From: Oscillatoria sp. HE19RPO
Lineage (GTDB): Bacteria; Cyanobacteriota; Cyanobacteriia; Cyanobacteriales; Laspinemataceae
Assembly: GCF_024220515.1 (NCBI RefSeq)
Contig: NZ_JAMXOT010000132.1
Location: forward strand, 1-32,233
Direction: 5' to 3'
DNA: 32,233 nucleotides
Notes under the pieces: model-generated
Told to the model about the DNA's origin: nothing
Databases searched by the model: none
The model's input: the letters and a program-made list of their open reading frames with translations, nothing else
In this document: piece after piece, positions 1 to 32,233 of the stretch
How positions within the stretch are numbered: the first letter of the stretch is position 1
Layout: every line of letters begins with the position of its first letter
Translations under genes and position numbers: made by a program

Positions 1-366
1 GTTCGTTCGTAGTGATGGATCAACGGAGTAGCCCCGTCAATGTAGGGGCGTATTGCATACGCCCTGGGGCCTGCGCATTGCGCCCCTACACCTTCCTTCC
101 CGTTCAACGTTTGGAGGATTTATATTTTGCAATCCCCTTAACAATTTAAGCGCCTGTATGGAGGCTGGGAAAACGTCTTTCTACGCGCAAGGGCGATCGC
201 GTGAACTCACCACCCACTCATTCCTCTTGACACGCGATCGCGTTTCAAAGAGGACCCCACCCTAACCCTCCCCTTGCCAAGGGGAGGGGACCGGAGGTGT
301 ACTTAAATCTGAGGTCAATTCCCTTGAATGAAAAGCTACTCTTGTAAGAGGTTCCCTTCCCCAATC
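1..366. other. Left-edge intergenic repeat region
   Basis: No credible gene is visible in this stretch. It holds an inverted repeat, TGTAGGGGCG at 41-50 against CGCCCCTACA at 81-90, of the kind scattered widely in cyanobacterial intergenic DNA. It also holds two GCGATCGC-type sites around 192-242. At 252-298 there is one copy of a C-rich palindromic repeat (ACCCCACCCTAACCCTCCCC and its inverted half), which recurs three times at 31893-32090. The short + strand reading frame at 53-265 runs across these repeats and has a low-complexity, repeat-derived translation, so I do not call it a gene. Confidence 0.6.
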
Positions 367-963
367 TCAATTCACAACCACCTCATCCGCAAAACTCGCC
401 AGCCGCTTGTTAAACACAAAAGGACCGGCAACCGAACCCCAAACCATCTCATCGGTATCGGGGTCCAGTCCGCGATCGTGACTGATAAAGACATTTTCAT
501 CAATTTCAAAGTTGCTATCCAGATAAGTGGTGCGACCCTTGCGAACCACAATGCAATTTTTGCCCGGTTCGACTTCGCCCTTGAAACTGGAGCCAGACCA
601 TTCGGTGATGAAACTGGACCCGGGAATTTTTTCGAGCTTGTCTGGGGTGAGGGATTGCAGAAGCAGGCGATCGCGGGCGGCACCATAGAAAGATGCCTCA
701 TCCTGGACTTTGTAGTTTTCGATTTCAATGCGATCGCCCTTCGGGACCAACTTCAACACCCGCACGCGATAGGGCTGATCCAGCATATAATCATAAGCCT
801 GCTCTAAATAGAGACTGACCCCATCCAGGAACTCATAAGGCAGGGGCCGCATACAGACCCGAATATGGGCAAAAAACGGCGGATTCTCGATCGCCTGGTC
901 AAAATTGCTAAAATCTGACGCCATCCAACGCGCCAAAGTCAGAATATCAGTGGAATCAGTCAT
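367..963 (-). CDS. cpcT: CpcT/CpeT-family phycobiliprotein lyase (copy 1)
   Basis: This is a 198-aa chromophore lyase of the CpcT/CpeT family. Family members attach phycocyanobilin-type bilins to a beta-subunit cysteine (beta-153 for characterised CpcT) and act as a soluble beta-barrel before phycobilisome assembly. The sequence carries the family signature AHIRVCMRPLPYE near residues 26-38, then LEQAYDYML and YRVRVLKL. I chose the ATG at 963 because it gives exactly the length and N-terminus (MTxSTDILTLARWMASDFSN) of the paralogue at 17774-18370. An upstream in-frame ATG at 1002 would add 13 unrelated residues. The 5' 243 bases differ from the second copy at only four positions, while the 3' part is clearly more diverged. 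Bilin or subunit specificity cannot be read from sequence alone. Confidence 0.9.
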   Translation of the reverse strand: MTDSTDILTLARWMASDFSNFDQAIENPPFFAHIRVCMRPLPYEFLDGVSLYLEQAYDYMLDQPYRVRVLKLVPKGDRIEIENYKVQDEASFYGAARDRLLLQSLTPDKLEKIPGSSFITEWSGSSFKGEVEPGKNCIVVRKGRTTYLDSNFEIDENVFISHDRGLDPDTDEMVWGSVAGPFVFNKRLASFADEVVVN

Positions 964-1086
964 GGGAATGTTACAGAGTAGACTGTGGAGGGTTGGAATC
1001 ATTTTACGCTACTCGGGGGAAACGGGGAAGGATGAAGCTCGGTAGGTAGCTCGGTCTCCAAGCCCCCACAGGGGACTCCTCACTCC

Positions 1087-1245
1087 TCACTGTGACAATT
1101 CTTCTGCGATCGCCTTCACCTCAGCTTGTAGGTGAATCAGAGTGGAGATCGGCTTGTCTTGGAGCCGAAAATCGAACACTCCTGCTTGATAATTGTCTCG
1201 CTTGTCTGTATATTGCGATCGCAGCTTAAATGTGGCCTGAATAAA
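1087..1245 (-). pseudogene. C-terminal remnant of an unrecognised gene
   Basis: The minus strand is open from about 1245 to a TGA at 1087-1089. It reads as a natural-looking protein tail: FIQATFKLRSQYTDKRDNYQ, then AGVFDFRLQDKPISTLIHL, then QAEVKAIAEELSQ, about 53 codons. The strand/helix alternation and balanced composition look like real coding sequence, but there is no start codon: the frame runs back into the 5' end of the oppositely oriented methyltransferase gene at 1247. I infer a 5'-truncated gene, probably cut when the methyltransferase segment arrived. I do not recognise the family. The equivalent space beside the second cpcT copy lacks it. Confidence 0.5.
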
Positions 1246-1246
1246 A

Positions 1247-1834
1247 ATGACTAATAAAACCTCCGCGAGCGAGTTTTACGATCGCTTTGCGTCCACCTAC
1301 GACGAGGCTTTAAGATCTCCTAAAATTGACGATCGCCACCTTGATGAAGGGGTTAAAAATTTTAAAAAATACGTTCGCTCGACGAAGGGTAGCATTCTAG
1401 ATATTGGCTGTGGAACGGGTTTGTTAAAAGATTTACTTCCGGGAGAATTTGACTATACGGGAATTGACGTTTCCCAAAAAATGCTGGATATGGCCGCTCA
1501 GCGAGGCTATACCATCATTCACGAACCCGTTGAACAAGCACTTGCCAAACTTCCAGATCGTTCATACGACTTCGCGATCGCTTTAAGTTCTTTGCTGTGC
1601 GTTAAAGATATACAGCCGGTTCTCGCCCATATAGAACGGATTGCCCGCCAGTCAATTCTTTTGAGTATCGACGAGATTACAGAAGAGTACAAACGCAATT
1701 TTGTCGTGCCAGTTTACGACCATTCGCAACTCAGCTTTCCCCACGCCAAAGAAGATTATTTTATTCAGGGGTGGACTTCCCCGACCACAGGAATTACCAT
1801 CCAGACTCGAATGATCTATATCGAAAAAGTCTAA
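1247..1834 (+). CDS. Class I SAM-dependent methyltransferase
   Basis: This is a 195-aa Rossmann-fold methyltransferase. Motif I is ILDIGCGTG at residues 50-58, followed by YTGIDVSQKMLDMAA (acidic residue that would hold the SAM ribose) and a PDRSYDFAIALSSLLCV segment at the motif II/III position. The N-terminal FYDRFASTYDEAL is the usual opening of the Methyltransf_11/25 group, which includes UbiE-like and small-molecule enzymes. The substrate cannot be read from the sequence. It sits between copy 1 of cpcT and the orphan DUF4926 gene and displaces the tight order seen in copy 2. It is about 600 bp upstream of lasso B1 on the same strand, so a tailoring role is possible but unsupported. No strong ribosome binding site precedes the ATG. 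Confidence 0.85.
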   Translation: MTNKTSASEFYDRFASTYDEALRSPKIDDRHLDEGVKNFKKYVRSTKGSILDIGCGTGLLKDLLPGEFDYTGIDVSQKMLDMAAQRGYTIIHEPVEQALAKLPDRSYDFAIALSSLLCVKDIQPVLAHIERIARQSILLSIDEITEEYKRNFVVPVYDHSQLSFPHAKEDYFIQGWTSPTTGITIQTRMIYIEKV

Positions 1835-1860
1835 CAACTAGGGAATTTCGGAATAGGGAA

Positions 1861-2004
1861 TAGGCAACAGTCATTTGTCATTTGTCACTTGTCATTTGTC
1901 TAGGGACTAGGGACAAATGACTAGGGACAACCATCAACCATCATCTTTCCCATTCTCTGCTATGCCAGCTACGCGTAGGGTGGGCAATGAATTGCCCACC
2001 CTAC
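1861..2004. repeat. Short direct repeats and a 13-bp perfect hairpin
   Basis: Low-complexity GTCATTTGTCA direct repeats at about 1868-1930 are followed by a perfect 13-bp inverted repeat: GTAGGGTGGGCAA at 1975-1987 against TTGCCCACCCTAC at 1992-2004, with a 4-nt loop. The flanking string CCCATTCTCTGCTATGCCAG at about 1950-1969 recurs, with one change, at about 2351-2370. The hairpin could terminate or insulate converging transcripts of the methyltransferase and the DUF4926 gene. Confidence 0.7.
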
Positions 2005-2038
2005 CAGTGAGGTAGGTACTCCTAACAACAAATGACCC

Positions 2039-2284
2039 TTACTGAGTGACTAACCGACGAACTGACAGCAAATCGTTCGGTTGTAGACTTTCAATACTCG
2101 AAACCGGAACGGTGACCGCAGCAACAGATTCTCCCCGGGCATTAAACACTTCTAAAATAGCGCCCTCTTCGCCGCCAGTCGGTGAGGGTACATAATCAAT
2201 TAACGTGGCAATATCGCCCCGCTGAAGGTTGAATTCGAGACAGTCTTGCTTCAGGGCAATTTCTTGATAGAGTTCGGGTTTCAT
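2039..2284 (-). CDS. DUF4926 domain protein (copy 1, orphan)
   Basis: This 81-aa protein has the DUF4926 layout: an LQRGDIATLIDYV strand pair, a GGEEGAILEVFNARGE hairpin and a C-terminal VPVSSIESLQPNDLLSVR. It is about 85% identical to the protein at 18576-18821, which overlaps a DUF6883 gene by 4 bp. Here no DUF6883 partner remains upstream, so this copy is an orphan of the usual pair. DUF4926 has no established function. The frequent pairing of the two families suggests a small two-gene module, perhaps toxin-antitoxin-like, but that is inference. The ATG at 2284 matches the start of the paralogue exactly (MKPELYQEIALKQD). Confidence 0.8.
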   Translation of the reverse strand: MKPELYQEIALKQDCLEFNLQRGDIATLIDYVPSPTGGEEGAILEVFNARGESVAAVTVPVSSIESLQPNDLLSVRRLVTQ

Positions 2285-2374
2285 GGGGTTATTTCAGAGA
2301 ACTTATGCACGGGCAAGGATGAAGGATCGAGGAGCGATTTTCTCCCGTTTCCCATTCTTTGCTATGCCAGTCTA

Positions 2375-2403
2375 TTGACAACCAGCTTAAATTATGATAA
2401 CAA
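2375..2403 (+). promoter_or_regulatory. Predicted sigma-70-type promoter of the lasso B1-B2 unit
   Basis: A perfect TTGACA at 2375-2380 is followed 17 bp later by TAACAT at 2398-2403 (four of six matches to TATAAT), 26 bp before the B1 start codon. Nothing else in the 145-bp gap between the divergent DUF4926 and B1 genes matches as well. This is a consensus match only. Confidence 0.5.
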
Positions 2404-2429
2404 CATAAAAATAAATCGCGAGTAAAAAA

Positions 2430-2717
2430 ATGTCGCAAATTTCATTGAATCAAAAAATATCGGCTAGACCCACAGTAATCGCTCAAGATTTAGCCGGAGA
2501 GTCGGTTTTGCTGGACTTGCAAACCGAACAGTATTTTGGCTTGGATGATGTCGGTACTCGCATCTGGCAAACCCTGACGGCAAAAGATTCGATTCAGAGT
2601 GCGATCGCTGCTTTGCGAGAGGAGTATGACGTAGAACCGGAACAGTTACGGCAAGATGTGGAAAATCTGATTCAAGAATTATTAGCCAATGAACTGGTTG
2701 AAATTAGCGATTCGTAA
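2430..2717 (+). CDS. Lasso peptide B1 protein (PqqD-like RiPP recognition element)
   Basis: This 95-aa stand-alone PqqD-family protein is the RiPP recognition element that binds the precursor leader and presents it to the B2 protease and the C cyclase. It shows the family layout: a beta-hairpin with GESVLLDLQTEQYFGLDDVG at residues 24-43, then a three-helix winged-helix-like part with IWQTL, LREEYDVEP and VENLIQELLANELVE. B2 starts inside its 3' end (29-bp overlap), so the pair is translationally coupled. The precursor whose leader it should bind is 7.5 kb away on the other strand at 10255-10419. PqqD-like proteins also serve other RiPPs; the adjacent B2 and the distal C, A and kinase genes make lasso the best call. 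Confidence 0.9.
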   Translation: MSQISLNQKISARPTVIAQDLAGESVLLDLQTEQYFGLDDVGTRIWQTLTAKDSIQSAIAALREEYDVEPEQLRQDVENLIQELLANELVEISDS

Positions 2718-3210
2718 ATCTCGCAGTTTTTGGAGGTTGGAGGAGTGCGATCGCTGGCTATTATTGCAAGCCTTTGTGTTGCTTTTTTTCGTGGCAATTT
2801 CGTTAAAATTGAGGGGATTGAAGCAGACGCAAGCGGCTTTAGCTAGAAAGCGATCGCTCTCTAAATTTCCCCTTTCTAATGAAGAGAAAACTGCTAAAAT
2901 TGTGCAGACAACTCCCATGGTGCGCTTAGCCGCGAGATACTGCCAACCTTGGGCGAATTGCCTGAAAAAATCCCTCGTGTTGTGGGGGTTGTTACGTCAC
3001 AAAGGAATTGATAGCGAGTTGCGGATTGGAGTGCGACGGGAGGAGGGAAAATTTGAGGCACACGCTTGGGTGGAATGTGAAGGATTCGTGCTGAATGATA
3101 CGGGGAACGTGCGCGATCGCTTTGCCACCTTCGATCGCCCCATTGACGCATTGCCGATCCCCCCAACCCGCCTTAAAAAGGGGGGCTTAGAGAATTCTCC
3201 CCCTTTTTAA
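2689..3210 (+). CDS. Lasso peptide B2 leader peptidase (transglutaminase-like)
   Basis: This 173-aa cysteine protease of the lasso B2 family removes the leader from the precursor. The likely triad is Cys91 (in WANCLKKSLVLWGLL), His125 (in FEAHAWVE) and Asp137 (in VLND). A hydrophobic stretch at residues 24-39 is usual for B2 proteins. The C-terminus is odd: the last 15 or so residues (PTRLKKGGLENSPPF) are encoded by a dispersed palindromic repeat at about 3161-3227, so the native tail seems to have been replaced by repeat DNA. All catalytic residues lie upstream of this and the enzyme may still work. The start overlaps B1 by 29 bp. Confidence 0.9.
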   Translation: MNWLKLAIRKSRSFWRLEECDRWLLLQAFVLLFFVAISLKLRGLKQTQAALARKRSLSKFPLSNEEKTAKIVQTTPMVRLAARYCQPWANCLKKSLVLWGLLRHKGIDSELRIGVRREEGKFEAHAWVECEGFVLNDTGNVRDRFATFDRPIDALPIPPTRLKKGGLENSPPF

Positions 3211-3227
3211 GGGGGAGTTGGGGGGGA
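3161..3227. repeat. C/G-rich palindromic repeat overlapping the B2 3' end
   Basis: CCCCCCAACCCGCCTTAAAA and CCCCCTTTTTAAGGGGGAG form a long imperfect palindrome with AGAATTCT near the centre. Related units occur at about 8170-8205 and 8295-8376. It encodes the last residues and the stop of the B2 gene and may act as its 3' hairpin. Confidence 0.7.
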
Positions 3228-3307
3228 GCCTTGACTTGTTGCCTCTAAGGGTATTCCAACAAATAAATCACCCCAATCCGATGGTTAATTACCTAAAAAG
3301 ACTCTCC

Positions 3308-3366
3308 TAGCCCGCGCAGGCGGGCTTCGTCCGTGTAGCCCCACCCTTGAGGGTGAGGGTTTTTTG
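3308..3366 (+). repeat. Two-hairpin terminator-like element, copy A
   Basis: Stem 1 is GCCCGC-GCAG-GCGGGC, followed by the linker TTCGTCCGTGTAGCC. Stem 2 is CACCCT-TG-AGGGTG, followed by AGGG and a six-T run. A second conserved block, ATTCCAACAAATAAATCA, lies upstream at 3253-3270 and also precedes copy D. This copy lies downstream of lasso B2 and about 40 bp before the Nif11 start. Other copies are at 16267-16325 (minus), 28711-28768 and 32158-32233. Confidence 0.75.
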
Positions 3367-3406
3367 GATATTTTATTTTTTGGAGTTCCCTAAAAGGAAA
3401 AATGGG

Positions 3407-3628
3407 ATGATGTCCGTACAAACTGCGTTCCAATTTATCCAAAAACTGCGTAACGATGATGGGTTAAAAACTCGACTTTTATCCCAGAATTCAACCCCTG
3501 ATTTAGAAAGCTTTGTCAAACTGGGGGCTGAACTCGGTCTAATTTTCACCGTTGAAGAACTCGAAGCCGCACACAAACATGACTGGGGGATGCGTTGGTT
3601 GCTTTATCAGTCGGGAGAGAAAGATTAA
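3407..3628 (+). CDS. Nif11-domain small protein
   Basis: This 73-aa protein is a full Nif11 domain: SVQTAFQFIQKLRNDDGLKT, then LESFVKLGAELGLIFTVEEL, then a short basic/aromatic tail WGMRWLLYQSGEKD. Nif11 domains occur as leader peptides of RiPP precursors and as stand-alone small proteins in cyanobacteria. This one lacks the double-glycine cleavage motif and a core region, so it does not look like a precursor itself. I place the start at the ATG at 3407 (or the adjacent ATG at 3410), preceded by AAGGAAA at 3394-3400. A longer frame to 3347 would be encoded by the upstream repeat element. Its stop overlaps the stop of the converging P450 gene by 4 bp. Confidence 0.8.
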   Translation: MMSVQTAFQFIQKLRNDDGLKTRLLSQNSTPDLESFVKLGAELGLIFTVEELEAAHKHDWGMRWLLYQSGEKD

Positions 3629-4851
3629 AAGACAACTGGCAAAGATTTTAACCCGATAACGAGAAAAGTTTCCTCCCATTCCAGACAGTCAGTTGCTAAG
3701 GATAATTCGGGCAAACGGCGCACCAGCGTACCCACCGCAATTTCTGCCACTAATTTAGCTAAGTGCATCCCAATACAGGTATGAATTCCGTGACCAAAGG
3801 AAAGGTAGGGATTGGGTTTGCGTTTAATATCAAACCGATCGGGGTCGGGGAATTTAGCGGGATCTCGATTGCCAGCAGCGATAATACAATGGAGAATTTG
3901 ACCGCAATCGATGGTTTGATTGGAGAGTTGGATATCGGACAGTGCTGTGCGCGACATAGATTGCAGCGGACTCTGATAGCGTAGGACTTCAGAGATAGTC
4001 ATTTCAATCAAAGAAGGGTCTGTTTGTAATAGGTGAAGCTGCTCTGGATGGCGCAGCAGTACCAGGATGGCGTTGGCAATCAAATCCTTCGTGGTAGATT
4101 GTCCGGCATGAAATAGCAGGATGCAATTTGCAATGAGTTCTCGTTCGCTTAATTTGCCTTCAGCTTGGGCTTGAATTAAGGTACCGATCGCGGTATTATG
4201 AGGAAGGGAGTAGCTGTGCCAATTGGCAACTAAACTGCGGAAGTAATCAGCGAAAGCGGCGATCGCCAGCAACCCTCGCTCGTTCGCGATCGCAGTCGCA
4301 TCCAAATCCAGGGTTAAGGACAAATCCTGCGATCGCTGCTGAAAGTGGGGATGCCATTCTGATTCTGGAATTCCCAATACTTCGCAATTTGACTGGAGGG
4401 TGAGGGGATAAGCGAAATCTTGAATAATATCCATTTTGCGCCGATTTTTGACGCGATCGATGAGGCGATCGACCTGAGTCTGAAGGCGCGATCGCAACGC
4501 TTGAATTCGCGATTGAGTGAAGGCATGATGCAACAAGTGACGGATTCGCGTATGAGCCGGTGGATTTCGCAGCAATAACCACAGCTTCATCAGTTTTTGA
4601 CTTTCCTGACGCAGCTCCAAAAATCGGTTGGCTGGTGCTTGTTTTGCGCTTTGTCTGTTTGCCTGTTCTTCCGGCGATCGACCAAAGCTTGGATTTTGCA
4701 GGACTTCTACAATATCAGCGTAGCGGGTTAGCAGCCAATCTTTTCGTTCCGCTCGATAGTAAATCGGGTGGTGAGTTTGCAGATAGCGATAAGTAGGGTA
4801 GGGGTTGGCGCGAAACTCGGGCGATCGCGGATCGAAGGGTAAAGGCACCAT
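3625..4851 (-). CDS. Cytochrome P450
   Basis: This 408-aa soluble bacterial-type P450 has the heme-binding loop FGHGIHTCIGMHLAKL with the thiolate ligand Cys359, the K-helix ExxR as EVLR, the PERF-like segment FPDPDRFDIKR, and an I-helix FHAGQSTTKD. In the I-helix the usual acidic residue before the conserved Thr is replaced by Ser (AGQST instead of AGxD/ET), which may alter proton delivery. There is no membrane anchor, so it needs a separate ferredoxin and reductase, not encoded here. Its position inside the split lasso locus makes oxidative tailoring of the peptide possible, but it may be an independent enzyme. It ends tail-to-tail with the Nif11 gene. Substrate unknown. Confidence 0.93.
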   Translation of the reverse strand: MVPLPFDPRSPEFRANPYPTYRYLQTHHPIYYRAERKDWLLTRYADIVEVLQNPSFGRSPEEQANRQSAKQAPANRFLELRQESQKLMKLWLLLRNPPAHTRIRHLLHHAFTQSRIQALRSRLQTQVDRLIDRVKNRRKMDIIQDFAYPLTLQSNCEVLGIPESEWHPHFQQRSQDLSLTLDLDATAIANERGLLAIAAFADYFRSLVANWHSYSLPHNTAIGTLIQAQAEGKLSERELIANCILLFHAGQSTTKDLIANAILVLLRHPEQLHLLQTDPSLIEMTISEVLRYQSPLQSMSRTALSDIQLSNQTIDCGQILHCIIAAGNRDPAKFPDPDRFDIKRKPNPYLSFGHGIHTCIGMHLAKLVAEIAVGTLVRRLPELSLATDCLEWEETFLVIGLKSLPVVF

Positions 4852-4898
4852 CTTGTTTTTATTGTTTTGACTCTTAGGCAGAAGGTTCTTGCACTAAA

Positions 4899-4958
4899 CT
4901 AGCGATCGGATCTCCCAATTGCTGCTACAACAATGTTCGTGTCAAACATTACTTTCAT
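4899..4958 (-). pseudogene. Remnant of a PIN-domain (VapC-like) toxin
   Basis: An ATG at 4958 overlaps the 3' end of the antitoxin-like gene and opens with MKVMFDTNIVVAA, the standard first strand of a PIN-domain ribonuclease with its first catalytic Asp. After 19 codons it meets TAG at 4899-4901, and no further PIN sequence is seen before the P450 start at 4851. In another frame the same DNA reads QQLGDPIASLVQEPSA to a TAA at 4874-4876, which may be the tail of a different gene. I infer a toxin truncated by deletion or by arrival of the P450 segment. Confidence 0.6.
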
Positions 4959-5202
4959 AATTCATTAGATCGTTGATTCTTTCCTCTCGATTTAACGAGA
5001 CCCAATCCACATTAGGCAATGGTTCTGGGGTTTTGAGGACTATAAAACCATCAATACAAACAAAGAGACTTTCATCTGCCTCGGTAGCTGGTGGTGAGAC
5101 CCCCTCCTGAGATTGGAGCCGATGCAGAAAGTTGAGTAACTGCACGGCGATCTCTTCTGGAGCATCCTCAATTTCGTGAATGAGTTGTTCTTTGATATTC
5201 AT
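4942..5202 (-). CDS. Antitoxin-like small protein (DUF2281-like N-terminus)
   Basis: This 86-aa acidic protein opens with MNIKEQLIHEIEDAPEEIAV followed by QLLNFLHRLQ. That helix pattern is typical of cyanobacterial small antitoxins of the DUF2281-like type. Its C-terminus (VDWVSLNREERINDLMNYE) resembles the toxin-binding tails of VapB-type partners. Its stop overlaps the start of a decayed PIN-domain toxin (ATG at 4958) by 17 bp, the usual antitoxin-then-toxin arrangement. With the toxin truncated it is probably an orphan antitoxin. Family assignment is from residue pattern only. Confidence 0.6.
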   Translation of the reverse strand: MNIKEQLIHEIEDAPEEIAVQLLNFLHRLQSQEGVSPPATEADESLFVCIDGFIVLKTPEPLPNVDWVSLNREERINDLMNYESNV

Positions 5203-5299
5203 AATTTTACCAATCTTTGCTTCTAAAATAGCACATTATTTGGGCATTTTTTCTAAAGGTTTTCTATAAAGGTCTCTCCCTAAATTTGCTTCTGCTATT

Positions 5300-5470
5300 T
5301 TAGCGCAGAAATATGACGGCAAATTCCGGTTGAATGGTCACTGTAACCTTATGATTTTTGAAGTCGTCAGGAAGCTGTAACTGGAACAGCCCGTCTGAGT
5401 TGACATCTGAGTGTAAAGTCCGTCCTCTTTTAAAGGCAACCCTGCAATGGTTTTTCACCAGATCCCCCAC
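5300..5470 (-). CDS. Small unrecognised ORF, possible antitoxin fragment
   Basis: A 56-codon frame begins at GTG (5470) and ends at TAA (5300-5302). It reads VGDLVKNHCRVAFKRGRTLH, then SDVNSDGLFQLQLPDDFKNH, then KVTVTIQPEFAVIFLR. The DGLFQLQLPDDFKNHKVTVTIQPE portion resembles the short beta-rich N-terminal domains of some cyanobacterial antitoxins. The frame stays open upstream to a TAG near 5493 but has no ATG or clear ribosome binding site. It could be a truncated gene. It lies between the downstream end of the 5515-6279 methyltransferase gene and the antitoxin-like gene. Confidence 0.35.
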   Translation of the reverse strand: MGDLVKNHCRVAFKRGRTLHSDVNSDGLFQLQLPDDFKNHKVTVTIQPEFAVIFLR

Positions 5471-5514
5471 TTTTATTTTAGCCCAGAATCCCTACTTCTC
5501 TTAGCCTGGGTTTG

Positions 5515-6279
5515 TCAATCTGCCACAATATCGATTAAAGGAAAAGACAGAGACCACTTCACTGGATCTCGCAACGCGGCATCGATATGAGAGCGAAGGA
5601 TTCCCAATTGTCCGGGAGGTTGCCGATCGCCATAAATGCGATCGAGATTTTCCTTCCACAGAGGGAACGTTCGCAGAGAATAAAATCGCCGATCTTGCAT
5701 CCATTTAATTTTCCAACCCGCTGACTCTACATGATAAATGAGTTCCGAAACGGTGCAAAATTCCATCGATTTACCAAACGTAATTCGTTCTCCCCAGTAA
5801 TTGTCTGCCACACAGTTGACTGAGAGAATCAGGCGGGTTGCCAAGGGGCGAAGGCGACTCAGCAAATCCGCTTTTTCTCGAATATGAGAGAGAAATTCTA
5901 GCAGAAACAGGATATCGTAATTTTCGTTAATTTCATCGTGTTCCACATCTTGACAGCGAACGTTTAGGCCGATGCTTTGACAATATGTGGCTTGTTTTGT
6001 ACTAATCGTAATTCCTTCTACCGCACAACCGCACTCCTCAACGAGCATTTTCCCTGGACCTCCCCAACCGCAGCCGATATCCAAAACTTGCGAACCCCGA
6101 GGAATATAAGGATAAAAATTTCTCACGGTTTGCTTTAACCCTGTTTCTAAATCTTCCGAACCCCGAAAATACCCAAAATGGTAATGCAAGTTTGCACCGA
6201 TAATCTGTTGCCATTCTTCAAGGGATTCGGTAGAATAAAAGTTATCTAAATCTGCGTTTTCCTCAAACCGCTGGGTCAT
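5515..6279 (-). CDS. SAM-dependent methyltransferase (cyclopropane-synthase/SMT-like)
   Basis: This 254-aa class I methyltransferase has motif I QVLDIGCGWGG at residues 64-74, the ribose-binding region VEGITISTKQATYCQ, and a YDILFLLEFLSHI post-motif. The GCGWGG plus GITIS combination is characteristic of the cyclopropane-fatty-acid-synthase / small-molecule C-methyltransferase group. The N-terminal NLHYHFGYFRGSEDL fits the substrate-lid region of that group. Only 9 bp separate it from the upstream gene at 6289-7356, so the two are co-transcribed and probably act together. The substrate is unknown; a natural-product role is likely from the neighbours, which include the P450 and the lasso genes. 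Confidence 0.85.
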   Translation of the reverse strand: MTQRFEENADLDNFYSTESLEEWQQIIGANLHYHFGYFRGSEDLETGLKQTVRNFYPYIPRGSQVLDIGCGWGGPGKMLVEECGCAVEGITISTKQATYCQSIGLNVRCQDVEHDEINENYDILFLLEFLSHIREKADLLSRLRPLATRLILSVNCVADNYWGERITFGKSMEFCTVSELIYHVESAGWKIKWMQDRRFYSLRTFPLWKENLDRIYGDRQPPGQLGILRSHIDAALRDPVKWSLSFPLIDIVAD

Positions 6280-6288
6280 TGTTTCTTC

Positions 6289-7356
6289 CTATTTTACAGA
6301 TAACCACTGATGTTCAAACCACAGATAAGCTTTAGCCTCTAGGTTACAAGGCGATCGCCAACTGATTTTAATGTGACTCAACCGGCGATCGAAAACCGTA
6401 AACCGTTCCCTCTGCTGCAAAAGCGAAGCCGCAATTAAATCCCTCGGCCACACTGCTGGTGAATTCGTTGGATGGCTTTGACCGGGCCAGTTTAATAATG
6501 CTTCTCTTTTTTCCCGTTCGCACAGTCCTAATTCTACCAAATAATCCAGTAAAATAGACCAGCGAGGTTCGCTTGGGGGTTGTTTGAAAAAAATACATTC
6601 TAAGCCTATTTGGGGATAAATTTTATTTCCCACATCCAGACAAACCGTGATGCGATCGCACAGCGCAAACAACTGCCTCATCAACGCTTCCAGTTCCGTC
6701 GTTTCCCCCTGCCAACCCACCGCTTGCAAATAGGGAATTAACCCATCCGGTGGCAAGCGTTTGACATTAACGCGCAACGCCGGAAAATTTCGGGAAAGCA
6801 TTGCGCCGATGTGACTGACAAACACGCTTTCCGGACAAGCACTAAAGCAGCGATCGAGATTGTCTTGCCACTCGCGCCAACCCGCTTTACCCAGGAGTAA
6901 ATCGAGAGATTTTTGGGCAATTGGATAGGTGGAAACCGCAGGCGATACCTCTTGCGGCAACCCGAAGAAAATCGCCGGTAGGGGCAGAAAATTTGAGCAA
7001 TTTTTAACATCAAACTCCAGCCAAATTTCCGGAATCGCCTCAATACTGGATTGCCACGATTCCAAAAAATCCTGCAATTTCCCCCAACCAGAATCCACAG
7101 AAATGCCCTTATTGGCAATAGCAGCAGCCACAAATTCTCGCAATAACGCCAACTCTCTTTCTTCCCGAACAATGCACTGCTGCAAATCCACTTGGGGGGC
7201 ATTAGGATTGAGGCGACATTCAAACCCACCCCGCAGAATGGGCGCAAGATTGCCTGCCAAGGATTTTAAAGCCAAAACTGCATCGGATCCAACCAATGTT
7301 GGCATCAGATTCGGCAACAGGACATCCAGGGATTCAGTGAGGGGTGAAATGAGCAT
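6289..7356 (-). CDS. Unrecognised 355-aa protein coupled to a methyltransferase
   Basis: I do not recognise this family. The protein is soluble, with no signal peptide or transmembrane segment. Its second half alternates beta-strands that each end in a charged or aromatic residue: PEIWLEFDV, LRVNVKRL, ITVCLDVGNKIYPQIGLECI, HIKISW and AKAYLWFEHQW, with helices between. PRWSILLDYLVELGLCEREK and the GQSHPTNSP loop look conserved in character. Such repeated strand-helix units would suit a barrel or ABBA-like enzyme, but no catalytic motif confirms that. It lies 9 bp upstream of the methyltransferase gene and 18 bp downstream of a Uma2 gene, so it is in a - strand operon. An enzyme acting on the same substrate as the methyltransferase is the simplest guess. 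Confidence 0.8.
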   Translation of the reverse strand: MLISPLTESLDVLLPNLMPTLVGSDAVLALKSLAGNLAPILRGGFECRLNPNAPQVDLQQCIVREERELALLREFVAAAIANKGISVDSGWGKLQDFLESWQSSIEAIPEIWLEFDVKNCSNFLPLPAIFFGLPQEVSPAVSTYPIAQKSLDLLLGKAGWREWQDNLDRCFSACPESVFVSHIGAMLSRNFPALRVNVKRLPPDGLIPYLQAVGWQGETTELEALMRQLFALCDRITVCLDVGNKIYPQIGLECIFFKQPPSEPRWSILLDYLVELGLCEREKREALLNWPGQSHPTNSPAVWPRDLIAASLLQQRERFTVFDRRLSHIKISWRSPCNLEAKAYLWFEHQWLSVK

Positions 7357-7374
7357 CAGTGTCGATTTTTTCCC

Positions 7375-7935
7375 TCAAATAGCAAAAATGTCCGACACGG
7401 GAATTGAAATATCGGAAAAGGCTAAAGGAGAAACGGTTTCTGACGCGGAAAACTCGCGCTGTTGTCGATAGTCTTCGGCTTCAGGAAAACGATAAACGAT
7501 TAATTTTCGAGCGTTAATATCCACAACCCAGTATTCCGGTATTTTTTCTTGAGAATAGAGTGCTTTTTTGGTTGAAATATCGTAACTGCGAGTGGCTTTG
7601 GACACTTCAACGAGAAGTTCGATATTTTCAGGAAAGGGGTGATGGTCGATGTATTGCGATCGCGGGAGTTTGGCAACCACGATATCCGGTTCTGGTTCGG
7701 AGTTAGATAGTGCGATCGGTTTATTTTCTCGGACATACGCCCGTCCGACGGTTAACCGTTCCAGTATTTTTGCCAAATTTTCTTCAAAATAAGCGTGTTC
7801 TGTGCCTTCAGGAGATATTTCTAAGATGAGTCCGTCTATCAATTCGAGGCGACGTTCTTTCAGAATGCCGCATTCTACCATTTGATGGTATTCTTCCACA
7901 GTGAAATGGGCAATTTTTGGGGATATGACAGCCAT
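7375..7935 (-). CDS. Uma2-family (DUF820) PD-(D/E)XK-like protein
   Basis: This 186-aa protein belongs to the Uma2 family, a restriction-endonuclease-fold group that is hugely expanded in cyanobacteria and has no settled role. The fold markers are FTVEEYHQMVECG and LELIDGLILEISP at the N-terminus, EPEPDIVV, then ELLVEVSKATRSYDISTKKALYSQEKIPEYWVVD, which holds the E-V-S...K active-site pattern. I chose the ATG at 7935 because GGAGG lies 7 bases upstream. A longer frame to 8019 would start in sequence that does not resemble the family. Confidence 0.88.
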   Translation of the reverse strand: MAVISPKIAHFTVEEYHQMVECGILKERRLELIDGLILEISPEGTEHAYFEENLAKILERLTVGRAYVRENKPIALSNSEPEPDIVVAKLPRSQYIDHHPFPENIELLVEVSKATRSYDISTKKALYSQEKIPEYWVVDINARKLIVYRFPEAEDYRQQREFSASETVSPLAFSDISIPVSDIFAI

Positions 7936-8019
7936 CAATTCCTCCGTTTTTTTCGCAACTGAAAATATGGCAAGGGCGTCAGCAAAGCTCCCCCATTTCT
8001 GGGTAGCGCCAAACACCAA

Positions 8020-8434
8020 CAGTCCCTACAGCCTACACCCATAGTCGAGTCAAGCCGATCGCTTTGCCAAGCCTCTGTGCTTCTGAAAATCGCCCCGCCT
8101 CCGCCAAAAAAGTGCTAGAATAGAGGGATATAATACCATTTTTCATGCATTCGTGTTATGGCTCCTTCCTGCTCCCCCTTTTTTAAGGGGGGCTGGGGGG
8201 GATCCCAAATCTAAAATTTTTATAGAAAAATGGTATAAACATCATAGCTGAAAACGTTGTAAGTAGGTGAACGTAAATAAAGTCAACATGAGACCTAACC
8301 CCCCAGCCCCCTTCCCTAAAAGGGAAGGGGGAGTATCAAAGCCCCTCCCCTTTTAGGGGAGGGGTTTGGGGAGAGGTCGGTATCGCATTTTAATTATGTC
8401 CATCTACTTAAATAAATTGAGGATTTAAAGCTCA
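8020..8434. other. Intergenic region rich in palindromic repeats
   Basis: No gene is visible. The first 100 bp carry scattered GATCGC sites. A short inverted-repeat element lies at 8133-8236 (listed separately). At 8291-8376 there are two C/G-rich palindromes (CCCCCAGCCCCCTTCCCTAA and the following CCCCTCCCCTTTTAGGGGAG) of the type common between cyanobacterial genes. The region separates two divergent Uma2 genes and must hold their promoters. Confidence 0.6.
8133..8236. repeat. MITE-like element with 12-bp terminal inverted repeats
   Basis: ATACCATTTTTC at 8133-8144 and GAAAAATGGTAT at 8225-8236 are perfect 12-bp inverted repeats enclosing about 80 bp. Inside is a CTCCCCCTTTTTTAAGGGG palindrome followed by a G-run. 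Each end is flanked by TA-rich sequence (TATA before, AAAC after). It is non-coding. The size and structure suit a miniature inverted-repeat element, though no target duplication is certain. Confidence 0.55.
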
Positions 8435-9001
8435 GTGACCAGCAGCATTACTCAATCCTTGACGATTGAAGAATTTTTGAAGCTTCCAGAGACCAAACCT
8501 GCGAGCGAATATATTAACGGCGATATCGTACAAAAACCAATGCCAAAAGGAAAGCATAGCCGATTGCAACTTAGGCTTTGTAACAGTATTAATCTCATCG
8601 CCGAACCCCCGCAAATTGCTTGTGCTTTTCCCGAATTACGCTGTAGTTTTGGCATCCGCTCTATTGTCCCCGATATCGCTGTTTTTTTCTGGTCGAGAAT
8701 CCCATTTGATGCTGACGGGGAAGTTCCCAATGACTTTTTATTCTCCCCGGATTGGGCCATTGAAATTCTCTCACCGGAACAAAGTTCAAATCGGGTGATT
8801 GGCAATCTTCTCTATTGCTTGGAGAATGGTTGTCAGTTAGGGTGGTTAATCGATCCAGCCGATCGCTCTATTTTAGTTTTCCGCCCAGAACTCCCACCAT
8901 TACTTTTGCGAGGTAGCGATCGGCCACCCGTTCTAGAGTCTATTGATTTAGAGCTAACGGTGGATGGGATTTTTGAGTGGCTGAAAATGACGAGGAATTA
9001 A
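8435..9001 (+). CDS. Uma2-family (DUF820) PD-(D/E)XK-like protein
   Basis: This 188-aa second Uma2 protein is divergent from the one at 7375. It has the fold markers SLTIEEFLKLPETKPASEYI at the N-terminus, GDIVQKPMPKGKHSRLQ with the characteristic PMP-K-H loop, IVPDIAVFFW, and PDWAIEILSPEQSSNRVIGNLLYCLENG as the active-site segment, where the usual Lys of the S-x-K run is replaced by neighbours. It starts at GTG (8435) with GAGGA 11 bases upstream; no ATG fits the family start. It ends 26 bp before the stop of the converging lasso kinase gene. There is no evident role in the lasso pathway. Confidence 0.85.
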   Translation: MTSSITQSLTIEEFLKLPETKPASEYINGDIVQKPMPKGKHSRLQLRLCNSINLIAEPPQIACAFPELRCSFGIRSIVPDIAVFFWSRIPFDADGEVPNDFLFSPDWAIEILSPEQSSNRVIGNLLYCLENGCQLGWLIDPADRSILVFRPELPPLLLRGSDRPPVLESIDLELTVDGIFEWLKMTRN

Positions 9002-9026
9002 ACCAAATTAGCATTCCCCTACCGCT

Positions 9027-10046
9027 TTAACGAAGCAATGCCGAACTGACGATACCGGCTACATCTTTCACGATCGCATCGCACAGTTGGGGTAATGCCT
9101 CCAAACTATCGCTGCGAGTTATTTTTCGCACTGGTACTGTCGTAGCAACGCGACTCAAAGCGGCAAACTCTCGCGCTTGCTTATCCATATCTAAGTTGAA
9201 AAAGCTTACCGATCGCTGTGCCATCAACCTCATAGCCGCCATTGCCGGGGGAATGGGTTCTACAGTGGGTTTGGCTAACCCCGGTTGTCGGGGTTCGAGA
9301 ACGTAAATCGCGGCTAAAGGCAAAGGTTCGCCTTGAAACTGCCATCGGGGGGTACTGCTTGCACTGAGCGCAGTCGAACCGCTATTATCCCTTAAATCCA
9401 CAAAGCGTTTCTCGGAAAAGCTGAACACTCGCGGCAAATCCGACTCCGATCCGTACAGAGCATTAATGGTTTTAGGCCATAATCGGATGCGCGGATATCC
9501 CGGTTGGACGAAGAAATACTCTGCGCGACTGCAAACAACGGCAATATCATCAGAAAGAATCGCATATCCCCGACTCGCCAGAGTCGCTGCAGTGGTGGAT
9601 TTACCGGCTCCACTCTCCCCCACAATCGCGATCGCTTGCCCACCGATTCCCACCACGCAAGCATGAAGGCAAAGCGTACCCCGCAATCGCAAAGCACAAG
9701 CCAAAGCCGGCCCTAATAACATGGCAGTGATTTCTTCGATTACCGAACGCTCCCAACTTACGAAGATATGACTGCCCTCAGAGTCAATCTCGAAATCAAT
9801 TTGTCCGTCCCCGCGAAACCAGAGATGGAAATAAGTCCCGTCTTCTTTGGAGATTAAATTAACTCCAGAGGAAAACTCCTCTACATCTGGTGACGGCAGT
9901 TCAAACACTCCATTTAATTCCACCCAAATATCCACGGTTGCATCAGCCTTGGCAGGCATCAAACCCGGTAGAGGGTGGTTCGCTTCTAGCGTTAAGCCAT
10001 AAGCTGTGTATTGATAAAGCTTACTCAGTCCAGCCAAACTACTCAT
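9027..10046 (-). CDS. Lasso-peptide HPr-kinase-like Ser kinase
   Basis: This 339-aa protein resembles the C-terminal catalytic domain of HPr kinase/phosphorylase. It has a P-loop GESGAGKST at residues 143-151, an upstream LHACVVGIGG strand pair, and SDDIAVV at 165-171 with the acidic pair that would hold Mg2+. The first 110 residues form a variable beta-rich domain. Homologues in lasso clusters (ThcoK and PsmC types) phosphorylate the C-terminal Ser of the precursor. The adjacent precursor at 10255-10419 ends in Ser, consistent with this role. The order on the minus strand is cyclase, precursor, kinase, with a perfect hairpin between precursor and kinase that may lower kinase expression. The start is the ATG at 10046 with weak purine-rich AGAGAA upstream. 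Confidence 0.88.
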   Translation of the reverse strand: MSSLAGLSKLYQYTAYGLTLEANHPLPGLMPAKADATVDIWVELNGVFELPSPDVEEFSSGVNLISKEDGTYFHLWFRGDGQIDFEIDSEGSHIFVSWERSVIEEITAMLLGPALACALRLRGTLCLHACVVGIGGQAIAIVGESGAGKSTTAATLASRGYAILSDDIAVVCSRAEYFFVQPGYPRIRLWPKTINALYGSESDLPRVFSFSEKRFVDLRDNSGSTALSASSTPRWQFQGEPLPLAAIYVLEPRQPGLAKPTVEPIPPAMAAMRLMAQRSVSFFNLDMDKQAREFAALSRVATTVPVRKITRSDSLEALPQLCDAIVKDVAGIVSSALLR

Positions 10047-10215
10047 TTCTCTAGTTCAGGTTTGAGAGGGGATTAGCACCCCCTCATTTCCCAGTCTTTA
10101 TGCGCTTTAAAATTGTTTTTATAGCGGGTCTCATCTTGGCGATTTACAGAATTTTCTGGATTCGGTGTCTGCTTGAGAATCACAGATTAGGGCTACCTAC
10201 GTCAAGAATGAAACC

Positions 10216-10239
10216 CGCTCTCGCTTCAGAACGAGAGCG
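10216..10239 (-). terminator. Hairpin after the lasso precursor gene
   Basis: A perfect 8-bp stem (CGCTCTCG at 10216-10223, CGAGAGCG at 10232-10239) with an 8-nt loop lies 15 nt past the precursor stop codon in the precursor-to-kinase gap. On the minus strand no strong T-run follows (GGGTTTCATTC), so it is more likely a partial terminator or 3'-end stabiliser that raises precursor mRNA relative to kinase mRNA. Confidence 0.6.
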
Positions 10240-10254
10240 AAAAACTCATTTTAA

Positions 10255-10419
10255 TTACGAAACATAGATATTAGGAGATGCTCCCCCGCCATCACTAGGG
10301 TTGAAGGGGTTATTAACAGTCAGCGTCAGCTCGCTGACATTGCCAAATTTTCGCAGTTGAGGGCTGTGGTATGCTTTTTTGCTGGAAGAATTAATGTTGT
10401 TGGTAGATGCTTTAGACAT
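10255..10419 (-). CDS. Lasso peptide precursor (A peptide)
   Basis: This 54-aa peptide was found by reading the gap between cyclase and kinase. The leader contains YHSPQLRKFGNVSELTLTV (residues 17-35) with the conserved Tyr17, Pro20, Leu22 and Gly26 and a Thr near the end, which is the signature bound by PqqD-like B1 proteins. Taking Thr34 as the usual -2 Thr, the core is NNPFNPSDGGGASPNIYVS (19 residues). Asp43 then falls at core position 8, giving an 8-residue macrolactam ring closed to Asn1, a tail starting with GGG, and a C-terminal Ser for the kinase. Asn as residue 1 is less common than Gly, Ser or Cys. AGGAG lies 8-10 bp before the ATG. There are 66 bp from the upstream cyclase stop, so it is co-transcribed with it. 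Confidence 0.85.
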   Translation of the reverse strand: MSKASTNNINSSSKKAYHSPQLRKFGNVSELTLTVNNPFNPSDGGGASPNIYVS

Positions 10420-10485
10420 GGTTTTTTCTCCTAAATCGGGGTTTCAAATCAACGATAAAACTGGACTGAACTGAACTTCTGGACG

Positions 10486-12309
10486 CTATTGGTGGTGCAG
10501 CCAGTATGCCAGTTGCAGGGGTGGGATAGCCTGATTGTAACTGGCAGGGGTGAGTTCTCCCAAAGCTTGCAGTTTTTGCAACAGGGATTCAGTCTCCACA
10601 TAAGCGCTGAGGGCTGGCGTGGCTCCCAGTTCTACCATCCAAGGCTGAATCCCTCGCTGCTGCATTAAATTGTAATGAGCAAATCCTCGCAGGGGTGTTT
10701 TAGCTCGCCGTAACACCGCATCCGGCAACCGGCCTTTCATCGCTTCCCTGAGCAAAAATTTACTTTCAAACCAGGGGACGGGCGGCACCGACAGCAAGTA
10801 TAGCACCAAGCGCACATCGAAAAACGGAAAGCGAACTTTAAGGGGAAAACCCGTGAAGCCCGGATCCGACCAAGCAAATATATTCGACCACAAGGGAGCA
10901 AAAGTCATCCCGTAGCGGTCTGTGTGCGGTGTCGCGGTCAAGATTTCTTCCAGTCGCGCTTTCAAGTTGGCTCGTTCTGCGAAATCGGGGTTAAACCAAT
11001 CGGGAAAATTGATATCTTGAGAGCCTTGCTGCCCTCCTTTAAGCCAACGGCGCAACTGAGTCCGCAATCCCAACCGCGGCAGGCGACGAAAGGAGCGAAT
11101 GTAACCCAACGCATCCAGCATAAAATGCCCAACCCGACCGCTTTGTAGCAACTGATACCAGTAAGACGGCGATGGATAAAATGCCGGATCGCCGCCAAAC
11201 CCAGCCAGCAGAACTCGACTGTATCCAGCGATGCGCCGGTTAATCTCTACTTCAGCAATTTGGGTGGGAATGAGGAGGGGTTCGGGATAGAGATATTTTG
11301 GCCGTTCTGGAGGGGCTTGCTGGATGTAGTCTTCGGCTACTAGGTATTCAATTGGGAAGCCCGCCATCTGCGCGACTTGGGTGGCATAGTCTCCTTCGTC
11401 GTCGGTCAAAAGCTGCTTGTAGATAATCGTGTAAGCTCGAAAATCCACCGGCGAACCCGTTGCCGTCATTAACTGATAGGCAGTGGCGGCAATACTGGTG
11501 GAGTCCATGCCCCCGCTTAAGTGACTGCCAGCACTATTGGTTCGCAGTCTATCTGCAACCGCCCGGTCAAATAACTCCCGAAACTGCTCCACATATTCCG
11601 AGGGGTCTTGGTAACGCAGGTATTCTACCGCTTCCGGCAACTGCCAATAATGCCGGATCCTCATCTGACCTTCGCACCAAGTCAGACTGTGGGCGGGGGG
11701 CAACTTTTGGATATCGGCAAAAGTGGTGGTGGCGACATCCCTATTCATGCTAAACAGCAGGAAGTCGCCGATCGCCCCTTCGTTGAGCCTATCCGATACC
11801 TCCGGGTGCAACCTCAAGCCGTTGAGATGGTTGCTAAAAACCAAGCCGCTGCCAATTTGAGCGTAGTAAAAAGGCACCACCCCAAATTGGTCTCGGGCGC
11901 AAAATAAGCGCTGCTGCGGGCTATCCCAAATCCCAAAGGCAAAATCCCCACTCAGGTACTCCAGACAGGCTTCTCCCCAAGTGTGGTAGGCGTGCAACAC
12001 CAAGTCAACATCTGGCGTGGGATCCTCGATATGGCGACCCAGACCCCGTAGCTGGTGGATTAACTCGTCGCGTCGATCCAGGCGGATATCTCCAGCAATC
12101 CAAACTTCCCCCTCAAAACTGAGCGGTTGTCGTTCCGTTGCCGATTCCCAAGTGGTTCGCAAAAGGGCGTGACCGAACCCCACATGACCCTCATTCCAGA
12201 TATCCCGGGCGTCGGGGCAGACAGTTGCCATCAACTCGGTCATTTGCTGTAACAGGGTGGGGTCAATGGGTTGACCGTCGCCGTTGACAATTCCAACAAA
12301 ACCGCTCAT
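10486..12309 (-). CDS. Lasso cyclase (C protein, asparagine synthetase-like)
   Basis: This 607-aa enzyme adenylates the Asp/Glu side chain of the core and closes the macrolactam ring. The C-terminal synthetase domain carries the ATP-pyrophosphatase loop HLSGGMDSTS (SGGMDS at residues 265-270). The N-terminal class II amidotransferase domain is intact in length (GHVGFGHALLRT, SFEGEVWIAGDIRLDRRDEL, FAFGIWDSPQQRLFCARDQFG) but starts MSGFVG. The catalytic Cys2 of true asparagine synthetases is replaced by Ser, as expected for lasso cyclases, which do not need glutaminase activity. It is the first gene of the - strand unit cyclase-precursor-kinase. Only 38 bp separate its start from the divergent oxygenase gene. 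Confidence 0.95.
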   Translation of the reverse strand: MSGFVGIVNGDGQPIDPTLLQQMTELMATVCPDARDIWNEGHVGFGHALLRTTWESATERQPLSFEGEVWIAGDIRLDRRDELIHQLRGLGRHIEDPTPDVDLVLHAYHTWGEACLEYLSGDFAFGIWDSPQQRLFCARDQFGVVPFYYAQIGSGLVFSNHLNGLRLHPEVSDRLNEGAIGDFLLFSMNRDVATTTFADIQKLPPAHSLTWCEGQMRIRHYWQLPEAVEYLRYQDPSEYVEQFRELFDRAVADRLRTNSAGSHLSGGMDSTSIAATAYQLMTATGSPVDFRAYTIIYKQLLTDDEGDYATQVAQMAGFPIEYLVAEDYIQQAPPERPKYLYPEPLLIPTQIAEVEINRRIAGYSRVLLAGFGGDPAFYPSPSYWYQLLQSGRVGHFMLDALGYIRSFRRLPRLGLRTQLRRWLKGGQQGSQDINFPDWFNPDFAERANLKARLEEILTATPHTDRYGMTFAPLWSNIFAWSDPGFTGFPLKVRFPFFDVRLVLYLLSVPPVPWFESKFLLREAMKGRLPDAVLRRAKTPLRGFAHYNLMQQRGIQPWMVELGATPALSAYVETESLLQKLQALGELTPASYNQAIPPLQLAYWLHHQ

Positions 12310-12347
12310 AAAATCAATAAGATGCTTAAGTTAACCTAAAAAATGCC

Positions 12348-13010
12348 ATGTTAGACCAATTAACCCTATTCGAGCGTTTGGGGGTCTTCGTCATGCGAGA
12401 CTTCCTCGATCGCCAGCTTTGCCAGCAAATTTTAGCGGAGACTCGTCAAGCCAAGAAATTTCGACCGGGCGAAATCCACCTGGGCCAAGGAAAATCTGCA
12501 GTGGATGAAACCATTCGCAAGGTTGAGCAAACCAAATTGTCCCCATCCATCGTTGAAACAGTAGGCCAGAAACTCGGAGCGATTAAGCACCAATTGGAAG
12601 CAAAGTTTAAGGTGAAATTGGACGCTTGTCAAGGCCCTAACTTTTTATTCTACCGAAAAGGTGGCTGTTATCTCCCCCACAAGGATCGGGATTTTGGGAA
12701 GGATTACCAATATGTGAACCAAAGGCGACGAGTCTCTACGATAATTTTTGTCAACGGTGAAGGACAGACTGGAGATTGCGATTCTGCCAATATCGAGACC
12801 TATGAGGGCGGGGCATTAATGTTTTATGGTTTATTAAAAGATGAGAAAGCCGCTCGGTTGGGTTTGTCGCTCAATGGGCAACGGGGCTTGTTGATAGCTT
12901 TTGACAGCGCTATAGTGCATGAAGTCAAGCCCGTGACAGCGGGAGAGCGGTTGACGATTGTCAATTGGTTCTTGGGAGAAGAGGAATCAGAAAAGGGGAA
13001 GGGTTCCTAA
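12348..13010 (+). CDS. 2OG-Fe(II) dioxygenase (prolyl 4-hydroxylase-like)
   Basis: This 220-aa P4Hc-type oxygenase has the iron facial triad His111-x-Asp113 (in YLPHKDRD) and His191 (in SAIVHEVKPV), with Arg201 (GERLTIVNWF) as the 2-oxoglutarate carboxylate ligand. The rest is the double-stranded beta-helix with VSTIIFVNGEGQ and YEGGALMFYG. Known relatives hydroxylate Pro, Asp or other residues of peptides. It is divergently transcribed 38 bp from the cyclase and directly precedes the exporter, so it is a strong candidate tailoring enzyme. The predicted core contains three Pro, the ring-forming Asp and several Asn as possible targets. It starts at the ATG at 12348; the ATG at 12343 is out of frame. 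Confidence 0.9.
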   Translation: MLDQLTLFERLGVFVMRDFLDRQLCQQILAETRQAKKFRPGEIHLGQGKSAVDETIRKVEQTKLSPSIVETVGQKLGAIKHQLEAKFKVKLDACQGPNFLFYRKGGCYLPHKDRDFGKDYQYVNQRRRVSTIIFVNGEGQTGDCDSANIETYEGGALMFYGLLKDEKAARLGLSLNGQRGLLIAFDSAIVHEVKPVTAGERLTIVNWFLGEEESEKGKGS

Positions 13011-13044
13011 CTTGACCGGATTGCCAGGAGTGCGATCGCTCTCT

Positions 13045-14883
13045 ATGTCAATATCGCCCCTCAAATCATTACGAACTTTGAAAAACAAGCTCAAAAATAA
13101 ACTGCAACTCCTAGAAAACCTGAAAAGAGCCATTCGTTTAGTCTGGCAAAGCACTCCCCTGTGGAGCGCTATCACGACGATTCTCTCGATCGTGCAAGGC
13201 ATTTTACCCTTAGTCTCCCTCTATTTAATGAAACGGATCGTCGATGCCGTCACCGCAGGCATTGGCGCGGGTTCTGCTGCTTTTTCCGAGGTGCTGCTGC
13301 TGGTCATTCTTGCCGGATTCACCGCTCTGATTGCCGATTGTCTGCGCTCTTTATCCGGATATGCAAGCGAGGCTCACTCCCAAATTGTTACGGATTTTGT
13401 CCATGACATTTTGCACGCTAAATCTATTGAACTCGATTTGGAATATTACGAAAATGCCCAGTTTTATAATGCCCTGCATCGCGCCCAACAAGAAGCGGTT
13501 TATCGCCCTCAGCGCATCCTGAATAGTTTGGTGCAGTTGGCACAAAATGGCATTTCTCTGATAGCGATCGCAGCTTTGTTAATCTCCCTCCATTGGGCGA
13601 TCGCTGCAGTATTATTAGCCGCAGCACTTCCCGGTTTATTCGTCCGGTTAAACCATACCGGCAAGCTCTATCGTCAGCAACGGGGTTGGACGCTCAAAGA
13701 GCGCATCGCTTACTATTTTCATTTCATGCTCGTCCATGATTCCTATGCCAAAGAAGTGCGATTGTTCGATTTGGGTTTTGGATTTCGCCAGCGCTATCGC
13801 CACCTGCGCGACTCGATTCGTCAGGAAAAATTGGCTCTGGCTAAATGGCGATCGCAGGCGGAATTAATCACTCAATCCAGCAGCACTTTTGCTGTTTTTG
13901 CCGCTTGCGGTTTTATTGCCTATCAAACCTTGATGGGTCAAATTACATTAGGAGGACTGGTGATGTACTATCAGGGATTTCAACGGGGTCAAATTTGTTT
14001 GCGAGAACTGCTTTCCAGTCTTGCCAGCTTGTATGAAAATAGTTTATTTTTGTCTCATCTATACGAATTTTTGGACTTAAAACCCACAGTTGCCAATCCT
14101 TCCCATCCTCATCCCGTTCCCAACCCATTTGCAGTAGGTTTGAGGTTTGAAGGAGTTTCTTTTCACTATCCTCATAGCAGTCGTCCGTTACTGGAAGAGA
14201 TTAATTTAACGATTCCGGCGGGAGAAACGGTGGCGTTAGTAGGAGAAAATGGAGCGGGTAAAACTACGTTAATTAAATTATTATGTCGGCTTTACGATCC
14301 GACGGGCGGACGAATTGCAATTGATGGGATTGATTTGCGGGAATTAAATGCGACAGAGTGGCGACGCGAAATTAGTGTGGTGTTTCAAGATTACGTGCGC
14401 TACAATTTGACGGTGAGAGAGAATATTGGGTTTGGAAATATTGGGAATTTGATTGAGGAAGAAGATATTATCAAAGCGGCGCAAAAAGCGGGAGTAGATA
14501 AAGCGATCGCTAAACTTCCAAAAGGCTACGAGACGACGTTAGGGACGCAATTTGACGAAGGGGAAGAATTGAGTGTGGGGGAGTGGCAAAAAGTAGCGAT
14601 CGCCCGCGCTTTTTTGCGATCGGCTCAAATTCTGGTTCTCGACGAACCCACAAGTGCTTTAGATGCGCGATCGGAATCGGAAGTTTTCGAGCAATTTCGC
14701 CAACTGATTCGAGGCAAAACGGCAATTTTGATTAGCCATCGCCTGTCAACGGTAAAGATGGTCGATCGCATCTTTGTCTTAGAACAAGGCAAAATCGTAG
14801 AAAGCGGATCCCACGAAGAGTTATTAAGTCTCGGCGGGACTTACGCACGATTGTTTGCCATGCAAGCCAAACATTACCAATAA
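13045..14883 (+). CDS. Lasso peptide ABC exporter (D protein, McjD-like)
   Basis: This 612-aa fused permease-ATPase is a half-transporter working as a homodimer in the inner membrane to export the peptide and give self-immunity. The N-terminal half has six predicted membrane segments, starting with LWSAITTILSIVQGILPLVS. The nucleotide-binding half shows Walker A VGENGAGKTT, a signature loop in the variant form SVGEWQKVAIARA (instead of LSGGQ, usual in lasso and related peptide exporters), Walker B ILVLDEPTSALD and the H-loop ISHRLSTV. I start it at the ATG at 13045, because the longer frame from 12958 lies within the oxygenase gene; a GTG at 13030 is an alternative. It ends 2 bp from the converging nucleotidyltransferase stop. 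Confidence 0.92.
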   Translation: MSISPLKSLRTLKNKLKNKLQLLENLKRAIRLVWQSTPLWSAITTILSIVQGILPLVSLYLMKRIVDAVTAGIGAGSAAFSEVLLLVILAGFTALIADCLRSLSGYASEAHSQIVTDFVHDILHAKSIELDLEYYENAQFYNALHRAQQEAVYRPQRILNSLVQLAQNGISLIAIAALLISLHWAIAAVLLAAALPGLFVRLNHTGKLYRQQRGWTLKERIAYYFHFMLVHDSYAKEVRLFDLGFGFRQRYRHLRDSIRQEKLALAKWRSQAELITQSSSTFAVFAACGFIAYQTLMGQITLGGLVMYYQGFQRGQICLRELLSSLASLYENSLFLSHLYEFLDLKPTVANPSHPHPVPNPFAVGLRFEGVSFHYPHSSRPLLEEINLTIPAGETVALVGENGAGKTTLIKLLCRLYDPTGGRIAIDGIDLRELNATEWRREISVVFQDYVRYNLTVRENIGFGNIGNLIEEEDIIKAAQKAGVDKAIAKLPKGYETTLGTQFDEGEELSVGEWQKVAIARAFLRSAQILVLDEPTSALDARSESEVFEQFRQLIRGKTAILISHRLSTVKMVDRIFVLEQGKIVESGSHEELLSLGGTYARLFAMQAKHYQ

Positions 14884-14885
14884 TC

Positions 14886-16112
14886 TCAACGGCTCAAAAA
14901 ATTCCAGATAAAGGCGAGTTTTTCTTTACCAATTTTATAAGTTTTAAGCAACCGAATAATCCGTAATGGATAGTAAACAAAAAACAAAAATCTAGGTAAA
15001 GCAAACGTTTCTTTATCTCTTTCATTGACATTCAAAGCCACACCCGCACAATATCGGGCTTTCCCCCAGAAACCCATCTCCATCATCGGAAACAGTCTTA
15101 ATCCGCCTAGTAGATGACATTTTGCACCCAATTCTGCCCGATAAAAAAGCTGCTTGTGTTGTTCGGCGATTTTTGAAAGTTCGGAAAATTGTTTGGTCTT
15201 TTCTAACAGTTGTTCTGGTAACGGAATTTGCAGGTAAGTTTGAGTGATGAGAATGGCTAATAAAAAATTGCGATCGCTCTCAGTCGTTTCGCATCGCGCC
15301 ATCACATTCTGCCAATCCACATCAGGATATTTGCGAATGAATGCCGCAAAATCGCAAAGCCTTTTCAACAATCCCCAACTGTCTTTCATCCCATGCAAGT
15401 AACCCAGGGCTACAGAATTTTCGGGTGAAAACGTTAGCACAGTTTTTCCAGCAATAGAAATAGTTTGCAATTCTTCAAAAAAAGATTCAGTATCTAGCCG
15501 CCGATAAAACTGTTCGGAAATTAGACCAAAATGCAGGTCGATGTTAACCTTACCATCCTGTCGCACCATTTGAACTTGGGCGTTTTCTGGTTCTTTCGCG
15601 CCCAAATATTTATCGTGGTATCCCTGCTGCATCAGCAACTCTTTGGCTTTGGAAAAATCGGCGGGACGCACCAGAATATCCAAATCGCAGAATTCTCGCA
15701 CTCCCATGTTACCATAAACTAATGCCGCCCAAATTAATCCTTTAAACGGAATTGCCTGAATATCATGGGTGGCGAATAGATCGAGGATTTGAAAGAGTTC
15801 TTTCGTCAGAAATAAATTGCGAGCGAGTCGGGTTTGAGCTTGAATTTGAAGTGGCGCAGCAATAGATGGAGGAATCAGTTCCGGGTGAGTTTGTTTCAGA
15901 CTTTGGTAAAATAGCAGAAATACATTATGCTCCGCTGCTTTTTGGATGAGATAATCCCAATCTAGTTCGGTACGGAGCAGGTGGGCGATTTCACTGGAAG
16001 TTGCGGTACCGAAGTGATAGCGGATGCAGCACAAAAGTAATTCAGCTTCGCGGTTACTTTGGTTAAGGCTGGAGATTGGAGCGTCGGTGTTTTGGGTTAG
16101 ATTTGCAATCAT
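14886..16112 (-). CDS. Lasso-cluster nucleotidyltransferase-family protein
   Basis: This 408-aa protein belongs to the uncharacterised nucleotidyltransferase family (NTP_transf_5 type) that recurs in lasso-peptide loci of cyanobacteria and proteobacteria. The polymerase-beta-like core is IPFKGLIWAALVYGN followed by REFCDLDILVRPAD, where DLDILV supplies the metal-binding Asp pair. The third acidic position is probably in VNIDLHFGL. Helical flanking regions occupy both ends. The family's chemistry in lasso maturation is unsettled; nucleotidyl transfer to the peptide has been proposed for members paired with kinases. It converges on the exporter gene with a 2-bp gap. Its own promoter must lie in the 16113-16361 gap, which holds repeat copy B. 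Confidence 0.85.
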   Translation of the reverse strand: MIANLTQNTDAPISSLNQSNREAELLLCCIRYHFGTATSSEIAHLLRTELDWDYLIQKAAEHNVFLLFYQSLKQTHPELIPPSIAAPLQIQAQTRLARNLFLTKELFQILDLFATHDIQAIPFKGLIWAALVYGNMGVREFCDLDILVRPADFSKAKELLMQQGYHDKYLGAKEPENAQVQMVRQDGKVNIDLHFGLISEQFYRRLDTESFFEELQTISIAGKTVLTFSPENSVALGYLHGMKDSWGLLKRLCDFAAFIRKYPDVDWQNVMARCETTESDRNFLLAILITQTYLQIPLPEQLLEKTKQFSELSKIAEQHKQLFYRAELGAKCHLLGGLRLFPMMEMGFWGKARYCAGVALNVNERDKETFALPRFLFFVYYPLRIIRLLKTYKIGKEKLAFIWNFLSR

Positions 16113-16266
16113 AAATTCGGTAAGTAGCGATCGCAGAGGGTTTTCAGGTCATCAACAGGAGTATAGCCGATAGTCGTTTAGCTTTCCAGACCGAGTTAAA
16201 AATGCGATCGCCTTCTTAAACTTTACCCCTTCACCCTCTCATACGCACTCCGGTTCTCAAAGTCTT

Positions 16267-16325
16267 AAAAACCGGACACCCTGGAAGGGTGCGGCTATAC
16301 GGACAAAGCCTGCCTCCGCAGGCTA
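16267..16325 (-). repeat. Two-hairpin terminator-like element, copy B
   Basis: Read on the minus strand: stem 1 GCCTGC-GGAG-GCAGGC, linker TTTGTCCGTATAGCC, stem 2 CACCCT-TCC-AGGGTG, then TCCGG and a five-T run. It lies 3' of the broken phytase-like gene and 5' of the nucleotidyltransferase gene, in the orientation of both. Confidence 0.75.
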
Positions 16326-16361
16326 GTTCCCTAACAGGCTTCTTAGTTGCCAGATGTGGTA

Positions 16362-17531
16362 TCAACTCAAATTCAAACGAAACAATAAAAACTGCGTCAC
16401 TTGATCCGAATTAAAATTATCGTCGCTGACCAAAATTAAACTTTGACTGCCATCGGGCAATCGACCCCCCAGAGTCATCGCCTCCAAATTGTCCAATGGA
16501 ATTCCAATATCTTTCAAATCTAATAGCAACCGTTTCTTAATCGGTTCTACCTTTGTCAGTTCTCCTTTTAAACTAGCAATTCGGGAGGTATCCGTCGCAC
16601 TGCCTGTGGTTATCTCGAACAGTTTTGCGCCGAAACCGAGAAACCCCAAATTGCGCTCTAAACTGAGTAGATGTCCTCCCTGTTCTAATGCCAATAATTC
16701 GGTCAAACCGTTGTAAATACTCCACCGGGCGCTATCATCCAAAGGATAAAGATTTTCTGATATGAGTAACGCGGGACCATCGGCAACCAGATAATGCAGT
16801 AAGCGGTTTTTTGGTGCCAGATCGGACTCTGGTTCATCGAGATCCTGTACCAAAGGCGCTTCGGTGACGGTAAACAACCGATAGGGATCCACGCTGGCAT
16901 CGCCAAATCCCCTCGGATTTAGGGTGAGGGATTCAAACCCTAAATTATCCTGTACCCCCGAGGTTTGTCCGTCGGCGCTGTCGGGGAGGTAACGTTTGGG
17001 AATCGGCAATGCTTTGACGAAACTGCCCGTTTCCAAGTCAAATTCGTGGATAAACGGCGGAATGCCTTTGCGCGAGACCCCTTCGCTGGAGATGTAGAGA
17101 CTGTTGGGGGAAGCAAAGGCAATGCCTTCCGGATTGATTTCGCCGATCGCGTATGGGGTGCCATCTTCCCGCTTCAGGGTTGTCACTGCTTCGATTTCGA
17201 CGTTTTTGATGTTGAGGGTGCCGGAACTGTTAGAATCCAAAATCAGTTTAAGCGTATAGAAGCGGGCGGGGGCCTAATATCCGCGATCGTCGGAGATGGC
17301 ATAAAAGCGATCGCGCTGGCGATCGTAGGTTATCCCCGAAAGTCCTCCCACTGGCGTTCCCTCATACTTGCGCTTCGGCAATTCGTACTCGTCCACATAT
17401 TGTAAGGACAAGTCGAGAAACATCCGCTCTTGTGCCTGCACTCGCGGTATCGTACAGGCACTCAAGACGGTGCATAACACCAATACTAACGCCAGCAATC
17501 CAGGGAAAATTTTAAATTTAGGCCAGTTCAC
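16362..17531 (-). pseudogene. Esterase-like-phytase lipoprotein gene broken by in-frame TAG
   Basis: The reading frame encodes a protein of the esterase-like activity of phytase family. It starts at GTG (17531) with a lipoprotein signal peptide, MNWPKFKIFPGLLALVLVLC then TVLSAC as the lipobox, and continues through LSGITYDRQRDRFYAISDDRGY. A TAG codon at 17274-17276 follows, and the same frame resumes APARFYTLKL and runs to the family's usual end (PEGIAFASPNSLYI, GFESLTLNPRG, LEAMTLGGRLPDG). There is no frame change, so a single nonsense change, possibly from CAG, separates the halves. A TTG at 17552 is an alternative start. Unless the codon is read through, the product is a short truncated lipoprotein. 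Confidence 0.85.
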
Positions 17532-17608
17532 GATCGCTCTTTCACAACTCAATCTCTAAAATCGATCCGGTTTTCAATCTAGCAAATCGTGGGGGTGAGG
17601 GGTGAGAA

Positions 17609-17692
17609 GTGAGGGGGAGGTAGGGGCTTGGTTTCCAAGCCCTTACAGAAGTGAGGGGGAGGTAGGGGCTTGGTTTCCAAGCCCATTCATGG
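17609..17692. repeat. Two tandem 42-bp repeats
   Basis: GTGAGGGGGAGGTAGGGGCT and the following TGGTTTCCAAGCCC occur twice with a 42-bp period (17609-17650 and 17651-17692), differing only at the end. A related string, AGCTCGGTCTCCAAGCCC, occurs at about 1048-1066 near the first cpcT copy. Non-coding. Confidence 0.75.
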
Positions 17693-17721
17693 CAGAGTGG
17701 CAAAGTGGGAAAAATTCCCCC

Positions 17722-17775
17722 CTGCTCCTCTGCCCCCTGCTCCTCTGCCCCCTGCTCCCCTGCCCCCTGCTCCCT
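17722..17775. repeat. 15-bp tandem repeat abutting the second cpcT stop
   Basis: CTGCTCCTCTGCCCC is repeated about 3.5 times (17722-17775) with one base change, directly against the cpcT copy 2 stop codon (TAG on the minus strand at 17774-17776). Such arrays vary in length by slippage. Confidence 0.75.
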
Positions 17776-18370
17776 ACTTCCCCACCACTTCATCCGCAAA
17801 ACTGGCAACGCGCTTGTTGAAGAAGAAGGGGCCAGCCACAGAACCCCAGACGAACTCATCGGTTTCTGGATCCAGACCGCGATCGTGACTGACAAACAGG
17901 TTTTCGTCAATTTCAAACGTGCTATCGAGATAGGTGGTTCTGCCTTTGCGGACAACGATGCAACCTTTACCGGGTTCCACCTCACCTTTGAAACTGGATC
18001 CCGTCCATTCGGTGATAAAGGTAGAACCGGGAATTTTTTCCAACATATCCGGGGTGAGGGCTTCTAGACGCTGGCGATCGCGGGCGGATCCGTAGAAAGA
18101 GGCTTCATCCTGGACCTTGTAGTTTTCGATTTCAATGCGATCGCCCTTGGGGACCAACTTCAACACCCGCACGCGATAGGGCTGATTCAGCATATAATCA
18201 TAAGCCTGCTCTAAATAGAGACTGACCCCATCCAGGAACTCATAAGGCAGGGGCCGCATACAGACCCGAATATGGGCAAAAAACGGCGGATTCTCGATCG
18301 CCTGGTCAAAATTGCTAAAATCTGAGGCCATCCAACGCGCCAAAGTCAGAATATCAGTGGAATGAGTCAT
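17774..18370 (-). CDS. cpcT: CpcT/CpeT-family phycobiliprotein lyase (copy 2)
   Basis: This 198-aa lyase is the paralogue of the one at 367-963 and lies in the same orientation 17.4 kb away. All family blocks are present (AHIRVCMRPLPYE, LEQAYDYML, GSTFITEWTGSSFKGEVEPG, LDSTFEIDENLFVSHDRG, VWGSVAGPFFFNKR). Differences from copy 1 cluster in the C-terminal half, for example EALTPDMLEKIPGST against QSLTPDKLEKIPGSS. The DUF4926 gene lies 205 bp upstream on the same strand. Both copies look functional; they may have diverged in beta-subunit preference or one may simply be redundant. The start at ATG 18370 is the only good option. Confidence 0.9.
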   Translation of the reverse strand: MTHSTDILTLARWMASDFSNFDQAIENPPFFAHIRVCMRPLPYEFLDGVSLYLEQAYDYMLNQPYRVRVLKLVPKGDRIEIENYKVQDEASFYGSARDRQRLEALTPDMLEKIPGSTFITEWTGSSFKGEVEPGKGCIVVRKGRTTYLDSTFEIDENLFVSHDRGLDPETDEFVWGSVAGPFFFNKRVASFADEVVGK

Positions 18371-18467
18371 GGAAATTTTACGTTCTTAGAGTCTGGAGAG
18401 TTGTGCCTATTTTACGACAGCAGCGAATGTTCCGCGCCCCCCCTTCACTCATTCTCCCCAGTTCGTA

Positions 18468-18516
18468 ATAACGCCTTCAGGCGTTATCCCCCGTTCAAAG
18501 TCCCGACTTCAGTCGT
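18468..18516. repeat. Two small dispersed hairpins
   Basis: ATAACGCCTTCAGGCGTTAT at 18468-18487 is a perfect hairpin, and CGACTTCAGTCG at about 18504-18515 is a second one. Both are of the NNCGNNTTCAGNNCGNN type often found between cyanobacterial genes. They sit between DUF4926 and cpcT copy 2. Confidence 0.65.
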
Positions 18517-18575
18517 TCTCCCCCCACAAATAACCAAACCCACCCCCTTCATAAAAACCCGGCCCTATCCCAACT

Positions 18576-18821
18576 TTACCCGCAGACTAACCGACGAACC
18601 GACAGTAAATCATCAGGCTGTAGAATCTCAATACTAGAAACCGGAACCGTGACGACTGCGATCGATTCTCCCCGGGCATTAAACACCTCTAAAATCGCAC
18701 CATCTTCACCCCCGGTTGGTGAAGGGACATAATCAATTAATGTCGCAATATCACCCCGGTGTAGATTAAATTCTTCCCAGTCTTGTTTCAAAGCAATTTC
18801 TTGATAGAGTTCAGGTTTCAT
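18576..18821 (-). CDS. DUF4926 domain protein (copy 2)
   Basis: This 81-aa protein is the paralogue of the orphan at 2039-2284. The same DUF4926 layout is present: LHRGDIATLIDYVPSPTGGE, DGAILEVFNARGE, VPVSSIEILQPDDLLSVR. Its ATG overlaps the stop of the DUF6883 gene by 4 bp (ATGA type), so the two are translationally coupled and likely form a protein pair. It is the last gene of the ATPase-nSTAND-DUF6883-DUF4926 unit. Function unknown; a toxin-antitoxin-like or effector-immunity pair is an inference from the small size, coupling and the position behind an nSTAND gene. Confidence 0.85.
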   Translation of the reverse strand: MKPELYQEIALKQDWEEFNLHRGDIATLIDYVPSPTGGEDGAILEVFNARGESIAVVTVPVSSIEILQPDDLLSVRRLVCG

Positions 18822-19153
18822 GAGGTTAACTCCTTATTAGGAACGAGGGTAATAAATTGAAATTGACCGTCTGTTTTTCGGCATAACCAAACGGAAACAA
18901 TATCGAGGTTAACGGGATAGACACCGAGCAACACACCTTTTACTTGATAGTAAGTGCCGTATTTATCAGTGCGATCATAAATTGCTTCATTTGAAGCGAT
19001 GAGTTGACGCAGGGCCGCATCCAAGCGCTCAGAGTTTTCCAACGTAAAGCCTGCCCGTGCTAAAAATTGGGATTTATCATTGCGAACATGAAACACCAAC
19101 AAGTAGCGGGTCAGTTTAGCATCAGGAATGATGGCATTGTCTGGAATTTTCAT
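18818..19153 (-). CDS. DUF6883 domain protein
   Basis: This 111-aa protein starts MKIPDNAIIPDAKLTRYLLV, the opening typical of DUF6883 (KxPNAxxAxIDxxKLxxYLL), followed by FLARAGFTLENSERLDAALR and a C-terminal beta-hairpin VNLDIVSVWLCRKTDGQFQF. DUF6883 occurs alone next to DUF4926 and also as a C-terminal domain in polymorphic-toxin-like proteins, so a toxin role has been considered plausible, but no activity is established. I prefer the ATG at 19153 over the frame's earlier ATG at 19237, whose extra 28 residues overlap the STAND gene and do not resemble the family. It lies 58 bp after the STAND gene stop. Confidence 0.8.
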   Translation of the reverse strand: MKIPDNAIIPDAKLTRYLLVFHVRNDKSQFLARAGFTLENSERLDAALRQLIASNEAIYDRTDKYGTYYQVKGVLLGVYPVNLDIVSVWLCRKTDGQFQFITLVPNKELTS

Positions 19154-19211
19154 ATCATCTTTTTGATGAATTGAGAAATAATGCGGGCAACAGGATAACT
19201 CCACCGATCCA

Positions 19212-22200
19212 TTATCCCTGATTTCCCTCCTCTGCAAGCTGTTTCGCTTTGGCCTCTGGATTGAAATCTAACCCTGCATTCCACTTCAACGCCTTGCGAA
19301 ACGTCGCCACTGCCGCATCGACCTGACCCGCTCTAGCTTGCGTCTCCCCTTCCCGAACTAAAACCAGCGCCGCTTCTGCCAAATTGGATGGCGTTTGACA
19401 AGTCTCTAACGTTTCCAATTCGCTGGGATGGGTAGCGAGATAATCCGCAAGCCAATCACACCCCCACTCCAGCAAGTCATCCAAACTTCCCACACGCCAC
19501 ACCCGGGCAGTGTTGTCCTCTGAGGCGGTGACGATGCTCTCCCCGTCCGGGCTGAAACTAGCGCTGGTGAAGCGACTCTGCTGCCCGATGAGTTCCGCCA
19601 CTAGCTGGCCACGGAGGTCCCACACCCGGGCGGTGTTGTCATTTGAGGTGGTGAGGATGCGCTCCCCATCCGGGCTGAAACTGGCGCGGGTGAACCGACC
19701 CTGATGCCCAGTGAGTTCTACCACTAGCTGGCCACGGAGGTCCCACACCCGGGGGATATTGTCCAGTGAATCTGTGAGGATGCGCTCCCCATCCGGGCTG
19801 AAACTGGCATCCCAGACTCGATCCTGATGCCCGATGAGTTCCGCCACTAGCTGGCCATTGCGGTCCCATACTCGGGCGGTGTTGTCCCAGGAGGCGGTGA
19901 GGATGCGCTTCCCATCCGGGCTGAAACTCGCGCGGGTGACTAGACCCTGATGCCCGATGAGTTCCGCCACTAGCTGGCCACGGAGGTCCCACACCCGGGC
20001 GGTGTTGTCCCAGGAGGCGGTGAGGATGCGCTTCCCATCCGGGCTGAAACTGGTGCTCGTGATAAAATTCTGATGTCCGGTGAGTTCCGCCAGGAGTTGG
20101 CCACGCAGGTCCCACACCCGGGCGGTATTGTCCGAGGAGGCGGTGAGGATGCGTTCCCCATCCGGACTGAAACTCGCATCCCAGACTCGACCCTGATGCC
20201 CGGTGAGTTCCGCCAGAAGTTGGCCACGCAGGTCCCATACCCGGGCGGTATTATCATCTGAGGCGGTGAGGATGCGCTTCCCATCCGGGCTGAAGCTGGC
20301 GCGGGTCACTAGACCCTCATGGCCGGTGAGTTCCGCCACCAGCTTGCCGCTGCGGTCCCACACTCGGGCGGTATTGTCCTCTGAGGCGGTGAGGATGCTC
20401 TCCCCATCCGGGCTGAAACTCGCGCTTCTGAGCCAACCCTGATGCCCGTTGAGTTCCGCCAGAAGTTGGCCACGCAGGTCCCACACCCGGGCGGTATTGT
20501 CCTCTGAGGCGGTGAGGATGCTCTCCCCATCCGGACTGAAACTAGCATGATGAACTGGACCCTGATTCCCGATGAGTTCCGCCACTAGCGGGCCACGCAG
20601 GTCCCACACCCGGGCGGTATTGCCCTCTAAGGTGACGATGCTCTCCCCATCCGGGCTGAAACTCGCGCTTCTGAGCCAACCCTGATGCCCGTTGAGTTCC
20701 GCCAGAAGTTGGCCATTTATGTCCCATACCCGGGCAGTTTTGTCCCAGGATGCAGTTAGGATGAGCTCCCCATCCGGGCTGAAATTGGCGCTGGTGACCC
20801 AACCCTGATGCCCGCTGAGTTCCGCCAGGAATTTGCCATTGCGGTCCCACACCCCGACGGTATTGTCATCTGAGGCGGTGAGGATGCGCTCCCCATCCAG
20901 GCTGAAACTGGCGTTGGTGACCCAACCCTGATGCCCGCTGAGTTCCGCCACTACCTGGCCACCGAGGTCCCACAACCGGGCGGTGTTGTCCTCTGAGGCG
21001 GTGAGGATGCGCTCCCCATCCGGGCTGAAACTGGCACTTCTGACCCAACCTTGATGCCCAGTGAGTTCTGCCAGGAGTTTCCCGCTGCTGTCCCACACCT
21101 GGGCAGTATTGTTCCAAGAAGCGGTGAGAATGCGCTCCCCATCCGGGCTGAAACTGGCACTGGTGACTGGACCCTTGTGTCCGGTGAGTTCTGCGATTAG
21201 CTGGCCATTGCGGTCCCATACTCGGGCGGTTGTGTCATCTGAGGCTGTGAGGAGGCGCTCCCCATCCGGGCTGAAACTCGCGCTGGTAACTGGACCCTTG
21301 TGCCCGGTGAGTTCTGCGATTAGCTGGCCATTGCGGTCCCATACTCGGGCGGTTGTGTCATCTGAGGCTGTGAGGAGGCGCTCCCCATCCGGGCTGAAAC
21401 TCGCGCTGGTAACTGGACCCTGATGCCCGGTGAGTTCCGCCAGGAGTTGGCCACTGCGGTCCCACACGTGGGCGGTGTTGTTCCAGGAAGCGGTGACGAT
21501 GCGCTCCCCGTCGGGGCTGAAATTGGCGCTGGTGACTTCATCCTGATGCTGTAGTTGATTGCGCTCTGAGATCTGGTTGAGGATAGTGTACAAGGCCAGC
21601 ATTGGGGTTACAGTGGGATAATCTGAGAGAGAACGCTTATGCTTGACCAGCGCTTTTAACGCTTGCCCCGAACTCATAGCTGAGACTAATCGCTCAATTT
21701 GGGAAACTTCAATTTGTCCTAATGAAAACAACGCTTGACGTTCTAGTGTTGTCCCTTCTCGGGCTTCTTGAAGGGTTTGAGTGGCTTTGAGGGCGAAGCC
21801 TCCGGTGATTATTGCAGCAATTAAAGAGGCGGCAAAAATTCCTGTACCAAGGCGAATTTGCTGTTTTGCTTTCTGATTGGCTCCGGCTAAGATTTGCGTA
21901 GTCTTTCTTTCCCGTTTTAACTCTTCTTCTGTCTTTTGACGTTGTTTTCTTTCTCCTTCCAGTTCGGCCCTTAACCGTTCTAAGTGAGGCTGTTGTTGCT
22001 TGCGAATAAACTCCGCTAAGTAATCATGAACCAGTTGATAGCGTTCTGCGGGCTTTTCCTGGATTAGCAACACTAAACCGGAGTCTACAAAAATTTTCAA
22101 CACCAAATCTAATTGGCTAACCTTTCCCGTCAAATCGGCGGCGAGTTCCTGTAACTCCCCCGCTATTTCCTCCCGCGTTTTCAGGGGACGAATGCCTTTT

Positions 22201-24572
22201 TCATCAGTCAACAAGTACAGAACAAATTCACCCATCTGCTGATTTTCCGGTCCACAGTCTTTCACCACGTCGGCTAAGTAGCGCTTGACGAATTCGGTTT
22301 TTGGTCCCCGTTTTTGATACTCGGCTAAGGTGGTAATATTTTCCGCTTGCAGTTGTGCACCGACGATTTGCAATTCAATCGGACGCACGGCATCGAGTTC
22401 ATCGGCTAAGTCCTGAACTAATGCCTGAGTTAACTCATCGGACAAGCAAAATTGGGTTTTTTCCGTTAAACTTTGGATGATTTTTTCGGCATCTGGGGGG
22501 GAAAAGTTGCCGAGGGGATAGCGGACTTTGCGGGCTAGGATATCATTGTTGATAGTTTTCATGCTTTCTAGCCGATCGCACTCTAGCAATTCATGCAAAT
22601 AATCCTCTCGCAGGGATAGGATAACTTTGAGACTCGGAATCCTCAAGCAATCCCCTAAAAAATCAAAAAATTGCCGCCGTTCTCTGGGGGTGGCACAGGC
22701 AAAAAAGAATTCTTCAAATTGGTCAAAAATTAGGATAGAACGCCTATTTCGGCTTTCATTTTCCTGCAACTGTTCCAGGAACAATGCCAGTTGCCCTTCT
22801 CCCGGGACCGACCTAATTTTTACCCCTTTTTCTGCCAATGCCTCAGCCAAGCTACTGGCAAATTCTTCCCTCCAGTTCGTATAAACTCGCACCGGAATCG
22901 GTAAATATTCCTGATATCCACTCAGTTGTTCCTTTAACTTGGGAATGATTCCCCCATTCACCAGGGAGCTTTTTCCCACACCGGATTGTCCATGAATCAC
23001 CAGGATTCGGGAATCATTCTTGCCAATTTCTTCGACAATTTTTTCCACATCCCACATCCGCCCAGAAGCGGCTATTTCCGGGGCCACGGATTGCCGTTTA
23101 TCCACAGGAGTTAGACCAAAATTCTCCTGCCGTTGCGGTTGAATCCAACAAGCCCCGACAAAGGCTCTTAATCCATATTGTTGCTCAATGGAGTAGCGGT
23201 TGAGTTTGAGTTCAAAGGCTTCTAAATATTGTTTTTGTTGAAAATACAAGTCTTGTAACTGACAGAGAATCTCCAGATAAAGCTGGGTATCATGCTCAGG
23301 ACTTCCTATTTGTTTTGCAGCCTCTAAATGACCGATCGCCACTTCTGGATGATTTAACTTCTGCTCGGCTTGGGCTAGAATAAAATAATAGCGACTAGCA
23401 TCAAAACCCAGGGCAATTTCTCCCGGCGGTTCCTCCATCTCCATCGGAGGATTTGAATCGGAAAATCCCGGAACTGCCACTAAAATTTCTAGGGCTTTTT
23501 CCGCTAATTCTTGAGCCTCGGTCCAATTGGATTGGGATAAAGCCACTTCCGCTAAAAACCCATAATCTCGGGCCGTTTCTATGGGCTGATTTTCCGTTTC
23601 ATGGATGGATAAGGCATCGGTTGCCAGGGTTTGGAGGGTCTCCCACTCTCCCAACTGACGTAAGATTTGGCCGATACTTTCTAGGGAATTTGCGATTAAA
23701 TCAGGGTTTTGGGTTTGTTCAAAGGTTGCTAAACAGTGGGCGACTGCTTCCCGAGTCGGTTGCCAATCCGAGGGGTTTAAATTGCGTTGTTGTCGGGCTT
23801 TGATATAATGGCAAACGGCAATTTGATGATAAACTTTCCCCAGGGGTTCTAACTGCTGAGATTTATCCCACCATTTCGCCGCTAGTTGATAATGGACGAG
23901 GGCCAAATCCGGTTGACCGAGGATGAATTGAACTGCCCCAAATAGAGTTTCTAAATGGGCATTCAGTTCTTCATCTAATCCCCCTTGGCTGATTAAATCC
24001 TGTTGCGCTGCTGCTAATTCTCCTTGCAATTTTTGAGCCGATTGGCGGTTGAGTTGCAGTGGATTGGCAAACCAATCTTGGGCGGTGGCGGTGACAAAAG
24101 TGGCGATCGCCTCTCGATTCATCGTCAATTGCACCGGAATCGCCCAACTCTCCAAATCCGGCGCAATTTGGCGGATTTTTTGCTGCACCTCATCATTCAC
24201 CCACAGCACTAAGGGAAAATGAAACTGTTTCTGAAACTCCTCCCGGACTTGATTTGCCGAACTCAACAGAGAATTAATCTCCGTCACCGTTTCTAACCCA
24301 AACACCATCAACGCATCCGGTTGTTCCTCCCCCAATTCCGCCCGGATTCGGCTATGTAGCAATTGGTCCCCTGCTTTGACTTCAATGCAGCGAATTTCCA
24401 CCTCACAAAGCTGTTGCAATCTCTGAACCAGACGCGATCGCAATTGGATATAATTACAACGGGCAATAAACAGCTTAAACTCCCCGCGAGATGCCTCCAA
24501 TGCCCAAGCCAATCGGGTTAAAGCCTGCTCATTTTCCGCGCTGATGGGTTCCAGATTCACCGGGTCAGTCAT
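19212..24572 (-). CDS. Giant TPR-nSTAND-WD40 protein
   Basis: This 1786-aa STAND-class NTPase has, in order: an alpha/beta domain without a P-loop (about 1-170, with LMVFGLETV and LVLWVNDEV, resembling the inactive-STAND-type domain of cyanobacterial relatives); TPR-like helices (180-470); an nSTAND1 NTPase with Walker [11 protein letters not shown] near 525-533 and Walker [12 protein letters not shown] near 610; a winged-helix region; a charged coiled coil; one membrane segment (about 905-925, [19 protein letters not shown]); 17 WD40 repeats (about 1003-1695); and a short TPR-like tail. STAND proteins are ligand-triggered switches; many act in defence or programmed death. The WD40 fan would be the sensor. 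It starts 2 bp after the ATPase gene stop, so the two are co-translated. No separate effector domain is recognised. Confidence 0.9.
19488..21566 (-). repeat. 17 tandem 123-bp WD40-coding repeats
   Basis: Each 41-residue unit follows [19 protein letters not shown] then [19 protein letters not shown]. Repeat 8 is one residue short. Repeats 2 and 3 are identical at DNA level over at least 117 bp (21181-21297 and 21304-21420), showing recent duplication. Seventeen repeats would make two seven-bladed propellers plus three blades, or one intermediate state of an array that changes length. Confidence 0.9.
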
Positions 24573-24574
24573 GG

Positions 24575-25924
24575 CTACAGCACCCCCGCTTCAGCTATCA
24601 TCGGATTCACATCAAACCACACTTGACCATCATCGCGATATTCAAATACAAAGCGACTTCTAATCAACTGTTGATAGCCGTTATCATCATTGACTTTTTG
24701 GCGAACTTTCACCTGACGCAATAACTCCCATTCCTGGTCAGAAATGGGCATCGTCATATCCTGTTTACAGGACTGAATCACCTTTTCTAAGGTTTGGCGA
24801 TGGAGGGGAAATTTCATTTCTTCCATAATCCAGGTATTCAGCAATTTGAGTAAATCCCGAACATGACCCCCACTAATTTGGCAGAGGCGATCTAAAGTGT
24901 CGGGACTGTCAAAAATCAGGGGAATGGCATCTAACCGTTGTTGTTCATCTAAATCAGGAAAAGCGCGGGCGAGGACCATTTGCCGCAAGAGTGCCATCCC
25001 CCCTTGATGTTCCTTGCCATCCTGCGATCGCACCGGCACCATTGGCAACACTTTCGGGTCTTCAAATCGCTGAGTCAACATTCCATAACTATTGGAAAAT
25101 TTCAGCGCCAAAGGCAGGGTATAAACCAGATGACAATTGAGCTTACTTAAATATTCCCCCTGGTCCACAAACAGATATTCTTGTTGCGGTTTTCCCCAGG
25201 GTTTCGGACTGTTATCCAGTCGGTCTAAATTGTCCACAATGGCAACTAATCCCTGTTTCCCTTGGGCTTTGAGTTCGTTGATAGCCGGTTCAATTAACTC
25301 CTGATTAATCGCATCCAGCAGTTGTTGTTTTTGGGGACCTAAAAACTGATTCAACTTTTGCCGCAAGGAGGAATCTTGTTTCACTTTGGCCGTAATTTCC
25401 CCAATTCCCAAGGACAAAGTAAAGTTGTCTCCTTGTCTGCTGGTTCCCACATCGCCAATTTTGGGAATTTTAGCTTTGATTCCCTGAATATCCGCATTCA
25501 GAACCCGTGACGCCTCTTGTAGCAAATCTTTGAGCTTGCTGGTTTTGGTGAGTTGAATTGTCTCTAAACTTTGGGAGATGCGAGAGGCGATCGCCAGCAA
25601 CACATCCACAATATCCACATCGGTCAGTTCCAAGTCTTCACTGGAGGCAAAATACACCACATGAAACCCAGCCTTTTCCAGTTCCATTTTCAGCCGCAAC
25701 AGTTCCGTAGATTTCCCGCAACCAATATGGCCGGTAAACAAGGCACAAGTCGGGCTATCCGGTTCAAAAAAGGTGATTTTTGTCTTAAGTTTATCGATAA
25801 TTTCGCCGCCGCGAACCGTGGAAAAATCAATGTAATATTTCCGGTCCTGGGGGTCGGCACAAACCAGGGCGCGATCGGGTTTCGTCGCCCGATAAAAGTC
25901 ACGGATATCAGGGGTCATGGTCAT
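24575..25924 (-). CDS. P-loop (AAA-like) ATPase
   Basis: This 449-aa ATPase opens with IRDFYRATKPDRALVCADPQ and has Walker A TGHIGCGKST at residues 64-73, followed by ELLRLKMELEKAGFHVVYF. Walker B is GLVAIVDNLDRLD, and the sensor and lid regions include HLVYTLPLAL and ISGGHVRDLLKLLNTWI. The last 60 residues look like a winged helix (ISDQEWELLRQVKV). The IVDNLDRL form resembles KAP- and STAND-related ATPases, not motor proteases. It is the first gene of a tight unit with the nSTAND protein (2-bp gap), then DUF6883 and DUF4926, so it probably works with the nSTAND protein, for instance as a regulator. Soluble, no membrane segments. The start at ATG 25924 is followed closely by a second ATG at 25918. 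Confidence 0.85.
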   Translation of the reverse strand: MTMTPDIRDFYRATKPDRALVCADPQDRKYYIDFSTVRGGEIIDKLKTKITFFEPDSPTCALFTGHIGCGKSTELLRLKMELEKAGFHVVYFASSEDLELTDVDIVDVLLAIASRISQSLETIQLTKTSKLKDLLQEASRVLNADIQGIKAKIPKIGDVGTSRQGDNFTLSLGIGEITAKVKQDSSLRQKLNQFLGPQKQQLLDAINQELIEPAINELKAQGKQGLVAIVDNLDRLDNSPKPWGKPQQEYLFVDQGEYLSKLNCHLVYTLPLALKFSNSYGMLTQRFEDPKVLPMVPVRSQDGKEHQGGMALLRQMVLARAFPDLDEQQRLDAIPLIFDSPDTLDRLCQISGGHVRDLLKLLNTWIMEEMKFPLHRQTLEKVIQSCKQDMTMPISDQEWELLRQVKVRQKVNDDNGYQQLIRSRFVFEYRDDGQVWFDVNPMIAEAGVL

Positions 25925-26293
25925 AATGGTGGTGGTTTTGCTGTGGGATGGGAGGGGAGATTCTCGGCAGTTTTGGGCGATCGGCTCATCATCGCCAGGA
26001 CTCCGGGGGAACTGTTGTGTCTATTATCTAACAAAACGTCTAGATTGGGTAGCTTGTGGACTCGGTTGCTTGCAGGCGAAGGAGTCGTTATTTCATAATG
26101 ATTGGAAAATACTATCCCTCTTCTGTCATGGTCAACAGATAGCGATCGCCGTATCTCTGATCGGGAGAGACCTAGGCGAATCGGATTATATTTTTGAGTT
26201 GCTATTAGGAAAAACCGTGGCGATCGCCCTTCCCTGTAAGAGTCCTATAATTCAGTCAAGACAAGGGTTTTCTTGGAGGAACAGAAGAGAAAT
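25925..26293. other. Divergent intergenic region
   Basis: This gap lies between the ATPase (minus) and chemoreceptor (plus) starts and should hold both promoters. The + strand frame across it reads as non-protein-like sequence with several Cys and Trp runs. GCGATCGCC sites at about 26143 and 26220 are the only notable motifs. I see no RNA gene. Confidence 0.5.
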
Positions 26294-27799
26294 ATGCTAA
26301 ACTATTACCAGGAAGAAACTAATCCAGAGGTGACAAATAAAATGTCGCAAAATATTATTCGGCTGAGTCAAGTAGTCCTACTGGGCTTCGGGGTCGTTCT
26401 TTTATTAATGATTAGCATCGGATTGGCAACTAAGTTGAGCATGGATAATTTAGCAGAAGCTATTAATTGGCAAACGCACACCTATGTAGTCAAGAGCCAT
26501 TTGCAAAACATAGAAAAAGATTTACTGAACGCTGAAACAGGACAGCGAGGGTTTATCTTCACGGGTCAAGAAGATTTTTTAGAACCTTACAAATATGGGA
26601 CGATTGGCCTCAATCAATCATTCAATGATACAAAAAATTTAATTCAAGATCACCCAGAGCAGGTTATGAGGCTGGAGGAAGTTGAAAGAAATGCCGAAGA
26701 AAAACTAGATGAATTAGCGTAAACTATCTCCCTGAAAAGGGCTGGCAAAGAAGCAGAACTAAGAGCTTTGGTGATGTCAGGCAAAGGCAAGATATTGATG
26801 GATAAAATCAGAGTTGAACTTACAGAAATGCTGAATGTAGAAGAGGAGCTACTGAGTCAACGAACAAAATTTGCAAAACAGTCGGAGCAATTATCGGCAG
26901 TTATTTCTATAGGAGGTACAGTTATTGCCGTAGTATTAAGTTCATTTATTGTCTTATTTATTTCCAATAAAGTTGTCCGACCCATCAATCAGGTAGCCAA
27001 TACGCTCGCCAGTTGTTCTAGAGAGATTGCTACGACAGTTGAACAGCAGGAGCGCAGTGTCGTACAACAATCTACTTCTGTCAATCAAACTACTATCATA
27101 ATGGATGACTTGGGTGATTCTTTCCAACAATTAGTCCATCAATCCCAATCTGCTGCTGAAGCCGCAGGACAAGCTTTAAGTATAAGTGAAGTCGGAAGCC
27201 TAGCAGTGGATGAAACCCTAGAATCAATGACAATATTGAAAGAAAAAGTCAGGGGTATCGCTGAACAAATTATGCGATTAAGCACAGAAATTAATCAGAT
27301 TGGTAATATATCTGGTGTGGTGACCAATTTAGCAAATCAAACGAATATGCTGGCGCTAAATGCATCCGTAGAAGCTGTGCGAGCCGGAGAAAATGGCAAA
27401 GGTTTTGCTGTAATCGCCATAGAAATTCGTAAATTGGCCGATCAAAGTCAGAAATCTGCTGAGAAGATTAACAACCTGGTCATTGAGATCAAGAACGCCC
27501 TCGATTCCACCGTGACGGTGACAAATGAAGGCACTAAGACAGTAGAAGAAGGAAACAAAATTAGTCAAAAAACAACATCCGCTTTCCTCGAAGTAGCAAA
27601 TGCTTTTAATACTGTGGTATTGAACACTCAACAAATTTCTCTAACGGCCCAACAACAAGCGGTTGCCATTCAACAAGTCGTTGATGCTATGAACATCCTC
27701 AACCAATCAGCCCAAGAAACCGCTAGTGGCATTACTCAAATGAAATTAGGCATTCAACAATTAAACCAATCTGCCCAAAATCTTAAGTTAATAGTTTAA
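26294..27799 (+). pseudogene. Methyl-accepting chemotaxis protein gene broken by in-frame TAA
   Basis: One reading frame encodes a CHASE3-type chemoreceptor: membrane segment VVLLGFGVVLLLMISIGL, periplasmic four-helix CHASE3 domain (ETGQRGFIFTGQEDFLEPY), second membrane segment [14 protein letters not shown], and a cytoplasmic signalling hairpin with [20 protein letters not shown] at the tip. A TAA at 26720-26722 interrupts the CHASE3 domain (EEKLDELA[18 protein letters not shown]), and the frame then continues unbroken. The position is usually Gln in such helices, so CAA to TAA is likely. The 3' part could start at 26768-26774 (TTG/GTG/ATG) and make a receptor lacking most of its sensor. GGAGGA at 26275-26280 precedes the ATG at 26294; the ATG at 26342 is an alternative. 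Confidence 0.85.
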
Positions 27800-27945
27800 A
27801 GAGAATCTCGTCTTGAATCATATTGATTAAGGGAGTTCAAAAAAATACAGTCGTCATACTTTAAGCGGGATTATAGATGATATCTACCAACCATTGGCCT
27901 AAGTGGGTTCGTTCTGGGGGCTTAATCTCAGGGGTGAAGATGCTT

Positions 27946-27951
27946 TATAAT
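27946..27951 (+). promoter_or_regulatory. Predicted -10 box of gntK
   Basis: A perfect TATAAT lies 131 bp before the gluconokinase start. The -35 region (TTAATC at 27922-27927, 18 bp upstream) is weak. The implied 5' leader of about 125 nt is long but shows no riboswitch I recognise. Confidence 0.4.
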
Positions 27952-28081
27952 AGTCAGGTTGCACCTAAACGGAGAAGCTGTAACGAGGGAACCGGATCAA
28001 ACCCTTGTTCAATCATTGTAGTCCGGGGGATTCACGAATTACCCCAAAGCATCACAGTCGGCAGAAAAAGGAGCTTTAACG

Positions 28082-28582
28082 GTGACCATTGTCATCATCA
28101 TGGGAGTATCGGGTTCAGGGAAAAGCACCGTCGGGAAGCGTCTGGCAGAGGCGTTAGACTGGCAGTTTATGGATGCCGATGATTTACATTCCCCGGAAAA
28201 TGTGGAGAAAATGAGTCAGGGAATCCCCTTGGATGAGAGCGATCGCCTCCCTTGGTTAATGGCAATGCGTCAACAAATCTCCGCTTGGTTACAGCAAGAT
28301 AAAAATGTAGTGTTAGCTTGTTCGGCTTTGAAGCAATCTTATCGCGAAATTTTGGATTGTTCTTTGGAACCAATTAAGTTGGTTTATTTGAAGGGTTCCC
28401 AGGCAGTAATTCAGTCACGAATTCAGTCGCGAACCGACCATTTTATGCCAGCGGATTTGCTAAATAGTCAATTTGATGCCTTAGAAGAACCCACTCCCGA
28501 GGATGCGATTCATGTGGATGTGTCTTTACCCGTTTCTGAGTTGGTAGAACGGATTTCTAGTTTGGTGAAGGGGTCGGGATGA
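28082..28582 (+). CDS. gntK: Gluconokinase
   Basis: This 166-aa GntK-type kinase converts D-gluconate and ATP to 6-phosphogluconate, feeding the oxidative pentose phosphate pathway. The P-loop is MGVSGSGKST (residues 7-16), followed by the gluconate-site block FMDADDLHSPENVEKMSQGIP, the LDESDRLPWL motif, LACSALKQSYR and the lid RTDHFMPADLLNSQFDALE. These are diagnostic for the family. It starts at GTG (28082) with AAGGAG at 28068-28073, 8 bp upstream. The preceding 280 bp carry no gene, so it is probably transcribed alone. The broken chemoreceptor upstream is not functionally linked. Confidence 0.95.
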   Translation: MTIVIIMGVSGSGKSTVGKRLAEALDWQFMDADDLHSPENVEKMSQGIPLDESDRLPWLMAMRQQISAWLQQDKNVVLACSALKQSYREILDCSLEPIKLVYLKGSQAVIQSRIQSRTDHFMPADLLNSQFDALEEPTPEDAIHVDVSLPVSELVERISSLVKGSG

Positions 28583-28629
28583 GGGATTTGGCTGGGGGAT
28601 TTTGGGGACTTTATTAGTTTTTTGAGTTA

Positions 28630-28681
28630 GCCGGAGGCAGAGCCTCCAATTTGGCATTCCCAGGCAGAGCCAGGGAACGAG
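28630..28681. repeat. Dispersed GGAGGCAGAGCCTCC-type double hairpin
   Basis: GGAGGCAGAGCCTCC followed by CCCAGGCAGAGCCAGGG-like sequence gives two adjacent short hairpins. This is a common intergenic repeat in cyanobacteria. Here it lies in the gap between gluconokinase and the baeRF3 gene, just before copy C of the two-hairpin element. Confidence 0.7.
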
Positions 28682-28710
28682 TTGCGTTGTCTCAATTGGG
28701 TTTTATGTAT

Positions 28711-28768
28711 TAGCCTGCGTAGGCAGGCTTCGTCCGTATAGCCCCACCCTTTAGGGTGCGGGTTTTTA
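28711..28768 (+). repeat. Two-hairpin terminator-like element, copy C
   Basis: Stem 1 is GCCTGC-GTAG-GCAGGC, the linker is TTCGTCCGTATAGCC, and stem 2 is CACCCT-TT-AGGGTG, followed by CGGG and a five-T run. It lies 3' of gluconokinase in the same orientation. Compared with copy A, the C-G pair in stem 1 is a T-A pair. Confidence 0.75.
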
Positions 28769-28883
28769 TTCTTGCTTTTCTATCAAAAGAAAGAGGGCAA
28801 ATCTCCATAATTTTGCTTCTCTAGAAATAGACTTCAGGGTAATCCTACCTAAAAGTTTGACGATTTTTTTGGAGACTCAATTT

Positions 28884-30050
28884 ATGGATTTTTTATCTAA
28901 AAGTGACCTTAAAACTTTATTAGAGCATCACGAACAGCCTTCGGTTTCCCTTTATATGCCAACGGTGAAGGCGGGTTCGGAAACTCAGCAAAATCCGATT
29001 CGCTTTAAGAATTTAATGAAAGACGTTGAATCCAAGCTGGAAGAGATGGGGATTCGTCTCTCGGATGCGTCCGAATGGTTGGAACAAGCCAAAAAGCTGG
29101 ATAGTTCCCAGTTTTGGGAACACCAAGAACTGGGTTTGGCGATTTTCATCTCGCCGACTGCCTTTCACTATTATTGCCTCCCGATTGAGGTGGATGAAAT
29201 TGTGGTGGTGAGCGATCGCTTCCACCTGAAACCGCTACTCCCCTTGGTCAACAAAAATGGCCGCTATTTTATCTTAGCCCTCAGTCAAGAGAATGTCCGC
29301 CTGATTGAGGCGACCCAATTCAGTGCGCGGGAAATTCATGTGGAAAATATCCCCGATAATATTGACCAAGCCGTGATGTATGATGACTTCAGTAACACCC
29401 AATTCCGAGTGTTCACCTCTCGCGGTGGAACGAACAACCGGGCACCGGAAGTGGGGGCTTATCACGGACAGGGTAGCCCCGATGTGGATAAGATTTACCT
29501 GGATATTTTGCAATATTTTCATCAGGTGGATAAGGGAATTTTCGATCGCCTCAAGGATGAGAATGCACCCCTGGTTTTGGCCGGGGTGGAATATTTGATG
29601 CCGCTTTATCATGAGGCAAACTCTTATCCCCATTTGCTCTTTGATGGCATGGCAGGCAATCCAAAAATGCTCAAACCGGACGAATTGCAAACCCTCACTT
29701 GGGAGATTGTTCAGCCGTATTTTGAGCAGTCCTATACAGAAGCGGTACAACGCTACCAAGACCTCAGTGGTGCTCAACCGGACAAAACTGTGACTAAGCT
29801 GGAGGAGATTGTTTCTGCGGCCTATTATCAACGGTTGGATTCCCTGTTTGTGGCCTTAGATCAGCATCAATGGGGACAGTTTAATCCGGAAACCAATCAG
29901 GTAGAAATTCATGAAGAAGCTCAACCGGATGATGAGGATTTGTTAGACTTTGCGGCGGTTTATACGGCGATTAATGGGGGGACGGTGTATGTAGAACCCC
30001 AGGACAAAATGCCAGCAGAGGGTGCCGTTGCTGCGATCGCCCGCTTTTAA
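28884..30050 (+). CDS. baeRF3-family (bacterial eRF1-like) protein
   Basis: This 388-aa protein resembles the bacterial archaeo-eukaryotic release factor family 3: N-terminal KSDLKTLLEHHEQPSVSLYM, a central RNase-H-like segment GRYFILALSQENVRLIEATQ, a GAYHGQGSPDVDKIYLDILQ block with the following QVDKGIFDRL, and a C-terminal EEIVSAAYYQRLDSLFVAL with AVYTAINGGTVYV (the L7Ae-like part). The family is thought to act on stalled ribosomes or in translation-linked stress, mostly by analogy with Pelota/eRF1; no GGQ tip is seen. I start it at the ATG at 28884, 9 bp after GGAG (28871-28874), not at the TTG at 28857. Confidence 0.8.
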   Translation: MDFLSKSDLKTLLEHHEQPSVSLYMPTVKAGSETQQNPIRFKNLMKDVESKLEEMGIRLSDASEWLEQAKKLDSSQFWEHQELGLAIFISPTAFHYYCLPIEVDEIVVVSDRFHLKPLLPLVNKNGRYFILALSQENVRLIEATQFSAREIHVENIPDNIDQAVMYDDFSNTQFRVFTSRGGTNNRAPEVGAYHGQGSPDVDKIYLDILQYFHQVDKGIFDRLKDENAPLVLAGVEYLMPLYHEANSYPHLLFDGMAGNPKMLKPDELQTLTWEIVQPYFEQSYTEAVQRYQDLSGAQPDKTVTKLEEIVSAAYYQRLDSLFVALDQHQWGQFNPETNQVEIHEEAQPDDEDLLDFAAVYTAINGGTVYVEPQDKMPAEGAVAAIARF

Positions 30051-30245
30051 GCGACCCCCACCCCATCAGAATGGCGATCGGGGACGATACCCAATCCCGA
30101 AAAGATGAGATGCCTCAGATCCGCAGTCTGATTGGAGAACCCCGGTAAAGTCAATCAGAACTTCCAGGGGGTGAATCCAGTGTCTCCATTGCCTAGATAA
30201 TAGAATGGTCCTTCCCTATCCGTGCAATGGAGACGAGAAACCCTT

Positions 30246-31889
30246 ATGAATCGCCCTCTGAAGTTTTACGATGCTCAACAGCGTCCTTGGCCGAATTCAC
30301 CCTTAGAGCAAACCAGTATTATCGGTCATACCACCCCCACCACAGTGCGCCTCTGGTTTCGGGTGGGTGAACCGGGGGAATACTGGTTGCTGGTTTCTTC
30401 CCGTCCCATTCCGACTCAGGGGATTCCTTTGTTGAGTTTAGGCGATCGCCGTGAGTACCAGTTACGCTTGACCACTCCGTCTCATACGGAAGAATTTTCC
30501 CCGGAAATTGTTCTCCCCCTCTCACTTACCCCGGAAACCGACCTCACCGGCGTCATGGAACTGATGAATCTCACGCCGGATACTCGCTATTACTATGCGT
30601 TATTTGACCCCAACCGGGATTCTCCCTGGGAGTTGGGACATGAGGAACTCCTGTGGTTTCAGACCTTTCCAGAACATCCGAAAACCATCAATTTTGGCAT
30701 TTATAGTTGTCATATGCCTTATGAAGGGCGGCGTCTGGCCAATGTGGAGATGTGGGACCGCTTTAACGAGGAACTCTCCAAGGTGAATGCGCGATTTGTG
30801 TTAGCAACGGGAGATCAAGTCTATGTAGATGGCAACCCCGACTTGAGTATCTGGGAATGGTTGCGGAAGGTCAAATCCCAGAATCCGACTCGCGAGGATA
30901 TGATTACTTGGTATCGGGATATTTATCGGGGATATTGGGGAATTCCCGAAGTGCAGCGCATTTATCGGAGATTTCCCACTTATATGATCTGGGATGATCA
31001 TGAAATTGTCGATGGATGGGGGTCTTATACTCCAGATGAACTAGCGGGATTGCTAGATACCTCCTGGCAACTGCGAAATAAGTCGCAACAATTGCAGTTT
31101 GCTGATGAAATGTTTGAGGCGGCCCGACAGGTTTATTGGGAATATGAACATTCTCATAATCCTGAAACTGATTTTGCCAATAATCAGTTTGACTATGGAT
31201 TTGATTGCGGACGTTGTGGGTTTTATGTCCTAGATATGCGCGGAAATCGCAATTATAATCGCGAACATCATCGGTCGTTAGGATTAAAACAGTGGAGTCG
31301 ATTTGAAGCGTGGATTGCCAATGCGTATCAATCCGATTCCGAAGTTTTATTTATTGTATCTCCAGTACCCGTGGTTCATTTAAGTAGTTTTGTGATTAAC
31401 AAAATTGACTTAAGTTTGTTTGGATATCAAGATGATCAACGGGACCATTGGGAACATCAAAGCAATTGGGATGAGCGAAATCATTTGTTAAAGTTAGTCT
31501 TTCAGCTTTCCCAAGAGATGCAGCGGCGTGTTATTTTTATTAGTGGGGATGTTCATATTGGGGCGGCGTTTAAACTGTCTCATCCCGATTTTCCTGGGGC
31601 CCAGGTTTTTCAGGTGACTTCCAGTGGGATTGCTTATGCTCATTTGAAGGGAATGGAACGGCGGATTTTAGAAATGTTAGTTAAACCGGAAGGAGATTTA
31701 GGCGATCGCCCGGAAAATCAACCCTATCATTTTGAGAATTTAGCAGTCTGTCGTTATAATAATTTTGGGATTCTTCGGGTTACGGAACAGGAAGCGGGAG
31801 GGATGGAAGTCTGCTTTGATTTGTACGGGGGAAATCGAGATGAAAAAGGGGAACTGTCTCTGTTGAAAACAACTATTATCCTGGCATAA
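30246..31889 (+). CDS. PhoD-like metallophosphatase
   Basis: This 547-aa protein is of the alkaline phosphatase D / PhoD-like metallophosphatase family. The metal-binding blocks are FGIYSCHMPYEGR, VLATGDQVYVDG (dinuclear-centre Asp), MIWDDHEIVDGWG and IFISGDVHIGAAF, in family order. The N-terminal 110 residues form the usual beta-sandwich (TTPTTVRLWFRVGEPGEYWL). No signal peptide is present (starts MNRPLKFYDAQQ), so this version seems cytoplasmic, unlike Tat-exported PhoD, and may cleave a phosphodiester inside the cell. I chose the ATG at 30246, since the upstream frame start at 30222 adds eight residues without family resemblance. It has its own upstream gap of 195 bp from the baeRF3 gene. 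Confidence 0.88.
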   Translation: MNRPLKFYDAQQRPWPNSPLEQTSIIGHTTPTTVRLWFRVGEPGEYWLLVSSRPIPTQGIPLLSLGDRREYQLRLTTPSHTEEFSPEIVLPLSLTPETDLTGVMELMNLTPDTRYYYALFDPNRDSPWELGHEELLWFQTFPEHPKTINFGIYSCHMPYEGRRLANVEMWDRFNEELSKVNARFVLATGDQVYVDGNPDLSIWEWLRKVKSQNPTREDMITWYRDIYRGYWGIPEVQRIYRRFPTYMIWDDHEIVDGWGSYTPDELAGLLDTSWQLRNKSQQLQFADEMFEAARQVYWEYEHSHNPETDFANNQFDYGFDCGRCGFYVLDMRGNRNYNREHHRSLGLKQWSRFEAWIANAYQSDSEVLFIVSPVPVVHLSSFVINKIDLSLFGYQDDQRDHWEHQSNWDERNHLLKLVFQLSQEMQRRVIFISGDVHIGAAFKLSHPDFPGAQVFQVTSSGIAYAHLKGMERRILEMLVKPEGDLGDRPENQPYHFENLAVCRYNNFGILRVTEQEAGGMEVCFDLYGGNRDEKGELSLLKTTIILA

Positions 31890-31892
31890 ATT

Positions 31893-32090
31893 GGGGACCC
31901 CACCCTAACCCTCCCCTTGCCAAGGGGAGGGGACCGGAGGTGGATTGAAAACGAGTATAAATCTGGCATCAATGGGGACCCCACCCTAACCCCCCCCTTG
32001 CCAAGGGGAGGGGACCGGAGGTGGATTGAAAACGAGTATAAATCTGGCATAAATTGGGGACCCCACCTTAACCCTCCCCTTGCCAAGGCT
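31893..32090. repeat. Three tandem 81/82-bp palindrome-bearing repeats
   Basis: Units begin at 31893, 31974 and 32056. Each has GGGGACCCCACCCTAACC, then CCTCCCCTTGCCAAGGGGAG as a hairpin, then GGACCGGAGGTGGATTGAAA and ACGAGTATAAATCTGGCAT. The third unit breaks off at CCAAGGCTATG. A single related unit lies at 252-298, at the other end of the window. Short frames across them are repeat translations, not genes. Confidence 0.8.
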
Positions 32091-32157
32091 ATGCTTTAGG
32101 GGATTCCAACAAATAAATCATCCTTGCTTTGATGCGATCGCACCTAACAAGGCTCTT

Positions 32158-32233
32158 TTAGCCCGCGCAGGCACCGCTTTGTCCGTGTAGCCCCAGGCTT
32201 GAGCCTGCGGGTTTTTTGAAGGTTTTATTTTTT
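32158..32233 (+). repeat. Two-hairpin terminator-like element, copy D
   Basis: Stem 1 is imperfect (GCCCGC-GCAG-GCACCGC), the linker is TTTGTCCGTGTAGCC, and stem 2 is CAGGCT-TG-AGCCTG, then CGGG and a six-T run. ATTCCAACAAATAAATCA precedes it at 32103-32120, as with copy A. It may continue past the window edge. Confidence 0.7.

Follow-up and report, generated by a model that had tools for sequence, protein, structure and literature searches.

The window analysed here, a stretch of 32,233 nucleotides from Oscillatoria sp. HE19RPO, contains a short open reading frame lodged between two enzyme genes, which raises the question of what peptide it encodes and which of the surrounding enzymes act upon it. 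The frame (10255..10419, minus strand) codes for 54 residues, starts with ATG and has a ribosome binding site, AGGAG (10428..10432, minus strand), 8 nt upstream; it is flanked by the gene for a lasso cyclase, C (10486..12309, minus strand), and that for an HprK-type kinase, K (9027..10046, minus strand). The initial annotation had read it as the precursor (A) of a lasso peptide, an identification borne out by the complete lasso locus around it and by homologues that occupy the corresponding position in seven further clusters, which bring the distinct precursors to eight. The leader residues Y17, P20, L22 and G26 and the terminal Ser54 that it had pointed out are all present in the frame. The near-terminal Thr that it had noted is also there, but two residues, T32 and T34, are candidates for it, and this bears on the core boundary. 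The leader runs from M1 to about L33-V35, and is followed by Asp43 (10291-10293) as the ring acid, Tyr52 and, in last position, Ser54.

The components expected of a lasso pathway are all encoded in the locus, namely a B1 protein with an RRE, a B2 peptidase and a C protein lacking the glutaminase cysteine, and A, B1, B2 and C are accompanied in the window by the kinase, an ABC transporter and a nucleotidyltransferase. B1 (2430..2717, plus strand) is a PqqD-like leader-binding protein that matches PF05402 above its cut-off and the lasso PqqD models with 65 of 80 bits, and B2 (2689..3210, plus strand) is a transglutaminase-like leader peptidase recognized by NF033537 (103 bits; cut-off 33); both lie at about 7 kb from the precursor gene. 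Profile matches identify C as an asparagine-synthetase-like protein that keeps the LSGGMDS loop, with a score of 360 of 525 bits against the NCBIfam model lass_lactam_cya, i.e. below the curated cut-off. In asparagine synthetases Cys2 is the glutaminase cysteine; in C it is replaced by Ser at position 2 in all eight clusters, and this loss, together with the lasso neighbours, rules out an ordinary asparagine synthetase. C is present as a single copy in its own genome at E<=1e-10. The same genome contains a second B2 (G000:C444:4133-4567; 68% identical) adjoining a second NTP_transf_5 gene, and no second C was found. The exporter, D (12958..14883, plus strand), is assigned by profile matches, and the NTP_transf_5 nucleotidyltransferase (14886..16112, minus strand) by a profile match; the latter is a candidate counterpart of PsmN/BsfN.

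The precursor itself falls below the curated cut-offs of the NCBIfam models lasso_leader_L3 (18 bits; cut-off 19) and lasso_cyano (20 bits; cut-off 33), and the Nif11 model finds no match in it. It does contain the YxxPxL...G...T pattern of lasso leaders. Of the window's 267 ORFs between 30 and 130 aa, the precursor alone carries this pattern, which turned up in 2 of the 84,126 ORFs from 200 dinucleotide shuffles; the pattern had been composed after the family had been seen. Synteny and shuffles together rule out a chance ORF. Between A and the kinase gene there is a 12-pair hairpin with a T-rich tail (10214..10241, minus strand; z -2.86), possibly a terminator or attenuator; terminator-like sites show no enrichment in the stretch scanned (3 found versus 3.0 expected in shuffles).

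To place the locus we searched the whole genomes of 148 relatives, 22 of which (its own genome included) gave a match, and 388 genomes sampled from the class, with matches in 10. The eight distinct precursors that form the subfamily come from the window, Oscillatoria sp. PCC 10802, Cyanobacteria bacterium UBA2566, Roseofilum acuticapitatum BLCC-M154, the genomes G102 and G603, Leptolyngbya sp. Heron Island J (Adonisia turfae CCMR0081 has the identical precursor) and a Candidatus Thiosymbion ectosymbiont MAG, so that six of the seven besides the window are cyanobacterial. The Thiosymbion cluster (L096) lies on a 2.04-Mb contig of the Candidatus Thiosymbion ectosymbiont of Catanema MAG, a gammaproteobacterial and not a cyanobacterial record, which may point to horizontal transfer or to a mixed assembly. 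All eight precursors share the leader motif, Thr32, an Asp-Gly-Gly, a single Tyr and a C-terminal Ser, and none contains Trp. Their clusters uniformly encode C, A, K, a 355-aa protein and a cytochrome P450; a methyltransferase is likewise found in 8/8, as fragments only in G603, and a Nif11 protein in 7/8, with none found in the Thiosymbion locus. B2 adjoins the cluster in the window, Oscillatoria, Leptolyngbya/Adonisia and G603; it is encoded elsewhere in the genome and not near C in UBA2566, Roseofilum and G102 (48-49% identity), and none was found within 21 kb in the Thiosymbion locus. The initial annotation had passed over the 355-aa protein, the methyltransferase, the P450 and the Nif11 protein, which are the most informative neighbours of the precursor gene. 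Searches by tblastn (E<=1e-3 or 1e-2) detected none of the four in nine cyanobacterial lasso loci outside the subfamily (13-20 kb each; L031-L036 and L048-L050), taken mainly from the top of the match list and not a random sample. A core Tyr follows a similar distribution, being present in 8/8 subfamily members and 0/9 of these comparison loci; since 8 of the 74 other precursors overall also have one, it is not unique to the decoration module.

Two of the additional genes are recognized by profile matches, as a SAM methyltransferase of the CFA-synthase/MetW-like kind (5515..6279, minus strand) and a cytochrome P450 (3625..4851, minus strand). An assignment of the former as an isoprenyl-diphosphate methyltransferase is not claimed, the NCBIfam match being weak (25 of 400 bits). 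The window also encodes a 2OG-Fe(II) oxygenase (12348..13010, plus strand; profile match); among the seven other clusters one has it at full length, two retain a short fragment and in four it was not found, Roseofilum and G102 showing a short C-terminal match only. The oxygenase and the methyltransferase (fragments in G603/L083) are optional decorations.

The extent of the ring depends on where the leader is cut. According to PMC10368454, YxxPxL occupies positions -17 to -12 in aligned lasso precursors, Thr stands at -2 in all those reported before, and lasso rings comprise 7-9 residues. The Tyr(-17)/Thr(-2) spacing makes Thr34 residue 1, and the resulting core, TVNNPFNPSDGGGASPNIYVS (T34-S54; 10258..10320, minus strand), has its ring acid at residue 10. 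In the initial annotation the core is instead NNPFNPSDGGGASPNIYVS (N36-S54; 10258-10314, minus strand) with an Asn1-Asp8 ring, which makes Thr34 the Thr(-2) and the leader two residues longer than usual. The Asp of the DGG motif thus lies at position 10 in the window when counted from Thr34 (9-11 across the eight homologues), at 9 when counted from Val35 (8-10) and at 8 when counted from Asn36 (8, 9, 9, 9, 8, 7, 9 and 9). The Asn36 register is the only one of the three that places the Asp at 7-9 in 8/8, it would give rings of 7-9 throughout the cyclase clade described below, and the residue that it takes for Thr(-2) is Thr in 7/8 homologues. On the other hand, it would put Pro, a secondary amine, at residue 1 in 5/8 homologues, and we know of no lasso peptide with Pro1. 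Moreover, Thr34 is replaced by Ala in L083 while Thr32 is kept in 8/8, and Tyr would move to -19 from the published -17 (PMC10368454). The Asn1-Asp8 ring is accordingly not established, though its ring size is in keeping with the rule, and we regard this core start as doubtful. Nor would an Asn at position 1 be unusual, as the initial annotation had held, since 8 of the 74 other precursors have Asn at the canonical position.

The cut after T32-L33, with a Thr1-Asp10 ring (9-11 residues in the homologues), agrees with the spacing of published precursors and with the conservation of Thr32 in 8/8. It also accords with a tree of C (64 rows, 57 of them different; a quick tree with long branches), in which a clade of 27 rows (SH-aLRT 100) is set apart. 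Counted in the standard register, the acid lies at 9, 10 and 11 in 7, 14 and 6 rows of this clade, whereas in the other large group of the tree it lies mostly at 8-9, with two rows at 10; by rule, the ring acid was the first one from position 7 onwards, except in the subfamily and one other, where homology decided. A small residue (A, G, S, N or T) occupies the Thr34 position in 26/27 precursors of the clade, and in the xxAV(D/E)G precursors (L010, L011, L018 and one of L012) the distance from the leader to the core start is constant while that to the Asp shifts by one. However, a ring of 10 residues runs against the range of 7-9 given in PMC10368454, and none was found in the literature covered. 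A later cut throughout the clade would also account for these data; in the 27-row clade either the cut has moved or the rings are larger. We favour Thr34 as the core start with somewhat less than even confidence, the remaining likelihood falling to Val35 or a variable cut besides Asn36. In UBA2566 and G603, a further Asp at standard-register position 8 would allow a standard 8-residue ring. The universal Thr at -2 among the 82 precursors is not evidence, because the search pattern demanded it, and the composition of residue 1 was discarded as a test of register, given that both positions, two apart, favour small residues outside the subfamily. The leader-to-Asp spacing of 9-11 in the standard register (27/27 clade rows) makes the 7-9 rule of ring size testable.

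The kinase, assigned by profile matches and alignment, belongs to a set in which the H-K-D-D residues (motif from PMC9266682) are intact in 61/61 aligned rows (54 distinct sequences), that of the window included. Such a kinase is encoded in the locus of 71 of the 82 precursors, the remainder including short or truncated stretches. The initial annotation had invoked a rule that HPr-kinase-like enzymes in lasso loci phosphorylate the terminal Ser. In PMC9266682 and PMC10368454 this is described for PadeK, PsmK, ThcoK and SyanK, but the target of BsfK is Ser3 (PMC10368454), and outside the subfamily only 8 of the 63 precursors with a kinase in the locus end in Ser, so that the rule is too general. 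These figures, along with a terminal Ser in 14 of all 74 other precursors and in 1 of the 19 that make up the remainder of the 27-row cyclase clade, count against the terminal Ser as the target, and raise the alternative that K acts, like BsfK, on another residue, i.e. a ring Ser or Thr, or Thr34. We consider this alternative rather unlikely, as the terminal Ser is present in 8/8 subfamily precursors and is the sole Ser/Thr after position 34 to be kept in all of them, and the L004 precursor, which has a longer tail, still ends in Ser. With the kinase gene adjoining, Ser54 is the best candidate for phosphorylation; the initial annotation was plausible on this point, and phosphorylation there is likely by virtue of the conservation of the residue rather than the type of kinase. 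In pseudomycoidin PsmN adds a hexose to the phospho-Ser (PMC9266682), and by analogy the NTP_transf_5 protein suggests a further modification of the phosphate. Viral contigs searched with the kinase query yielded three stretches that fit a pattern, with no relative among them.

The 355-aa protein (6289..7356, minus strand) appears to be an ABBA-fold, MppC-related prenyltransferase, judging by its predicted fold and its homology to a PT-like gene from a locus of the mpp type. Neither Pfam nor NCBIfam gave a match for it at E<=0.1, and a search of the PDB by sequence found nothing. Two AlphaFold2 models of the family, obtained with different query sequences of one 7-row alignment, have pLDDT values of 69 and 64 and display five beta-beta-alpha-alpha repeats. 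In Foldseek searches of the PDB the two models recovered 41 and 42 matches at E<=1e-3, and among the matches listed (50 per model; E 2.7e-6 to 4.7e-3, TMq 0.34-0.51) all are named prenyltransferases or known members of the fold, which we take to be of the ABBA type. A PT-barrel is thus predicted with moderate model confidence. This fold is shared, by structure comparison, with the cyanobactin prenyltransferases (TIGR04445: LynF, TruF, PagF), but the likeness is in fold only: profile comparison is not significant and TIGR04445 is unmatched, so that a cyanobactin F-type enzyme is not supported by sequence. A cyanobactin-type prenyltransferase is encoded elsewhere in the same genome (G000:C69:42809-43663; TIGR04445, 192 bits).

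With the 355-aa protein as query, matches came from 51 out of 388 genomes sampled from the order, and six named records were added. It aligns with L090:8036-9229 at 35% identity over 350 columns (E 6e-61), and this relative adjoins a LanM gene and a Nif11 ORF (77-residue leader, ACWRWSG core, Trp at 80 and 82) that matches exactly the description of MppE in PMC11791876. Given this MppE-identical neighbour, we infer L090:8036-9229 to be either MppC or an orthologue of it. According to PMC12715784, MppC geranylates Trp82 of MppE, needs the leader in cis, with provision in trans failing, and does not accept Tyr in place of Trp82; prenylation of a Tyr aided by a separate Nif11 protein would therefore go beyond this precedent. 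The mpp lanthipeptide cluster of Moorena producens (MppC, MppE) resembles the window in its related ABBA-fold enzyme and nearby Nif11, but the window has a lasso cyclase rather than LanM, its substrate has neither a Nif11 leader in cis nor a Trp, and its Nif11 is a separate gene without a core. Several of the relatives of the 355-aa protein in L085-L092 and L167-L186 lie in longer open frames (573-734 aa), and the relatives there have as neighbours Nif11 precursors in which the core often terminates in KIKW or a similar sequence.

The Nif11 protein of the window (3347..3628, plus strand; likely start 3407, 73 aa) scores above the cut-off of Pfam Nif11 and below that of TIGR03798. Like the other Nif11 proteins of the lasso loci it has no Gly-Gly core, and its C-terminus is conserved rather than core-like, which suggests a role as a docking partner. 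Nif11 ORFs (E<=0.05) were found near relatives of the 355-aa protein in 19/29 loci without lasso genes (mainly the top of the match list, not a random sample, with G503 picked after its Nif11 match had been shown), as opposed to 0/20 arbitrary stretches of the same genome set, chosen at round coordinates, and 0/9 lasso loci without the enzyme. The recovery of 6/7 in the lasso loci follows by construction, the profile having been built from the seven lasso-locus copies. C, K, B1 and B2 had no tblastn match at E<=1e-3 in any of the 29 loci.

Taken together, our best reading, for which we see an even chance, is a lasso peptide that carries a phosphate on its last Ser and a prenyl group on the Tyr of its tail. 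From genes, homology, synteny, co-occurrence and a predicted fold we infer all the chemical steps, the core boundary and the residue modified by each enzyme. The product would be a decorated class II lasso peptide, free of Cys, made from the 54-aa precursor. B1 would bind the leader through Y17/P20/L22/G26, K would phosphorylate the side chain of Ser54 on the precursor, and B2 would cut near T32-L33, whereupon C would join the new N-terminus to Asp43 and thread the tail. The MppC-related enzyme would then transfer a prenyl group to the conserved Tyr52, with the core-less Nif11 protein probably serving as the docking partner that such an enzyme normally meets as a leader; the methyltransferase and P450 would trim or extend the prenyl group or the peptide, the NTP_transf_5 protein may place a sugar on the phosphate, and the ABC transporter would export the product. 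Counting against this are the modest pLDDT and TMq values of the prenyltransferase models and the lack of significant profile similarity to cyanobactin prenyltransferases, as well as the Thiosymbion locus in which Nif11 was not found, the fragmented methyltransferase of G603 and the clusters in which B2 lies away from C.

A further consideration is that the substrate of the enzyme could be the Nif11 protein, in which a Trp close to the C-terminus is conserved in 7/7 copies. Two pathways would then lie side by side, an unprenylated lasso peptide and a module of prenyltransferase, methyltransferase and P450 modifying the Nif11 protein; this would fit the association of the prenyltransferase relatives with Nif11 RiPP precursors, which have Trp as the last residue in 18 of their 24 Gly-Gly-type cores. 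However, the three enzymes accompany the lasso genes in 8/8 subfamily clusters versus 0/9 other lasso loci, the C, A, K, prenyltransferase, methyltransferase and P450 genes of the window share one strand, and the core Tyr accompanies the module, while the conserved C-terminus of Nif11 is unlike a core. We therefore hold this separate arrangement to be unlikely. It concerns a different step from the choice of register and from the residue targeted by the kinase, so these alternatives are not mutually exclusive and their likelihoods need not add up to certainty. The fullest version of the preferred reading, in which a lasso-like peptide with a ring of 10-11 residues, a prenylated tail Tyr and a phospho-Ser cap uses the core-less Nif11 as an in-trans leader for an enzyme from Nif11 lanthipeptide pathways, is improbable as a whole.

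If the prenylated and phosphorylated product is real, phosphate and prenyl together on one lasso subfamily would be a new combination, and a modifying enzyme would have moved between peptide pathways with its docking domain brought along as a separate protein. Prenylation of Trp in a lasso peptide is reportedly, by its title, the subject of a 2024 paper in Biochemistry. That lasso peptides can be prenylated on Trp is already known (PMC13352647). The literature search, restricted to open access and thus mostly outside subscription papers, found no prenylated cyanobacterial lasso cluster of such a type. Like the window, loci of the paeninodin/pseudomycoidin/BsfA type (PadeK, PsmK with PsmN, BsfK with BsfN) combine A, B1, B2 and C with an HprK-type kinase; the pseudomycoidin and bsf clusters likewise have a nucleotidyltransferase gene, and paeninodin and pseudomycoidin a C-terminal Ser. 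The window differs from them in the added prenyltransferase, methyltransferase, P450 and Nif11 and in its unusual leader-to-Asp spacing, and its precursor and cyclase match lasso_cyano and lass_lactam_cya weakly, well below the curated cut-offs. The precursor thus belongs to a known kind; its decorated variant is one for which we found no description.

Other genes in and around the cluster include a Uma2-family gene (7375-8019) with a relative at the same place in Roseofilum, and an ORF (8435-9001) that by appearance resembles a Uma2-family gene. Two pairs of paralogues, each a direct repeat with its copies about 17 kb apart, bracket the lasso cluster: one (367-1002 and 17774-18370) encodes presumably CpcT/CpeT-like products with 91% protein identity, and the other (2039-2284 and 18576-18821) an 81-aa protein with 83% identity in DNA. 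These flanks suggest an insertion of the cluster together with duplicated sequences or between them.
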